Below are positions 1-52,782 of a stretch of 52,782 bases of DNA, one piece after another. Both the position numbers and the translations under genes were made by a program. Location: contig CAIVGN010000222.1 of NCBI GenBank assembly GCA_903905455.1, positions 1-52,782 on the forward strand. Reading direction: 5' to 3'. The stretch comes from an uncultured Archangium sp. Its GTDB lineage: Bacteria; Myxococcota; Myxococcia; Myxococcales; Myxococcaceae. The number at the start of each line of letters is the position of its first letter. The first letter of the stretch is position 1. Under the pieces are notes generated by a model. The model had not been told where the DNA came from, did not search any database, and saw only the letters and a program-made list of their open reading frames with translations.

Positions 1-768
1 GGGCCGCATCTCGCGTCCACCGAGCGCGCAGTTGATGCCCACCGAGAACGGCTTCGCGTGGCGGATCGAGTCGTAGAACGCGCCGATGGTCTGGCCCGAG
101 AGCGTGCGCCCCGAGGCGTCGGTGATGGTCACCGACACCATCACCGGCACCCGGCGCCCGAGCGCTTCGAACACGCGCTCGATGGCGAACAGCGCCGCCT
201 TGCTGTTGAGGGTGTCGAAGATGGTCTCCACCAGCAGCACGTCCACCCCGCCCTGCAGCAGCGCGCGCACCTGCTCCTCGTAGGCGGCCGTCACCTGCGC
301 CCAGGTCACCGCGCGGAAGTCGGGGCGGTTCACGTCGGGCGACATGGACAGGGTGCGGTTGAGGGGCCCCACGGCCCCGGCCACGAAGCACTGGCGCCCC
401 GGCGTCTTCGCCTCGGCGGCGGCGGCGGCGCGGCGCGCGCACTGGGCGGCGGCCACGTTCAGGTCGGTGACCACCGCCTGCAGGTCGTAGTCGGCCTGGG
501 CGATGGAGGTGCTGGAGAAGGTGTTGGTCTCGACGAGGTCGGCGCCGGCGGCGAAGTAGCGGCCGTGGATCTCTTCGATGATGTCCGGCCGGGTGAGGCT
601 CAGGAGATCGTTGTTCCCCTTGAGGTCCTTGGGGTGCGTGGCGAAGCGCGTGCCGCGAAAGTCCTTCTCCTCGAGCCCGTAGGTCTGGATCAACGAGCCC
701 ATGGCGCCGTCGATGATGACGATGCGCTCCTGGAACAGCTTCTCGAACTCGGCGGCGGCGTGGCTCAT
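1..768 (-). CDS. metH: Methionine synthase (cobalamin-dependent), N-terminal part, runs off the window start
   Basis: This is the first 256 codons of a B12-dependent 5-methyltetrahydrofolate-homocysteine methyltransferase. The reading frame continues past base 1. The visible part is the homocysteine-binding TIM barrel: it starts [20 protein letters not shown], contains [14 protein letters not shown] (the family's DGAMG-x-x-IQ motif), [16 protein letters not shown], and ends near [10 protein letters not shown], which holds the first of the three zinc-ligand cysteines. Pterin, cobalamin and SAM-activation domains would lie outside the window. In the family this domain activates homocysteine thiolate via zinc and accepts the methyl group from methylcobalamin in the cytoplasm. 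The ATG overlaps the stop of the upstream ArsR-methyltransferase gene by four bases (ATGA), so the two should be cotranscribed and controlled by the operator at 1686-1711. Confidence is high for MetH; full length cannot be judged. Confidence 0.95.
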
Positions 769-1688
769 GCGGACCTCAACTTCGCGTGGGTTTTGCGGGT
801 GCGTGTCCCCGTGAGGAGGAACGCCTTGAAGGGTGACGTGGCGTCGCGCGCCGCGGGCACGGTCTGCTCGGCGTCGAGGCCGACGGCGCGCATCGCCTTC
901 TCGACGGTGACCGGGTCGAGCCCGAGGTGCTGGTGGCCCAGGCGCGCGCGCACCCAGGTCTCGTCGTGGGGCAACAGCTCGAGCACCACCATGCGCCCGC
1001 CCACCTTGAGCAGCCGCGCGCCCTCGCCCAGCACCGCCTCGATGCTGCTGACGTGGTGCAGGCTCTGCGAGACCACCACCAGGTCGACGCTCGAAGACGG
1101 CAGGGGCAGCTGCTCGAGGTCGGCCGCGAGGAAGGTGATGTTCTTGAGCCCCTGGCGCGCCGCCTCGGCCCGGGCCTTGGTGAGCGCGGATTCGCTGCGG
1201 TCGATGGCCGTCACCCGCCTCGCCCAGCGCGCGAGCTCCACCGTGAGCACCCCGGTGCCGCAGCCGAAGTCCACCACCTCCAGCGGGGGCAGCAACGAGG
1301 CCAGGGCCGCGCTCCACAGGCGCCACGACTGGCCCGGCTCGAGCAGCTTCTCGTTGAGCGTCTGCACGTCTTCGCGCCGCCGCAGCAGCTCGGTCAGCCG
1401 CGCCTTGTCACCCAGCGTGTCGGGCGCGCCGCGGGCCAGCTTGATCAACGGCCAGAGGGCCGCCTTCTCGTCGATGGCCAGCGAGTAGTAGGTGAAGCCG
1501 CCGTGCCGCTCCTCGCGGATGAGGTCGAGCGCCTTGAGCCGCGTCAGGTGGTGCGAGACCGACGACTGGGCCACGCCCACCAGCGACACCACCTCCGAGA
1601 CGTTGAGCCGCGCCTCGACGATGAGCCGCAAGATGCGCAGCCGCGTCGGGTCGCCCAGCGCTCGGAACGCCTCGGTCAAAGAGTCCAT
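765..1688 (-). CDS. ArsR-family regulator fused to a class I SAM-dependent methyltransferase
   Basis: 307 residues. Residues about 1-95 form a winged-helix ArsR domain ([14 protein letters not shown], then [19 protein letters not shown] as recognition helix and HGGFTYYSL as wing). It lacks the CVC metal-binding loop, so metal sensing is unlikely. Residues about 140-285 are a Rossmann methyltransferase domain with motif [12 protein letters not shown], an acidic residue in VTAIDRS, and [11 protein letters not shown]. Fusions of this type beside metH or ahcY are known in proteobacteria and resemble the SahR/SamR group of methionine-cycle regulators that respond to S-adenosyl metabolites; assigning this protein to that group is my inference. 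It is the first gene of a two-gene operon with metH. The ATG sits inside an 8-bp-arm inverted repeat, so autorepression is likely. The effector (SAM or SAH) and any residual methyltransferase activity cannot be read from sequence. Confidence 0.88.
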
Positions 1689-1726
1689 CGACGCATGTAG
1701 ATACGTCGATGCGACCGAATGAGCAA
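1686..1726 (-). promoter_or_regulatory. Predicted leaderless promoter and operator of the arsR-metH operon
   Basis: On the minus strand a -35-like TTGCTC (1721-1726) is followed by 17 bases and a -10-like TATCTA (1698-1703), with the ATG at 1688 only nine bases beyond. Transcription would start at or within a few bases of the ATG. A perfect inverted repeat, CATCGACG (1686-1693) and CGTCGATG (1704-1711) with a 10-bp spacer, covers the -10 box and the start codon. The size and position suit a dimeric ArsR-family autorepressor. Promoter calling by eye is uncertain; the inverted repeat itself is exact. Confidence 0.6.
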
Positions 1727-1733
1727 CCCCCGC

Positions 1734-4316
1734 TCACCGCCGGGCGGCCAGCCAGCCCTCGACGTCCTCGCCCCACATGGGGCGGGCGAAGAGGTAGCCC
1801 TGCGCCACCTGGCACCCCACCCCGCGCAGGAACTCGGCCTGGTCGGTGGTCTCCACGCCCTCGGCCACCACCCGGTGCCGCAGGGTGTGGGCCAGCGCGA
1901 TGACCGAGCCCACCACCGCCTCGTTGCGGCCGTCGCTCCCCAGGGCCGGGAGGAACGACTTGTCGATCTTCAGGGTGTCGATGGGCAGCTCGCGCAGCGA
2001 GGCCAGCGACGAGTAGCCGGTGCCGAAGTCGTCGAGGGCGAAGTGCACCCCCTCGGCCTTGAGGCGGTTCATGATCTCGATGCTCTGGGCGAGGTTCTTG
2101 ATGGCCACCCGCTCGGTGATCTCCAGCTCCAGCAGCTCGCCCGGCCAGTTGGCCTCCGCGAGCCCGGAGAGGATCTGCGAGGCGAGGTCGGCCTGGCCGA
2201 AGTGGCTCGCCGCGAGGTTCACCGCGAGGCGGAAGGGGGGCAGCCCGCGCGCCCTCCATTCCTTGGCCTGGCGCAGGGCCGCGCCGAGCACCCACTGGCT
2301 GATGGGCAGGATGAGCCCGCTTTCCTCGGCCACGGGGATGAACTCCGCGGGGCCGGGGTTGCCCAGGGCCGCGTGGTTCCACCGCAGCAGCGCCTCGACG
2401 CCGCGCACCCGCCCGTCGGCGAGGTCCACCTGGGGCTGGAACGCGAGCCGGAACTCACCGGCGGGGATGGCGTTGCGCAGCGCCGTGGTGAGGGCCGCCC
2501 GCTTGGCCACCCGCGCGGCCATGTCGGCGCTGAAGAAGCGCGCCCCGTTCCGCCCGTCGGACTTGGCCTGGTACATCGAGGTGTCGGCGTTCTTGAGCAG
2601 CGCCTGCGCGTCGGCCCCGTCGTCCGGGTACAACGCCATGCCGATGGACGCCGTCACCCGCAGGGTGTGGCCGTTGAGCACGTAGGGCGCGAGCACCGCG
2701 GTCAAGATGCGCTCGGAGCACCGCTGCGCGATGTCCTGGCCCGCGCCGGGCAGCACCACCACGAACTCGTCACCGCCCAGCCGGCTCACGGTGTCCTCTT
2801 CGCGCACCGCCCCGCGCAGCCGCCGCGCCAGCTCGATGAGCAGCAGGTCGCCCACGTCGTGGCCCAGGGTGTCGTTGATCTCCTTGAACCGGTCGAGGTC
2901 GAGGAACATCACCACGAACTGCCCGTCGCTGCGCTGCGCCGCGCGAATGGCCTGCTCGATGCGGTCGCGCAGCAGGTTGCGGTTGGGCGCGCCGGTCAGG
3001 GTGTCGAAGTAGGCCAGCCGCTCGACCTCGGCCTCGGCGAACTTGCGCCGGCTGATGTCGCTGAAGACCGCCACGTGGTGCGTGAGGTGCCCGCTGCTGT
3101 CGAGCACCCGGCTCAGGCTCAGCCACTCGGGGTACTCCTCGCCGCTCTTGCGCCGGTTCCAGATCTCCCCTTCCCAGCGGTTGGTGGCGTTCAACGTCTT
3201 CCACAGCTGCTCGAAGAACTCGGGCCCGTGGCGCCCCGACGAGAGCACCGACGGCTTGCGGCCCAGCACCTCGGCCTCGCTGTAGAGCGTCACCGTCTCG
3301 AAGGCCGGGTTGACCGAGATGATCCGGTTCTCGGCGTCGGTGATCATGATCGCCTCCGAGCCCTGGCTGAAGGCCCGCGAGGCGAGCTGCAGCCGCACCT
3401 CCTGCTGGCGCAGCTCGCTGATGTCGGAGTTCACGCCGCCGATGCCGATGACCGCCCCGCCGGGGTCGCGCAGGGGGAACTTCTGGCTGATGAACACCCG
3501 CTCGCCGGCCTCGCCGTGCACCGTCTCCTCGGTGAGCTGCGGCTGGCCGGTGGCGAGCACCTTCAGGTCGTGGTCGCGGTGCGCCTGGGCGTCGTCGCGC
3601 TGGAGCCACGCCTCGCGGGTGAAGCCGATGACCTGCTCGCGGCGCCGGCCCAGCTGGCGCAGCAGGGCGTCGTTGGCCAGCAGGCAGCGCCCCTGGCGAT
3701 CGAAGGCGAACATCAGCGCCGAGCTGTTGTCGAGCAGCGCCTGGAACAGCCGCCGCTCGCGGTCCTGGGTCTCGGCGCAGGTGCGGTCGACGAACACCAC
3801 CAGCGCGCGGGCCTCGGCCTCCGGGTCCTGGGACAGCGAGATGAGGTGCGCCTCGGTGGGCACCCGCGTGCCGTCGCGGCGGCAGATGATCAACCGCGGC
3901 AACACCCGCGGCTCGTCCGAGGGGGGCGCGTGCAGCGCCTCGAGCAAGGTGGCCTGCGAGGCCTCGTCGAGCACCCGCAGCACCGAGCGGTTGAGCCCCG
4001 CCCCGTTGACGTCTCCGAAGAGCGCCAGGGCGCGCGGGTTGGCCTGGGTCACGAGATCGCGGTGCGAGATGACCACCGCCGGCAGGGGCATGCCGTCGAA
4101 GAGCACCTGGTACTGGGCGAGCGCCGCGCTGGCCTCCTCGTGGGCGCACCGCAGTTGCTCGTTCTGAAGCTCGAGCTCGACCTGGTAGGTGCTCAGGTCT
4201 TCGACGAGCTGTTGCAGGGTCGGCGCCCCCTCGGCGAAGCCCGACCTCCCCAGCTCGAGCGAACGCCGCGCGCGCACGCGCAGCTCGTCGAGGTTGTTGC
4301 GGCGATTGGCCGTCAT
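1734..4316 (-). CDS. PAS-PAS-PAS-GGDEF-EAL cyclic-di-GMP synthase/phosphodiesterase
   Basis: 860 residues, cytoplasmic, no membrane segment seen. A coiled-coil-like start (about 30-70) leads into three PAS-type domains (about 70-185, 190-305, 310-425), then a GGDEF domain (about 430-600) and an EAL domain (about 615-860). The GGDEF signature is intact (GGDEF at 514-518) and an RxxD inhibitory site (REED, 505-508) lies five residues before it. The EAL domain keeps EALLRW at 641, the DDFGTGYSSL loop and AEGVET, so both activities look possible. In such proteins PAS domains sense a ligand or redox state and tune c-di-GMP turnover. The ATG overlaps the stop of the upstream CheB-CheR gene (ATGA), so it is the downstream partner in that operon. 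Only 45 bases separate its stop from the start of the ArsR gene. Confidence 0.93.
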   Translation of the reverse strand: MTANRRNNLDELRVRARRSLELGRSGFAEGAPTLQQLVEDLSTYQVELELQNEQLRCAHEEASAALAQYQVLFDGMPLPAVVISHRDLVTQANPRALALFGDVNGAGLNRSVLRVLDEASQATLLEALHAPPSDEPRVLPRLIICRRDGTRVPTEAHLISLSQDPEAEARALVVFVDRTCAETQDRERRLFQALLDNSSALMFAFDRQGRCLLANDALLRQLGRRREQVIGFTREAWLQRDDAQAHRDHDLKVLATGQPQLTEETVHGEAGERVFISQKFPLRDPGGAVIGIGGVNSDISELRQQEVRLQLASRAFSQGSEAIMITDAENRIISVNPAFETVTLYSEAEVLGRKPSVLSSGRHGPEFFEQLWKTLNATNRWEGEIWNRRKSGEEYPEWLSLSRVLDSSGHLTHHVAVFSDISRRKFAEAEVERLAYFDTLTGAPNRNLLRDRIEQAIRAAQRSDGQFVVMFLDLDRFKEINDTLGHDVGDLLLIELARRLRGAVREEDTVSRLGGDEFVVVLPGAGQDIAQRCSERILTAVLAPYVLNGHTLRVTASIGMALYPDDGADAQALLKNADTSMYQAKSDGRNGARFFSADMAARVAKRAALTTALRNAIPAGEFRLAFQPQVDLADGRVRGVEALLRWNHAALGNPGPAEFIPVAEESGLILPISQWVLGAALRQAKEWRARGLPPFRLAVNLAASHFGQADLASQILSGLAEANWPGELLELEITERVAIKNLAQSIEIMNRLKAEGVHFALDDFGTGYSSLASLRELPIDTLKIDKSFLPALGSDGRNEAVVGSVIALAHTLRHRVVAEGVETTDQAEFLRGVGCQVAQGYLFARPMWGEDVEGWLAARR

Positions 4317-6808
4317 GCGTGCCCCCCCTGCGGTCTGCCGTGCTGCTGCAACGAGATGTCGAGGTGGCTCACCACCGCGCGAAGGTCGGCGAGCGCCAGC
4401 GGGGCGACGCGCATGCGGTACCAGCGCAGCAGCGTCGGCGCGTGGCACGGGTACTCCATGGAGAAGGCCGGCAGCTCGCCGCTGAGCACGCCCTGCAGGC
4501 CGCGCAGGGCGTCGCGCCCCTGCTCGCCCGGGGCCTCGGGGCCCAGCGGCCCGCGGCAGGCGTCGAGGTAGCTGGCGCCGGGGCCGGAGCGCGCGAGGGC
4601 CGGGTCTCCGTTGGCGCGGGCGAAGCGTCGCCAGGCCTCGTTGACCAGCCGGATGATGCCCTGGCCGTCGAGCACCGCCACGTGCTCCGGCAGGGCGTCG
4701 AGCACGCGCTGGAAGCCGCGCAGGTCGTGGAAGGCGGTGATGTCCACCAGGCTGGCCACCGCGCCGCCGCCGTCGCGCGGCCGCAGGCGCACCAGCACCG
4801 AGCGCTGCCCGTCGACCGCGGCCACCGCCCGCTCCGAGGATTGCGACGCCTGCAAGACGCCGGCGAGGTCGCGCCCCAGGTCGGGGTACACCAGCTCGCC
4901 GGTGAGCTCCTCGAGGGGCCGGCCCACGTCGTCGGCGCGCAGGCCCAGCACCTGCGCCGCCTCGACGCTCAGCCGCGCCACGTGGCCCCGCGGGTCGAGC
5001 ACCAGGGTGGCCGTGCCCGCGCCCCGCGAGAGCCCGTCGAGCTCGCCGTTGACCCGGTCGAGGTGCGCGAGGTGCTCGCGGTATTCCTGGTTCACCGTGC
5101 CCAGCTCGGCGTTGGCGAGGGTCAGCTGCTCGATGGTGCGCTGGAGCTCGGCGTTGGTGGCCATCAGCTCCTCGTTGATGCTCTGCAGCTCGTCGAAGTT
5201 CGCCTCCGCGCCCTCGTCGTTGCCGCGCACCACCACCGGCGACGGGCCGCGGTTCAGGGCCGAGCGCGCCACCATCGAGGGGACCGCCTCGCGCACCAGC
5301 TGCAGGCTCGAGACGTGCTCCACGTGGCCCACGCGCTCGAAGAGCTTGTGCCGCGCGTCGACGGGCCGGAACCCCTGCGGATCGGCGCCCAGGGACTCGC
5401 TGGGGCCCAGCAGCAGGTAGCCCCCGGGGCTCACCGCGTACTGCAGCGAGCGCAGCGCGCGCGCCTGGGCCGGGGCGTCGAAGTAGATGAGGGTGTTGCG
5501 GCACACCACGAGGTCCATGCGGCGGAACGGCGGGTCGCACAGCAGGTTGTGGCGCGCGAAGACCACGCACTGCCGCAGCTCCTTGTTGACCGTCATCACC
5601 TCGCCTGAGCGGGTGAAGAAGCGGTGCAGCCGCTCGGCCGAGAGCTCCGAGAGGGCGGACAGCGGGTAGTGCGCGCCGCGGCCGGTCTCCACGCACGCCG
5701 GGTCCACGTCGGTGGCGAAGATCTTCAGGTCGACGCGGCGCCCCTCGCGCTCGAAGGCCTCGAGGAAGGCCATGGCCAGGCTGTAGGCCTCTTCACCCGT
5801 CGCGCCGCCGGCGGTCCACACGCGCACCGGCTCGTCGGGGGCCTTGCTGCGCACCAGCGCGCGCACCGCCGTCTGGGCCAGCAGCTCGAAGGTGGCCGGG
5901 TCGCGGAAGAAGCGGGTGACGGCGATGAGCAGCGCGCGCTGCAGCGTCAGCAGCTCGTCGCGATCTCCCTGGGCCAGGGCGCGGTACTCGGCCAGCGTCG
6001 GGGTGCGCCGGGCCACCATGCGCTGCTCGACCTGCTGGAGCACGTGGGCCGGCTTGTAAGCGCGGAAGTCGACCCCGCCCGCCTCGAAGAGCAGGCGGTG
6101 CAGCGGCTCGAGGGCCTGACCGCGGGGCGCGGTCTCGGGGGCCTGGGCCTGGGCCTGGTGGCGCTCGCGCAGCAGCGCCTGCAGGCGCACGGGCATCTCG
6201 GCCGGCGCGAGCACCGCGTCGACCAGGCCGGTGGCCAACACGCTGCGGGGCATGCCGTCGAAGCGTGCGGTCTCGGCCCGCTGGGCGACGAGGAAGCCGC
6301 CAGCGGCGTTGATGGCCACCGCGCCGTGCGTGCCGTCGGAGCCGGTGCCCGAGAGCACCACGGCCACCGCGTGCGCCCCGAAGACCTCCGCCGCCGAGTT
6401 GAAGAAGACGTCGATGGGCAGGCTGAACCCCGGCCGCGGCGTCGTCGCGAAGCGCAGCCAGCCCTGGTGCACCTGCATCAGCGCGCCGGGCGCCACGAGG
6501 TACACGTGGCCCTCCTGCAGCGGCAGCTCCCCGGCCACCTCGACCACGGGCAGCGCCGTGTGCCGGCCCAGGCGCTCGGAAGGCAGGCGCTCGTCCCCCG
6601 CGAGGGGCACGACGACCACCAGCGCCGCGCCCAGGTCGGGCGGGCAGGCCTCGAGGAACTGCGCCAACGCGTCGACGCCGCCGATCGAGGCGCCGATGCT
6701 GATCAGCGGGCCCTCGAAAGGACGGGGGGCCTGCTCCGGGGTCACTCTCGCCGTCGTCGCCAGACAGGTCATCGCGTGCAGTGCCCCCCCTTCGTCCTTC
6801 GTCGTCAC
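4313..6808 (-). CDS. CheB-CheR-PAS hybrid chemotaxis-type protein with a CheB domain lacking its catalytic histidine
   Basis: 831 residues from a GTG at 6808; an ATG at 6772 preceded by a G-rich Shine-Dalgarno-like stretch is an alternative start. Residues about 34-210 are CheB methylesterase-like (ISIGASIGGVDAL with nucleophile S41, VVLSGTGSDGTHG with the Asp). The segment that normally reads VVQHL around the catalytic His reads VVVPL here, with Pro68 in that position. Residues about 235-500 are a CheR methyltransferase with AGGATGEEAYSLAM, FATDVDP and VVCRNTLIYF. A coiled coil (about 535-595) and two PAS-like domains follow. Such fusions methylate receptors or act in non-chemotactic signalling. 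Its stop overlaps the start of the GGDEF-EAL gene, and a response regulator gene lies 35 bases upstream, so the three probably form one operon. No receptor gene is visible in the window. Confidence 0.9.
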   Translation of the reverse strand: MTTKDEGGALHAMTCLATTARVTPEQAPRPFEGPLISIGASIGGVDALAQFLEACPPDLGAALVVVVPLAGDERLPSERLGRHTALPVVEVAGELPLQEGHVYLVAPGALMQVHQGWLRFATTPRPGFSLPIDVFFNSAAEVFGAHAVAVVLSGTGSDGTHGAVAINAAGGFLVAQRAETARFDGMPRSVLATGLVDAVLAPAEMPVRLQALLRERHQAQAQAPETAPRGQALEPLHRLLFEAGGVDFRAYKPAHVLQQVEQRMVARRTPTLAEYRALAQGDRDELLTLQRALLIAVTRFFRDPATFELLAQTAVRALVRSKAPDEPVRVWTAGGATGEEAYSLAMAFLEAFEREGRRVDLKIFATDVDPACVETGRGAHYPLSALSELSAERLHRFFTRSGEVMTVNKELRQCVVFARHNLLCDPPFRRMDLVVCRNTLIYFDAPAQARALRSLQYAVSPGGYLLLGPSESLGADPQGFRPVDARHKLFERVGHVEHVSSLQLVREAVPSMVARSALNRGPSPVVVRGNDEGAEANFDELQSINEELMATNAELQRTIEQLTLANAELGTVNQEYREHLAHLDRVNGELDGLSRGAGTATLVLDPRGHVARLSVEAAQVLGLRADDVGRPLEELTGELVYPDLGRDLAGVLQASQSSERAVAAVDGQRSVLVRLRPRDGGGAVASLVDITAFHDLRGFQRVLDALPEHVAVLDGQGIIRLVNEAWRRFARANGDPALARSGPGASYLDACRGPLGPEAPGEQGRDALRGLQGVLSGELPAFSMEYPCHAPTLLRWYRMRVAPLALADLRAVVSHLDISLQQHGRPQGGHA

Positions 6809-6843
6809 GGCGCGGCGGCCTCTTCAGCCGCCGGTTCTCGAAA

Positions 6844-7989
6844 TCAGGCGGCGCGGGCCGTTTCGCCCTCGTCGGGCACCGCGACCATCAGCGGCTCGCG
6901 CACCCCGACGGTGGCCGCGAAGTTGCGCAGCCGCACCATGAGCCCGTCGGACACCTCGTGGCCGCGGGTGATGAGCAGGCCCCCGGCGCGCGTGCGCACG
7001 TCTTCGACCAGCACCATGCCCGCCTGCAGCCCCTGGATGGTGATGGAGCGCCGGGCGCGCTCGCCGAACAGGATGCCCCCGAGCTTCTTGAGGGCGTCGA
7101 CCAGGAACCGGTCCACCCGCTGATCAGCCTCGAGCGCGGTGACGATGGCGGCCAGGGGTTCGCCCACGAAGTGGCGGCGCTCGATCATGGCGGCCACGCG
7201 CAGGGTGGACTCCTCGAGCGAGCGCATGGGGGAGGTGAGCTCGTCGTCGGTGGACAGGGCCTCGAGCAGCGCCAACACCGGCTCGATGCGCGGCAGGTGT
7301 CGCAGCAGTTGCTGGGGGACCTTCTTCGAGCGGTCGACCATGGAGCGCTCGACCTCGCTCAGGTGCTCCCCGGCACTCCACTTGCGCCACACCTCCGAGG
7401 GCAGGGTGATGACCCCCATCTGCGAGAGCGACGCGGCCATCTCCAGGGGCCAGCGCCGCGCGAGGCCCGCTTCCTTCGCGAGCGCCGAGACCACGCGCCG
7501 CAGCCGCCGGGCGCGCCCGAAGGCCTCGGGGTTGGCCAGGGCCAGCGCCTCGGACAGCGCGTCGATGCTGCCGGTGAGCGTCTGTTCGAGCAGCTCGCGC
7601 TCGGCGATGATCAGGCGCTTCTGTTCGACCGCGGCGTCGAGCGCGCCCAGGAGGACCTCGCGCTTCGCCGGCTTGATCAGGAAGCGGAAGACCTGGCCGT
7701 CGTTGATCGCCGCCGCCGCCGCCTCGAGGTCGGAATGCCCGGACAGGACGACACGGGTGGCGTCGGGCTGCGTCTTCCTGATGCGCTTGAGAAGCTCGGT
7801 GCCGCTCATCTGCGGCATGCGCATGTCGCTGACCACCACGTCGAAGGTCTTCTGGGCGACATGCTGCAGCGCGTCGATCGGGTTCGAGGCGAGCGAGAGC
7901 TCGTAGCGCCCGTGCAGCAGCCGACTGATGCTCTCGAGCACCGGCTCTTCGTCGTCGACGAAGAGGATCTTCGGCAGCGTGCTGGTCAT
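6844..7989 (-). CDS. Response regulator with degenerate HD-GYP-like output domain
   Basis: 381 residues from the ATG at 7989, chosen because the receiver domain starts at once and a GTGAGG Shine-Dalgarno-like sequence precedes it; the frame is open further upstream but without typical coding content. Residues 7-120 are a complete receiver (DDE at 12-14, phospho-acceptor Asp55 in SDMRMP, Ser/Lys switch residues LSGH and IKP). The rest is helical and laid out like RpfG-type HD-GYP regulators, but where an HD domain reads AALLHDIGKI this protein reads AASLSQMGVI, so the HD dyad is missing and no GYP motif is visible. It therefore probably has no phosphodiesterase activity and may act by protein contact or c-di-GMP binding. 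It leads the minus-strand operon and is divergent from the HDOD regulator at 8184. Confidence 0.85.
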   Translation of the reverse strand: MTSTLPKILFVDDEEPVLESISRLLHGRYELSLASNPIDALQHVAQKTFDVVVSDMRMPQMSGTELLKRIRKTQPDATRVVLSGHSDLEAAAAAINDGQVFRFLIKPAKREVLLGALDAAVEQKRLIIAERELLEQTLTGSIDALSEALALANPEAFGRARRLRRVVSALAKEAGLARRWPLEMAASLSQMGVITLPSEVWRKWSAGEHLSEVERSMVDRSKKVPQQLLRHLPRIEPVLALLEALSTDDELTSPMRSLEESTLRVAAMIERRHFVGEPLAAIVTALEADQRVDRFLVDALKKLGGILFGERARRSITIQGLQAGMVLVEDVRTRAGGLLITRGHEVSDGLMVRLRNFAATVGVREPLMVAVPDEGETARAA

Positions 7990-8183
7990 GGCGGCCTCAC
8001 CCCGCACGACCCCACGTCGCGCAGCCCTCACGCAAAGCAAGGCGGGTGCCGCGCCCATGTGTGCGCCAGCGGGGCGGAGGGGGTGGGTCAAGGACCGCAA
8101 GTCTGCGCGAGGCGACTCACTCCCCTGACGAGAGGAGCACATCTGCCGCGCGGGCGCCGGGGCCTGCCGTTAGGCGTTGAAGG
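7990..8183. promoter_or_regulatory. Divergent intergenic region between two response-regulator operons
   Basis: These 194 bases separate the minus-strand regulator/CheBR/c-di-GMP operon from the plus-strand HDOD/corrinoid/histidine-kinase operon and must hold promoters for both. I could not pick a convincing -35/-10 or -24/-12 pair, and I see no strong palindrome. A minus-strand TTGACC near 8086-8091 is the best -35 candidate, but it lacks a clear -10 partner. Confidence 0.4.
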
Positions 8184-9377
8184 GTGGATCTGACCGCCCA
8201 GAACGCCGCGCCTCCGCACCGCCGGGTGCTCTTCGTCGACGACGAGCCGGCGGTGGTGGAGAGCCTCCTGCGGGCGATGTACCCGTACCGCAAGCGCTGG
8301 GCGGTGGAGACCGCCACCTCGGCCGCCCAGGCGCTGGAGAAGCTCTCGCACCAGGGCTTCGACGTGGTGGTGACCGACGCCCGCATGCCGGAGATGGACG
8401 GCGAGGCGCTCCTCAAGGAGGTGGTGGCGCGCTGGCCGACCCTGGTGCGGGTGATGCTCACCGGCGACATGGGCGAGACCGTGCGCCACGCGCTGGCGCA
8501 CCACGTGGTGGCCAAGCCCGTGGCCGCCGCCGCGCTCTTTCACCGCGTCGAGCAGTCGCTGCAGGCCCGCGACCTCCTCACCGACCCGGCGCTCCAGGCG
8601 CTCGTGGGCCGGCTGGGGCCGCTCCCGTCGATGCCCACCACCTTCTCGGCCATCAACCGCCTCTCGCGCCAGCCCGACGCCACGCTCGACCAGTTGGTGG
8701 GCGTGGTGGAGGAGGACCTCGCGGTGTGCAGCAACGTGCTGCGCGTCGTCAACTCGGCCTGGTTCGGCCTGCGCCAGCCGGTGTCGTCGATGCGCGAGGC
8801 GGTGCGGCTGCTGGGCATTCGCCCGCTGGAAAACGTGGTGCTGGCCACGGAGGTCTTCTCGGCGCCGAGCCCCGGCGTGGAGCGCCTGCGCCGCCGCGCC
8901 CTGGCCCGCCTCGCCAGCGGGCCGGCCCTGGTCGACGCCCTGGGGGTGCCCGCGCTGCGCGACGCGGCGTGCACTGCGCTGGTGCTGGTGGACGTGGGCG
9001 AGCTGGTGCTGCACCTCAACCTGCCCGCCGAGGCGCTGCGCATCGACGAGGCCGTGCTCCAGGGCCGCACCCGCGAAGACGTCGAGCGCGAGCGCCTGGG
9101 CGCCGACCACGCGCTGCTCGGCGCGGTGCTGCTCTCGTTGTGGGGGATCCCGACCCAGCTCATCGAGGCCGTCGCCTTCCACCACCAGCCCGCGCCCGCG
9201 CCGGCCCCCGCGTCGCTGCGCTCGCTCGTGGCCCTGGCCTGCGCGCTCCAGGAAGCCGCCGAGGCCGCCCCTGCCCTGCGCCCCGGGGCCGTCCAGAAGG
9301 TCGCCCCCCACGCCCACGCCTTCGGCGCGGTGGACCTCGAGGCCCTGCTGGGCCTGTCGCGAGCGAGCGCCGCATGA
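8184..9377 (+). CDS. Response regulator with HDOD output domain
   Basis: 397 residues from a GTG at 8184; an in-frame stop lies three bases earlier, so this is the first possible start. Residues about 13-125 form a receiver domain with DDE (19-21), phospho-acceptor Asp65 in VTDARMPEMDG, Thr in MLTGD and Lys in AKP. Residues about 140-330 are an HDOD domain (LPSMPTTFSAINRL, VVEEDLAVCSNVLRVVNSAWFG, MREAVRLLGIRPLENVVLA), a noncatalytic relative of HD phosphohydrolases used in signalling. It is the first gene of a four-gene operon; its TGA overlaps the ATG of the corrinoid-protein gene. The natural partner kinase is the DUF1638-histidine kinase at the end of the operon. This pairing is inferred from gene order. 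Confidence 0.9.
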   Translation: MDLTAQNAAPPHRRVLFVDDEPAVVESLLRAMYPYRKRWAVETATSAAQALEKLSHQGFDVVVTDARMPEMDGEALLKEVVARWPTLVRVMLTGDMGETVRHALAHHVVAKPVAAAALFHRVEQSLQARDLLTDPALQALVGRLGPLPSMPTTFSAINRLSRQPDATLDQLVGVVEEDLAVCSNVLRVVNSAWFGLRQPVSSMREAVRLLGIRPLENVVLATEVFSAPSPGVERLRRRALARLASGPALVDALGVPALRDAACTALVLVDVGELVLHLNLPAEALRIDEAVLQGRTREDVERERLGADHALLGAVLLSLWGIPTQLIEAVAFHHQPAPAPAPASLRSLVALACALQEAAEAAPALRPGAVQKVAPHAHAFGAVDLEALLGLSRASAA

Positions 9378-10000
9378 ACACCCTCTCCGCCCGCTTCGAG
9401 CACGCGCTGCTCTGCGTCGACCGCGCCGAGGCCCAGCGGGTGCTCCGCTCGGCCGGAGACCTGAGCCTCGCCGATCGCCTCGACGCCATCGTGGTGCCTG
9501 CCCTCGACCGCATCGGCGTCGGCTGGGAGGAGGGCGCGGTGGCGCTCTCGCAGGTCTACATGGCGGGCCGCATCGCCGAGGAGCTCATCGCCGCGCTCAC
9601 CCCGCTGCGGCCCCCGGGCGCGCCGAAGCCACGCGTGGCGCTCACCGTGCTCGAAGACCACCACCAACTGGGCAAGCGCATCGTCGCCTCGATGCTCGGC
9701 GCCTCGGGCGTGGACGTCGCCGACCTCGGCCGCACCACCGTCGAGGAGCTGGTCGCCGCCGTGCGCGAAGGGCGCTTCGAGGTGGTCCTCATCTCGGTGC
9801 TGATGCTCGCCTCGGCCCGGCGGGTGCGCGACGTCGTCGAGCGGCTCGCCGACCTCGAGCCGCGGGTGAACATCATCGTGGGCGGCGCGCCGTTCCGGCT
9901 CGACCCCTCGCTCGCGGCGCGCGTGGGGGCCCACGCCACCGGGGCCACGGCTTCCGACGCGGTGCACCTCGTCGAGCGCTTCCTGCGGAGGGCGCCATGA
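9374..10000 (+). CDS. Cobalamin (corrinoid)-binding protein, MtbC/MetH-cap type
   Basis: 208 residues. Residues 1-85 are a helical cap like that of MetH and methanogen MtbC/MtaC corrinoid proteins (DRIGVGWEEGAVALSQVYMAGRIAEELI). Residues about 86-205 are a Rossmann B12-binding domain with the full signature: DxHxxG as Asp95-His97-Gly100 (the His replaces the dimethylbenzimidazole ligand of cobalt), SxL at 141-143 and GG at 170-171. It should bind cobalamin base-off/His-on and could carry a methyl group. In this operon it sits between an HDOD response regulator and a UroD/MtaA-like protein, each overlapped by four bases. No substrate-specific methyltransferase such as MtaB is present, so a sensing role rather than bulk C1 metabolism is plausible. 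Confidence 0.92.
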   Translation: MNTLSARFEHALLCVDRAEAQRVLRSAGDLSLADRLDAIVVPALDRIGVGWEEGAVALSQVYMAGRIAEELIAALTPLRPPGAPKPRVALTVLEDHHQLGKRIVASMLGASGVDVADLGRTTVEELVAAVREGRFEVVLISVLMLASARRVRDVVERLADLEPRVNIIVGGAPFRLDPSLAARVGAHATGATASDAVHLVERFLRRAP

Positions 10001-11049
10001 CGCCGCTGGCACGCACCCTCGCCGCGCTCACGCACCGGCAGGCCGATCGTCCCCCGGTCTTCCTGCTCTTCACGCTCCACGGCGCGCGGGCCCTGGGCCT
10101 CTCGCTGCGGGAGTACTTCTCGCGCAGCGAACACGTCGTCGAGGGGCAGCTCCGGCTGCGCCAGGCGTTCGGCCACGACTGCCTCTACGGGTTCTTCTAC
10201 GCCTCGCTGGAGCTCGAGGCCTGGGGCGGGGCGACGCACTTCATCGAGGACGGGCCGCCCACCGCGGCCGACACGCTGTTGCGTTCGGTCGAGGGCATCG
10301 CCCGGCTCGAGGCCCCGCGGCTCGACCACCCGGCGCTGCAGAAGGTGCTCACCACGCTCGCGGCGCTCAAGGCGCGCAGCGGCGGCGAGGTGCCGGTGCT
10401 CGGCGTGGTCCTGTCGCCGTTCTCGATGCCGGTGATGCAGCTGGGCTTCGCGGCGTGGCTCGAGCTGCTCTACGCCGCGCGCGCCGAGCCGGGGGGCCAC
10501 CACGCCCGGCTCCTCGCACGGCTCCTGGCGCTCAACGAGGCCTTCACCGTCGCCTGGGGCAACGCGCAGCTGGCAGCCGGCGCCACCGCGATCACCTACT
10601 TCGACCCGCTGAGCTCGGCGAGCATGACCGAGCCGGGGCTGGGGGTGGATCTCGGCCTCGCCGTCGCCGCCCGGGTCCTGGGGCAGCTCGCGGGACCCGC
10701 GGCGATTCACCTCGCGTCGGCGCCGGGGCTCTCGCGCATCGGGCCGCTGCTGGCGACGGGCGCGAAGGTGATCAGCGCCAGCGCGGAAGACGACCTGGGC
10801 GCGCTCAAGGCCGCCTGCGCCGGCCGCGCGGCGCTGCTGGGCAACCTGAACGGGTTGAGGCTCACGCGGTGTTCGGTGGCCGAGGCGGAGGCGGACGCCT
10901 GGGCGGCGCTCGAGGTCGGCGCGCCGGGCGGCGGCTTCGTCCTGGCGGACAACCACGGCGAGCTGCCGCTGCAGGTGCCTGACGCGGTGCTGCACGCCCT
11001 GGTGGCGACGTCCGCGCGCTGGGCCGCGGCCCGGGGGTGGACCACATGA
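9997..11049 (+). CDS. UroD/MtaA/CmuA-superfamily protein with altered zinc site
   Basis: 350 residues of the uroporphyrinogen-decarboxylase TIM-barrel superfamily, which includes methylcobalamin:CoM methyltransferases MtaA/MtbA and CmuA. Family features are the start LARTLAALTHRQADRPPVFL, the region GATAITYFDPLSSASM, a GNLNG segment and the final VADNHGE-type loop (residues 316-322, read VLADNHGE). Methyltransferases of the family bind zinc through His-x-Cys and a later Cys. Here the first motif reads HLA (His238, Ala240) and the C-terminal loop reads ADNHG with no Cys, so the thiol-activating zinc site looks incomplete. This suggests a catalytically altered or sensor version. It is overlapped on both sides (ATGA) by the corrinoid-protein gene and the histidine-kinase gene. 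Heme biosynthesis UroD is unlikely from context. Confidence 0.85.
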   Translation: MTPLARTLAALTHRQADRPPVFLLFTLHGARALGLSLREYFSRSEHVVEGQLRLRQAFGHDCLYGFFYASLELEAWGGATHFIEDGPPTAADTLLRSVEGIARLEAPRLDHPALQKVLTTLAALKARSGGEVPVLGVVLSPFSMPVMQLGFAAWLELLYAARAEPGGHHARLLARLLALNEAFTVAWGNAQLAAGATAITYFDPLSSASMTEPGLGVDLGLAVAARVLGQLAGPAAIHLASAPGLSRIGPLLATGAKVISASAEDDLGALKAACAGRAALLGNLNGLRLTRCSVAEAEADAWAALEVGAPGGGFVLADNHGELPLQVPDAVLHALVATSARWAAARGWTT

Positions 11050-12923
11050 CGACGCCGGCGCACCTCGAGCTGGGCGTGTGCCCCAGCTTCGTCGGGGAGT
11101 TCGAGTCCGCGCTGCGGGAGCTGGGCTTCGACGACGTCACGGTACGCGCGCGGCGCAGCACCTGCCTGGGGCCCCCGTCGCATCGCGAGACGCCCCCCCG
11201 CCACGGCGCCACCCCGATGGACCTGCTGTGCAGCCGCCCGCGGAGCGACGCCCCGCCGGCGGGCCAGGGCTTCGAGCTCGAACAGTGCCTGCACCTGGTG
11301 GCGAGCGAGTCGTTGGTCACCGCGCTGCAACGCGACGGCGCCTTCGTGGTGACGCCGGGCTGGGCCCGCCACTGGCGCGCGCGCATGAAGGCGTGGGGCT
11401 TCGACCCCGAGCAGGCCCGGGCCCTCTTCGGCGAGTCGATGAAGGAGCTGGTGCTGCTCGACACCGGCGACGACCCACAGGCGGCGACGAACTGTGCCGA
11501 CTACGCGGCCTTCGTCGGCCTGCCCTGGCGCGCGCTGCCGGTGGGCCTCGACCACCTCAAGGAGCGCCTGCGGACCATCGTCGGCGCGTGGCGCCTCGAG
11601 TCCGAGCGCAAGCGCGCGCGCACCCAGGCCCAGGCCGACCTGCGCCGCTCGGCCGAGCTGTCGATGGCCCTCGACCTCCTGCGCGAGCTGACCGGCTCGG
11701 TGAGCGAGCAGGAGGTGATGCGCCGCATCGTCGACCTCTTCAGCGCGCTCTTCGCCCCGACCGAGGTGGTGTACCGGCCCATCGCCGCGGGGACCCCCGG
11801 CCCGGCCGTGCCCGCCGACGCGCGCGAGGAGGTGCTGCAGCGGCTCGCGGCGCCGGGCCCCACCGTGGAGACCGTCTCCCGCGATGCGTTCGTGGTGCGG
11901 CTGGTGACGCATGGAGAACCGGTGGCCGCCGTGTGGGTGGGCGGGCTGTCGTTCCCCGAGCGCCGCGAGGACTACCTGAACCTCTCGTGGTCGATGGTCG
12001 AACTGTGCGGCATGGCCGTGATGTCCGCGCGCAACCGCGTGCGCCAGCGCGCCGTCGAGCTGGAGCTGCGCCAGGCCCAGAAGCTCGAGAGCGTGGGCCG
12101 GCTGGCCTCGGGCATCGCGCATGAGATCAACACCCCCACCCAGTTCGTCGGCGACAGCGTGAGCTTCGTGCAGGAAGCGTGGACCAACGTGGTGCGCGTG
12201 CTCGACGCGGCCGAGGCGCTGTGCGCCGGCGTGGAGACCGGCACCGCGGGACCGGAAGACGCCCGGCGCCTGCGCGCGCTCAAGGAGGAGATCGACCTGG
12301 GCTTCGTGCGCCAGAACACCCCGCGCGCCCTGCAACAGGCGCTCGACGGCCTCGAGCGCATCGCCACCATCGTGCGCTCGATGCGCGAGTTCGCCCACCC
12401 CGCCGGCAGCGACAAGGAATGCGCCGACTTGAACCACGCGCTCGAGACCACCCTCGCCATCGCGCGCCACGAGTACAAGTACGTCGCCGACGTCGAGCTG
12501 CAGCTCGGTGAACTGCCCCTGGTCTCGTGCTTCCCCGCCGAGCTCAACCAGGTGTTCTTGAACCTGCTGGTCAACGCCGCGCATGCCATCAAGGAGACCG
12601 TCGGCGAGTCCGGCGCCCGCGGCCGGATCACCGTGTGCTCGTTCACCGAGGGGCAGAGCGCGGTCATCACCATTCGCGACACCGGCCAGGGCATCGCCCC
12701 CGAGGTGAGCGAGCACGTGTTCGAGCAGTTCTTCACCACCAAGGAGGTCGGCCGCGGCACGGGCCAGGGCCTCGCCATCGCGTGGCGGGTGGTGGTCGAA
12801 CGTCACGGCGGCACGCTGTCGTTCGAGACCGAGGTCGGCGTGGGCACCACGTTCACGGTGCGCATTCCGCTCAACGCGAAGGTGTCGTCGGTGCTGAGCG
12901 AGGAGCCGGCCCAGGCGGCGTGA
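11046..12923 (+). CDS. Histidine kinase with N-terminal DUF1638 domain
   Basis: 625 residues from the ATG at 11046, overlapping the previous stop; a GTG nine bases upstream is possible. Residues about 1-175 resemble DUF1638 (the VVTPGWARHW and ELVLLDTGDDPQAATNCADYAAF segments; cysteines at 12, 40, 62, 81 and 150). This family is otherwise found beside corrinoid methyltransferases. A GAF-like region follows (about 205-325), then a HisKA box with phospho-acceptor His359 (SGIAHEINTPTQF) and an HATPase_c domain (NQVFLNLLVNAAHAI, RDTGQGI, GRGTGQGLAIAW). There is no membrane segment, so it should sense a cytoplasmic cue. Position directly after the corrinoid and UroD-like genes suggests that these proteins or their cofactor state form the input. 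The likely phosphorylation target is the HDOD regulator at 8184, the pseudo-HD regulator at 6844, or both. Confidence 0.88.
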   Translation: MTTPAHLELGVCPSFVGEFESALRELGFDDVTVRARRSTCLGPPSHRETPPRHGATPMDLLCSRPRSDAPPAGQGFELEQCLHLVASESLVTALQRDGAFVVTPGWARHWRARMKAWGFDPEQARALFGESMKELVLLDTGDDPQAATNCADYAAFVGLPWRALPVGLDHLKERLRTIVGAWRLESERKRARTQAQADLRRSAELSMALDLLRELTGSVSEQEVMRRIVDLFSALFAPTEVVYRPIAAGTPGPAVPADAREEVLQRLAAPGPTVETVSRDAFVVRLVTHGEPVAAVWVGGLSFPERREDYLNLSWSMVELCGMAVMSARNRVRQRAVELELRQAQKLESVGRLASGIAHEINTPTQFVGDSVSFVQEAWTNVVRVLDAAEALCAGVETGTAGPEDARRLRALKEEIDLGFVRQNTPRALQQALDGLERIATIVRSMREFAHPAGSDKECADLNHALETTLAIARHEYKYVADVELQLGELPLVSCFPAELNQVFLNLLVNAAHAIKETVGESGARGRITVCSFTEGQSAVITIRDTGQGIAPEVSEHVFEQFFTTKEVGRGTGQGLAIAWRVVVERHGGTLSFETEVGVGTTFTVRIPLNAKVSSVLSEEPAQAA

Positions 12924-12953
12924 GTCGGCGCGGGTCGGCGCGAGTCGACGCGG
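12924..12953. repeat. Three tandem 10-bp repeats after the kinase stop codon
   Basis: Immediately after the TGA at 12921-12923 come GTCGGCGCGG, GTCGGCGCGA and GTCGACGCGG. The second and third units differ from the first by one base each. Their role is unknown. Confidence 0.6.
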
Positions 12954-12980
12954 GGAACGGCCACAGCCCTGGGGTGCGTG

Positions 12981-13210
12981 GGGGGTCGGGGTGCACGCGC
13001 CTGGGGCGAGCTCGCGGGAGCCCCTCGGCACGACACCGTCGATGGCCACTGGCTTTCGCCTCACACTGACGGACTCCGTGGTGGTGCCCACCCCCACCGA
13101 GTCCGTCAGAACCGAGTCATCGAGGCGCCGCGGGTTCGAGGGGCACGCCCGCTTCCGCGCACGGTCCGAAACCAGGCCCACCCCCACCCTTCCGGCCGCT
13201 GTTCACAACA
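12981..13210. repeat. Direct repeat copy A (~228 bp) flanking the DUF559 gene
   Basis: About 228 bases that recur at 14228-14457 with a constant offset of 1247 bp over most of the length and roughly 10 substitutions (about 96% identity by eye). Inside lies an 11-bp inverted repeat, CTGACGGACTC (13066-13076) and GAGTCCGTCAG (13099-13109), whose pairing extends by GTGG/CCAC after one mismatch. The 13-mer GCCCACCCCCACC occurs twice in each copy (13086-13098 and 13176-13188 here). The right edge reaches the stop codon of the DUF559 gene. It could be a mobile-cassette boundary, a MITE-like repeat or a shared 3' hairpin element. Confidence 0.9.
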
Positions 13211-14165
13211 GCACGAGCTGCGGTCCCCGCTCGCGCAGCGCCACCTTGAGCGCGTCGCGCCAGTGCGACTCCTTGAGCCCCCGCGAGGTGACCCAGATCG
13301 AGAGATGAAGCTTCGCGGTCAGGCGGTTGGCCACCTCGCGGTCGCGCTCGAACTGCGTGCGCTGCTGGTGGAACTCGTACCCGTCGACGTGCACCACGAC
13401 CCGCTCGTCGGGCCAGATGAAGTCGACGCGGACGATGTACCCGCGGGCGTCGAACACCGGCCGCTGGTGCCGCGGGGCTTTCAGCCCGCCCAGCCGCAAG
13501 GCGCGCCGGAACCTCGCCTCGAGGGGCGAGTCGGTCGCCAGCCCCCCGCGCTCGCGGAGCAACCTCCGCAGGCGTCGCGTCCCGGTGCGACCGGAGCGCG
13601 CGCGCGCATAGAGGCGCTCGAGCTCGCCGTCGGTACCGGGGTACATGCGCTGTGCAGAGTCGAGCGCGTCGTCGAGCCCGTCGTCCAGCCCTCGCGCGGG
13701 CGGCACCGTGGTCGCGAGGTCCATCACGGTGCGCGCGAGGTCGGTGACGCGGAAGCCAGCCACGCGAGTGGTGGCGAACGCGGTGCGTGAACGGTGCAGC
13801 ACCACGTTCCCCGGCAGCGACTTCGCGCGCCGCGAACTCACCCCGTTTCGAGGGACGATGAGGTCGAGCATCGAAGGCCGCCGCTTGAAGCCGTCCAGGC
13901 AGAACAGGCTCGCCGCGCTCGCGTGCGAGAGGGCGGCGTCGTCACCCAGCCAGAGCAACGCGGCCTGCGCCGTCTGTTCCCAGGTCGGCCTGACTGCGGG
14001 GAAGCAGTAGACGCCCACGAAGACCCGAACGAGCTGTCGACGCTCCACCCGCCACCGCATCGCCTCGCGCGCCAGACCACAGCCCTCGAGTTGCTTCGCA
14101 GTCACCACCCCGTGCTGGCGGCGACCGATTGCCTCCGCCCTCGCCCATGCCTCGATCATCGTCAT
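13203..14165 (-). CDS. AbiEi-type N-terminal domain plus DUF559 (PD-(D/E)xK-like) protein
   Basis: 320 residues from the ATG at 14165, chosen because the usual domain start (MTMIEAWARAEAIGRRQHGV) follows; a longer frame begins at 14243 inside repeat copy B. Residues about 8-60 match the winged-helix N-domain of AbiEi-type antitoxins (QHGVVTAKQLEGCGL, VRVFVGVYCFP). The C-terminus (about 225-310) is DUF559-like with SPLEARFRRAL, VRVDFIWPDERVVVHVDGYE and a following ERDREVANRL, consistent with an endonuclease-type PD-(D/E)xK fold. Standalone genes of this type are common in actinobacteria and myxobacteria and are often called type IV toxin-antitoxin components; no toxin partner gene lies beside it here. 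It is flanked on both sides by near-identical ~228-bp repeats, which suggests acquisition or duplication as a unit. Confidence 0.8.
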   Translation of the reverse strand: MTMIEAWARAEAIGRRQHGVVTAKQLEGCGLAREAMRWRVERRQLVRVFVGVYCFPAVRPTWEQTAQAALLWLGDDAALSHASAASLFCLDGFKRRPSMLDLIVPRNGVSSRRAKSLPGNVVLHRSRTAFATTRVAGFRVTDLARTVMDLATTVPPARGLDDGLDDALDSAQRMYPGTDGELERLYARARSGRTGTRRLRRLLRERGGLATDSPLEARFRRALRLGGLKAPRHQRPVFDARGYIVRVDFIWPDERVVVHVDGYEFHQQRTQFERDREVANRLTAKLHLSIWVTSRGLKESHWRDALKVALRERGPQLVLL

Positions 14166-14227
14166 GGGCCGAGCATCCCAAACGGGACTGACATGCTCGG
14201 CAGAGCGAACGGCCTTGAGGGTGAATG

Positions 14228-14457
14228 GGGGTTCGGGGTGCATGCGCCCGGGGCGAGCTCGAGGGAGCCCCTCGGCACGACACCGTCGATGGCCACTGGC
14301 TGTCGCCTCACACTGACGGACTCCGTGGTGGTGCCCACCCCCACCGAGTCCGTCAGAACCGAGTCATCGAGGCGCCGCGGGTTCGAGGGGCACGCCCGCT
14401 TCCGCGCACGGCCTGAAAACAGGCCCACCCCCACCCTCCAGGCCGCTGTTCAGAACA
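14228..14457. repeat. Direct repeat copy B (~228 bp) flanking the DUF559 gene
   Basis: Second copy of the element at 12981-13210. The hairpin arms lie at 14313-14323 and 14346-14356. As in copy A, its right edge coincides with the stop codon of a minus-strand gene, here the MBOAT gene (stop at 14450-14452). Both copies thus begin at a stop codon when read on the minus strand (TGAACAGCGGCC in copy B; TGAACAGCGGCC in copy A). The spacing between copies equals the DUF559 gene plus one repeat unit, 1247 bp. Confidence 0.9.
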
Positions 14458-15820
14458 CGTAATAAATGAAGTCGGCCCGCGCGTTCCCATACGCCAGCAG
14501 CAGCCACACCATCAGCGCCGCGAGCACCAGCACCACCCACGGCCGCAGCGACCCGGGACGATCCGCGCGCACCAACCCGAACAGCGGCTTCTGCAGCGCG
14601 AGAAACCCGAAGGTCATCACCGCGGTCTGGGTGGGCGTGTTGATGTCCCAGGGCGCGGTGAAGAGCCGGCTGATCAACACCCCCAGGGCACCCATGGACG
14701 GCGCCCGGAACGGGATCCACAAGAACACCACCACGTGGAAGGTGATCAACACCCCCAGCCACTTCGGCCACCGCGCACGCGACTTCTCGGTGACCAACTC
14801 GAGGTCCATCCACACGCCGTGGAGGAAGCCCCAGAGGATGAAGTTCCACCCCGGCCCGTGCCACAGCCCACCCAGCGCCATGGTGAGCAGCCGGTTGAAG
14901 GCGGCGCGCGTCTTCGAGACCCCGCGGTTGCCGCCCAGCGAGATGTACAGGTAGTCGCGCAGCCACACCGAGAGCGTGATGTGCCAGCGGCGCCAGAACT
15001 CGCGCAGCGAGTCCGAGCCGTACGGGTTCTCGAAGTTCACCGGCAGCACGAGCCCGAAACACAGCCCCAGGCCCACGGCCATCGTCGAGTAGCCCCAGAA
15101 GTCGGCGAGCAACTGCGCCGCGTAGCCGTAGACGACGAGCCACGCGTTGTTGATGCCCAGCGACGCGGGGTCGGACCACCCGAAGTCCACGTAGTCACCG
15201 ATGACGTCGGCCACGCCCACCTTGAGGAACAGGCCGGTCAACACCAGCCACGCCCCGCGGGAGAGCTTCTCCGCGTCGAACGGCAGGCGCCGGTGCAGCT
15301 GCGGCAGGAAGTCCTTCCCGCGCACGATGGGACCGGCGACCAACTGCGCGAAGAACGACTTGAAGACCGCGAACACCAGCACGCTGCGCTCGGCGGGCAG
15401 CTCCTTGCGGTACACGTCGACGAGGTAGGCGACCACCTGGAAGGTGAAGAACGAGATGCCCAGCGGGGCCCAGGCGTCGGGCCTGGGCACGTGCAGCTCG
15501 AGGCCGAGCTGCGCGCCCCCGAGGATCAGCTGATCAATCAGGAAGCGCGCGTACTTGAAGTACAGCAGCAACGAGAGGTTGAGGGTGACCCCGAGCGCGA
15601 GGAGTCCCTTGACGCGGTGCCGCTCGAGCAGCCGCCCCAGCGTGTAGTTCACGGTGATGCTCGCCAGCAGCAGGAACACCGAGGGCCAGTGCCGCCACCC
15701 GTAGAACACCAGCGACGCGCCGAAGAGCAACGCCAGCCGCGCGCGGTGCCACGGGGTGAGCCAGTAGAGCGCGATGAGCCCCGACACGCTGATCAGGAAG
15801 GTGGCGCTATGGAAGAGCAC
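14450..15820 (-). CDS. MBOAT-family membrane O-acyltransferase (AlgI/DltB-like)
   Basis: 456 residues from a GTG at 15820. It is a polytopic membrane protein with about ten hydrophobic segments. It shows MBOAT signatures: LGISFFTFQVVAYLVDVYR, FVFP-like FFAQLVAGPIVRGKDFLPQL, EFWRRWHITLSVWLRDYLYISLGGNR and the catalytic-His segment LGGLWHGPGWNFILWG. Relatives O-acetylate exopolysaccharides or cell-wall polymers by moving acyl groups across the membrane. Its start lies 14 bases inside the 3' end of the SGNH-like gene, so the two are probably translated together and work as an export/transfer acetylation pair. The polymer target is not identifiable; no polysaccharide synthesis genes are in the window. 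The stop codon abuts repeat copy B. Confidence 0.93.
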   Translation of the reverse strand: MLFHSATFLISVSGLIALYWLTPWHRARLALLFGASLVFYGWRHWPSVFLLLASITVNYTLGRLLERHRVKGLLALGVTLNLSLLLYFKYARFLIDQLILGGAQLGLELHVPRPDAWAPLGISFFTFQVVAYLVDVYRKELPAERSVLVFAVFKSFFAQLVAGPIVRGKDFLPQLHRRLPFDAEKLSRGAWLVLTGLFLKVGVADVIGDYVDFGWSDPASLGINNAWLVVYGYAAQLLADFWGYSTMAVGLGLCFGLVLPVNFENPYGSDSLREFWRRWHITLSVWLRDYLYISLGGNRGVSKTRAAFNRLLTMALGGLWHGPGWNFILWGFLHGVWMDLELVTEKSRARWPKWLGVLITFHVVVFLWIPFRAPSMGALGVLISRLFTAPWDINTPTQTAVMTFGFLALQKPLFGLVRADRPGSLRPWVVLVLAALMVWLLLAYGNARADFIYYVF

Positions 15821-16736
15821 GCAGCGCCTCCCCCAGCACCTTCGAGTACTGCGCGCGGCCCGGCGACGAGAGGTGTTGCCCGTCGACGAACCAGCGCTCA
15901 TCGACTTCCGCGCAGGTGAAGTCGAGGAACGGCGCGCGCACCCGGCGGGCGACCTCGGCGCGCTGGGCCTTCAGCTCGGGCGTGCACTCGGTCTCGCGCC
16001 ACCCGGCCCCGAGCGGAGGCGCCACCAGCGTCACCACGGCCCCCTGCGCCCGCAGCGCCGTCACCGCGCGCCCGAACCCCTCGGCCACGCGCTCGCCCTC
16101 GGCGTCGAGCGTCGCCGGCGGGGTCTCGCGCACCGGCGCCGGGGCCCACGCGGCCGCGTCGTGCACGCCCTCCGGTGCGACCGGGGGTCGAAAGGTCTCG
16201 GTGAGCTGCCGCGAGCGGAACCACTCCGAGCCGTCGAAGCGCGAGGCGAAGACGATGGCGAACACGCGCGGCAGGTTCTCGAGCGCGAAGGCGCGGCGCA
16301 CGGCGAGCAGCGCGGAGTGCGCATGGAGCCAGGCCCCGAGCGGGTCTCCATCAAAGGCGCCGGGCGCGGCGGCGTCGTCGGCGTCCATGGGGGTCGAGGC
16401 GCTCATGGGGCCCGAGAGTTCCACCAGCACCCGCCGCTGGGGCCCGAGGTTCGCGGCGAAGAACTCCAGGGTGGGCAGGGACGACGAGGGCGTGGCGGCG
16501 GAGAAGCCCGACCCCAGCCCGAGGAGCGCGGGGTTGAGGCCGTCGTTGCTGCGCGAGCTGCCCAGGGCCACGAAGTCGACCGGACTCCTGGCGTGGAGCA
16601 GCGCGAGCTTGAAGCGCACCCGGTGGGCGACGGCGGCGAGGCCCTCGGGCTGCACGCGGCACAGCACCTCGAGCGCGGCGAGCAGCCCCAGCACCACGGC
16701 CATCAACTGCATCAGTCGGAGCGCACCGCGCGACAT
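15807..16736 (-). CDS. SGNH-hydrolase-like membrane-anchored protein (polysaccharide acetylation partner)
   Basis: About 309 residues from the ATG at 16736; a GTG at 16754 is an alternative start. A hydrophobic N-terminal segment (LMQLMAVVLGLLAALEVL) should anchor it in the membrane or act as a signal. The SGNH-like block I is DFVALGSSRSNDGLNP (Ser in GSS), and the last block is WFVDGQHLSSPGRAQYS with the Asp-x-x-His pair written DGQH. The protein resembles the AlgX/AlgJ-like or DHHW-type partners encoded next to MBOAT acyltransferases. The 14-base overlap with the MBOAT gene supports a joint function in acylating an extracellular polymer. It is divergent from the Ser/Thr kinase gene; 79 bases separate the two starts. 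Confidence 0.8.
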   Translation of the reverse strand: MSRGALRLMQLMAVVLGLLAALEVLCRVQPEGLAAVAHRVRFKLALLHARSPVDFVALGSSRSNDGLNPALLGLGSGFSAATPSSSLPTLEFFAANLGPQRRVLVELSGPMSASTPMDADDAAAPGAFDGDPLGAWLHAHSALLAVRRAFALENLPRVFAIVFASRFDGSEWFRSRQLTETFRPPVAPEGVHDAAAWAPAPVRETPPATLDAEGERVAEGFGRAVTALRAQGAVVTLVAPPLGAGWRETECTPELKAQRAEVARRVRAPFLDFTCAEVDERWFVDGQHLSSPGRAQYSKVLGEALRALP

Positions 16737-16815
16737 CGCGCGCGCCTGTAGCACGGGGTGGCGCGGCTGTTCTCGCGACGTGGCTGCCTTCCGCGACTAC
16801 GCTGCCCTTCGCTCC

Positions 16816-18282
16816 GTGTCCTCCCACCTGCCTCCGGGCACCCTCATCGCCGGCAAGTACGCGCTCGAAGGCCTGCTCGGCGAGGGCGGCATGGGGGCGG
16901 TGTACCAGGCGACGAACCTGTCCATCGGGCGGCGGGTGGCGATCAAGATCCTCAACGCGGCGGTGTCCGACCGGGAAGACGTGCGGCGGCGCTTCGAGCT
17001 GGAGGCGAAGGCCGCGGCGGTCATCGACCACCCGGGCATCGTCGACGTGCTCGACATGGGGCAGACGGACGAAGGCGAGCCCTTCATCGTCATGGAGCAC
17101 CTCGAAGGCATCACGCTGCGCGCGCTGTTCAAGGAGCTCCGGTGCCTCACCCCGGGCCAGGCCGTGGGGGTGATGGCGCCGGTGCTCGAGGCGCTGGCCG
17201 CGGCCCACCGCGCGGGGGTGATTCACCGCGACGTGAAGCCAGCGAACATCTTCGTGTGCGCCCGGCCGCAGGTGGTGAAGCTGCTCGACTTCGGCGTCTC
17301 GCGCTTCGGCCAGAGCAGCGGCCTGACGCAGACCGGGAGCACCATCGGCACGCCCCGGTACATGGCGCCCGAGCAGGTGCTGGGCGAAGACGACCTGGGG
17401 CCCGAGGCCGACCTCTATTCCGTGGGCGCGGTGCTCTACACCCTGCTCAGCGGGCGGCCGCCCCATGGCTCGGGCTCCGACCTCTCGATGCTGGCGCGGG
17501 TGCTCAACGAGACGCCCCCGGCGCTGGCGACCCTCACCCCGCACCTCCCGCCCGCGCTGACGTCGCTGGTGGACACCCTGCTGCTCAAGGACCGGGCGCA
17601 GCGCCCCCGCGACGCGGCGAAGGTGAAGGCGCAGCTGCTGGCGGCGGTGCCCACGCTCGACACCGAGGGGCTCTTCGACGTCGCGGTGCGCACGGCGCGG
17701 GCCGCGGCGCTCTCGCCCACGCCCTCCTCGAGCGCGGCCGGGCTGCCCCCGCGGCGGCTCACGCCCGGCGGCGTCGCGCGGGTGGCGCCGGCCGAGCCCA
17801 CGCTCCTGCCGCGGCCCTCGCGAACCCCGCTGGTGGTCGGGTTGACGCTGGTGGGGCTGCTGGGCGGCGCGGGCGCGATCGCCTTCCTGGTCCAGCGGCC
17901 CCCGGAGCAGGCGCCCCTTCCGCCGCCGCCCGTGGAGCTGGTGGTGCCCGCGCACGTCGACCCGCCGCCGCCGCCGGCCACCCTCACCCTCACGCTGCTG
18001 GCCGAGCCGGCCACCGCGCGCTTCAGCGAGGCGGGCGTGGAGCTGACCTGCAACCCCTGCACGCTGAGCGGCGAGCGCGGGTCGCGGCGGGTGATGCGGG
18101 TCGCGGCGCCGGGCATGGTGGACACCTCGGTGGAGCTCATCTTCGACGCCACCCGCACCGAGCGCGTGGTGCTCGCCGCGCGGCCCGTCGCGCCGGAGGT
18201 GCCCTTCGACGCGGGCGTTCCGGCGAAGAAGAAGAAGACCTCGCGGGTGCTCTCGGTGGACGAGAAGAACCCCTACGAGTGA
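16816..18282 (+). CDS. Transmembrane Ser/Thr protein kinase (PknB/Hanks type)
   Basis: 488 residues from a GTG at 16816; no Shine-Dalgarno sequence is obvious. The kinase domain (about 15-280) is complete: P-loop GEGGMGAVY, Lys44 in VAIK, catalytic HRDVKPAN (Asp139), DFG at 158-160 and APEQ. A Ser/Pro-rich linker leads to one transmembrane segment (about 338-360, LVVGLTLVGLLGGAGAIAFLV). The outer part is a Pro-rich stalk plus a ~100-residue domain with two cysteines (CNPC), similar to PEGA-type repeats (RRVMRVAAPGMVDTSVEL). Myxobacteria carry many such kinases in development and envelope control. The next gene starts 22 bases downstream and encodes a TPR/PEGA protein, likely in the same operon and possibly a functional partner. 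Confidence 0.93.
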   Translation: MSSHLPPGTLIAGKYALEGLLGEGGMGAVYQATNLSIGRRVAIKILNAAVSDREDVRRRFELEAKAAAVIDHPGIVDVLDMGQTDEGEPFIVMEHLEGITLRALFKELRCLTPGQAVGVMAPVLEALAAAHRAGVIHRDVKPANIFVCARPQVVKLLDFGVSRFGQSSGLTQTGSTIGTPRYMAPEQVLGEDDLGPEADLYSVGAVLYTLLSGRPPHGSGSDLSMLARVLNETPPALATLTPHLPPALTSLVDTLLLKDRAQRPRDAAKVKAQLLAAVPTLDTEGLFDVAVRTARAAALSPTPSSSAAGLPPRRLTPGGVARVAPAEPTLLPRPSRTPLVVGLTLVGLLGGAGAIAFLVQRPPEQAPLPPPPVELVVPAHVDPPPPPATLTLTLLAEPATARFSEAGVELTCNPCTLSGERGSRRVMRVAAPGMVDTSVELIFDATRTERVVLAARPVAPEVPFDAGVPAKKKKTSRVLSVDEKNPYE

Positions 18283-18303
18283 GGCTGCGTTAGGCTCCCG
18301 CGC

Positions 18304-19446
18304 GTGAGCGCCTCCCGGTGCCTGGCCCTGTCCCTCTTGCTCAGCCTGGGCGCCGCCGCCGCCGAAGGCCCCACGCCGGCGCAGCGCAAGGAAGCCGCGA
18401 CGCACTACCAGCGCGGGGTGTCGCTCTCGAAAGAGGGCAACTACCCCGCCGCGCTCGCCGAGTTCCGCGCCGCGTACCAGGCCGCGCCGAGCTTCGAGGT
18501 GCTCTTCAACATCGGCCTGTGTGAGCGCCGCGCGTTCAAGTACGGCCAGTCGCTGCGGACCTTCGGCGAGTACCTGCGCCTGGGTGGCGACAAGGTGCCG
18601 GCCGACCGCCGCGCCGCCGTGGCGAAGGAGATCGAACAGGTGCGCTCGCTGACCGCGCCGGTGGCGATCATCGTCGAGGGCGAGCCCGCGGTGATCACCA
18701 TCGACGGCGAGCGCGAGGGCCTGACCCCGCTCAGCGAGTTCGCCCCCCTGGGGCCCGGCAAGCACCTCATCCGCGCCGAGCGGGAAGGCGACGTGGCCGA
18801 GGAGCGCAGCATCGAGGTCGTCTCGGGCCAGGCGCAGGCGGTGCAATTCTCGCTGCGCTCGCTGACCCGGCCGGTGGAGGTGAACCTCGAGACGCGGCCG
18901 CCGGGCGCGATGGTGTCCATCGACCAGGAGCCCGCGGCGCGCGCGCCGAGGACGGTGAAGCTCAAGCCGGGCACGCACGAGGTGGTGGCGAAACTCGAGG
19001 GGTACACGCCCACGCGCACCGACGTGGTGGTGCAGCCGGGCCAGGGCCGCAGCGTGACGGTGGAGCTGGCGCCGGTGCCGCCGGCGGTCACCACCTCCCG
19101 CCGGTTCCCCGTGCTGGGGGTGACGTTGATCAGCGCGGGGTTGATCAGCAGCGGCCTGGGGCTCTACTTCGCGGCGCAGGCCGGGACGACGGCCAGCCAG
19201 GTCACCCGCTTCGCCCAGTCGGGCGGCGTGACGTGGGACGCGGCGTGGACGAAGACCGAGCGCGCGGGGCAACAACAACAACTCGCCGCGCAGGTGCTGC
19301 TGGGGGCCGGGGGCGCGCTCGCGCTGTCGGGCCTGGTGGCCACCTTCCTCTCGGCGTTCTCCGAGCCCGGGGCCGCGCCCAGCGCGCAGGTCCTCATCCT
19401 TCCCTCGAGCACTGGAGTGTCCGCGTCATGCGCCGTGTCGTTCTGA
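18304..19446 (+). CDS. Secreted or membrane TPR and PEGA-domain protein
   Basis: 380 residues from a GTG at 18304. An N-terminal signal peptide (CLALSLLLSLGAAAAEG) precedes TPR-like helices (about 25-100, HYQRGVSLSKEGNYPAALAEFRAAYQAAPSFEVLFNIG). Two PEGA-type beta domains follow (about 120-185 and 190-260: LETRPPGAMVSIDQEPAARAPRTVKL, GTHEVVAKLEGYTPTR). Two hydrophobic segments lie near the C-terminus (about 268-290 and 325-350). Proteins of this build are frequent in myxobacteria next to Ser/Thr kinases and are probably periplasmic, anchored in the inner membrane. Its stop overlaps the start of the next lipoprotein gene by 19 bases, so the three genes 16816-20792 look like one operon. The molecular role is not known. 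Confidence 0.82.
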   Translation: MSASRCLALSLLLSLGAAAAEGPTPAQRKEAATHYQRGVSLSKEGNYPAALAEFRAAYQAAPSFEVLFNIGLCERRAFKYGQSLRTFGEYLRLGGDKVPADRRAAVAKEIEQVRSLTAPVAIIVEGEPAVITIDGEREGLTPLSEFAPLGPGKHLIRAEREGDVAEERSIEVVSGQAQAVQFSLRSLTRPVEVNLETRPPGAMVSIDQEPAARAPRTVKLKPGTHEVVAKLEGYTPTRTDVVVQPGQGRSVTVELAPVPPAVTTSRRFPVLGVTLISAGLISSGLGLYFAAQAGTTASQVTRFAQSGGVTWDAAWTKTERAGQQQQLAAQVLLGAGGALALSGLVATFLSAFSEPGAAPSAQVLILPSSTGVSASCAVSF

Positions 19447-20792
19447 CTGCGTGGGTGCTGGTGAGCGGCTGCTTCTACGCCCCGGCGGTCGACGACTGCG
19501 CGGTGGCCTGCACCGACGCCTGCCCCTCGGGGTTGCGCTGCGTCGAGGGCCTGTGTCGCAAGAACGAGCAGGTGGTCTGCGAGTGCCAGGCCGGCACCAC
19601 CCGGCCCTGCGGTTCGAACGTGGGCAAGTGCAAGGAAGGGCTGCAGTCGTGCGGGCGCGGCACGTGGGGCGCGTGCGTGGGCGAGGTGCTGGGCTCGGCC
19701 GAGGTGTGCGACGGCCTCGACAACGACTGTGACGGGCTCGTGGACCAGGGCCCGCCCGTGGTGCTCTTCGAGGGCGCCACCGGCGAGTGGCGCTTCCTCT
19801 CGCTCGACGGCGGCTACGCGCTGGTCACCACCGAGGCGAACGACGCCGGCGAAGAGCACACCGTGGTGCGGCGCTTCGACGCAGACTTCACGCCGCGAGA
19901 GGTCACCATCGCCCGCTCGGCGCCGGCGGGCCTCTTCGACGCGACCTCCAACGGCACGGCGGTGTTCCTCGCGTGGGCGCTCGACGGCGGGCTCGACCTC
20001 GCCTCGGTGACCGGGGGGCGCTTGACGTCCTTCGACGGGGTGGAAGACGCGGGCGTCGCGCGGTTCATGCGCCTGGGAGTCGGCGAACAGCTCATCGCCC
20101 ATTGGGACCGGGCGGGCATCGCCACCACCTCGCTGGGCCGCTGGAGCCTCGAGGGACGGCAGGTGGACATCACCGAGACGCGCACCTTGATCGACGCGGG
20201 CTTCGAGCTGCTCGACGCCTGGTACCCGCGGGTGTCGTCGGGCGGCCACTACGCGGTGCTCACCTCCACCCCGCCAGCCGACGCGGGCCTCGACGAGAAC
20301 CTGCGGGCCGTCATCGACACCCGCACCCTCGAGGTGAAGCGGCTCGACGCGCCGTACTACCAGTACGACGTGAACTCGACGAAGCAGCTCGAGCTGCCCA
20401 CCGGCGAGCTGGTCGGCTTCTACCAATACTCGTTTGCGAGCTCGAGCTGGAGCGGGGTGTACGTCAACCCCGACATGCTCGACCTGCTCACCGGCGACGA
20501 GCTGACCGTCGAAGAGGTGAAGTCGAGCGCCACGGCCTGGGGCCCCGGCGACGCGGTGGTCGACGGCGAGGGCCGGGTGTCGCTGGTCTACATGGACACC
20601 GTGGAGCGGCGCTTCGTGGTCGCGCGCACCGTGGGCCGGGGCGTGTCCATGGTCATCTCCAAGCAGCCCCTGCCGCGCGCCGAGGGCTTCGGCGTGCCGC
20701 GCCTGGGCTACGCGGGCGTCGACGAGTTCCTCGGGCTGGCGTGGAAGGAACCGTCCAAGGTGGCTGCGCGGCGCGTGTGCCCGGTGAAGTAG
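19428..20792 (+). CDS. Lipoprotein with MopE-like CDGLDNDCDG motif
   Basis: 454 residues from the ATG at 19428, within the end of the previous gene. A lipoprotein signal (TAWVLVSGC, lipobox Cys15) is followed by a Cys-rich segment (about 15-95) with CEVCDGLDNDCDGLVD-type spacing: residues read EVCDGLDNDCDGLVDQG, the short acidic-Cys motif named after the MopE copper protein and common in myxobacterial surface proteins. The remaining ~350 residues are beta-rich with no motif I recognise; they contain many Asp-Ala-Gly turns and could form a propeller-like surface domain. The likely place is the outer membrane or cell surface. It is third in the kinase/PEGA operon. Metal binding by the motif is inferred from the family only. 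Confidence 0.8.
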   Translation: MRRVVLTAWVLVSGCFYAPAVDDCAVACTDACPSGLRCVEGLCRKNEQVVCECQAGTTRPCGSNVGKCKEGLQSCGRGTWGACVGEVLGSAEVCDGLDNDCDGLVDQGPPVVLFEGATGEWRFLSLDGGYALVTTEANDAGEEHTVVRRFDADFTPREVTIARSAPAGLFDATSNGTAVFLAWALDGGLDLASVTGGRLTSFDGVEDAGVARFMRLGVGEQLIAHWDRAGIATTSLGRWSLEGRQVDITETRTLIDAGFELLDAWYPRVSSGGHYAVLTSTPPADAGLDENLRAVIDTRTLEVKRLDAPYYQYDVNSTKQLELPTGELVGFYQYSFASSSWSGVYVNPDMLDLLTGDELTVEEVKSSATAWGPGDAVVDGEGRVSLVYMDTVERRFVVARTVGRGVSMVISKQPLPRAEGFGVPRLGYAGVDEFLGLAWKEPSKVAARRVCPVK

Positions 20793-20806
20793 GGCCGCGC
20801 TTCAAC

Positions 20807-22642
20807 TCACGACAGCAAACCGCGCACCGCGCCCAGCAACTCCTGGGTGCTGAACGGCTTGGCGAGGCGCCCGGTCCTCGGCTCCGACTGGATGGACGCC
20901 AGCAACTGCTCCGGCGCATAGCCCGAGCAGAAGAGCACCGGCAGCCCCGGGAGGATCTCCCGCGCCGCGCGGAACGTCTCCACCGCGGTGAGCCCGGGCA
21001 TCATCAGGTCGAGGATGACGAGCACCGGCTTCTCTTCCGCGCTGGCGAGCACCACCAGGGCCTGCGCCCCGTCCTGCGCCTCGAGCACGCGGTAGCCGAG
21101 CTTCTCCAGCAACCGGCCCAGCGAGCGGCGCACCAGCTCCTCGTCGTCGACGACGAGCAACAGCTCGCGGCGCTGGGTGCCGATGGGCAGCGCGTCGCGG
21201 GCGGTGGCGGGCTCGGCGTCGCCGGGCAGCACGGGGAAGCGCAGGCAGAAGGTGGTGCCCTCGCCGACCTCGCTGCGCACGTTGATGTCGCCCTCGTGGG
21301 CGCGCACCGCTGAGTCCACCGTGGCCAGGCCCAGGCCCGTGCCGCGGCCGCGATCCTTGGTGGTGAAGAAGGGGTCGAAGATGTGGCTGAGCACCTCGGG
21401 GGCCATGCCCATGCCGGTGTCGACGACCTCGAGGCGCACGATGGCCGGCCCGTCGTCGAGGGTGCGGAAGGTGAGCGTGCCCCCGTCGGGCATGGCGTCG
21501 CGGGCGTTGAGCGCGAGGTTGATCAACGCGTTCGACAGCTGCGGGGTGTCGGCCAGCAGGCGGGAGCGGGTGGCGGTCTGTTCCACCACCAGGGTGATGC
21601 GCCGGTCGAGGGTGCGCTGGAGAATCGTCAGCGCGTCGGCGAGCACGGTGTGCAGGTCCGAGGGCACGCGGCGCGAGCGCTCCTTGCGGCTGAACAGCAG
21701 CAGCTGCCGGGTGAGCCCCGCGGCCTGGGTGGCGGCGGTGAGCACGGTGTTGAGCGCGTCGTTGGCCCCGGGCGTGAGGGCCTCGAAGCGCAACAACTCG
21801 GCGCCCGAGACGATGGCCCCCAGCATGTTGTTGAAGTCGTGGGCCACGCCGCCGGCGAGCTGACCCACGGCGTCCATGCGGCTGGCGTGGCGGAGCTTCT
21901 CTTCGACCAGCCGCTCGTCGGTGACGTCCTGGATGGCGCCCGAGAGCCGGTACACCTGGCCGTCGATGAGCTCGGGCACCGCGTGGAGCCGCACGCGCCG
22001 CCTTCGCCCGGAGCGGGGCACCAGTTCGACCTCGAAACGAAACGGCTCGGCCTTCGACAGCGCGGTCTCGTGGGCCACGCGCACGGTCTCGCGGTGTTCG
22101 GGGGCGAAGAGCATCAGCGCCCCCTCGAGGGTGGGGGTCACCGAGCGCTCGCCCAGCTCGAAGAGGCGAAAGGTCTCGGAGGTCCACACCAGCGCGCGGC
22201 TGGCGACGTCGAACTCCCAGCCGCCGACGCTGGCCATGGCCTGGGTGCGCTCGAGGAAGCGCTTCTGCTGCTCGAGGTCGTCGAGGTTGCGCTGCTGCTC
22301 GGTGACGTCGATGGCGAAGCCGGCCAACCCGTGGAGCACGCCGTCCTGGTCCACCAGGGGGAACTTGGTGGAGAGGAAGGTGCGCACGTCGGGGGGCACC
22401 AGCACCTGCTCGTAGCGGCGGCTGGGCTCACGCGTGGCCATCACCGCGCGGTCGTTCTCGATGAAGTCGTCCGCCTGCGACGCCTCGAAGAGCTCGCGGT
22501 CGGTCTTGCCCACCACGGCCGCTTCCGTGGTGCGGAACGCGCTCAGCCAGGCATCACTGATGTGCCGGTAGCGGCCGTCGACGTCCTTGATGAACGCGAT
22601 GACCGGCGAGTGCCGGATGAACTGGGTGAGCAGGTCGAACAC
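20807..22642 (-). CDS. Hybrid histidine kinase: PAS-PAS-HisKA-HATPase-receiver
   Basis: 611 residues from a GTG at 22642, soluble. Two PAS domains (about 8-115 and 130-245; the first has VIAFIKDVDGRYRHISDAW, typical of PAS) precede a HisKA box (LAGGVAHDFNNMLGAI, phospho-acceptor His) and an HATPase_c domain (NALINLALNARDAM, DTGMGM, GRGTGLGLATV). A C-terminal receiver (about 495-611) is complete, with VVDDEE, ILDLMMPG as phospho-acceptor Asp, CSGYAP and AKPF. It ends 15 bases from the convergent lipoprotein gene. It lies 46 bases downstream of the glycyl-radical activase gene on the same strand, so it may be read through from that operon; a regulatory link is possible but unproven. It needs a separate response element to act on. 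Confidence 0.93.
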   Translation of the reverse strand: MFDLLTQFIRHSPVIAFIKDVDGRYRHISDAWLSAFRTTEAAVVGKTDRELFEASQADDFIENDRAVMATREPSRRYEQVLVPPDVRTFLSTKFPLVDQDGVLHGLAGFAIDVTEQQRNLDDLEQQKRFLERTQAMASVGGWEFDVASRALVWTSETFRLFELGERSVTPTLEGALMLFAPEHRETVRVAHETALSKAEPFRFEVELVPRSGRRRRVRLHAVPELIDGQVYRLSGAIQDVTDERLVEEKLRHASRMDAVGQLAGGVAHDFNNMLGAIVSGAELLRFEALTPGANDALNTVLTAATQAAGLTRQLLLFSRKERSRRVPSDLHTVLADALTILQRTLDRRITLVVEQTATRSRLLADTPQLSNALINLALNARDAMPDGGTLTFRTLDDGPAIVRLEVVDTGMGMAPEVLSHIFDPFFTTKDRGRGTGLGLATVDSAVRAHEGDINVRSEVGEGTTFCLRFPVLPGDAEPATARDALPIGTQRRELLLVVDDEELVRRSLGRLLEKLGYRVLEAQDGAQALVVLASAEEKPVLVILDLMMPGLTAVETFRAAREILPGLPVLFCSGYAPEQLLASIQSEPRTGRLAKPFSTQELLGAVRGLLS

Positions 22643-22688
22643 GACCTGTACTCTGCCCGCTCTGTCGCGGCGCGGGGAGCGCCGAAGT

Positions 22689-23420
22689 TCACCCGCAGCA
22701 CGCCGCTTCGATGCCGAGGCTGGCGAGCGTGGCCGCTGCGCGCTCCAGGAGGTCCACGCCTGGGTACAGCGTGGCTGGAAGGCGAGGCGTCAGCCCCAGC
22801 TGCGCGTACTTCTCGAGGTACAGGCGCTGGTAGGGCACGAGTTGCAGCGCCGAGACCCCGAGGCTTCGCAGGAAGCGCGCCAGCGACGCGAGGTGCGCGT
22901 CGTCATCGGTGTACCCGGGCACGAGCGGCAGGCGGAAGTCCACGGGGGCGCCGCGAGAGGCCAACCACGCGGCGTTCTCGAGGATGCGCTCGTTGCCCGC
23001 GCCGGTGAGCGCGAGGTGCCGCGCCGAGTTCATCTGCTTCAAGTCGAACTGGAAGAGGTCGACCACCTCGAGCACCGCCTCGAGCGCCCCGCGCGTCACC
23101 TCGCCCGCGGTCTGCACGCAGGTGTGCAGCCCGTGCCCCTTCGCGCGCGAGAGCAACGCGTGCACGAAGTCCGCCTGGAGCAGCGGTTCCCCGCCCGACA
23201 CGGTGAGGCCGCCGCCGCTGGTGGCGTAGTAGTCGCGGTCCTGGAGCACCTCGGCGAGCACGTCGTCCGGAGTCCTCCACCGCGCCGACGCGCCGGCGAA
23301 GCTCTCGGGGTTGTGGCACCAGGCGCAGCGCAGCGAGCAGCCGGCGAGGAACACGGTGGTGCGGATGCCGGGCCCGTCGTGCACGCAGAAGCGCTGGACG
23401 TCGAACACCCGGCCCTTCAT
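22689..23420 (-). CDS. Glycyl-radical-enzyme activase (radical SAM)
   Basis: 243 residues. A radical SAM protein of the pyruvate formate-lyase activating group: DVQRFCVHDGPGIRTTVFLAG near the start, then the iron-sulfur motif CxxxCxxC as Cys28, Cys32 and Cys35 (CSLRCAWC), followed by TVSGGEPLLQ. There is no extra ferredoxin-like cysteine cluster after the motif, so it resembles the short PFL-AE form rather than CutD/HpdA-type activases. It should abstract a hydrogen from Gly802 of the neighbouring glycyl radical enzyme using SAM and reduced iron-sulfur. The ATG overlaps the stop of that enzyme by four bases, which ties the two together. The C-terminus ends ACCG. Activity would require low oxygen. 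Confidence 0.93.
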   Translation of the reverse strand: MKGRVFDVQRFCVHDGPGIRTTVFLAGCSLRCAWCHNPESFAGASARWRTPDDVLAEVLQDRDYYATSGGGLTVSGGEPLLQADFVHALLSRAKGHGLHTCVQTAGEVTRGALEAVLEVVDLFQFDLKQMNSARHLALTGAGNERILENAAWLASRGAPVDFRLPLVPGYTDDDAHLASLARFLRSLGVSALQLVPYQRLYLEKYAQLGLTPRLPATLYPGVDLLERAAATLASLGIEAACCG

Positions 23421-25897
23421 GGCGACAGCTCGGCGCGCGCGATGAGGTCTTCCTGGATCTGCGGGCCCAGCCGCGTGAAGTACGCCGAGTAGCCCGACAC
23501 GCGCACGATGAGGTCGGCGAAGTCGCGCGGGCGCTCCTGGGCCGAGCGCAGCGTGGCCGCGTCGACGGCGTTGAACTGCACGTGGAAGCCGCCCTTGTGG
23601 AAGTAGGTGCGCACCAGGCCCGAGACGCTCTCGAGGCCCTTCGCCGAGCCGAGCACCCCCAGCGGCAGCCGCATGTTGAGCGAGTTGCCGTAGCCGATCT
23701 GCGTCTGGTCAATCCGCGCCAGGGAGTTGAGCGCGGCGGTGGGCCCCTTCGTCTCGGCCCCGTTGCTGGGCGACATGCTGTTCGAGAGCGGCGCGCCGGC
23801 GAGCCGGCCATCGGGCGTCGCGGGCTCGAGCGCGCCTTCGTAGACGTTGAGCCCGTAAGAGATGAGGCTCGCCTTGAAGTGCCCCCCGGTGACCGTGGGC
23901 TGGGCGCGGACCAGGGCGCAGAAGCGCGAGACGACTTCGCGGGCGAGCGCGTCGACGGCCTCGTCATCCCTCCCGAAGCGGGGCCCCGCGCGGAGTTGCT
24001 CACGCAGCGCCTCGTGCCCGCGGAAGTTCACCTCGAGGGCCGCGAGCAGCTGCGCCATCGTCACCACGCGCTGCTCGAACACCAGGGCGCGCACGGTGGC
24101 CAGGGAGTCGACGAGCGTGCCCAGCCCGCCCCCGCCGACGGCGCCGAACGAGTAGCGCGCCCCGCCCGCGGTCATGTCGCGCGCGTTCTCCAGGCAGCCG
24201 TCGATGGTGCAGGAGATGAGCGGGTTGTGGAACCGCTCGGCCCAGATGGCGTCGCGCAGCCGCGTGGCCTCGGTCACCTGCCCCACCATCACCTCGAGCT
24301 GGCGGAAGTACGCATCGAGCAGCGCCTCGAAGGTGGCGAAGGCGCGCGGGTCGCCGGTATCAGGGCCGTCCTGGTTGCCGAAGAACGAGGTGCGGCCGCG
24401 GTGGAAGACGAGGTCGAGCGCGGTGGGGAAGTAGACCTTGGTGCCCCCGGTGGCGCCGAAGGTGTCGCCGTTGCCGCTGGGCTCCACGCAGCCCACGAGG
24501 CAGTAGTCGCGCGCGTCTTCCAGGGAGTACCCGTCCTTCTGCAGCGTGGCCACGGCCGTCTCGTCACAGAGGAACGCGGGGGAGTTCGTCTTGCGGTGCA
24601 TCTCCACCACGCGCTGCACGAAACCCGGGGGGCTCTTCTTCGAGACGCGGAAGGACGCGGTGGTGGCGAGGTTGGTGTTCTCGATGGCCTCGATGAAGAG
24701 CCACGAGAGCGCGTTGGTGGCGTCATCGCCGTTCCGGTCCACGCCGCCCAGGGTGATGTTCTCCACGTCCGAGCCGAGGTGGTTCAACTCCACGCCGCCG
24801 AGGTTGGGCCAGATGACCACGTTGTCGTTGAGCTTGATGACCAGCTCTTCGAGCAGCCGCAGCGCATGGTCGCGGGTGAGCACGCCGCGCGCGAGGTCAG
24901 CTTCGTAGAAGGGAAAGAGGAGCTGATCCACCCGGCCCGGGGTGATGCCGCTGCCCGCGCCGTAGCTGATGATGGCCGCGTTCTGGGTGAACCACAGCGC
25001 CTGAACCGCCTCGGCGAAGCTGCGCGGGGGGAGCCACGGCACGCGCTCGCAGCGCTCGGCGATGGCGAGCAACTCCCCTCGGCGCTCGTCGTCGACGGCC
25101 TCGGCGGCCTGGGTCCGGGCGAGCCCCGCGAAGCGCGAGGAAAACGCCCGCATGGCGTCGCAGGTGAGCACCACGCTCTCGAGGAACGCGCGTTGATCCG
25201 GCGTGCACTCGAGGGCCAGGCGCCGCTGCGCGTCGTCGCGGATGCCAAAGAAGCCCCGGGCGAGCACGTTCTTGTGACCGGGCACGAGGTGCGCCTGGGT
25301 GTCGGTGCAGCGCCCGCGCCCCTTGAGGTTGTCCCGCGCGCCGGCCTTCACCGCGCGAAAGAGCCCCGGCAGCCGCGAGAGCTTCAAGCCTCCGCGCGGG
25401 GCCACGAGCTTCCCCAGCGCGCGCGGACCGAAGCGGCGCAGCTTGCGCACCAACTCGAGGGGCGAGGTGTTGAGCGTGCTGCCCAGGCCGTGGGCCTCGA
25501 AGGCGGCCACCTTCGCGTCCCGCACCGTCTTGCCGGCCCACGCGGGGATGATCTCCTCGAAGAGCGTGGCCTTGTCTTCGGGGGTGATGCGGTAGCCGAA
25601 GGCCTCGAGGTCCTCGAAGAGGTGGGTGAAGACGAAGGTGAAGTCGCCGCGCTCCGGCGCGAGCGGCGGCGCGATGGGCTTCGAGGCGCGGTTGCCCACC
25701 AGCAGCTCGTCGGGGTCGAGGCGCACCGTCATCTTCGAGAGCACGCGCGCGAGGCTCTTCGCGGCCTGGAGCGAAGGGTGTTGCCCCTGCGTCTCGCGGT
25801 ACACCTCGGTGGCGTACTTCGCGCGCTCGATGCACAGCCAGTGCTCGGCCTCCAGCAGCCGCCGCTTCATCGCCGCGTTCTTCGGGTGGAGGCTCAT
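23417..25897 (-). CDS. Glycyl radical enzyme of the GCVEP (dehydratase/lyase) type, substrate unknown
   Basis: 826 residues, normal length for the family. The active-site cysteine loop is GCVEPSGNG (Cys470, Glu472), the Cys-x-Glu pair of glycerol/propanediol dehydratase, choline lyase CutC, HypD and related eliminases, not the CC pair of formate lyase. The C-terminal radical loop RVSGYSAYF places the glycyl residue at Gly802. Other family parts seen are WFTQNAAIISYGAGSGITPGR and the ITLGGVDRNG segment. Activation needs the adjacent activase. No microcompartment shell or aldehyde dehydrogenase genes are present, so the product is not obviously processed here. A TetR gene overlaps upstream by four bases. 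The substrate cannot be named from motifs; the family covers diols, choline, hydroxyproline, isethionate and others. An oxygen-sensitive enzyme is unusual in a myxobacterium, most of which are aerobes. Confidence 0.93.
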   Translation of the reverse strand: MSLHPKNAAMKRRLLEAEHWLCIERAKYATEVYRETQGQHPSLQAAKSLARVLSKMTVRLDPDELLVGNRASKPIAPPLAPERGDFTFVFTHLFEDLEAFGYRITPEDKATLFEEIIPAWAGKTVRDAKVAAFEAHGLGSTLNTSPLELVRKLRRFGPRALGKLVAPRGGLKLSRLPGLFRAVKAGARDNLKGRGRCTDTQAHLVPGHKNVLARGFFGIRDDAQRRLALECTPDQRAFLESVVLTCDAMRAFSSRFAGLARTQAAEAVDDERRGELLAIAERCERVPWLPPRSFAEAVQALWFTQNAAIISYGAGSGITPGRVDQLLFPFYEADLARGVLTRDHALRLLEELVIKLNDNVVIWPNLGGVELNHLGSDVENITLGGVDRNGDDATNALSWLFIEAIENTNLATTASFRVSKKSPPGFVQRVVEMHRKTNSPAFLCDETAVATLQKDGYSLEDARDYCLVGCVEPSGNGDTFGATGGTKVYFPTALDLVFHRGRTSFFGNQDGPDTGDPRAFATFEALLDAYFRQLEVMVGQVTEATRLRDAIWAERFHNPLISCTIDGCLENARDMTAGGARYSFGAVGGGGLGTLVDSLATVRALVFEQRVVTMAQLLAALEVNFRGHEALREQLRAGPRFGRDDEAVDALAREVVSRFCALVRAQPTVTGGHFKASLISYGLNVYEGALEPATPDGRLAGAPLSNSMSPSNGAETKGPTAALNSLARIDQTQIGYGNSLNMRLPLGVLGSAKGLESVSGLVRTYFHKGGFHVQFNAVDAATLRSAQERPRDFADLIVRVSGYSAYFTRLGPQIQEDLIARAELSP

Positions 25898-26505
25898 GAC
25901 GAGCCCCGCACGTCGAGCTCGGCGAGCAAGAGCGCGATGACCTTGTGCACGTGGCGCTTCCGGGCGGCGAGGGCCGCGGGGGAGAACGGGTCCTTGCCCG
26001 TCAACTTGCGGATGACCTCGCCGTAGGTGAACCAGGTGACCACCATGCCGTAGACGGTGGTGAGCAACTGCACCGCGTCGAGGTCCTTCGGGGGCCGCTT
26101 CAGGCCCGTCTCGAGCCAGTCGACGCCCAGCTGAAACAACGGCAGCGTGCGCGCGACGATGCGCTCCATGTGCCGGCCGCTGGCCACCTCGCGCTGCACG
26201 ATGCGGGTGAACGAGCGGTTCTCGGCGAGGAAGTCGGCGTAGCCGTCGAGCAGATCCACCACCTGGGCCTCGAGCCCCTTGCGCCGGCCCATCGCCCCCA
26301 GCAGCGCGGTGCCGAGGCGCGCGTAGTAGCCCTCGAGCAGGGCCTCGAGCAGGTCGTCCTTGGTGCCGAAGTGGTAGTGGATGAGCGCCTTGTTGACGCC
26401 CGAGCGCTGCGCGATGTCGCGCGTGGTCGTGACGTCGAAACCCAGCTCACCGAACAGCGCGTCCGCCGCGTCGAGGATCTTCACCCGGGTCTGCTCTGCG
26501 TCCAT
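25894..26505 (-). CDS. TetR-family transcriptional regulator of the glycyl radical enzyme operon
   Basis: 203 residues. Residues 5-55 form a TetR helix-turn-helix (RVKILDAADALFGELGFDVTTTRDIAQRSGVNKALIHYHFGTKDDLLEALL). The C-terminal domain is helical, with no recognisable ligand motif. It is the first gene of the operon, with its stop overlapping the ATG of the glycyl radical enzyme, so it should repress its own transcription and that of the enzyme and activase until a ligand appears. A GGAGG Shine-Dalgarno lies a few bases before the ATG. The ligand is unknown; it may be a substrate or product of the radical enzyme. No other gene stands divergent to it. Confidence 0.92.
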   Translation of the reverse strand: MDAEQTRVKILDAADALFGELGFDVTTTRDIAQRSGVNKALIHYHFGTKDDLLEALLEGYYARLGTALLGAMGRRKGLEAQVVDLLDGYADFLAENRSFTRIVQREVASGRHMERIVARTLPLFQLGVDWLETGLKRPPKDLDAVQLLTTVYGMVVTWFTYGEVIRKLTGKDPFSPAALAARKRHVHKVIALLLAELDVRGSS

Positions 26506-26560
26506 GGGACCTCCAGTTGGTCACATGGTTTAGGCGCTTGGTTAACTCCGGGTCAACCCC
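26506..26560 (-). promoter_or_regulatory. Candidate promoter of the TetR/glycyl-radical operon
   Basis: On the minus strand TTGACC (26551-26556) could be a -35 box. At 17-18 bases downstream lies CTAAAC/TAAACC (about 26527-26533), a weak -10. Two related AACCA half-sites (TTAACCAAG and TAAACCATG) lie between and across the -10, followed by ACCAAC, and may be contacts for TetR. GTTAAC (26541-26546) is palindromic. A Shine-Dalgarno GGAGG precedes the ATG at 26505. This is eye-based and tentative. Confidence 0.4.
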
Positions 26561-26568
26561 GGGTCGGC

Positions 26569-27750
26569 TCAGGGGCTGACGAGGCTGAGCTCCGCGGCGC
26601 GTTGGAGCCCGCCGGGGAAGCGGAGCGACACGCTGCGAATGCCCGCAGCGGCCGGGAGTGGAATCACCGCGTAGACCGGGGTGGTGGGGATCATCGGGCC
26701 GGTGCCGACCGCGCCGTCGCGACGCCGGCGCGGGGGTCGCGGCGCCGCGAGGCTCCAGGCCGACACGGGGAGCTCCACGCGGAAGGTCTGCACGGCGATG
26801 CCTGATTGGTCGGTGACCACCACCACCACGAAGGGCACGGGCGTCTCCACGCCGCGCAGCACCAGCCACGCGAGGTCCTGGGGGGTGTCGAGCTCGAGGG
26901 TCACCACGGGCAACGAGCCCACGTCGACCGGGGTGAGGTCTCCGTCGGTGAAGGGGCAGACGCCGGAAATCTCGGTGCAGCGGGCGCCGCGGCTGGTGGC
27001 CGGCGCGTGGCCGACGACGGGCCGGAGCTCCGCGGCGCGCAGCTCGGTGGAGTACACGTCGAAGCCCTGGTTGAGCGCCGTCTGGGCCGCCTCGGACTCC
27101 ACCACCCGCGCGTGCAGCGCGAGCGTGCCCTCGAAGTCCTCGAGGCGCGCGTCGTCCATGACCAGCGGCTCGCGGTGGTTGAGGCCGCCGTCGAGGGACA
27201 CGAGGTGATCATCGGCCTGCCACACCACGTCGCCCGCGGCGGTGAGCACCTCGACGCGGTGGTCGAGCTGGGGGATGGCCGGGTCGATCATCGCCTGCGC
27301 CGCGGTCTCCGGCGGCACGGGGATGGGCGGGGTGAACACCAGCACGCCCGCGTCCTGCTCGAGGCCCGAGCGCCAGTCGCGCAGCGTGCCCAGCTTCGTG
27401 GTGCCAAAGATGCCGTACACCTGGCTGCTCGCCGTCGCGCCCGAGCTGAAGGTGGTGTCCACGCGGAAGCAGTAGGTGCCGAGGCTGGTGAGGTTCTGCG
27501 ACTGCGCGCGGAAGACCTCGAAGCCGAACGTCCTCGCGGCGTCGGCGGTGGCCTCCTTGAAGGCCCTGGCGTCGGCGCCGGAGCACCCGTTCCCGAAGTT
27601 CGAGGTGTCCACCTGGCGGAGCAACTGCACCACCTGCCCTTCGACCGGGCCCACCGACTGCAACGTGCCCGTCACCGGGAAGATGTCGTCGGGGTTGAAG
27701 CAGCCGGCGGTCACCACGAGACAGACACTGCACGCGAGCGCGGTACGCAT
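26569..27750 (-). CDS. Secreted lipoprotein of unknown function
   Basis: 393 residues from the ATG at 27750, which shares its first base with the stop of the TonB-receptor-like gene (TGATG). The signal peptide MRTALACSVCLVVTAGC ends in a lipobox Cys. No domain is recognised. The body is beta-rich with short acidic turns and few cysteines (GNGCSGAD, YCFRVDTT, RCTEISGVCPF). It would be placed in the outer membrane or periplasm. Because it directly follows the receptor gene, a partnership resembling a SusD-type or other receptor-associated lipoprotein is possible, but I see no SusD signature. Alternative explanations cannot be excluded. Confidence 0.75.
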   Translation of the reverse strand: MRTALACSVCLVVTAGCFNPDDIFPVTGTLQSVGPVEGQVVQLLRQVDTSNFGNGCSGADARAFKEATADAARTFGFEVFRAQSQNLTSLGTYCFRVDTTFSSGATASSQVYGIFGTTKLGTLRDWRSGLEQDAGVLVFTPPIPVPPETAAQAMIDPAIPQLDHRVEVLTAAGDVVWQADDHLVSLDGGLNHREPLVMDDARLEDFEGTLALHARVVESEAAQTALNQGFDVYSTELRAAELRPVVGHAPATSRGARCTEISGVCPFTDGDLTPVDVGSLPVVTLELDTPQDLAWLVLRGVETPVPFVVVVVTDQSGIAVQTFRVELPVSAWSLAAPRPPRRRRDGAVGTGPMIPTTPVYAVIPLPAAAGIRSVSLRFPGGLQRAAELSLVSP

Positions 27751-30332
27751 CAGTACACCACCTTGAAACCCAGCGTGGGGAGCACGATGGGCGCGCCCTG
27801 GGCCTGCTTCACCGGCAGCAGGTTCTCGTCGTACGAATAGGTGAATCCATACACTTCGTTGCGCACGAGGATGTTGAAGACGTCGAGGTACAGGTCGACG
27901 GTGAAGGTGTTGAACGAGAGGGTCTTCGAGACGCGCAGGTCGAGGCGCCCGAAGAGCGGCAGCCGGTCGACCTGGTTGAGCGGCACCACGCTCCACATCT
28001 GGCGCCCGGTGACCGGGTCGTCGACGAGCCGCGAGGTGCGCGAGCTGAACTCGCCCGACTCGGGCCGCCCGGTGTTGAGGTGGAACGAGGCGCTCACCTT
28101 GAAGCCCTTCGGCAACTGGTAGCCGAGCACGAGGTTGAGTGAGTGCGCCTGGTCGAAGGCGAAGGGCACCAGGGCCGTGGCGTCGGTGACCACCGATTGA
28201 TCCTCGTTGTACACGGCGAAGCGCCGCATGCGTTCGCTGCGCATGAAGGTGTACGAGAGCCAGCCGAAGAGCCGGCCCTGCTGCGGCAGGCGCAGCATCA
28301 GCTCCAGGCCATACGCGCGGCCCCAGCGACTGCCCGAGTAGCGGTCGTCGAGCGAGGAGATGCCGGTCACGAACTCCGCGAGGCTGCGTTCCCGGGCCTG
28401 GAAGATGTGGTTGTAGAACACGTCGCCCGACAGCTCGAGGTCGAACCACGGCAGCTTCCCCACGGCGCCGAGGCTGAACTGGCCGACCTCCTGGAGCCCC
28501 GAGCGCAGCGCGCCGGCGTCGGTGATGGGCAGCGAGATGAGGAGCATCGGCGCCTGGTGCGCGAGGCCTGCGCTGCCGCGCAGGGTGAGGGCGTCGAGCG
28601 GCTTGAAGCGCACGTCGAGGCGCGGGTCGGCCGAGACCAACGTGAAATCGGGCGGCAGGTGCCAGGTGTCCACGCGCACGCCGGTGACCACCGACCACTG
28701 CTTCGAGAAGAACGCCGCCTCCACGAAGGTGCCGGTGAAGACGCCCATCACGCGCGGCTGGCGCAGCAGGTCGCCGCCGCCGGAGATGCCCGCGGTGTTC
28801 TCCACGTCGGACACCTGCCGCTCGAAGTCGAAGCCCGCCTTGAGCTGGAAGTGCTCGCCGAGCTCCACGCGGTAGCTGGCGCGCCCTGTCCACAGGAAGC
28901 GGTTCAAGAGGAACGAGCCGAGGCGCTCGCCCTTCTGTTCGCCGTAGAGCCCCATGGTCTCCCAGCCGACGTAGCTGCCGAGCTCGAGCGTGCCCGGGCC
29001 CACCGGCACCTGGCCGCGCAGGTCGATGCGGTGGAAGCGCGAGGTGGTGAACACCGAGGGGCTGTTGTCATCGGTCTGCCGCACGCCGACCAGGTCGCTC
29101 GAGCCGAACGCGAGGAGCCGCAGCGTGGCCTTGCCCGCCTTCTGCTCCACGCGCGCCTGGTAGTCGTACGACTCGAGCACCGGGGTGACGCCCTTGCCGA
29201 AGACGCCCGTCGACGAGAGGGCCCCGAGGATCCACGCGGCGTAGTTGATGTGCCCGCCGAGCGTGACGTTGGTGCCCGTGGCCTCGATGGGGACCTCGAC
29301 GAAGCCACTGGTCTGCAGCAGGTCGGGCGAGAGCGTGAAGTGCACCCGGTCGTCGCGGGTCTTCGCCACCTGCGCGCTGATCACCCCGCCGGAGATGCGC
29401 CCGTAGCGCGTGGGCGCGTTGGCCGCGAAGAAGTCGATGCTCTCGATGAAGTCCGGGTGCACCACCGAGGTGCCCGCGAGCAGGTGGTAGAGCTGCGGCA
29501 CGCGCACGCCGTCCAGGAAGAAGCCCGTCGCCGCGGGGAGCGAGCCGCGCACCACCGGGTAACTCAAGCCAGACGCGGGGGTGACCACGCCGGGGAGCAG
29601 CATCACCACGCGCAGCGGCTCGCCCCCCGTGCCGGCCACCTCGCGGAGCTCGGCGCCGGAGAGCGAGATGCGTGAGAGCTCGGCGCGATCCACCTGGCCG
29701 CGGATCACCGTCTCGTAAGGGCGGGAATAGGTGCGGTCGACGCGGTAGAGGACCTCCACGTGCTGACCGAGGGTGAGGTTCTCCTTGAAGACACGCTTCA
29801 CGTGGCCCGACGCGGTGACCTGCACGCGAAGGGGCCCGGGCGGGACTGAGAGGGTGAAGCGGCCCTCGGCGTCGGTTTCCGCGGAGGTGAGGCCCCCGTC
29901 TTCCAGTGAGACCTGCGCCAGCGAGACCACGTCGCGCGTGCCCTTGGTCATCACCTTGCCGGTGAGGAGGGTGAGGCCCGCGTCTTCGGGTGCGGTGGGG
30001 GCTTCGAAGCGGTAGCGGTAGGCGAGCACCACGCGCAGGGGGATTCCATCCTGGGTCGCGGGCTCGAACTGCAGGCCCCGCGCGGCGGTCGTGGCGCTGG
30101 TGGTGAAGAACTCGCTGGGTGAGGACTGCAGCTGGACGTCGGTCACTGCGCCGGTGGCGTCGATGGTCAGCAGGAGGTCGACGTCACCGCCTTGCGTGCC
30201 TGCGTCTGAGGGCCAGGGCGCGGGGGAGGACTGCATCAGCAGCGGCGGGAGGAGGAGCCCGGCGTCGCTCTCGGGCCCCGCGTCGGGGGACTGCGACAAG
30301 ATGGTGATCAGGACTGCGACGACGAGGCTCAC
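27750..30332 (-). CDS. TonB-dependent-receptor-like outer membrane protein with N-terminal TonB-C-like domain
   Basis: 860 residues from a GTG at 30332, with a short N-terminal hydrophobic stretch as signal. Residues about 50-112 look like a TonB C-terminal domain (DLLLTIDATGAVTDVQLQSS and ARGLQFEPATQDGIPLRVVL, ending YRYRF). A carboxypeptidase-regulatory-like beta domain follows (about 120-195, GKVMTKGTRDVVSLAQVSL), then a plug (about 210-340, PVVRGSLPAATGFFLDGVRVPQLYHL) and a barrel to the C-terminus, which ends in VY as many barrel proteins do. This layout recurs in myxobacteria. It probably sits in the outer membrane; the ligand is unknown. The overlapping lipoprotein gene and the pirin gene 27 bases upstream look cotranscribed. 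Whether the TonB-like domain replaces a separate TonB is unclear. Confidence 0.85.
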   Translation of the reverse strand: MSLVVAVLITILSQSPDAGPESDAGLLLPPLLMQSSPAPWPSDAGTQGGDVDLLLTIDATGAVTDVQLQSSPSEFFTTSATTAARGLQFEPATQDGIPLRVVLAYRYRFEAPTAPEDAGLTLLTGKVMTKGTRDVVSLAQVSLEDGGLTSAETDAEGRFTLSVPPGPLRVQVTASGHVKRVFKENLTLGQHVEVLYRVDRTYSRPYETVIRGQVDRAELSRISLSGAELREVAGTGGEPLRVVMLLPGVVTPASGLSYPVVRGSLPAATGFFLDGVRVPQLYHLLAGTSVVHPDFIESIDFFAANAPTRYGRISGGVISAQVAKTRDDRVHFTLSPDLLQTSGFVEVPIEATGTNVTLGGHINYAAWILGALSSTGVFGKGVTPVLESYDYQARVEQKAGKATLRLLAFGSSDLVGVRQTDDNSPSVFTTSRFHRIDLRGQVPVGPGTLELGSYVGWETMGLYGEQKGERLGSFLLNRFLWTGRASYRVELGEHFQLKAGFDFERQVSDVENTAGISGGGDLLRQPRVMGVFTGTFVEAAFFSKQWSVVTGVRVDTWHLPPDFTLVSADPRLDVRFKPLDALTLRGSAGLAHQAPMLLISLPITDAGALRSGLQEVGQFSLGAVGKLPWFDLELSGDVFYNHIFQARERSLAEFVTGISSLDDRYSGSRWGRAYGLELMLRLPQQGRLFGWLSYTFMRSERMRRFAVYNEDQSVVTDATALVPFAFDQAHSLNLVLGYQLPKGFKVSASFHLNTGRPESGEFSSRTSRLVDDPVTGRQMWSVVPLNQVDRLPLFGRLDLRVSKTLSFNTFTVDLYLDVFNILVRNEVYGFTYSYDENLLPVKQAQGAPIVLPTLGFKVVY

Positions 30333-30359
30333 GATGGGCGCATAGCACCTTCGGGCCCC

Positions 30360-31148
30360 TCACCCCGGCCCTCTCCCCGCTGTCGCAGGGCGAGGGAGAT
30401 CGATCCAGAGCACCGCGCCGTGGCCGTCGAGCGGCAGCACTCCCGACTGAACCTCCGCGCCCTCACCCGTTTGCAGCTTCGCCGCTCCCGCCTGCACCGG
30501 CCCGGTGAGCGCCAGCACGTACCCCTGCCGACCCTGCGGCACGTCGAGCGTGCGCGCGCCTTCCACGTCCACCCACCACACCTTCACGTCACACCGCAGC
30601 GGCATGCCCTCGTCACCCGCCAGCAGGTGCTGCCCCTTCTGCGCCCCGAGTTGGCGGTAGAAGTACGCCGGTGGCCCGCCGTGCGTGGTGGGCGCGAACC
30701 ACAACTGCAGCATGCGCGTGGGCGTGCCCGTCTCGTTGCCCTCCGCGTGATGCATGCCGTCCCGCGACGAGATGAGCTGGGCGCCGCGCGGGCTGATGAC
30801 CATCCCGTTGGCCCCGTCCCCCTGGTGGCTCAAGTCCCCGTCGATGACCACGCTGAGGATCTCCATCTCCTCGTGCGGGTGCAGCGGGAACCGCGACTTC
30901 GGCGCGAACGTCGCGTCGGCGAGCACCAGCAGCGGCCCCAGCGGACGACCCTGCCCTGCGCTCGGGCCCACCGTCGCCACGAAGTGGTCGCGCAAGGTCA
31001 GCCACGAGAGCGTGGTGGTGGGCAGCGAGGCGAGCGGGCGGGGGCGAACGTCAGCCATGGGCTTCTCCGGGGTTCGGGCACACGACAGCGCCGCGATGCC
31101 ACCGAGCAGGGCGGTCCTTCGGGGGAACTGCAGGTCATCGTGCTTCAT
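30360..31148 (-). CDS. Pirin-family cupin protein with a Tat/lipoprotein-like N-terminus
   Basis: 262 residues from the ATG at 31148. The cupin metal site of pirins is present: FPLHPHEEMEI, SHQGDGAN and GMHHAEGN. The N-terminus carries a twin-arginine motif (QFPRRTALLGG) and a lipobox-like LSC, which would send the protein to the envelope; this is unusual for a pirin. An alternative ATG at 31058 (MADVRPRP) has a better Shine-Dalgarno (GGAG, six bases before) and would give a cytoplasmic 232-residue pirin closer to the usual family length. Pirins include quercetinases and transcription cofactors. A divergent LysR gene 69 bases away probably controls it. The TonB-receptor-like gene begins 27 bases downstream. 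Confidence 0.88.
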   Translation of the reverse strand: MKHDDLQFPRRTALLGGIAALSCARTPEKPMADVRPRPLASLPTTTLSWLTLRDHFVATVGPSAGQGRPLGPLLVLADATFAPKSRFPLHPHEEMEILSVVIDGDLSHQGDGANGMVISPRGAQLISSRDGMHHAEGNETGTPTRMLQLWFAPTTHGGPPAYFYRQLGAQKGQHLLAGDEGMPLRCDVKVWWVDVEGARTLDVPQGRQGYVLALTGPVQAGAAKLQTGEGAEVQSGVLPLDGHGAVLWIDLPRPATAGRGPG

Positions 31149-31198
31149 GAGCGGCAGACCGTAGAGACCACGCCCGCCATTGACGACTCCGCGCCTGT

Positions 31199-31213
31199 GC
31201 ACAGACACTGTGC
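31199..31213. promoter_or_regulatory. Palindrome between divergent pirin and LysR genes
   Basis: GCACAG-ACA-CTGTGC is a perfect 6-3-6 inverted repeat that ends five bases before the lysR ATG at 31218. It suits a LysR-type or other dimeric binding site and would cover the start region of the regulator, giving autocontrol. I see no clear -10 and -35 boxes in the 69-bp gap. Confidence 0.55.
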
Positions 31214-31217
31214 GTTC

Positions 31218-32045
31218 ATGCACATCCCCTGGGAAGACCTGCAGACCGTCGAGGCCCTGGTGCGCACCGGCACCATCGTGGCCGCCGCGAAGGAACTCGG
31301 CCTCCGGCACTCCTCCGTGTCCCGCCGGGTCGATGCGCTGGAGCGCGCCCTGGAGGCCCCACTCTTCCTGCGCGGGCCGAGGCTCCGGCCCACCACCCTG
31401 GCGACGCAGATCGCCGCGCGGGCGGCGCTGATGGCCACCCACGCCGCGCAGATCGACACCCTCGTCGAAGGCGAGCGCCGGTCCCGCGAGCAGCGGCTGG
31501 TGGTGACCACCAACGACGTGCTCGCGCCCCTGCTCTTCGCGGCCCTCGCGCGCCGGCCGCTGGGCCCGCGGGTGCAGGTGCAAGTGACCGACACCGAGAC
31601 CTCCCTCGCCCCCGGGGTCACCGATCTCGCCCTGCGCCCCGGCAACCAGCCCGAGGGCAGCCTGCGCGGCTGGCGACTGGGGCGCCTGCGCCTGGGCCAG
31701 TACGCGGCGAAGCCCGGCCTCGAGGCCTGGGTGCTCCCCTCCCCCGGCCTGCGCGCCCGCGCCTCGATGCGCTGGTGGAAGGCCGTGCCCGCCGACGCTC
31801 CGGGGCACGTGGAATGTGACTCGCTGCTGGCCATGCGCGACGCCTGTGTCGCCGGCCTGGGGCGCGCCGTGCTCCCGTCGTTGCTCGCGCTCCATGACCC
31901 GCGCCTGGCGCTCGAGCACCGCGTCGAAGGTGGGCCCCCGGTGTGGCTCCTCGCTTCGGCCACCCGCCGCGCCGACCCGTCCCTGCGCGCACTCGCCGAG
32001 CAACTCGCCGCCGCCCTCCGCGCCGCCCGGGGCGCGTGGGAGTGA
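31218..32045 (+). CDS. LysR-family transcriptional regulator
   Basis: 275 residues, slightly short for the family (usually about 290-310). Residues 1-60 form the LysR winged helix (WEDLQTVEALVRTGTIVAAAKELGLRHSSVSRRVDALERALEAPLFLRG). The effector-binding part (about 85-270) follows the periplasmic-binding-protein-like pattern weakly. The ATG at 31218 has no clear Shine-Dalgarno sequence but the domain begins immediately. It is transcribed away from the pirin gene across a 69-bp gap holding a perfect palindrome, the usual arrangement for a LysR regulator and its target. The effector is unknown. A serpin gene on the same strand starts 113 bases downstream. Confidence 0.92.
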   Translation: MHIPWEDLQTVEALVRTGTIVAAAKELGLRHSSVSRRVDALERALEAPLFLRGPRLRPTTLATQIAARAALMATHAAQIDTLVEGERRSREQRLVVTTNDVLAPLLFAALARRPLGPRVQVQVTDTETSLAPGVTDLALRPGNQPEGSLRGWRLGRLRLGQYAAKPGLEAWVLPSPGLRARASMRWWKAVPADAPGHVECDSLLAMRDACVAGLGRAVLPSLLALHDPRLALEHRVEGGPPVWLLASATRRADPSLRALAEQLAAALRAARGAWE

Positions 32046-32158
32046 CCCCCGGTCGCAACCCCCTGACGGCGACGCAGGGCCTGCGCGCTGCACCTCGACC
32101 CAACTCCGCGAAGCCTCACGGGTGCGGGGCTGGTGCCGAAGATGCAGCGCAGGCCCCC

Positions 32159-33397
32159 ATGCGCCCTCTCCTCTTTCTTGCGCTGATCAACCTCGCCGCC
32201 TGCGGCCCCCCGAACGCGGCGGCTCCCGGGGAATTGGTGAAGTCCTCGAAGGCCCGCGTCACCGAAGATGCCCCTGAGGCGGATCAACGCCAGGCCGTCG
32301 ACGACACCACGGCCTTCGCGCTCGACGTGTTCCGCCAGCTCCCGCGGACCGCGGACAACCTCGCGTTCTCCCCGTGGAGCGTGACCACCGCGCTCTCCAT
32401 GACCTACCCCGGCGCCCGGGGCGCCACCCAGGCCGCCTTCGAGACCGTGCTGCACCAGTCGCTGCCACCGGACCGCTTTCACCGCGCCATGAACACCCTG
32501 GGACGCACGCTCGACGCGGGCAACCGTCCCTTCAAGCTGCGCTCGAACAACCAGGTCTTCGCGCAGCAGGGCATGACGGTGGTGCCCACGTTCCTCGACG
32601 TGCTCGCCGAGGAGTACGGCGCCGGGGTCCGGCTGCTCGACTTCGCCACCGAGCCCGAGCCTTCCCGCCTGGCCATCAACGCGTGGATCGACACCAACAC
32701 CGAGCACCTCATCTCCGGGCTGCTACCGCGGGGCACCATCACCACCGACACCCGCCTCGCCCTGGTGAACACGCTGTATTTCAAGGCCGCCTGGAAGACG
32801 CCCTTCGAGCACGCGCGCACCGCCAACGGCCCCTTCACGCTCGACGACGGCACCCAGGCCCAGGTGCCGATGATGGCCGCCGAAGATCTCGAGGTGCGCC
32901 GCGCCGTGGTCGACGGGGTGCTGGCCCTCGAGCTCCCCTACCGCGGCGACGACGTGGCGTTGTTGCTGCTGGTGCCCCCGGTGGGCACCCTCGACGCGCT
33001 GGAGCACGACCTCGACCCCGGCATGCTCCGCGGGTACGTCGACGCCCTGCAGGACGTCACCCTCGCGGTGCGCATGCCGAAGTTCGAGGCGCGCACCCAG
33101 GTCTCGCTGGGCGACGTGCTCACCGCGCTGGGCCTGGGCGTGGCCTTCAGCGGCGACGCCGACTTCACCGGCCTGAGCGAAGACGAGGCCCTGGCCATCA
33201 CCTCGGTGAGGCACGAGGCGGTGGTGAAGACCGACGAGGCCGGCACCGAGGCCGCGGCGGCCACCGCGGTCATCATCGGCCGCGTGTCGTTGCCCCGGTA
33301 CGTGGAGGTCGACCGGCCCTTCCTCTACCTCGTGAGGCACCGGACCACCGGGGTGGTGCTCTTCGTCGGCCGCATCATGCGCCCCGAGACCCCGTGA
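32159..33397 (+). CDS. Serpin (serine protease inhibitor) lipoprotein
   Basis: 412 residues. The signal peptide RPLLFLALINLAAC ends in a lipobox Cys. The rest is a full serpin fold with the usual signatures: NLAFSPWSVTTALSMTYPGARGAT, INAWIDTNTEHLISGLLP, LVNTLYFKAAWKTPFE, and DRPFLYLVRHRTTGVVLFVGRI at the C-terminus. The hinge DEAGTEAAAAT has small residues at P15-P9, which is the mark of inhibitory serpins. Counting in the standard register gives Gly362 as P15 and Val376-Ser377 as P1-P1', suggesting inhibition of an elastase-like protease; a shift by one would make Arg P1. It would be lipid-anchored at the envelope. The stop at 33397 lies just before the BlaI operator and promoter, and the serpin could guard against host or own proteases. 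Confidence 0.95.
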   Translation: MRPLLFLALINLAACGPPNAAAPGELVKSSKARVTEDAPEADQRQAVDDTTAFALDVFRQLPRTADNLAFSPWSVTTALSMTYPGARGATQAAFETVLHQSLPPDRFHRAMNTLGRTLDAGNRPFKLRSNNQVFAQQGMTVVPTFLDVLAEEYGAGVRLLDFATEPEPSRLAINAWIDTNTEHLISGLLPRGTITTDTRLALVNTLYFKAAWKTPFEHARTANGPFTLDDGTQAQVPMMAAEDLEVRRAVVDGVLALELPYRGDDVALLLLVPPVGTLDALEHDLDPGMLRGYVDALQDVTLAVRMPKFEARTQVSLGDVLTALGLGVAFSGDADFTGLSEDEALAITSVRHEAVVKTDEAGTEAAAATAVIIGRVSLPRYVEVDRPFLYLVRHRTTGVVLFVGRIMRPETP

Positions 33398-33400
33398 AGT

Positions 33401-33441
33401 ACGAAGCGCTTCGTTGACAAGTACGACGCGCTTCGTATGTA
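33401..33441 (+). promoter_or_regulatory. Promoter and double palindromic operator of the BlaI/M56 operon
   Basis: A consensus -35 TTGACA (33414-33419), 16 bases, then a -10-like TATGTA (33436-33441) stand before the ATG at 33451, so the message has almost no leader. Two palindromes overlap it: ACGAAGCGCTTCGT (33401-33414, perfect) upstream and touching the -35, and TACGA-N6-TCGTA (33422-33437) in the spacer and over the -10. Their centres are 22 bp apart. Two dyads over a promoter are typical of BlaI/MecI-type repressors, which bind TACA/TGTA-like dyads; the sequence here differs from the staphylococcal site. Confidence 0.72.
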
Positions 33442-33450
33442 GTGGGCCCC

Positions 33451-33822
33451 ATGAAGCCGCTCCCCACCGACGCCGAGCTGCAGATCCTCCAGGTGTTGTG
33501 GAAGCGCGCGCCGCTGACCGTGCGCGAGGTGTTCGAGGCCCTGGGCAACAGCGCCGGCTACACCACGGTGCTCAAGACGATGCAGATCATGGCCGAGAAG
33601 GGCCTGGTCACCCGCGACGAGTCGAACCGCAGCCACCTCTACCGGCCGGCGGTGCAGGCCGCGCCCACCGAGCGCAAGTTGATCTCCGAGCTGGTGGACA
33701 AGGCCTTCGAGGGCTCCGCCGCCCGCCTGGCGATGCGCGCGCTGTCCACCGGGCGCGCGTCCCGCGAGGAGCTCGCCGAGGTGCGCCGGCTGCTGGAGAC
33801 CCTGGAGGAGCAGGACTCGTGA
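33451..33822 (+). CDS. BlaI/MecI/CopY-family transcriptional repressor
   Basis: 123 residues from the ATG at 33451. It has the BlaI winged-helix layout: LPTDAELQILQVLWKRAPLTVREVFEALGNSAGYTTVLKTMQIMAEKGLVTRDESNRSHLYRPAV, split into helices and wing, then a short helical dimerization tail. In the BlaR1-BlaI system the repressor is released when the membrane metallopeptidase (here the next gene) senses a signal and triggers its cleavage. The stop overlaps the GTG of that peptidase (GTGA). The promoter at 33401-33441 holds two dyads and implies autorepression. The controlled genes beyond this operon are unknown; no beta-lactamase is in the window. Family members sense beta-lactams, copper or other envelope stress. 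Confidence 0.94.
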   Translation: MKPLPTDAELQILQVLWKRAPLTVREVFEALGNSAGYTTVLKTMQIMAEKGLVTRDESNRSHLYRPAVQAAPTERKLISELVDKAFEGSAARLAMRALSTGRASREELAEVRRLLETLEEQDS

Positions 33823-35024
33823 GCCCCGCCTCGGCCCTCATCGGCGCGCTCTTCGGCTCGCTGTGGCAGGTGGGCGTGCTGGGGGTGGGCTTCGCCCTCT
33901 TCCGGCTGGCCTCGAAGAGCCCCCACGCGCGCTACGCGGCGGCCGTGGCCACCCTCGGCGCGCAGCTCGCGTGGCCCGCGTGGACGTTCTGGCGGCTGCT
34001 GCAGGTCAAGCTGTACCTCGCGAGCCCCGCGACGCTGGAGACCAGCGGCGAGTGGGCCTGGGTGCCGCTGGCCTGGGTGGTGGGCGCGGCGGCGATGCTG
34101 GTGCGGCTGCTGGGTGGGCTGCTGGTGGTGCGCGGCTGGGTGCTGGGCGGCGAGGCCCCGGACGCGAGCGTGCTCGAGCGGCTCGAGGCCGTGCGCGGGA
34201 AGCTGGGGGTGCGCGGGGTGGGCTGGGCCGTCTCGCGCCGGCTGGCGGTGCCGTTGACGGTGGGCTTCTGGAAGCCGGTGGTGCTCTTGCCGCTGGCCCT
34301 GGTGACCGCCATGCCCAGCGCCGACCTCGAGCTGCTGGCCGCCCACGAGCTGATGCACGTGCGCCGCTGGGACTACCTGGTGAACCTCGGCCAGTCGGTG
34401 GTCGAGGCCGCGCTCTTCTTCCACCCCGTCGCCTGGTGGGTGTCAGGGTGCGCCCGCGACGAGCGCGAGTACTGCTGCGACGACGCGGTGGTCTCGGAGC
34501 TCGGCGCCGCCCGCCGGTACGCGCGGGCCCTGCTCTCGCTCGAACAGTCGCTCTCACCCGTCGCCGTCGCCGTCCCCTCAACCGGAGGTCAGTTCATGAG
34601 CCGCATCCACCGCATCCTGAAGACGCGCCCCTCGTCGTCCCCTTCGTTCCTCGGCCCGCTGGTGGGGCTGCTCGCTGCGCTGGCCGTGCTCGGGTCGTGC
34701 GCCGCGCGCCAGGTGCGCGACGAGGCGCCCGTGGTCACCGCCGCCCCCGAGCTGCTGCCCTCGCTCAAGTCCCTGTGCGGCGACCTGCGCGCCAGCGCCA
34801 CCCGCCCGGAGCTCGCCCAGGTGGACCGCCTCGACCTGATGACCGCGGTGCTCTCGGACCTGAGCGAGAAGAACCCGAAGCTCGACGCCTTCATCAGCGA
34901 GGTGTCGAAGGCGCCGGCCCCCCAGCGCCAGGAGTCCCTGCGCCGCAGCATCTCGGCCGCGCTGGGGACGCCGTGGTCCTGCGCGGACTTCGATGCGTTG
35001 TGGGAGGGGACGTTCACGCGCTGA
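33819..35024 (+). CDS. BlaR1-like M56 membrane metallopeptidase
   Basis: 401 residues from a GTG overlapping the repressor stop. It has several membrane segments (about 8-30, 42-62, 80-105, 285-305) around a zinc peptidase motif HELMH (His176, Glu177, His180) in AAHELMHVRRWDY, with the third ligand expected in the DEREYCCDDAVV segment. The last ~100 residues after the fourth membrane segment lie outside the membrane and are short; there is no penicillin-binding sensor domain like that of BlaR1, so the signal sensed is not obviously a beta-lactam. It probably cleaves the BlaI-type partner or an intermediate. The cell location is the inner membrane. Convergent with the lipoprotein gene ending at 35075. 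Confidence 0.92.
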   Translation: MSPASALIGALFGSLWQVGVLGVGFALFRLASKSPHARYAAAVATLGAQLAWPAWTFWRLLQVKLYLASPATLETSGEWAWVPLAWVVGAAAMLVRLLGGLLVVRGWVLGGEAPDASVLERLEAVRGKLGVRGVGWAVSRRLAVPLTVGFWKPVVLLPLALVTAMPSADLELLAAHELMHVRRWDYLVNLGQSVVEAALFFHPVAWWVSGCARDEREYCCDDAVVSELGAARRYARALLSLEQSLSPVAVAVPSTGGQFMSRIHRILKTRPSSSPSFLGPLVGLLAALAVLGSCAARQVRDEAPVVTAAPELLPSLKSLCGDLRASATRPELAQVDRLDLMTAVLSDLSEKNPKLDAFISEVSKAPAPQRQESLRRSISAALGTPWSCADFDALWEGTFTR

Positions 35025-35074
35025 GCCTTCGCCGCCTCGGCCCAGGGGCCGGGTGCACGCCCCCGGGTCGCGGC

Positions 35075-35539
35075 TCAGGGCATCAGCTTGACGGTGTCCC
35101 CATCGTTGGTGACCTGCACCGTGCCGTCGTCCTTCTTCAGGCCCTCGCCGAGGGCCACGGTGTGCACCCGCGACTTCATGGCGCCGCCGAAGGTGCCGGT
35201 GACGCTGATCACCAGCTGGCCCCGCCCCGGGCCGCGGGTGAAGCCCACCTCGAAGTCGCGCGCCTCGCCGGCCTTCACCGACGCCGCCGACAGCAGCTCG
35301 GGCGCCGAGGTGATGCTCACCCCGTCGAGCCCCGAGACCACCACCGACACGCCTTCCCCGGCGCCCTCGAAGCGCAGGCTCAACTTCGCGCGCTGCGCTT
35401 CGACCTGCGAGGTGAGCACCGAGGGCGCGCCGGGCTTGATGGTGTCGGGCGCCGCGCGCTTCGGCTCGGGAACCCGGGCCTCCCGCGAGGTGCAGGAGGC
35501 GCTGACGACGAGGAGCAAGGACAGGAGGAGTGTCTTCAT
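35075..35539 (-). CDS. Small lipoprotein of unknown function
   Basis: 154 residues. The signal MKTLLLSLLLVVSASC ends in a lipobox Cys; the body is beta-rich with no known domain (LSLRFEGAGEGVSVVVSGLDG, GQLVISVTGTFGGAMKSRVHTVAL). It seems a small Ig-like or sandwich fold. The ATG overlaps the stop of the metalloprotease gene by four bases, so the two are cotranscribed; it may help the protease fold or anchor. There is no recognisable family. A weak hairpin (35038-35051) stands between its end and the convergent peptidase gene. Confidence 0.72.
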   Translation of the reverse strand: MKTLLLSLLLVVSASCTSREARVPEPKRAAPDTIKPGAPSVLTSQVEAQRAKLSLRFEGAGEGVSVVVSGLDGVSITSAPELLSAASVKAGEARDFEVGFTRGPGRGQLVISVTGTFGGAMKSRVHTVALGEGLKKDDGTVQVTNDGDTVKLMP

Positions 35540-37476
35540 GGGCTCGTGATGGTGAGGGAGACGTTGTAGTTGCCGCTCGCCTGGCCGAAGCCCTGGACCA
35601 CCACCACGTAGGTGACGCCCGCTTGCGAGGCCATGGTGAAGCTCTCGGTGCCGCCGGTGGTGCTGTCGGCGTAGCCCACGGCGACGCCCCGGCGGTAGCA
35701 GGTGATGCCCATGTCTTGCGTGGCGTTGGCGGTGACCACCACGTTGCGGCCGGTGCCGGTGAACACGAAGTACTGGTTCTGCTGGTAGGTGTTCGCCGCG
35801 TAGCCCCCGCCCAGGCCGATGCCCCCGGTGTAGGGAATGGGCGCGTCGGTGAACATGCCCGAGAGGTTGCTGTCCCCGGCGCCGAAGTCGGAGGTGATGG
35901 CCCCCACGTTGTAGTGCGCGAGCACCGCGTTGATGCCCGTGGGGTTCGCGCCCGCCTGCGCCTTGAGGCCGGTGACGAACGAGGCCAGGGTGGTCAGCGC
36001 GTCGGTCTGCGCCTGGTGACCGGCGAACACGTCGTACACCGTGCCCAGGCCCACGCCGACCTGGTCGAAGGCGCCGTCGGAGGTCGAGTCGTAGAGATCG
36101 TAGAGCGTGCGCAGCACCGCGTTCTCCGAGAAGGCGTTGGGCGTGGGGTCGTCGGTGGGGTTGGGCACCGTCTCCGCGTCGTAGCCCCAGGCGCGCAGCG
36201 TGCCGGAGGTCCACAGGCTGTCGGTGTACATGGTCTCGGGCAGCACCATGGCCGCCACGGCCGTGCCCCAGGCCTCACCGAAGGCGATGCGCGGGTCGAG
36301 CACGTCGCCGCCGCCGTGCGGGCCGCCCGGGCTGTCGGACCGCGTCAAGTTGTCCTCGAAGTAGTGCCCCCACTCGTGAACGATGACGTGGGAGTCGAAC
36401 TCGTCGGTGTCCGCGCCCACCAGGCCCAGCACGTAGATCTCCTTCTCCTGGCTCGAGTAGTGCGAGGTGCTGATCAACCCCTGCGTCTTGTCGCCGCCCT
36501 GCGGGGCGTTGTTGGGGCTCCAGTTCACCTTGAGCGCGGGGAAGGTGACGTTGCGCACCGCCATGAAGGCCTGCGACGCGGTGTACATGGAGTCGAGGAT
36601 GGCGAAGGGCGCGGCCCGGCGGTCGGCCCCGTAGCTCGAGCCCGTCCACCCGTGGCCGGCGTGGAGGTTGAGCGTGGTCACCCCGGCGCCCAGCGCGACG
36701 CCGAAGCCCCAGGTCGCGTTCTGCGCGGTGTTGTCTTCGATTTGAATCGGCGGCGACGTGGTGCGCGCCAACACCTGCACCTGCAGCGCGCCCCCGCCCG
36801 GGGTGAAGCCCATGGAATAGCTGCCGTCGGCGCCGGTGGTCCCGGTGGCGAGCACCGTGGTGCCCTCGACCACGCGCACCACGGCGTTGCGCACTGGCTT
36901 CGCCACGGCCTGCGAGAAGTAGAGGTTGCCGCCCTGGCCCTGCACGTAGCGCGAGGGCACGAAGTCGTAGGTCACGCGCCCGCTGACGGAGTTGGTGCCG
37001 GTGCTGCCGCCGGTGCCACCGCCAGTCCCGCCGCCCGTGCCGCCGCCGGTGCCCGCCCCGCCGCACTCGGTGGAGGTCACGCAGCCGGTGTACGTCGCGT
37101 AGCACTTGGTGGCGGCGTCGCAGGTGAAGGCCGTCGCGGCGGTGCAGCCCGCGCCGATGCCGGTGGTGTTGCAGCTCGTGCCCGTGCCGCCGCCGGTGCC
37201 GCCACCCGAGCTCCCACCGGCGCCGCCCGCCGTGCCGCCCGTGACGCAGCGGCCGAGCTGACAGACCTGCGACGACACGCACACGTCGCAGGCGTTGCCT
37301 CCCGAGCCGCACACCGCGGGCGTGACGCCGCCCTGGCAGAGATCATTGGTGTCGCAGCACCCGGCGCAGTTGGTGGTGTTGCACAGCGGTTCGGGGTCGA
37401 GCCCGCAGCCACCGAGGGCGACGAGGACACCGAGCGAGACGGCGAGGGCCCACGCGGGGCGAAGGGAGTACGTCAT
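35536..37476 (-). CDS. Secreted zinc metalloprotease lipoprotein with Gly/Thr-rich linkers
   Basis: 646 residues. The signal peptide ends in LGGC (lipobox Cys24). The mature N-terminus (24-140) is Cys-rich with two Gly/Thr/Ser low-complexity linkers (about 79-100 and 139-161, GGGTGGGTGG-like). A beta domain follows (about 165-285, carboxypeptidase-regulatory-like: NAVVRVVEGTTVLATGTTGADGSYSM). The peptidase part has HEWGH (His367, Glu368, His371) and GEAWGT (Glu401 as probable third zinc ligand), a gluzincin-like arrangement. The C-terminal ~100 residues are a beta-sandwich, bacterial pre-peptidase C-terminal-like (RNVVVTANATQDMGITCYRRGVA... VTYVVVVQGF). It is likely a surface protease for prey degradation or matrix processing. 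GGAGG precedes the ATG. Confidence 0.88.
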   Translation of the reverse strand: MTYSLRPAWALAVSLGVLVALGGCGLDPEPLCNTTNCAGCCDTNDLCQGGVTPAVCGSGGNACDVCVSSQVCQLGRCVTGGTAGGAGGSSGGGTGGGTGTSCNTTGIGAGCTAATAFTCDAATKCYATYTGCVTSTECGGAGTGGGTGGGTGGGTGGSTGTNSVSGRVTYDFVPSRYVQGQGGNLYFSQAVAKPVRNAVVRVVEGTTVLATGTTGADGSYSMGFTPGGGALQVQVLARTTSPPIQIEDNTAQNATWGFGVALGAGVTTLNLHAGHGWTGSSYGADRRAAPFAILDSMYTASQAFMAVRNVTFPALKVNWSPNNAPQGGDKTQGLISTSHYSSQEKEIYVLGLVGADTDEFDSHVIVHEWGHYFEDNLTRSDSPGGPHGGGDVLDPRIAFGEAWGTAVAAMVLPETMYTDSLWTSGTLRAWGYDAETVPNPTDDPTPNAFSENAVLRTLYDLYDSTSDGAFDQVGVGLGTVYDVFAGHQAQTDALTTLASFVTGLKAQAGANPTGINAVLAHYNVGAITSDFGAGDSNLSGMFTDAPIPYTGGIGLGGGYAANTYQQNQYFVFTGTGRNVVVTANATQDMGITCYRRGVAVGYADSTTGGTESFTMASQAGVTYVVVVQGFGQASGNYNVSLTITSP

Positions 37477-37540
37477 GAAACCTCCGGGGACGACCTGCTG
37501 CACGAGACTCCAGCGCGCTGGCTTTGGCCAGCCCTTCGAC

Positions 37541-38491
37541 TCACGGCGCGCCGCACGGCCCGGGGTACGGATCGTTCCCCGGGTACCAGCACGACATGTC
37601 GAGGACGCCGTCCTTCGGTCCGTCCTCCACCGGCACCGGCTTGCCGTCGACCGCCACGAAGTAGAACAGCTCGCAGGACTCGGGCCTGGCCGGCAGCGTG
37701 AGGCTGGTGTTGAAGGTGGTCGGGCCACGCTTCGCGGTGATGGGCATCAGCGCCGTCGCCGTCTTGAACTTCTTCTTCCCCGAGACGCACTTGAGGTCCA
37801 CGCGCAGCGACGCCGCGCCGGGGGCCCTGGTCACCTCGGTCTCCACCTGCAACGAGACGACGAAGCTCGAGCCCTCGGCGACCAGGCCCGGCACGTAGGA
37901 CTGAATCGCCACCACCGGCGGGCCCGCCTGGCCCTGGGCCACTGGCGCGGGTGCAGGCGCGGGAGCCGGGGCCGCGGTGCCCGCCGCCCGGGGCTTGCCC
38001 TTCGCGTCGAGCAGGGCGAACGAGCTCAACGCGCGGTCACAGCCCACGTCCTCGAGGTGCTTGCCCTTCTCGAAGGTGCACAGCACCGTCCACGAGCGGC
38101 CTTCGCCGATGTACATGCTGCCCGCCGAGTCTTCCTCTTTCCCCGACGCGCGCACCTCGAGACCAGGCACCCCGTCGAAGTTCAGCTTCTGCTCGGAGGT
38201 GATCTTCCCGTCGTCCGAGAAGCTCTCCTTGAAGGCCTCGAGGGCGCCCTTCACGTCGTCGGCGTCGAGCGCGTCGAAGTCGGAGTCCTTCATCACCATC
38301 ACCACCACCGCGCCGTCATCGACGCCCAGCGACCAGGTGGTGGTCAGTGAACCGCCCTTGCCCTTCTCCTTCTCCACCTTCGGCTTCCCGGGCAACTGCA
38401 CCGTGAAGCGCTCGGCCTTCGACTCGAGCGGCTTGAACGGGGGGAGCGCACTGACGACACCGAGCATCGCGAGGCCACCAAGGAGGAACAT
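37541..38491 (-). CDS. Secreted or membrane-anchored protein of unknown function
   Basis: 316 residues from the ATG at 38491. A hydrophobic N-terminus (MFLLGGLAMLGVVSALPP) should be a signal or anchor. Residues about 20-160 carry a lysine-rich, beta-rich region (FTVQLPGKPKVEKEKGKGG, VVVMVMKDSDFDALDADDVKGALEAFKESF). A Pro/Ala linker (about 172-185) leads to a second domain to the C-terminus with four cysteines (DLKCVSGKKKF, PESCELFYF, MSCWYPGNDP, GPCGAP). No known family is clear. The gene lies 65 bases upstream of the metalloprotease gene on the same strand and is divergent from the DUF2378 gene (87 bases between the starts). Confidence 0.7.
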   Translation of the reverse strand: MFLLGGLAMLGVVSALPPFKPLESKAERFTVQLPGKPKVEKEKGKGGSLTTTWSLGVDDGAVVVMVMKDSDFDALDADDVKGALEAFKESFSDDGKITSEQKLNFDGVPGLEVRASGKEEDSAGSMYIGEGRSWTVLCTFEKGKHLEDVGCDRALSSFALLDAKGKPRAAGTAAPAPAPAPAPVAQGQAGPPVVAIQSYVPGLVAEGSSFVVSLQVETEVTRAPGAASLRVDLKCVSGKKKFKTATALMPITAKRGPTTFNTSLTLPARPESCELFYFVAVDGKPVPVEDGPKDGVLDMSCWYPGNDPYPGPCGAP

Positions 38492-38578
38492 GGCGCCGAT
38501 GCTGGCCCAACCGACCCTCCGCTGCCCGGAAAAGGATCGAAACAGGGGCGACCCGTCTGTGGCAGCCTGCCCCCCCTC

Positions 38579-39121
38579 ATGGGCAAGAGCTCGGTCGCGT
38601 TGCACAGCATGTTCGAGGGGCTCTTCGTGCGTGGCCTGCACGTCGACGCGGCGCTGCAGGAGAAGCTGCGAGCGAAGGGCTTCGACCTCCTCAAGCCTCA
38701 GGCGCGCTACCCGGTCACCGTGTTCGAGGACTGCGTCGACGCGGCGGCCCAGGCGCTCTACCCGCAGCTCTCGCGGAGCGGGGCGTGGCAGGCCATCGGG
38801 CGGCGCTTCATCGAGGGCTACTTCGAGACGCTGGTGGGCAAGCTCATCTCGGTGTCCATGCCCTTCCTCTCGCCGAAGACCTTCATCAACCGCGTCCCCC
38901 GCTTCATCACCACCGGCCTCGAGGGCGCCCTGGTCACCGTCGAGTGGCACGACGCCCGGAAGGCCACCCTCTTCGTCAAGGAATCGGGCGACGAGGCCGG
39001 CGCCCTGATGGCCGGGGTGATGGCGGTCTGCTTCGAGCGCATGGGCGTGCCGGCGCCGACCTTCGAGCCCAAAGTGCGGGGCACCGGCGACTCGTTGGTG
39101 GTCATCACCCTCGCCCCCTGA
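38579..39121 (+). CDS. DUF2378 (TIGR02265) family protein
   Basis: 180 residues. The sequence fits the Myxococcus xanthus paralogous family TIGR02265/DUF2378: SMFEGLFVRGLHVDAALQEKLRAKGFDL near the start, then YPVTVFEDCVDAAAQALYP, SRSGAWQAIGRRFIEGYFETLVGKLI and a C-terminal beta segment (VTVEWHDARKATLFVKES). The family is almost restricted to myxobacteria, where many copies exist; function is unknown, and its fold is reminiscent of heme-NO-binding-like proteins. It is cytoplasmic. The gene is divergent from the secreted-protein gene and is followed by a perfect 9-bp inverted repeat. This is one of the best pointers to the host lineage. Confidence 0.88.
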   Translation: MGKSSVALHSMFEGLFVRGLHVDAALQEKLRAKGFDLLKPQARYPVTVFEDCVDAAAQALYPQLSRSGAWQAIGRRFIEGYFETLVGKLISVSMPFLSPKTFINRVPRFITTGLEGALVTVEWHDARKATLFVKESGDEAGALMAGVMAVCFERMGVPAPTFEPKVRGTGDSLVVITLAP

Positions 39122-39153
39122 CGTCGATGTGGGTGTCTGGGCGCCATCGACGT
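39121..39153. repeat. Perfect 9-bp inverted repeat after the DUF2378 gene
   Basis: ACGTCGATG (39121-39129) and CATCGACGT (39145-39153) with a 15-bp spacer. It starts at the last base of the DUF2378 stop codon. It could be a transcript-end hairpin without a T tract or a binding site before the TPR gene at 39203. The arms resemble those at 1686-1711, but this is probably chance. Confidence 0.5.
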
Positions 39154-39202
39154 GGCGGCACTCTGCGTGGACATCACCGCGGCTCGCGATGATGATCTGC
39201 CC

Positions 39203-39568
39203 ATGGCCCTGAAGAAGAAGAAGACCCGGAAGGCGAAGGTCGCTCCTGTCGATGTCGGCCTCAAGGTGGCCGAGCTGTTCGAAGCAGCGGAGCTCTGCGA
39301 AACGACCATCGACGAGCTCGAAGACGACGACTTCGACCACCCCGACCTCGACAAGGAACTGGCCACCCTCGAGCAGTGCTACCGCGAGGTGCTCGAGCTC
39401 GAGCCGAAGAACCTCAAGGCCCTCACCCTGCTGGGCGAGTTCTTCATCGAGCGCGGCGGGGCCGACGACGAGGCCCTGGTGCACCTCGAGCGAGCCCTGG
39501 TGCTCAGCCCCGCCGACAAGCGGCTGGGAAAACTGGTGCGCGACGCGAAGAAGTCCCTGGCCGCCTGA
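39203..39568 (+). CDS. Small TPR-like protein
   Basis: 121 residues from the ATG at 39203; the frame is open further upstream but with no coding-like content. A lysine-rich start (ALKKKKTRKAK) precedes an acidic helical stretch and a TPR-type helix pair (about 50-110, DKELATLEQCYREVLELEPKNLKALTLLGEFFIERGGADDEALVHLERALVLSP). It is cytoplasmic and probably mediates protein contacts. It lies 70 bases before the YghO-like gene and may be cotranscribed. No specific role can be given. Confidence 0.78.
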   Translation: MALKKKKTRKAKVAPVDVGLKVAELFEAAELCETTIDELEDDDFDHPDLDKELATLEQCYREVLELEPKNLKALTLLGEFFIERGGADDEALVHLERALVLSPADKRLGKLVRDAKKSLAA

Positions 39569-39638
39569 CCCAGCGCATCGCCGTGGCCCCCGCGCTTCGT
39601 TGTTTCCGACGCCCGCGCGGGCGTGTAGGCGGGGCTGC

Positions 39639-40787
39639 ATGACGATCGACGTTCGGCTTGTCCGCGGAAAGAAGGAGCAGGAAGTCTTCCTCCACGTGCC
39701 CTGGAACATCGGGCTCGCTGAAGAGAAGAACTGGGTGCCCCCGCTGCTCGACGACTACCGCAAGCAGCTCGACCCCAAGAAGAGCGTCTTCCTCGCCCAC
39801 GGCGAGCTCGAGGCGTGGACCGCCTTCAAGGACGGCAAGGCCGTCGGCCGCATCAGCGCGCAGGTGGACTTCGACTACGACAAGACCTGGCCCGACGAGC
39901 CGAAGACCGCCTTCTTCGGGTTCTTCGAGTGCCCCGACGACGTCGAGGTGGCCAAGGCGCTCTTCGCCAAGGCGGAAGAGTGGGCGCGCGGCAAGGGCCG
40001 CACCCGGCTGCGCGGGCCCTTCACCCTCGACTCCAAGGGCGAGAGTGGCGTGCTCATCGAGGGCTTCGACACGCCCAACATGATCGGCACCACCTGGAAC
40101 CGCCCGTTCATGGACCAGCTCATCCTGAACGCGGGCTACGCCAAGGCGAAGGACCTCTTCGGCTGGTGGTACCAGGCCGGCACCCCGGTCGACGAGCTCA
40201 CCACGAAGGTCGCGCAGCGCACCCGCGACCTGCCCAACGTGAAGATCCGGATGATGGACATCAAGGAACTCCACCGGGAGGCGAAGATCATCCAGGACGT
40301 CTACAACGAGGCCTGGAAGGCGAACTGGAACTTCACGCCCTTCACGGACATGGAGCTCGAGGTCATCGCCAACGAGTACAAGCTCTTCATCGACACCGAG
40401 ATGGCCTACGTGGCCGAGGTCGATGGGCAGCCGGCGGCGATGCTCTTCGCCATCCCCGACATCAACGAGCTGATCCGCGACTTCAAGGGCGAGTTGATGC
40501 GCAACCCCATCAACCTGGTCAAGCTGCTGTGGCGGCTCAAGTTCAACCGCCCGAAGAACGCGCGGTTGATCCTGCTCGGGGTGAAGGACCAGTACCGGGC
40601 CTCGCGGAAGTACGGCGCGCTGGCGGCGGTGCTCTACGAGGAAGTCAGCAAGCGCGGCGCGGCCCGGGGCTACGTCGGCGGCGAGCTCTCGTGGACGCTC
40701 GAAGACAACACCGGCATCAACCGTGGCATCGAGCGCATGAACGCGAAGATCTACAAGAAGTGGCGCATGTACGAGCGCGCGCTCTGA
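39639..40787 (+). CDS. YghO-like GNAT-superfamily protein
   Basis: 382 residues, cytoplasmic. The protein resembles the family of E. coli YghO, of unknown function, with an acetyltransferase-like fold: an N-terminal GNAT-like half (FLHVPWNIGLAEEKNWVPPLL, TRLRGPFTLDSKGESGVLIEG, TPNMIGTTWNRPFMDQLI) and a C-terminal half (KANWNFTPFTDMELEVIANEYK, AAMLFAIPDINELIRDF, NRGIERMNAKIYKKWRMYERAL). It is full length compared with typical members (about 370-390). Coenzyme A use and substrate are unknown. The start ATG at 39639 leads straight into the family's conserved N-terminus. Downstream, a strong hairpin at 40812-40836 separates it from the convergent DUF2007 gene. Confidence 0.85.
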   Translation: MTIDVRLVRGKKEQEVFLHVPWNIGLAEEKNWVPPLLDDYRKQLDPKKSVFLAHGELEAWTAFKDGKAVGRISAQVDFDYDKTWPDEPKTAFFGFFECPDDVEVAKALFAKAEEWARGKGRTRLRGPFTLDSKGESGVLIEGFDTPNMIGTTWNRPFMDQLILNAGYAKAKDLFGWWYQAGTPVDELTTKVAQRTRDLPNVKIRMMDIKELHREAKIIQDVYNEAWKANWNFTPFTDMELEVIANEYKLFIDTEMAYVAEVDGQPAAMLFAIPDINELIRDFKGELMRNPINLVKLLWRLKFNRPKNARLILLGVKDQYRASRKYGALAAVLYEEVSKRGAARGYVGGELSWTLEDNTGINRGIERMNAKIYKKWRMYERAL

Positions 40788-40811
40788 AGCAGTGACGTGA
40801 AGGCCAGCGCG

Positions 40812-40836
40812 GGCCGCGGTGGACCCCACCTCGGCC
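40812..40836. terminator. Hairpin between convergent genes, possible bidirectional terminator
   Basis: GGCCG-C-GGTGG-ACC-CCACC-T-CGGCC: two 5-bp stems separated by a C/T mismatch around a 3-base loop. It is located between the stop of the YghO-like gene (40787) and the stop of the DUF2007 gene (40845). There is no T tract on either strand, so the terminator role is tentative. Confidence 0.45.
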
Positions 40837-40844
40837 GCGCGTGC

Positions 40845-41336
40845 TCAGCGACGGGCGATGATGATCAGCGTGGCGATGGTGGTGAGGATCAACGAGAGGA
40901 TCCACACCCCCGCCCAGAGCCGCGCCGTGGCGGTGACCCACTTCGGCCGCGGCCGCGCGTCTTCCGGCCTCCCCAGGCAGTCCTCGCACAGGGGCGGCGT
41001 TCCCATCGACCCGCACTTCGCGCACAAGAACGTGCCGCACCGCTCGCAGATGGCCACCGCGGGCCCCTCGTGCACCGGGCACACCGCCCCGTCGGGGATG
41101 ACGCCGCTGGGCAGCGTCTCGTCGAGCACCAGCTTCGAATCCGTGAGGTAGGTGCGCACGGCCTCGTACTCGGCCGTCGGCACCACCACCTCGCTCTCGA
41201 GCCCGCCGAGGAGGGGCAACACGCTGCTGGTCTGCGACGCGCCGACGACCGCCGGGTGAAAGCCCGCGCCTTCGAGCTGCGCCTTCACCAGCTCGGCCTC
41301 GGTCGCCATGGGGCTCTTGAAGACGGTCTTGAGCAT
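40845..41336 (-). CDS. DUF2007 and zinc-ribbon/B-box-like membrane protein
   Basis: 163 residues. Residues 1-75 are DUF2007-like (VFKSPMATEAELVKAQLEGAGFHPAVVG, typical of putative signal-transducing proteins of this family). Residues about 85-122 are Cys/His-rich (CPVHEGPAVAICERCGTFLCAKCG then PLCEDC) like a B-box or rubredoxin-type zinc site. A C-terminal transmembrane segment (LWAGVWILSLILTTIATLIII) makes it a tail-anchored membrane protein. Function is unknown; the combination suggests a small regulatory or trafficking adaptor. It is divergent from the beta-helix lipoprotein (44 bases between starts). Confidence 0.85.
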   Translation of the reverse strand: MLKTVFKSPMATEAELVKAQLEGAGFHPAVVGASQTSSVLPLLGGLESEVVVPTAEYEAVRTYLTDSKLVLDETLPSGVIPDGAVCPVHEGPAVAICERCGTFLCAKCGSMGTPPLCEDCLGRPEDARPRPKWVTATARLWAGVWILSLILTTIATLIIIARR

Positions 41337-41380
41337 GCGTCGCTCTTAGACCAACACGCGGCGTGCCATACGCTGCCGCC

Positions 41381-43444
41381 ATGCGCCGCGTGAATCGACC
41401 TTCCCTGCTGGCCCTCGCTGCGTTGCTGCTCGCGGGCTGCACGCCGCTGGCCGAGACCTTCGTGCCGGAGCTCTCCCGGGACGCCGGGCGGCCCTGCGGT
41501 GAAGGCTTCGCGAGCGCCGATGGCCTGCGCTGCGAGCCCACGTTGCCTGCCGACGCGTGCCCCGCGGGCACCATGCCGCGGCTGGGAACCACCACCTGCG
41601 TGCCCGTCGGGTGGACCACGTGCCCCGCGGGCTTCGGCGCCGGGGCCTCGGGCTGGGGCTGCGAACCACAGTTGCCCTCCACCACCTGCGCGGGCGCGAC
41701 CACCCAGCGGTTGGGGAGCACCACGTGTCAGCCCGTGGGCGACTGCACCGCCCCCTTCCCGCCCGCGGGCGCGACGCTCTTCGTCGATCCCGCCGGGCCA
41801 CTCGACGCGACGCACTTCCACACCCTCGCCGCGGCCGTCTCCGCCGCCGCGCCGGGGGCCACCATCGCGGTGTCGCCCGGCACGTACCTCGAGACGCTGA
41901 GCATCTCCCGCGCAGTGAGCCTCGTGGGCCGGTGCGCGAGCGCGGTGGAGCTGAGGAGCAGCGGCGCCGGAGCCCCGGGCGTGCTGATCAACGCGGGTGG
42001 CGCGCTGCAGTTGAGCGGGATGACGTTGCAGGGTCACCGGCTCGGCGTCTCGGTGAGCGCGGGTGGGTCCGCGGTGGTGCGGGAGTGCGCGCTGCTGGGC
42101 AACCGCGACGCGCAGGCCCTGGTGGACGGGGCGGGCGCGGCGTTGACGCTCCGGGACTCGGTGGTGCGCGATGGCGTGGCGCAGACGGGCCCTTCGTGGG
42201 GTCGCGGGGTGATGGCCCAGGGCGGCGCGACGGTGACGCTCGAGCGCGTGAGCCTCGAGCACAACCAGGCGGTGAGCGTGCTGGTGCTCGGCCCGGCCAC
42301 CACGGCCCACCTCGACGGCTGCGTGGTGCGCGACACCGCCCCCAGCGCCGCCGGCGACGGGCTGGGCCTGGCCCTCGAAGGCGCGGCGAAGGTCGACGTC
42401 ACGCGCTCGGCCTTCGTCGGCCACCAGGGCCGCGCCATCAGCGTGAAGGTGGGCGCGCTGACGCTGACGCAGAGCACGCTTTCGGACACGCTCGCCCGGC
42501 CCAGCGGCGCCACGGGCTTCGGCCTCTCGGTCTCACAGGGCGGCAGCGCCGACATTTCGGAATCGGCCATCACCCGCAATCACAGCCTCGGCGTGTCGCT
42601 GGCCGACCCCGGCTCGCGGGTGTCGTTGACGGACTCGGTGGTGAGCCACACGCAGGCGTCCGACTCCGGAGAGATGGGTCTCGAGGCCAGCGAGGGCACC
42701 ACCCTCACCCTGCTGCGGTCGGCGGTGGTGGAAAACGTATCGGTAGGCCTGGGGCTCTTCGGAGCCGACACCACGCTCACCCAGTCGCTGGTGGGTCGCA
42801 CGCGCGCGAACCTCTTCAACGCGGCCACGGGGCTGAACCTCGAGGGCGGCCAACTCCGCGCCGTCGACAGCGCCCTCGACGCCAATGACTCGCTGGGCGT
42901 GTTGATCAACGAGCCGAACCCCACCACCGCGAAGGAGCACACCTTCACCGGTTGCGTGGTGATGAACACCGTGCCGCTGGCGGGTGGTGGACCGGGGCGC
43001 GGCGTGTCGGTGCAGGGCGGGCTGGTGGCCTTCGCGCACAGCGCCGTCGTGGGCAACGCCGAGGTGGCGATCTTCCTGCGGAGCCAGGGCACGCGGGTGC
43101 GCGCCACGGACTGCGCGCTGCTGCGCACGCGGCTCGATCCAGACGGCCGCTATGGCTTTGGCGTGGTCGCCCGCGATGGCGCCTGGTGGCAGTCGGTGAA
43201 CACCGACGTGCGCGGGAACGCGGCCGTGGGCCTGGCCTTCGCGGACGCCTCGGGGAGCGTGGACCTTGGGCTCATCGGAGATCAGCCGGTGGGTCTCGAG
43301 ACGCAGGGCACCACGACGCTGGCGGCGGTGCGCGCAGTCAGCGCCGCGCCTCCCCCGGGCGTGCTCGAGGTCACCGACGGCACGTCCTTCGTCGACAACG
43401 GAAGCAAGGTCGGCGCCGGCAACATTCCGCTGCCGAGCCGGTGA
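41381..43444 (+). CDS. Right-handed beta-helix lipoprotein
   Basis: 687 residues from the ATG at 41381. The lipobox is LLLAGC (Cys20). A Cys-rich N-terminal part (about 38-125) has repeated units ending in Thr-Cys (TTTCVPVGWTTCPAG, STTCQPVGDC). Residues about 130-680 show the parallel beta-helix pattern of pectate-lyase-like proteins: regular ~22-residue rungs rich in Val, Leu, Ala, Thr and Asn (GVSVSAGGSAVVRECALLGN, DGLGLALEGAAKVDVTRSAF). No catalytic residues of lyases can be assigned. It is likely a surface protein, perhaps binding polysaccharide or adhesin-like. DUF1565-type relatives exist in myxobacteria. A terminator-like hairpin follows. Confidence 0.85.
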   Translation: MRRVNRPSLLALAALLLAGCTPLAETFVPELSRDAGRPCGEGFASADGLRCEPTLPADACPAGTMPRLGTTTCVPVGWTTCPAGFGAGASGWGCEPQLPSTTCAGATTQRLGSTTCQPVGDCTAPFPPAGATLFVDPAGPLDATHFHTLAAAVSAAAPGATIAVSPGTYLETLSISRAVSLVGRCASAVELRSSGAGAPGVLINAGGALQLSGMTLQGHRLGVSVSAGGSAVVRECALLGNRDAQALVDGAGAALTLRDSVVRDGVAQTGPSWGRGVMAQGGATVTLERVSLEHNQAVSVLVLGPATTAHLDGCVVRDTAPSAAGDGLGLALEGAAKVDVTRSAFVGHQGRAISVKVGALTLTQSTLSDTLARPSGATGFGLSVSQGGSADISESAITRNHSLGVSLADPGSRVSLTDSVVSHTQASDSGEMGLEASEGTTLTLLRSAVVENVSVGLGLFGADTTLTQSLVGRTRANLFNAATGLNLEGGQLRAVDSALDANDSLGVLINEPNPTTAKEHTFTGCVVMNTVPLAGGGPGRGVSVQGGLVAFAHSAVVGNAEVAIFLRSQGTRVRATDCALLRTRLDPDGRYGFGVVARDGAWWQSVNTDVRGNAAVGLAFADASGSVDLGLIGDQPVGLETQGTTTLAAVRAVSAAPPPGVLEVTDGTSFVDNGSKVGAGNIPLPSR

Positions 43445-43483
43445 ACAGGGGCCGGAGCACTTCCCCCCGTTGACCCGGGCAGG

Positions 43484-43505
43484 ATGCGCGCTGACCGCGC
43501 ATTTT
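43484..43505 (+). terminator. Rho-independent-like terminator after the beta-helix gene
   Basis: ATGCGCG (43484-43490), loop CTGAC, CGCGCAT (43496-43502) followed by TTT. A 7-bp GC-rich stem with a short T run 40 bases after the lipoprotein stop. It lies between convergent genes and is the clearest U-tailed hairpin in this window. The rest of the 163-bp gap (43445-43607) holds nothing else I recognise. Confidence 0.5.
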
Positions 43506-43607
43506 GCCCATCTCAACGAGCCCGAGACCCGCTCAGTGCGTCGGCGGGCCTTCAACTGGTGGCCGATCGACTGCATCTGCGACGGGGTCAACTGGTGCTG
43601 CAACTGA

Positions 43608-44501
43608 TCAGCGGCGCGAGCGCAGCCACTCGGTGACCAGGGCCTGGAGCGCGACGTCGTAGGCGTCGTGCGGGTAGCCGAGGGCCTGCTGCGCCGGCAG
43701 CGGGTCGACGAAGGCGTCGGCGTACTGCAGCCTGGCGAAGGGGCCGATGGCGAGGCCGCGCTCCTGGCCACGCAGGGCGAGGAGCCAGCCGGACACGGCC
43801 CCGAAGAGCACGAAGGCGACGCGGGGGAGGCTCCACACGCGCCTCGTGAAGCCAGCGGCCTCGAAGAACCGCCGGGCCCACTCGAGCCAGGTCCAGTTCA
43901 CGCCGCCCAGCGGGTAGGCGCCGCTCGGGGCCTCCCGTTCAATGGCGCCGAGCGTCGCCTGGGCGACCTGGAGCGCGGTGACTGCCGCGGTGCCGCCGCG
44001 CGTGAAGAACAGCGCCACGGGCCCCGGGCCGGCGAGCATGGAGAAGAGGAAGGTCCACGGGGGCAGGTTCCCGGGCAGCGAGCCGATGATGTAGGGCAGC
44101 TCGAGCACGTAGGGCTCGAAGCCCGGGGCCGCGAGCGCGAGCACCGCGTCGCGCTGGGCGCAGCGGGAGCGCACGTAGGGGTGGTGCTCGGCGAGCGCGA
44201 GGGCGGGCATCGCGTGGTCGAGGTGGGTGAAGTAGCTCCCGTACACCACGAACTTCTTCACGCCGGTGTCGCGGGCCGCGCGGGCCACGCGGGTGCACAC
44301 GGTCACGTGGTCTTCGAAGAACACGGGGTACGACGGCCGGGCGTGGGGCTGTCGATCATCGAGGCCCAGCGCATGGACGACGGCGTCCTGACCCCGGCAG
44401 GCCTCGCTGAGCTCCGCCGCGGTCATGCGGGTCACGTCGGCCGCGAGCCAGCGCACACCCTCCGCCGATTCGCGAGCGGTGCGCGACAGGGCGCTGACCA
44501 C
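43608..44501 (-). CDS. NAD-dependent epimerase/dehydratase-like protein lacking its Rossmann glycine motif (possibly broken)
   Basis: 297 residues from a GTG at 44501. The body matches extended SDR proteins: DAVVHALGLDDRQPH, VARAARDTGVKKFVVYGSYFTHL, SYFTHLDHAMP and LPYIIGSLPGNLPPW. What is missing is the first ~20 residues with the NAD(P)-binding GxxGxxG. The frame is open only back to 44549, where it reads LVGHVTPVHRGHVV, which has the right setting but no glycine motif, and a TGA (44550-44552) stops it. The other two frames do not encode the motif either. The gene is therefore probably a decayed or start-truncated SDR; a few SDR relatives with altered glycine loops exist, so activity is not excluded. 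The esterase gene ends 69 bases upstream. Confidence 0.6.
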   Translation of the reverse strand: MVSALSRTARESAEGVRWLAADVTRMTAAELSEACRGQDAVVHALGLDDRQPHARPSYPVFFEDHVTVCTRVARAARDTGVKKFVVYGSYFTHLDHAMPALALAEHHPYVRSRCAQRDAVLALAAPGFEPYVLELPYIIGSLPGNLPPWTFLFSMLAGPGPVALFFTRGGTAAVTALQVAQATLGAIEREAPSGAYPLGGVNWTWLEWARRFFEAAGFTRRVWSLPRVAFVLFGAVSGWLLALRGQERGLAIGPFARLQYADAFVDPLPAQQALGYPHDAYDVALQALVTEWLRSRR

Positions 44502-44570
44502 GTGGCCGCGGTGTACTGGCGTGACGTGCCCGACGAGAGGCCGTCGAGATCATGGAGTTCGAAGGCCCGC

Positions 44571-46232
44571 TCAGGGTGACGGCGGGGGAATGGAGACGCC
44601 CCCCAACGAATCAAAGAAGTCGCACTCGCCGTTCCGCCAGCCGGTGAGCGTGGAGACGGTCGCGTCGAGTTGCTGCATGGGCTCCACCGACGACACGCGC
44701 GGCCAGGTCAGCGCCCCGCCCCCGTTCGGGTCACCGGTGGCGGCGAAGCGCGTCCAGTACCCGAGCACCGCGGCCTCCACGGCGAGGTCTTCCGCGGGCG
44801 GGTTGGGCGTCAACGCGGCGAGGCGCTGAAACACATACGCCAGCTCGGCCCCATGAAACGCGCCGCGCACAGCCACCGGCGCCCGCGAGAAGAAGTACCG
44901 GTACGCAGGCACGCCCGGCCACCCGAGCACCGCGGCCCGCGAGGCCAGGCGCGCCTGGCACCCGAAGAACGCATCCGTCGTCACCTGCACCAGCGCCCGG
45001 CGCGGAGAGCCGTACGTCGCCACCGGGTAGTGCAACAGCACCTGGTCCGTCAGCGCCGGCCCGACCAACTGGGTGACGGCGGCGCGGTACTCGGGCTCGG
45101 TGGTGATGAGGGGCATGCTCGAGTTCGTCTCTTCGGCGTTGTGGCCGATGATCAGCGGCACCGGCGCGGAGGTGCCCGCCCGCAGCGCGTCCAGCGGGTT
45201 GACCTTCAACACCACGCCATCGACCGCCGGGTTCCAGCTCACCTCGGGGCGGCGGCTGCCGACGTTCACCGGCACCGGGAACGCGCGGATCAACTGCTCC
45301 GGGGTCAACCCGCGCAGGCACGCCGGCACATCCACCGCGCCCTCGCAGCCGGTCTCGTGCAGCCACGTCGTCCCCTCGACGCGCTTGGCGGCGATGGGCA
45401 GCGCGACACACGAACCGCTCTCCACGAGCGCGCGGTGAAAGAGCCCCGCCGAGCCGGGCGCCGCGAGGTGCATGCAGGTGTCGACGGCGCCAGCGCTCTC
45501 GCCGAAGAGCAGCACCCGCGAAGGGTCACCGCCGAAGCGCGCCACGTTGCGCTGCACCCACTGCAAGGCGGCCTGCTGGTCGAGCAGGCCGTAGTTGCCC
45601 GACACGCCCGCGTCGCTCTGCGCGTCGAGGGCGGGCAGCGCGAGGAAGCCCAGCGCCCCGACCCGGTATTCCATGCTCACCACCACCACCCCGCCGCGAC
45701 TGGCCAGGGTGCTGCCGTCGTACAACCGCACCGCGTTGGCGCCGGTGGTCTCGGCGGTGGAGCCGGCGGTGTTGCCGCCTCCGTGGATGAAGACCATCAC
45801 CGGCACCCCGCCATCGGTGGCCGGGGGCGTGAAGACGTTGAGCGTCAGGCAGTCCTCCTGCCCCTCCACCGGCGCGCCGGCGTCGAAGCTCTGCCCCTGC
45901 ACCTGCACCAACTGGGGGCACTTCGGGGCCCACTGCGTGGCGTCGCGCACCGTGGGCCAGCAGGAGCGGTCGCGCTGGGGCGGTTGCCAGCGCAGCGCGG
46001 CCACCGGGGCCTTCACGTAGGGCACGCCGAGGAAGCTGCGCGCGCCGTCGCCGTGCACCACGCCGCGCACCGCGCCCTGCTCGGTGAGGACCACCTCGGC
46101 GCTGGCGGTGAAGCCGGCGGTACAGTCGAAGCCCGCGTCGGCCCCGGGCCCCAGCGCGCCCCCGTCGTCGAGCCCCGGCGGCGACCCACAGCCCAGCACA
46201 CAGACACACCCCAGCAGCAATTCGAGTCGCAT
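44571..46232 (-). CDS. Type-B carboxylesterase lipoprotein
   Basis: 553 residues from the ATG at 46232. The signal MRLELLLGCVCVLGC ends in a lipobox Cys. The alpha/beta-hydrolase esterase pattern of family VII is clear: SFLGVPYVKAPVAALRWQPP, EDCLTLNVFTPP, oxyanion HGGGN (150-154), nucleophile elbow GESAGA (Ser246) and the final His in FHGAELAYVF. The acid residue is expected near HNAEETNSSM. Carboxylesterases of this kind hydrolyse short-chain esters and carbamates; here it would be lipid-anchored to the envelope. It is divergent from ptsI with 91 bases between the starts. The SDR-like gene follows on the same strand. Confidence 0.93.
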   Translation of the reverse strand: MRLELLLGCVCVLGCGSPPGLDDGGALGPGADAGFDCTAGFTASAEVVLTEQGAVRGVVHGDGARSFLGVPYVKAPVAALRWQPPQRDRSCWPTVRDATQWAPKCPQLVQVQGQSFDAGAPVEGQEDCLTLNVFTPPATDGGVPVMVFIHGGGNTAGSTAETTGANAVRLYDGSTLASRGGVVVVSMEYRVGALGFLALPALDAQSDAGVSGNYGLLDQQAALQWVQRNVARFGGDPSRVLLFGESAGAVDTCMHLAAPGSAGLFHRALVESGSCVALPIAAKRVEGTTWLHETGCEGAVDVPACLRGLTPEQLIRAFPVPVNVGSRRPEVSWNPAVDGVVLKVNPLDALRAGTSAPVPLIIGHNAEETNSSMPLITTEPEYRAAVTQLVGPALTDQVLLHYPVATYGSPRRALVQVTTDAFFGCQARLASRAAVLGWPGVPAYRYFFSRAPVAVRGAFHGAELAYVFQRLAALTPNPPAEDLAVEAAVLGYWTRFAATGDPNGGGALTWPRVSSVEPMQQLDATVSTLTGWRNGECDFFDSLGGVSIPPPSP

Positions 46233-46323
46233 GGCCCGGTGGAACCCCCGGCGCCTGTGTTGGTTGCGGGAGATCATTCAGCAACAGCGCGGGGCGAGGC
46301 GAAGTAGGCTCCTGTGCGTCCCC

Positions 46324-48123
46324 ATGAGTGCCACCGTCTCTTTCCAGGGTATCGGCGCCAGCCCCGGTGTCGCCATTGGCCATGCCTACGTGCTCGATGC
46401 GCGACGGGTGCGCACGCCGAAGGTGAAGTTGACCCGCGCGGAGATCGAAGGCGAGGTGCTGCGCTTCAAGACCTCCATCGAGCTCTCCGACCGGCAGCTG
46501 GAGGAGCTCAAGACCAAGCTCAGCGCCGAGGGCCAGGCCGAGCACGGGATGATCCTCGAAGCGCACCGCATGATGCTCCACGACCCCATGTTCCTGGTGG
46601 AGGTCACGCGGCTGATCAAGGAAGAGTTCATCAACGCCGAGTGGGCGGTGCGGCGCGTGGGCAAGCGGCTGCGCCACCAGTTCGACAACCTCGAGGACGA
46701 GTACTTCCGCGAGCGGAAGAGCGACATCGAGTTCGTGGCCGACCGGCTGGTGCGCAACCTCATGGGCGAGGTGGTGGACCAGGAGATCGAAGTGCCGCCG
46801 CACGCCATCATCTGCGCGCACGACATCTCGCCGGCCGACGCGGCGATGCTGGTGCGCTCGGGCAGCGTGGGCGCGTTCGTCACCGACCTCGGCGGGCACA
46901 CCAGCCACACGGCCATCGTGGCCCGCGCCCGCGAGGTGCCCGCGGTGGTGGGCCTGGGCAAGGCGTGCGAGTCGATCCGCGCGGGGGACATGGTGGCCGT
47001 CGACGGCCGCCGGGGCCTGGTGCTGGTCAACCCCACCGAGGAGCAGCTGGCGCTGTTCCGCGAGACGATGCGCCGGCAGATGCAGAGCGAGCAGCTGGCG
47101 CTCAAGACCGCCGAGCTCCCCGCGGTCACCAGCGACGGGGTGCGCATCCGCCTCAACGGGAACATGGAGTTCCCCGAGGAGATCCCCTCGCTGCTGGCCC
47201 ACGGCGCCGAGGGCATCGGCCTGTACCGCACCGAGTTCCTCTTCCTGAACCGCGCGGCCCCGCCGACGGAAGAAGAGCACTTCGAGTCGTACAAGCAGGT
47301 GCTGCAGGCCATGGGCGATCGCCCGGTGACCATTCGCACCCTCGACCTGGGCGGCGACAAGGTGCCCGGCAAGAAGCCCGACAAGGAGATCAACCCGGCC
47401 ATGGGCCTGCGGGCCATCCGCTACTGCCTGGCGCACCGCGAGCTGTTCCGCGTGCAGCTGCGCGCCCTGCTGCGCGCGTCGGCCTTCGGCAACCTGAGGG
47501 TGATGTTCCCGCTGGTGTCCTCCATCTCCGAGCTGCGCGAGGCGCGCAGTGAGCTCGAGGCCTGCCGCAGCGAGCTCTCGCGCCAGGGCATCACCATGGG
47601 CAAGCGCTTCCCCATTGGCATCATGGTGGAGACGCCGTCGGCCGCGTGGATCGCCGATCGCCTCGCCCAGGAAGCCGACTTCTTCAGCATCGGGACCAAC
47701 GACCTCATCCAGTACTCGTTGGCCATCGACCGGCAGAACCGCGACGTGGCGTACCTGTACCGGCCGCTGCACCTCGCCATCCTCCGCAGCCTGGAGGCCA
47801 TCATCAAGGCGGCGAAGGCGGCCAACATCCCCGTGGCGATGTGCGGCGAGATGGCCGGCGACGCGGCGTTGACCATCGTGCTGCTGGCCCTGGGCCTCGA
47901 GGAGTTCTCGATGACCTCCGGCCAGATTCCCATGGTGAAGAACGTCATTCGCCAGATGAGCCGCGCCGACGCCGAGGTGCTGCTGGAGAAGGCCATGGCC
48001 TTCTCGTCGGCCGAGGAGATCGAGCGCTTCATCAAGGGCGAGGTCGATCGCCGCTTCAACTCCGGCGAGGTCATGGGGGCCACGGTGCCCTCGACCACGC
48101 CGGCCACGACGACCAAGGGCTGA
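46324..48123 (+). CDS. ptsI: Phosphoenolpyruvate-protein phosphotransferase (PTS enzyme I)
   Basis: 599 residues, near the usual 575. The N-terminus (FQGIGASPGVAIGHAYVL) and the phospho-histidine motif GGHTSHTAIVAR (active His195, followed by the swivelling domain) are intact. The PEP-binding TIM barrel has GLYRTEFLFLN, TLDLGGDK, FSIGTNDLIQYSLAIDR and AMCGEMAGD (active Cys). It should transfer phosphate from PEP to an HPr-type protein. No HPr or enzyme II gene is nearby, so in this host it may serve a regulatory PTS. Its TGA touches the TCA of the convergent tocopherol-cyclase-like gene without a gap (TGATCA), so no room for a terminator exists between the two. Confidence 0.96.
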   Translation: MSATVSFQGIGASPGVAIGHAYVLDARRVRTPKVKLTRAEIEGEVLRFKTSIELSDRQLEELKTKLSAEGQAEHGMILEAHRMMLHDPMFLVEVTRLIKEEFINAEWAVRRVGKRLRHQFDNLEDEYFRERKSDIEFVADRLVRNLMGEVVDQEIEVPPHAIICAHDISPADAAMLVRSGSVGAFVTDLGGHTSHTAIVARAREVPAVVGLGKACESIRAGDMVAVDGRRGLVLVNPTEEQLALFRETMRRQMQSEQLALKTAELPAVTSDGVRIRLNGNMEFPEEIPSLLAHGAEGIGLYRTEFLFLNRAAPPTEEEHFESYKQVLQAMGDRPVTIRTLDLGGDKVPGKKPDKEINPAMGLRAIRYCLAHRELFRVQLRALLRASAFGNLRVMFPLVSSISELREARSELEACRSELSRQGITMGKRFPIGIMVETPSAAWIADRLAQEADFFSIGTNDLIQYSLAIDRQNRDVAYLYRPLHLAILRSLEAIIKAAKAANIPVAMCGEMAGDAALTIVLLALGLEEFSMTSGQIPMVKNVIRQMSRADAEVLLEKAMAFSSAEEIERFIKGEVDRRFNSGEVMGATVPSTTPATTTKG

Positions 48124-49158
48124 TCAGTAGGCCAGCAGCGCCTCGAGGTCTCCGTACACCTCGAGGCCGCCGCAGGCGCCTTCGTCCTCGAACACCGCCT
48201 CGCCCGAGAGCGTGGTGAGCCGCACCTGCACCTTCGCGTCGATGGACTCGACCACCCGGCGGTGCATCTGGGTGCGCACCGGGGCGTGCAGCAGGCCGCC
48301 GGCCACGCGCTCGGTGCTCAATTCGAGGCGGTGGGTGCGGTTGCGCAGCGTCCAGTGCACGAAGCGGTCGTCGATGGCGAGGTGCTCGGTGCGCGAGCCG
48401 GCGTACGTCGCGAAGCGGTGCAGCACGCCGTCCAGCCACAGGCCCACGATGAAGCCGCGGAACGAGCTCGCCTTGCGCCCGGTGACGGCCCGGGTCACCG
48501 AGTCGAGGGCCGAGGCCACGCGCCCGGGGGGCATGGTGGGCACGATGGCGATGGAGGCCGAGAGGCACACCTCGGGCCGCGAGAAGTGGTTGGTCTGCAT
48601 CCACACGTAGGCGCTGGGGAAGGCGGCGCCCCAGTCCTTCTCGATGTAGCCGAGGCCGCCGTCGAACGAGACGGGCGCGCCGTCGATGGTGAGCGTGCCG
48701 GTGAGCGCGTGGGAGAAGCTCACCAGCCCGTGGCTGCACTCCATGAAGGGCACGAGGCCGAAGGGCCCCATGATGCCCGGCGAGAGCGTCGTCACCGGCC
48801 AACCGGTGAGCGGGCGGCCGCCGTTGAAGGTGAGCTGCCCGGTCAGCCCCTCGAGAGACAGGGACAGGCCGGCGGCGCTGAAGTGGTTGTCGCCGACCTG
48901 CACCTCGAAGCGGTCTGCTTCGGCGCGAAACGCGGCGCGCGGGAACGAGTGAAACCAGCTGCGGTTGCTCACCCCGTCGAGCACCTGCACGAAGGCCTCG
49001 GCCTCGCCGTGGGGCCCGAGGAACAGGCCGGGGATGAAGGCCCAGCGGTGCTGGCGGTCCGCCGACACGCACTTGAGGTACCAGCCCTCGAAGTAGCGGC
49101 GGGTGCGCCCGAGGCCGTGGAAGCCCTCGGGGTGAAACGTCGACGTCAGGTAGTTCAG
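48124..49158 (-). CDS. Tocopherol-cyclase-like protein (start region probably frameshifted or non-ATG)
   Basis: 344 residues if counted from a CTG at 49158. Homology signs: FHPEGFHGLGRTRRYFEGWYLK (residues about 9-30; read in two pieces, FHPEGFHG and YFEGWYLK), AFIPGLFLGP, GYIEKDWGAAFPSAYVWMQTNHF and later GDLEALLAY; these match the tocopherol cyclase/lipocalin-like family. Starting at the GTG at 49068 would lose EGWYLK, so that start is unlikely. The expected ATG overlaps the stop of the deiminase gene (49161-49163) but reads ATG-ATC-TGA, and the needed frame is one base off. So either a frameshift or error lies in codon 2-3 or a CTG start is used. Bacterial members are of unknown activity; the fold binds hydrophobic molecules. 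It is probably cytoplasmic or envelope-associated. Confidence 0.78.
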   Translation of the reverse strand: MNYLTSTFHPEGFHGLGRTRRYFEGWYLKCVSADRQHRWAFIPGLFLGPHGEAEAFVQVLDGVSNRSWFHSFPRAAFRAEADRFEVQVGDNHFSAAGLSLSLEGLTGQLTFNGGRPLTGWPVTTLSPGIMGPFGLVPFMECSHGLVSFSHALTGTLTIDGAPVSFDGGLGYIEKDWGAAFPSAYVWMQTNHFSRPEVCLSASIAIVPTMPPGRVASALDSVTRAVTGRKASSFRGFIVGLWLDGVLHRFATYAGSRTEHLAIDDRFVHWTLRNRTHRLELSTERVAGGLLHAPVRTQMHRRVVESIDAKVQVRLTTLSGEAVFEDEGACGGLEVYGDLEALLAY

Positions 49159-49159
49159 A

Positions 49160-50992
49160 TCATCGACCCGAGGTCCACCACGTGGGCTTCGTCGCGTCGC
49201 GGCGCGAGTTGGTCGCGCAGTGCAGCTCGCCGGAGAGCCGGTGGTAGAGGTTCCATTCTTCGACCCAGGCCACCTTGATGCCGATGGGCTGCAGGGCCAT
49301 CTCCAGCTGGGTCTTGAAGATGTCCTTGCCGTCGATGATGGGCCCGTGCGGTTCGGGCGCGCCGAAGGTGTCGTGGGCGAAGACCAGGCCGTTGACGGTG
49401 CCCGGCTGGTACGCGAGCGAGGTGCCCATCACCGGCTCGTGGAGGTAGGGCACGCGGATGATCTCCGCGTCGGTGAGCCCGGTGGCGGTCTTGATGATCT
49501 GCACCTGGGTGTCGACGTGGGCCGCGGTGGCAGCGCTCTCGGCCATCACGTCGACGTTGGCCAGCACGTCGGAGATGCTCACGTCGGCGGCGCGCTCGAC
49601 GCCCTGGTCATCGACCCACTTCTGGCCGACGAACATCTTCACCGCGCCGTTGCCGGCGGTGACCTGGGCCTCGAGCATCTGCTTGGCGAGCGCCGGGTCG
49701 TTGACCAGCATCACCCAGCCGCGCGGGCTGGGGGCCTTCACGAAGCTGACGGTCTCGTCGATGTGGCCCACGAGGAGCCACTCGGTGTCTACGTACACCG
49801 ACGGCTGCATGCCCTGCGAGACGAGCAGCTTCTCGAGCGCGGGGTCGGTGCCGAAGCGCGTGGTGTTGCCGCGGATCTGCCGGCCCAACGGGTAATCCAC
49901 GCCGCCCAGCGAGAAGGGCGGAATGGTCTCGAGGTTGCCGTAGGAGTTGAGCGAGTCGCTGTCGGCGTTGTGATGCGCCAGGTCGAAGGCCACCACGCCC
50001 GCCGCGTCACGCCCGCGGAACTTGGCGAACACCACCTTGCCCGCGTCGCGCAGGGCGTCGTTCGGGTAGTCGGGGTAGTAGACGTTCGACGAACGGATGA
50101 AGACGTCGATGACGTGGTTGCCCGTCCTGGTGGGCATCGACATGTAGGCCACCTCGAAGAAGTCCTGCGTCCACTGGTCGGCGAAGGGCGTGAAACCGTC
50201 GAAGGTGGCGTCGCCGTCGACGTCGGTCAGGGGCGTGGCGGTGACGGTGAGCGCGTCCTGCAGCGAGGTGCGCATGATGCGCGAGTCGGGGTCGGTGGCG
50301 AAGGCGGTGACGAAGACCTGCTTCTCGTCGGCGAGGTGGTGCTGGGTGATGACCGGCGCCACGCGCAGCTTCACCTCGTCGCTCTTGCCCGCGATGCTCA
50401 GGGTGACCGTCACGAAGCCGTCCCACCTGGCGGTGTCGCGCACGATGTCGGTGGCCTCGATGGCCAAGGTCGCGCCGGCCCGCACTTCTTCGGTGGTGAG
50501 GCGGTCGTGCTGCCAGTCGAACCAGGCGTAGGCGCCGTTGCGCTTGATGAAGAGGTTCACGTGGCCCGCGGCCCTGGGGTCGACCAGCAGGCTGCCGGTG
50601 GTGGCGTCGGGGGCCGAGACCCACGCCTGCACGCCCAGCGGCGCGAGGTCGAGGAGGTCGAGCTCGCCGTTGATCACCAGGTCGGCGCCGTCGTTGCACT
50701 TGGAGAGCTCGTCGTCGACCAGCAGCGCGCCGGCGCCGTCGGTGCTCATGCAGCGCAGCGAGTCGTCGTCGATGTTGGCCAGCATGATGGCGCCGTGGGT
50801 GGCGTCCCAGGCGGTCTTGAGGGTGGTCTCGGTGGTGTCGTCGAAGTCGATGGTGCCGTTGCGGTTCGCGTCGGCCACCAGCACCACCAGCGGGAGCACC
50901 GTCACCTTGCCCAGGGCGGCGCCGAAATCGGTTGCGGGCTTCTCACAGCCCACGGCCAGCACCGCGCCCATCACCCACGCCAGGCGCTTCAT
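49160..50992 (-). CDS. Protein-arginine deiminase (PAD) family lipoprotein
   Basis: 610 residues. Signal peptide MKRLAWVMGAVLAVGC with a lipobox Cys16. Residues about 35-210 match the PAD middle domain, starting with an EF-hand-like loop DANRNGTIDFDD (41-52) and followed by GAIMLANIDDD, as in animal PADs. Residues about 212-610 match PAD_C. All catalytic residues of PAD4 have counterparts: Asp277 (DQWTQDFFEVAYM), His410 and Asp412 (VGHIDETVSFV) and nucleophile Cys592 (GELHCATNSRR). SLNSYGNLETIPP and YPLGRQI also match the enzyme. The N-terminal immunoglobulin-like PAD_N is absent. PADs convert protein arginine to citrulline in a calcium-dependent way; export to the envelope points to an extracellular target. 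It overlaps the HEAT-like gene upstream (ATGA) and abuts the tocopherol-cyclase-like gene. Activity is inferred only. Confidence 0.93.
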   Translation of the reverse strand: MKRLAWVMGAVLAVGCEKPATDFGAALGKVTVLPLVVLVADANRNGTIDFDDTTETTLKTAWDATHGAIMLANIDDDSLRCMSTDGAGALLVDDELSKCNDGADLVINGELDLLDLAPLGVQAWVSAPDATTGSLLVDPRAAGHVNLFIKRNGAYAWFDWQHDRLTTEEVRAGATLAIEATDIVRDTARWDGFVTVTLSIAGKSDEVKLRVAPVITQHHLADEKQVFVTAFATDPDSRIMRTSLQDALTVTATPLTDVDGDATFDGFTPFADQWTQDFFEVAYMSMPTRTGNHVIDVFIRSSNVYYPDYPNDALRDAGKVVFAKFRGRDAAGVVAFDLAHHNADSDSLNSYGNLETIPPFSLGGVDYPLGRQIRGNTTRFGTDPALEKLLVSQGMQPSVYVDTEWLLVGHIDETVSFVKAPSPRGWVMLVNDPALAKQMLEAQVTAGNGAVKMFVGQKWVDDQGVERAADVSISDVLANVDVMAESAATAAHVDTQVQIIKTATGLTDAEIIRVPYLHEPVMGTSLAYQPGTVNGLVFAHDTFGAPEPHGPIIDGKDIFKTQLEMALQPIGIKVAWVEEWNLYHRLSGELHCATNSRRDATKPTWWTSGR

Positions 50993-51945
50993 CGCGCACC
51001 TCGCGCCGGGTTGCGTTCGAAGCGATGTTGCAGGGCCTCGAGCCTCGCCTGCACCTCGCCGTTGGCCGCGGCGCGGGCCGTGGCGATGAGGGCCGGGGTC
51101 TCGGGGGCGTCGATGCCCATCAGCGCGTCGGAGGCCGAGTCACGCAGGGCGCTGTCGGTGGTGTCCACGAAGACGGCGAGGGCCCCGCGGGCGGCCGTGC
51201 GGCGCAGCGCTTCGAGCTCCGAGGCGGGAGCGGCGTTCGGAATGGCCAGCGCCCAGGACGAGGCGAGGCGGCCCAGCGAGGTGACCACCAGCGCGCCGCG
51301 GGCGGCCGGGGGCTGCGAGGCGGCGACGTCGGCCAGCGCGGTCACCGCGCCGAGGCGGCGACACGTGCCGAGGCCCGCGAGCACCGCGTCTTGCGACGCG
51401 CCCGGGGTGGTGGCGAGGCGCGCGAGGAAGGCCACGTCTTCATCGAGGCCCAGCTTGCCCAGGGCCTCGGTGGCCGCGCGCACGTCGTAGAAGGCCGTGC
51501 CCTGCTGCACCAGCGCCCGGTAGCTGGGGGCGGCGAGCGGGTCCTTCAGGTCACCCGAGGCTTCGATCAACCCGGCGCGCAGCGCGGTCAGCGCGCTGGC
51601 CTTCACCGGCATGGAGAAGCGCTCGGGGTGGAGCACCGGCTCGAGGAACGCGAGGGCGGCGCCCGAGTGCCCCTGGGAGGCCCGGGCCACGTCGCGGAGC
51701 ACGGTGGTCATGGGGAAGAAGCGGCCGCGGCGCTTCGCGTCCAGCGCATCGGCCCGACCGACGACGGAGCGCACCCCGCTGAAGGCCGCCGGAAACTCGG
51801 TGCGCACCCGGGCCAGTTCCTTGTCGAACTGCTGCGAGGTGAGGAGGTCGAGCTTCGGCGGCGCGGAGACGGCGAGCACCTGGGCGAAGACGAGCGACGA
51901 GGACAGCACCAACGAGAGGGGCATCAACCGCAGGGGCAACAGCAT
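50989..51945 (-). CDS. Secreted HEAT-repeat-like protein
   Basis: 318 residues from the ATG at 51945, which is followed by a signal peptide (LLPLRLMPLSLVLSSSLVFA). The mature part is a run of short paired helices rich in Ala and Leu (ATEALGKLGLDEDVAFLARLATTPGASQDAVLAGLGTCRRLGAVTALADVAAS, spelled over about 165-225), the style of HEAT or PBS-lyase repeats. Such proteins act as scaffolds. Its stop overlaps the deiminase ATG by four bases, so the two are cotranscribed, and it may present or regulate deiminase substrates in the envelope. No catalytic motif is seen. The AAA ATPase gene ends 94 bases upstream. Confidence 0.78.
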   Translation of the reverse strand: MLLPLRLMPLSLVLSSSLVFAQVLAVSAPPKLDLLTSQQFDKELARVRTEFPAAFSGVRSVVGRADALDAKRRGRFFPMTTVLRDVARASQGHSGAALAFLEPVLHPERFSMPVKASALTALRAGLIEASGDLKDPLAAPSYRALVQQGTAFYDVRAATEALGKLGLDEDVAFLARLATTPGASQDAVLAGLGTCRRLGAVTALADVAASQPPAARGALVVTSLGRLASSWALAIPNAAPASELEALRRTAARGALAVFVDTTDSALRDSASDALMGIDAPETPALIATARAAANGEVQARLEALQHRFERNPARGAR

Positions 51946-52039
51946 TTCGGGTCGATAGCAGGGGCCCGCCGCGCAGACAAACGCGGTGCTCATGGGGCAG
52001 TGCGTCAGCGGGGCAGAAGAGGACTCGCAACGCCCCCGT

Positions 52040-52782
52040 TCAGCGGAAGCCCAGCGCCGACGCCGGGCGGCCCCGGGCGGCGACCTCGAGACCGAGCTCC
52101 GCGAGCAGGGCCTCGTCGTCCACCACCCCGCCGTGCAGCGACACCCGCCGGGCCACGGCCGCGAAGTCGCCGGGGACCAGCGAGGCGAGGCGCCCGAGCT
52201 GCAGCGCGAGCGACGCCGCGCGGGCTTCGTCCCACGGCGCCGAGCCCAGGGCCTCGAAGTGGGCGCGGAACACGGTGACGGCCTGGGCGGGCTCGAGGGG
52301 CCGGAACTCCACCTTGAAGGCGAAGCGGCGCAGGGCCGCGGGGTCGAGCTCGCGCCACAGGTTGGTGGTGCACACGATGACGCCCCGGTAGGCCTCGAGC
52401 TGCTGGAGGAACTCGTTGACCTGGGTGGCCTCCCACGAGTGCTGGGCGCCGCGACGGTCGCGCAACAGCGAGTCGACCTCGTCGAACACCAGCACCGCGT
52501 CGTCGAGCGTGGCCTCGCGAAACGCGGCGGCGAGCTGCTGCTCGGTCTGCCCCACCCACTTGCTCAAGATGTCCGAGGTGCGCTTGACGAGGGTGCGCCG
52601 CCCCATGCGCCAGGCGAGGTGCTGGGCGAGCTCGGTCTTGCCGGTGCCCGGCGGGCCGTAGAAGCACAGGGTCAGCGGCACGCCGCGCGCGGGGCTCCAG
52701 GCCGTCGCCGCCGACACGAGGTGCGCGAGGTCGACGTTGCAGTTGAGCGCCTCGAGGCGAAAGCGCGTGGGGTCGAAGCCCA
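52040..52782 (-). CDS. AAA-family ATPase, C-terminal part, runs off the window end
   Basis: About 247 residues are visible; the frame is open beyond base 52782. Walker A is FYGPPGTGKTELAQHLA, Walker B is AVLVFDEVDSLLRDR, then VCTTNLWRELDPAALRRF with sensor 1 Asn and an arginine-finger-like pair. The region ends in a small helical lid domain (LVPGDFAAVARRVSLHGG). The start with GFDPTRFRLEALNCNVDLAHLVSAA (residues near the edge) suggests a preceding N-domain outside the window. It resembles CbxX/SpoVK-like or ATPase proteins that remodel protein complexes; the exact subgroup is unclear. It lies upstream of the HEAT-like and deiminase genes on the same strand and could belong to their operon. 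Confidence 0.9.
   Translation of the reverse strand, partial: GFDPTRFRLEALNCNVDLAHLVSAATAWSPARGVPLTLCFYGPPGTGKTELAQHLAWRMGRRTLVKRTSDILSKWVGQTEQQLAAAFREATLDDAVLVFDEVDSLLRDRRGAQHSWEATQVNEFLQQLEAYRGVIVCTTNLWRELDPAALRRFAFKVEFRPLEPAQAVTVFRAHFEALGSAPWDEARAASLALQLGRLASLVPGDFAAVARRVSLHGGVVDDEALLAELGLEVAARGRPASALGFR

What the first reader, a model, noticed from the sequence alone, without database searches (positions are those of the whole stretch)
48124..52782. Deiminase operon with HEAT-like protein, cyclase-like protein and possibly an AAA ATPase
The HEAT-like gene, PAD gene and cyclase-like gene are overlapped or adjacent on one strand, with an AAA ATPase 94 bases upstream. If conserved, this would be a citrullination-related system with a scaffold and a lipocalin-like partner, which I do not know to be described.
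Basis: inference. Interest (0 to 1): 0.58.

Follow-up and report, generated by a model that had tools for sequence, protein, structure and literature searches.

The report
Secreted deiminase with dedicated HEAT-repeat partner
In soil-dwelling myxobacteria, a secreted enzyme of the family that turns protein arginine into citrulline is almost always encoded together with one particular exported HEAT-repeat protein, which suggests a dedicated control or folding partner; the two other genes beside it here are chance neighbours.

Summary
The four genes exist, all on the minus strand, but only two belong together. The deiminase is a real PAD (PF03068, E 2e-84) with the catalytic D/H/D/C in 81 of 81 sequences and a lipoprotein-type signal. 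The "HEAT-like" protein is an exported all-helical HEAT solenoid (AlphaFold pLDDT 92). A gene of its family lies beside the PAD in 22 of 23 full-length PAD loci among 99 relatives and in 77 of 80 named loci (two of the three misses are contig ends). 73 of those 77 pairs share a 4-nt start/stop overlap. In 195 Myxococcota genomes all 41 strong HEAT matches touch a PAD. HEAT comes first only in the window's four-member clade. The cyclase and the AAA ATPase are not conserved neighbours: relatives carry them on other contigs or without any PAD. Seven paper searches on PADs listed no PAD-HEAT pair. Most likely the HEAT protein is a dedicated exported partner that folds, holds or gates the deiminase (inferred); one attempt to model the complex was inconclusive.

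The parts
49160..50992 (-). PAD: protein-arginine deiminase, 610 aa, lipoprotein-type signal (MKRLAWVMGAVLAVGC), PAD_C at residues 204-606
   Evidence: PF03068 1.9e-84; PAD4 chains align over the middle and catalytic domains, E 8e-84; catalytic residues 81/81
50989..51945 (-). Exported HEAT-repeat solenoid protein (318 aa from ATG 51945; the tool's ORF begins at ATG 51993), signal peptide MLLPLRLMPLSLVLSSSLVFAQ
   Evidence: AlphaFold model pLDDT 92.4, pTM 0.87, all helical; alphaRep HEAT proteins best match; PAD-adjacent in relatives
50989..50992 (-). 4-nt ATGA overlap: stop of HEAT, start of PAD
   Evidence: sequence; the same kind of overlap in 73 of 77 related pairs
50945..50992 (-). PAD signal peptide ending in a lipobox-like VGC (residues 1-16)
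   Evidence: sequence; crude lipobox pattern in 60 of 80 relatives
50162..50164 (-). catalytic Asp277 (PAD4 D350; PAD4 numbering recalled)
   Evidence: 81/81; aligned
49757..49765 (-). catalytic His410 and Asp412 (PAD4 H471, D473; numbering recalled)
   Evidence: 81/81 each
49217..49219 (-). nucleophile Cys592 (PAD4 C645; numbering recalled)
   Evidence: 81/81
48124..49158 (-). Tocopherol-cyclase-like protein (PF14249), start codon unresolved; NOT part of the conserved module
   Evidence: PF14249 51.4 bits vs cut-off 26.6; unlinked in relatives; upstream frame
52040..52782 (-). 3' part of a two-domain AAA ATPase cut by the contig end; NOT part of the conserved module
   Evidence: PF00004 6.3e-26; continuation on contig C26; unlinked in relatives

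Best explanation
A two-gene cassette encodes an exported, calcium-type protein-arginine deiminase (a lipoprotein, so probably outer-membrane or vesicle-bound) and a dedicated exported HEAT solenoid. The HEAT protein is made in step with the deiminase (4-nt start/stop overlap) and most likely binds it outside the cytoplasm. There it would act as a folding, stabilising or gating subunit, so that arginine deimination happens only where and when the pair is assembled. Shown here: gene adjacency, coupling, export signals (by pattern), an intact active site, and dependence of the HEAT gene on the PAD gene. Inferred: physical binding, the direction of control, location, and substrates.
For: HEAT adjacent in 22 of 23 full-length PAD loci of 99 relatives and in 77 of 80 named loci. 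All 41 strong HEAT matches (E<1e-40) in 195 genomes are PAD-adjacent on the same strand. 4-nt overlap in 73 of 77 pairs, kept in both gene orders (HEAT first in the window, L029, L030, L031; one clade in the tree). Whole modules occur in two or more copies in several genomes. The HEAT family has signal-peptide-like N-termini in 67 of 71. PAD and HEAT distance matrices correlate, r 0.79, 0 of 500 permutations as high; HEAT diverges faster (median identity 34% vs 48%). Opposite charge: median net -33 for PAD, +5 for the arginine-rich HEAT. Only one strong family member in the window's own genome. No third conserved neighbour found by clustering.
Against: No binding shown: a single-chain model of L062's in-frame read-through pair gave pTM 0.66 and no usable interface evidence. 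PAD can live without a detected HEAT neighbour: L078, L174, L177, L184-L187, L190, and three actinobacterial plasmid PADs. In the phylum of the Holophagae MAG only 2 of 6 PAD genomes show one within the flanks held. Correlated distances are expected for any two genes inherited together. A long-lived operon alone does not prove contact.
Confidence: 0.55

Rival explanations
1. The HEAT protein is an adaptor or scaffold that brings arginine-bearing substrates to the lipoprotein PAD rather than controlling its fold or activity.
For: HEAT solenoids are protein-binding surfaces; closest solved relatives are alphaRep binders. Faster divergence than PAD fits varied substrates.
Against: A general substrate adaptor need not be lost whenever PAD is absent; no strong HEAT match was found away from a PAD. 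Several positions are 80-99% conserved, which suggests one constant partner.
Confidence: 0.2
2. The HEAT protein is itself the main substrate: an arginine-rich exported protein whose conserved arginines are deiminated.
For: 9.2% Arg against 3.5% Lys, net positive; Arg positions conserved in the family (R89 75/78, R212 71/76, R213 67/76, R264 72/75).
Against: Arginine excess is common in high-GC genomes and was not compared with a background set; one dedicated substrate per enzyme would be unusual.
Confidence: 0.12
3. Toxin and immunity pair: the PAD lipoprotein is a weapon and the HEAT protein neutralises it, in the manner of SitA/SitI.
For: A lipoprotein next to a small downstream gene with a coupled start, present in myxobacteria; SitBAI passages seen in PMC5562445.
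Against: No polymorphic C-terminal toxin domain: the catalytic domain is conserved along its length. No orphan HEAT genes among strong matches, though orphan immunity genes are usual in such systems (recalled). PAD exists without HEAT in L078, L174 and L190.
Confidence: 0.1

Closest known systems
Vertebrate PAD1-4 (e.g. PAD4, PDB 1wd8/2dex)
   Same: Catalytic domain, D/H/D/C residues, middle-domain acidic residues; PAD4 aligns over residues 114-664 with E 8e-84, and PAD4 structures are the best fold match.
   Different: No PAD_N domain; exported lipoprotein; PAD4 E351 and D369 positions are aromatic/Leu and invariant Arg; a gene-coupled HEAT partner.
Fungal/actinobacterial-type PADs as described by Cummings et al. 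(PMC8826395)
   Same: No PAD_N, divergent PAD_M, His-His motif before the catalytic domain (H218 73/81, H219 80/81).
   Different: The position aligned with the calcium-switch Asp is D or N in 80 of 81 here, Gly in their actinobacterial/fungal set; three actinobacterial plasmid PADs lack the HEAT neighbour.
Porphyromonas-type PPAD and agmatine/arginine deiminases
   Same: Guanidine chemistry (recalled).
   Different: Different Pfam family (recalled); no such match to the window PAD; PMC8826395 section 5 treats them as phyletically distinct.
Lipase and lipase-specific foldase (Lif/LipH)
   Same: Works like: an exported enzyme with a dedicated periplasmic partner (abstracts seen; gene linkage recalled).
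   Different: The HEAT protein is not of the Lif family by Pfam and carries a signal-peptide-like start rather than a shown membrane anchor.
SitA/SitI toxins of Myxococcus
   Same: Lipoprotein plus downstream partner gene (passages).
   Different: Conserved enzyme, no variable toxin domain, no orphan partner genes among strong matches.

Membership tests
Protein-arginine deiminase (PF03068) | PAD catalytic domain above curated cut-off | tested here: met
   284.4 bits vs 25
Protein-arginine deiminase (PF03068) | catalytic Asp, His, Asp, Cys | tested here: met
   D277, H410, D412, C592 in 81/81
Protein-arginine deiminase (PF03068) | PAD_M middle domain | tested here: inconclusive
   PF08527 14.7 bits, below cut-off 24.8; profile aligns to PAD4 from residue 114 on
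Three-domain animal/cyanobacterial PADI | PAD_N domain | tested here: not met
   alignment to PAD4 begins at PAD4 residue 114; no PAD_N match
Three-domain animal/cyanobacterial PADI | second catalytic-domain calcium site (PAD4 E351, D369; recalled ligands) | tested here: not met
   F/Y/L/W and invariant R at those columns
Protein-arginine deiminase (PF03068) | calcium-dependent conversion of peptidyl-arginine to citrulline | not testable with these tools
   needs enzyme assay
HEAT-repeat proteins (HEAT_2, PF13646) | score above curated cut-off | tested here: not met
   window protein 16.8 vs 27.7 bits; PAD-adjacent relatives pass: 36.9, 31.5, 29.2 bits, 3 of the 6 scanned
HEAT-repeat proteins (HEAT_2, PF13646) | alpha-solenoid of antiparallel helix pairs | tested here: met
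   pLDDT 92.4, all helical; VIA Z 15.3, rmsd 5.3 over 216 residues to an alphaRep
Tocopherol cyclase (PF14249) | score above cut-off | tested here: met
   51.4 vs 26.6 bits
SitA-type lipoprotein toxin system | polymorphic C-terminal toxin domain | tested here: not met
   C-terminal catalytic domain conserved across 81
SitA-type lipoprotein toxin system | neutralisation by the partner protein | not testable with these tools
   needs competition assay
Lipase-specific foldase (Lif) | Lif protein family match | tested here: not met
   only HEAT_2 reported for the window HEAT protein

The most novel reading that the evidence does not exclude
Myxobacteria and some bacteria of the Holophagae phylum run a secreted two-protein citrullination device in which a HEAT solenoid is a built-in regulator of the deiminase (activator, inhibitor or conformational gate), perhaps taking over a control step for which animal PADs use a calcium site whose ligands are missing here. 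It would be a gene-encoded protein regulator of a PAD.
Probability: 0.3. Interest if true: 0.72.

Novelty: new variant of a known kind. Interest (0 to 1): 0.52.

Why it matters
Citrullination is studied mainly in animals and in one oral pathogen; what PADs do in free-living bacteria is largely open. A conserved, translationally coupled partner gives a direct handle: it says the bacterial enzyme works outside the cytoplasm, together with a specific protein, and it makes the question of what controls a bacterial PAD testable with two genes in a laboratory Myxococcus. If the HEAT protein inhibits or activates PADs it would also be a natural starting point for protein-based control of these enzymes.

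Tried and rejected
Four-gene operon: rejected. Toxin-immunity: kept as a rival only. Promoter and terminator scan of 47900-52782: 0 of each found, not informative in such DNA. Rfam and tRNA scans of the window: nothing.

Complex modelling: a mixed alignment of 79 PAD and 70 HEAT rows under L062's read-through chain misaligned. Smaller mixes were tested and one (10 PAD, 35 HEAT rows; A5) was folded: pLDDT 85.7, pTM 0.66. No error matrix is returned and the value is what two well-folded but loosely placed domains would give, so I draw no interface from it. Foldseek on the HEAT model gave no match at E<=0.001; its VIA matches are generic solenoids.

Errors of mine: a first HEAT profile of 756 columns was wrong (merged hits) and was remade. 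The PAD lipobox count (60 of 80) and HEAT signal count (67 of 71) use crude patterns of my own, not a trained predictor. The start-overlap count picks the start codon nearest the 4-nt overlap, which favours that answer.
Full report
What is there. The window is a whole contig (G000:C222) of an 8.6-Mb genome; its close named relatives are myxobacteria. On the minus strand run a cut-off AAA ATPase, the HEAT protein, the PAD and a tocopherol-cyclase-like gene. HEAT and PAD share the four bases ATGA at 50989-50992. The cyclase frame really begins within a base or so of the PAD stop, because its homologues start with the same HPEGFHG...FEGWY segment that lies upstream of the listed GTG; its start codon is unresolved. 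The AAA gene continues on contig C26, which shares 140 identical bases with the window's end.

The enzyme. PF03068 matches at 1.9e-84. A profile of 23 relatives matches solved human PAD4 with E 8e-84 from PAD4 residue 114 to 664, so the first animal domain is missing. The four catalytic residues are identical in 81 of 81 aligned sequences (80 named loci and the window), as are middle-domain acidic residues D75, D76, D77, D101, D112, D115. Calcium-site-1 positions hold: Q276 80/81, E280 79/81, E355 81/81. Site-2 positions do not: the columns of PAD4 E351 and D369 carry F/Y/L/W and an invariant Arg (ligand roles and PAD4 numbering recalled). The Asp called the calcium switch in PMC8826395 is D or N in 80 of 81. 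The read-through model's best PDB matches are human PAD4, with PAD1 at rank 8. Active chemistry and calcium need are inferred.

The partner. The HEAT protein models with pLDDT 92.4 and pTM 0.87 as a solenoid of helix pairs. Best solved matches by sequence profile and by fold are artificial alphaRep HEAT proteins, which says only that it is a HEAT-type binding scaffold. Its family has signal-peptide-like starts in 67 of 71 pairs where the start lies at the overlap.

The link. Among 99 relatives, 22 genomes have a PAD match. Of 23 full-length loci 22 have the HEAT gene beside them; the miss is G032. Three fragment or decayed PAD matches (G017, G049, G057:C588) were not counted. All 22 strong HEAT matches (E<1e-70) lie beside a PAD, and the next match is 1.1e-8. 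Of 80 named loci, the best 80 of 275 relatives and so biased to close ones, 77 have the pair; L089 and L095 end at a contig end, and L078 truly lacks it. In 195 Myxococcota genomes, 53 have a PAD. 41 of 41 strong HEAT matches (E<1e-40) sit beside one. Of the 55 PAD places compared (11 weak or fragmentary rows left out), 44 had a HEAT match by that search.

Remote members. I fetched 20 phylum-level loci, some from genomes already paired above (L189, L191 among them). Ten of the 20 have a HEAT gene by the remade profile. L173 and L175 have a downstream protein that passes Pfam's HEAT_2 cut-off. L183 has a HEAT-like downstream protein by eye only (no Pfam match). Seven have none detected (L174, L177, L184, L185, L186, L187, L190). 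That raises the 55 places to 51 with a HEAT-type neighbour, one of them by eye. In a tree of 104 PADs (91 with, 11 without, 2 unknown), presence needs 6 changes against 10.6 in shuffles; long branches make parts of it unsure. In the phylum of L097 (a Holophagae MAG by title), 6 of 297 genomes have a PAD. L097 and L229 have a HEAT neighbour; L228, L230, L231 and L232 showed none within the stretch held, and L233 is cut off at the contig end. Three actinobacterial plasmid PADs have none.

Coupling and order. 73 of 77 pairs have a start codon overlapping the stop by 4 nt; exceptions are L036, L043, L062 and L079. HEAT comes first only in the window, L029, L030 and L031, which form one clade (SH-aLRT 100). 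So the order was turned once while the tight junction was kept or remade. Modules are duplicated as pairs, e.g. two in one contig of bin.172 (L052, L075) and two in SSF41 (L040, L048). Distances of PAD and HEAT correlate at r 0.79. No other neighbour recurs: the next cluster, in 19 loci on both strands, begins like a protein kinase by eye, and such kinases are common in myxobacteria (recalled).

The other two genes. A cyclase homologue occurs in 6 of 60 genomes including the window's own; in G030, G009 and G006 it lies on a different contig from the PAD, and G004 and G018 have no PAD match. Strong AAA homologues occur in G077, G060, G065, G003, G066, G073 and G076; in G060 and G065 they lie on other contigs than the PAD, and the rest have none. 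L029-L031, the closest PAD loci, show only PAD and HEAT of the genes tested.

How it probably works. A gene that is not strongly matched without PAD, beside PADs that can be found without it, points to a protein that acts on or with PAD. Both carry export signals by pattern, PAD is strongly acidic (median net -33) and HEAT basic and arginine-rich (+5). I commit to a dedicated extracytoplasmic partner that folds, holds or gates the enzyme, similar in logic to lipase and its foldase (abstracts seen; passages of PMC4305245 do not describe gene order). Binding is not shown; the single-chain model was inconclusive.

What is in print. For PMC8826395 I read the abstract, sections 5-7 and a word search: no hit for myxo, HEAT, operon or neighbour. 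The PAD searches listed nothing on a PAD-HEAT pair; I saw their listings only, and the library holds open-licence papers only. PMC5562445 was seen as passages.

Verdict. A two-gene PAD-HEAT cassette of Myxococcota is well supported; its mechanism is open.

Noticed in passing
window 52643-52782 and G000:C26 end (L234): The window's contig end overlaps contig C26 by 140 identical bases inside the AAA gene, so the two contigs are very likely neighbours; the joined gene would be a two-AAA-domain ATPase of roughly 700-770 aa.
   Followed up: partly
window 49068-49158: The cyclase frame continues upstream to 1 nt after the PAD stop without any ATG, GTG or TTG; either a CTG start, or a small sequence error near an ATG that overlaps the PAD stop.
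   Followed up: partly
L015/L190 (G032), L078, L174: PADs inside the HEAT-bearing clade that lack the HEAT neighbour; natural tests of whether PAD needs it.
   Followed up: partly
L184, L185, L186, L188: Very divergent PADs with long open frames (763-932 aa) in myxobacterial genomes; L188 has a weak HEAT match downstream, the others none.
   Followed up: no
window 14450-15901: Strong AT skew at 14-16 kb coincides with a long hydrophobic ORF that looks like a membrane O-acyltransferase (by eye, no family search).
   Followed up: no
window 46084-48123 (+): Convergent gene downstream of the cyclase is a PEP-protein phosphotransferase (TIGR01417, 559 bits).
   Followed up: no

What the first reader, a model, noticed from the sequence alone, without database searches (positions are those of the whole stretch)
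49160..50992. Bacterial protein-arginine deiminase lipoprotein with the full animal-type active site
Asp277, His410, Asp412 and Cys592 match PAD4 Asp350, His471, Asp473 and Cys645 with long surrounding identity (SLNSYGNLE, VGHIDE, GELHCATNSRR), and a PAD_M-like calcium loop (41-52) is present while PAD_N is missing. Known: PADs are best known in vertebrates, with some bacterial homologues reported (cyanobacteria among them); the P. gingivalis enzyme is a different type. A lipid-anchored version in a myxobacterium could citrullinate its own surface, prey or matrix proteins.
Basis: partly seen in the sequence, partly recalled or inferred. Interest (0 to 1): 0.85.

Follow-up and report, generated by a model that had tools for sequence, protein, structure and literature searches.

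The report
Secreted bacterial citrullinating enzyme with partner
This myxobacterial gene encodes a probable outer-surface version of the animal enzyme that turns protein arginine into citrulline, and in most myxobacterial relatives it sits next to a gene for a secreted helical-repeat protein, a pairing I found no report of and one that offers a concrete way to learn what bacteria use citrullination for.

Summary
Window 49160-50992 (-) encodes a 610-residue protein matching Pfam PAD at 1.9e-84. All four catalytic residues (D277, H410, D412, C592) are present and invariant in 71 relatives. A complete PAD_M domain precedes the catalytic domain; PAD_N is absent. The lipoprotein call is well supported: 55 of 67 complete Myxococcota relatives carry a PROSITE-type lipobox, none with Asp at +2, and a Cys81/Cys99 pair is all-or-none (62 both, 10 neither, 0 single). 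The family is known: Cummings et al. (PMC8826395) already counted PADIs in 69 proteobacterial species. The window protein belongs to that non-animal, two-domain branch, with calcium site 2 lost (D369 to R) and sites 1, 3, 4 and 5 kept. New here: PAD occurs in 54 of 195 Myxococcota genomes, and the adjoining ORF (50989-51945, -, ATGA overlap) belongs to a secreted HEAT-repeat family found beside PAD in all 72 readable loci of one set. In the phylum-wide search, 44 of 44 partner copies above 50 bits lie next to a PAD, none in 141 PAD-less genomes. Best reading: a calcium-activated extracytoplasmic protein deiminase with a dedicated, translationally coupled partner. Activity, substrate and partner role are untested.

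The parts
49160..50992 (-). PAD lipoprotein gene, 610 aa
   Evidence: PF03068 E 1.9e-84; AlphaFold2 mean pLDDT 92.8, best PDB matches human PAD4, E 1.1e-46, TM 0.77
50945..50959 (-). lipobox LAVGC, residues 12-16; predicted lipidated Cys16
   Evidence: PS51257 rule met; 55 of 67 complete Myxococcota relatives also meet it, shuffled controls 1%
50363..50887 (-). PAD_M domain, residues 36 to about 210
   Evidence: profile of relatives aligns with PAD4 PAD_M and PAD_C; Pfam PAD_M alone sub-threshold
50837..50872 (-). calcium loop, residues 41-52 (D41, N43, N45, D49), at the place of PAD2 site 6
   Evidence: alignment; D125 to N and E131 to D in this site reported for non-animal PADIs (PMC8826395)
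50750..50752 (-). Cys81, probable disulfide partner of Cys99
   Evidence: pair all-or-none: 62 both, 10 neither, 0 single in Myxococcota
50696..50698 (-). Cys99, probable disulfide partner of Cys81
49175..50383 (-). PAD catalytic domain, residues 204-606
   Evidence: PF03068 match
50162..50164 (-). catalytic Asp277 (PAD4 D350)
   Evidence: invariant
50093..50095 (-). Arg300 in place of calcium-site-2 ligand D369 of PAD4
   Evidence: R in 70 of 71 Myxococcota and 5 of 5 actinobacterial rows
49757..49765 (-). catalytic His410 and Asp412 (PAD4 H471, D473)
   Evidence: invariant
49217..49219 (-). catalytic Cys592 (PAD4 C645)
   Evidence: invariant
50989..51945 (-). conserved partner gene: secreted HEAT-repeat protein, about 318 aa (alternative start at 51993)
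   Evidence: next to PAD in all 72 readable Myxococcota loci; 44 of 44 copies above 50 bits in 195 genomes lie next to a PAD; HEAT_2 in 49 of 50 members; AlphaFold2 pLDDT 91.9, all helical
50989..50992 (-). ATGA overlap: stop of the partner gene and start of PAD
   Evidence: sequence; the same -4 overlap, usually with PAD first, in most relatives
51712..51735 (-). partner motif K71-RRGRFF-P78 with invariant Arg73
   Evidence: Arg73 in 50 of 50 aligned partners; related Arg/Pro motif legible in diverged partners

Best explanation
The gene encodes a genuine protein-arginine deiminase of the two-domain (PAD_M plus PAD_C), non-animal branch, exported by Sec and anchored by a lipid on Cys16, so that it works outside the cytoplasm. 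Outside the cell calcium is plentiful; calcium bound to PAD_M and to site 1 would order the active site, Cys592 would attack the guanidinium of a protein arginine held by Asp277 and Asp412 with His410 as acid/base, and citrulline plus ammonia would result. Calcium site 2 of animal PADs is gone and an arginine sits at its key ligand position, so activation should need fewer ions. The enzyme is made together with a secreted HEAT-repeat protein from an overlapping gene, and the two form a dedicated pair; the solenoid most likely binds the enzyme and controls or directs it. Shown by computation: family, catalytic and calcium residues, export signal, conserved pair. Inferred: calcium dependence, activity on proteins, physical complex. 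Unknown: substrate and biological purpose.
For: Family and fold. Catalytic residues and the equivalents of PAD4 W347, R374 and V469 (substrate-binding residues, from general knowledge) invariant in 71 relatives. Ligands of sites 1, 3, 4 and 5 kept, site 2 lost (ligands from PMC13023937). Lipobox in 55 of 67 complete relatives versus 1% of shuffles, no Asp at +2. All-or-none cysteine pair as expected of a disulfide. Partner adjacency and -4 overlap, exclusive linkage across 195 genomes, Fisher p 5e-28, correlated divergence, Mantel r 0.70 with shuffles at most 0.38, and in genomes with two pairs each PAD keeps its own partner. Gene order is reversed in the window's small clade yet adjacency is kept.
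Against: No activity was measured. Lipidation and final location are predicted from sequence. Proof of a physical complex is missing; adjacency could reflect shared regulation only. A few lipoprotein PADs (for example G032) show no recognisable partner, so the partner is not strictly required. The partner profile was built from PAD neighbours, so exclusivity applies to that profile; ten weaker hits (36-44 bits) elsewhere look like ordinary HEAT proteins.
Confidence: 0.75

Rival explanations
1. The enzyme is a nutrient-scavenging deiminase that acts mainly on free arginine or short peptides from digested prey, not on folded proteins.
For: Myxobacteria digest prey outside the cell (general knowledge); exported enzyme.
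Against: The PAD4 R374 and W347 equivalents, which bind the peptide substrate, are invariant; free-arginine deiminases lack PAD_M; a dedicated partner gene is not expected of a simple scavenger.
Confidence: 0.12
2. The pair is an antagonism system: lipoprotein PAD is the toxin, passed to neighbours by outer-membrane exchange or vesicles, and the HEAT protein is the immunity protein in the periplasm, by analogy with SitA lipoprotein toxins and SitI of Myxococcus (from general knowledge).
For: Lipoprotein followed by an overlapping partner gene in most loci; patchy distribution, 54 of 195 genomes; several copies in some genomes.
Against: PAD and partner are conserved across the phylum with alignable sequence, not polymorphic; order is reversed in the window's clade; no other toxin-delivery features were seen beside the pair.
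Confidence: 0.13
3. The HEAT protein is itself the main substrate, for example a scaffold whose charge is tuned by citrullination.
For: Invariant Arg73 in an otherwise fast-changing protein.
Against: The Arg73 loop is modelled with high confidence, so it may be structural; a single-substrate enzyme would be unusual for a PAD.
Confidence: 0.15
4. The protein is a catalytically dead PAD used as a calcium-binding surface protein.
For: None beyond lack of activity data.
Against: Catalytic residues invariant in 71 of 71 relatives.
Confidence: 0.04

Closest known systems
Two-domain non-animal PADIs of fungi, actinobacteria and proteobacteria (Cummings et al., PMC8826395)
   Same: PAD_M plus PAD_C without PAD_N, conserved catalytic and substrate residues, calcium site 2 replaced; actinobacterial members share the cysteine pair and carry signal-like N-termini
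   Different: Myxococcota members carry a lipobox and the HEAT partner, and most keep the site-4 ligand D388 (61 of 71), whereas that paper reports glycine there in fungal and actinobacterial PADIs; no such partner was seen beside the actinobacterial copies read here
Animal and cyanobacterial PADIs (human PAD1-4)
   Same: catalytic tetrad, PAD_M and PAD_C folds, calcium sites 1, 3, 4 and 5
   Different: no PAD_N, no calcium site 2, exported and lipidated, separate branch in the tree; no cyanobacterial sequence was available here
Porphyromonas gingivalis PPAD
   Same: secreted bacterial protein citrullination by a pentein-fold enzyme (literature)
   Different: PPAD is an extended agmatine deiminase without PAD_M (PMC8826395); centipede venom PADs are of that type (PMC7864903)
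HEAT-like repeat proteins (designed alphaRep; CpcE/CpcF)
   Same: all-helical solenoid; weak fold matches to alphaRep binders (best E 2e-3)
   Different: secreted, PAD-linked family with its own Arg/Pro motif; no named family beyond HEAT_2

Membership tests
Protein-arginine deiminase (PF03068) | PAD catalytic domain above curated cut-off | tested here: met
   284 bits, cut-off 25
Protein-arginine deiminase (PF03068) | catalytic Asp, His, Asp, Cys | tested here: met
   D277, H410, D412, C592 invariant
Protein-arginine deiminase (PF03068) | PAD_M domain | tested here: met
   relatives' profile aligns with PAD4 across PAD_M; Pfam PAD_M alone 14.7 bits, below 24.8
Protein-arginine deiminase (PF03068) | calcium-dependent conversion of peptidyl-arginine to citrulline | not testable with these tools
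   ligands of sites 1, 3, 4 and 5 present; no assay possible
Animal/cyanobacterial three-domain PADI | PAD_N domain | tested here: not met
   no hit and no room
Animal/cyanobacterial three-domain PADI | calcium site 2 (E351, D369, N373) | tested here: not met
   F, R, V in the window protein
Animal/cyanobacterial three-domain PADI | groups with human PADs in a tree | tested here: not met
   separated by a branch with SH-aLRT 97; no cyanobacterial row in the tree
Two-domain non-animal PADI | PAD_M plus PAD_C without PAD_N | tested here: met
Two-domain non-animal PADI | groups with actinobacterial two-domain PADIs | tested here: met
   same well-supported part of the tree
Two-domain non-animal PADI | triple His before PAD_C and Gly at the PAD2 D389 position (traits described for fungal and actinobacterial members) | tested here: not met
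   window has QHHL and Asp328; actinobacterial rows here show D, D, G, D, G at that position, so the trait does not define the branch in this data
PPAD type | agmatine-deiminase-type sequence without PAD_M | tested here: not met
   only PAD and PAD_M found in Pfam
Bacterial lipoprotein | signal peptide with lipobox Cys | tested here: met
   PS51257
Bacterial lipoprotein | lipid on the N-terminal Cys | not testable with these tools
   needs mass spectrometry or labelling

The most novel reading that the evidence does not exclude
The secreted HEAT protein is a cognate regulator of the PAD that presents its invariant arginine (Arg73, in a K-R-G-R..P loop) to the PAD active site as a pseudo-substrate or a self-limiting substrate, holding the enzyme in check until it meets calcium or its target. 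This would be a dedicated protein regulator of a PAD in bacteria.
Probability: 0.2. Interest if true: 0.8.

Novelty: new variant of a known kind. Interest (0 to 1): 0.6.

Why it matters
The biological role of bacterial PADs of the animal kind is not established in the literature read here. A widespread exported form with its own conserved partner gives a concrete, testable system, suggests that citrullination outside the cell is common in Myxococcota (28% of genomes sampled carry a PAD), and offers a natural protein that may bind and control a PAD, of interest because human PADs are drug targets.

Tried and rejected
PAD sequences in phages, IMG/VR viral contigs and plasmids: none in phages or viral contigs; four Streptomyces/Embleya plasmids only. 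Cyanobacterial PADs could not be reached: the cyanobacterial plasmids searched had none and gave no genome centre. A first home-made lipobox detector was too strict and was replaced by the PROSITE rule. The tocopherol-cyclase-like gene downstream (48124-49068, -) and the upstream AAA gene were considered as module members and rejected: no homologues beside other PADs. Monophyly of Myxococcota PADs to the exclusion of actinobacterial ones was only weakly rejected (AU p 0.036, quick tree), so an origin of the actinobacterial branch within Myxococcota is suggested, not shown.

Full report
Observation. The ORF at 49160-50992 (-) is exactly as described. Pfam places it in PAD (PF03068) at 1.9e-84, and the closest solved structures by sequence are human PAD3 and PAD4. 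The four catalytic residues are correctly named and are invariant in fifteen aligned sequences and in 71 Myxococcota relatives. Chance is not an issue.

Architecture. Pfam PAD_M alone scores below its cut-off, as already noted for non-animal PADIs by Cummings et al. (PMC8826395). A profile of the relatives, however, aligns with PAD4 from the start of PAD_M to the C terminus at 1e-82. The AlphaFold2 model has mean pLDDT 92.8 and matches human PAD4 over 602 alignment columns (E 1.1e-46, TM 0.77). Nothing corresponds to PAD_N: only about 35 low-confidence residues precede PAD_M.

Calcium and substrate sites. With PAD4 ligands taken from PMC13023937 (that legend prints residue 349 as Glu, the aligned residue here is Gln), sites 1 (349, E353, E411), 3, 4 and 5 are present. 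Site 2 is lost: E351 is F, D369 is R and N373 is V; the arginine is found in 70 of 71 Myxococcota and 5 of 5 actinobacterial rows. Cummings et al. report that sites 2 and 4 are confined to the animal/cyanobacterial branch, with glycine at PAD2 D389 in fungi and actinobacteria; here the equivalent position is Asp in 61 of 71 Myxococcota rows and in the window, so site 4 seems to be kept. Their alignment was not seen, so this is a discrepancy to check. The equivalents of W347, R374 and V469, substrate-binding residues from general knowledge, are invariant.

Export. The N terminus MKRLAWVMGAVLAVG-C satisfies PS51257. Among 67 Myxococcota PADs with a complete 5' end, 55 satisfy it, and several others miss narrowly when read by eye; shuffled N termini pass in 1% (the count of 55 leaves out a spurious hit in a truncated ORF). 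None of the 55 has Asp at +2, the E. coli inner-membrane retention signal (general knowledge), which is consistent with the outer membrane. Cys81 and Cys99 occur together in 62 rows, are both absent in 10 and never occur singly; the seven actinobacterial rows of this branch also have both, while human PAD4 and the animal-like Vibrio and Solirubrobacteraceae proteins do not. This is what a disulfide in an exported protein would give.

Relatives. In the genome search, 54 of 195 Myxococcota genomes carry PAD (23 of 90 genera) against 3 of 198 in a sample of the actinobacterial phylum, and none of 14 control genomes. Named relatives include Polyangium fumosum DSM 14668 and other Polyangium isolates. 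In a tree of 88 proteins the window sits inside a Myxococcota group with L020, L018 and L019 (100), away from human PADs (97), with actinobacterial two-domain PADs nested among Myxococcota. That nesting is only weakly backed (AU p 0.036).

The partner gene. The ORF upstream of PAD in the window (50989-51945) overlaps its start codon by ATGA. Its homologues lie directly beside PAD in 63 of 74 loci of the set by tblastn. Reading the downstream ORF by eye in the remaining loci adds nine, leaving two whose contigs end too early: 72 of 72 readable. In most loci PAD comes first and the overlap is -4; in the window's small clade the order is reversed. Searching all 195 genomes with the partner profile gave 44 copies above 50 bits, all next to a PAD on the same strand, so none in the 141 genomes without PAD (Fisher p 5e-28 for copies above 200 bits). 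The profile was built from PAD neighbours, so this speaks for that family, not for every HEAT protein. Of 57 full-length PADs in those genomes 44 have a partner above 50 bits; about eight more have a diverged one at the expected place, some weak by score; five have none that I could see, among them a non-lipoprotein type. Where a genome holds two pairs, each PAD keeps its own partner. Divergence of PAD and partner is correlated (Mantel r 0.70), as co-inheritance would give.

Nature of the partner. It has a Sec-type signal, about 300 residues and HEAT_2 similarity in 49 of 50 members. The model is all helical, pLDDT 91.9, with weak fold matches to designed alphaRep binders. Arg73, in the motif K-R-G-R..P, is present in 50 of 50 aligned members, and a related Arg/Pro motif can be read in the diverged partners and in a non-myxobacterial one (L092). 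Whether Arg73 is structural or meets the PAD active site cannot be told here.

How it most likely works. Export with a lipid anchor would place the enzyme where calcium is available, calcium would shape the active site, and protein arginines would become citrulline. The solenoid partner, made in step by translational coupling, most likely binds the enzyme to restrain or direct it. Enzyme identity and export are strongly supported; the mode of activation and the partner's role are inferences; the substrate is unknown.

Known and new. The family and its presence in proteobacteria are published. Searches for myxobacteria or Myxococcota with citrullination or protein-arginine deiminase found no relevant paper among open-licence papers. 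The lipoprotein form, its high frequency in Myxococcota, the all-or-none cysteine pair and the dedicated HEAT partner therefore appear unreported, with the caveat that subscription journals were not searched.

Noticed in passing
window 48124-49068 (-): Tocopherol-cyclase-like gene (PF14249, 1.1e-13) directly downstream of PAD; its frame reads back with a cyclase-like start (FHPEGFHGLGRTRRYFEGWYLK) almost to the PAD stop codon without an ATG/GTG/TTG start, so its true start is unclear.
   Followed up: partly
L091 and L094: Vibrio ouci and a Solirubrobacteraceae MAG carry PADs that group with human PADs (97) and score 404-427 bits with PF03068, with acidic site-2 ligands kept (E, D, D): animal-like PADs in bacteria other than cyanobacteria.
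   Followed up: partly
L096 (Corallococcus praedator), G121, G127, G150: A second, divergent PAD type in Myxococcota; in L096 it has no signal peptide or HEAT partner and carries a Pro/Gly/Met-rich insert in the catalytic domain.
   Followed up: no
L097 and L095: PAD domains inside very long open frames (2452 and 1578 aa) in Planctomycetota MAGs.
   Followed up: no
L092: An unassigned bacterium has a lipobox-like PAD with a HEAT protein 9 bases downstream, so the pair may extend beyond Myxococcota.
   Followed up: partly
G139 (L128): A PAD in another sequence context is followed by a HEAT protein without an evident signal peptide, perhaps a cytoplasmic version of the pair.
   Followed up: no
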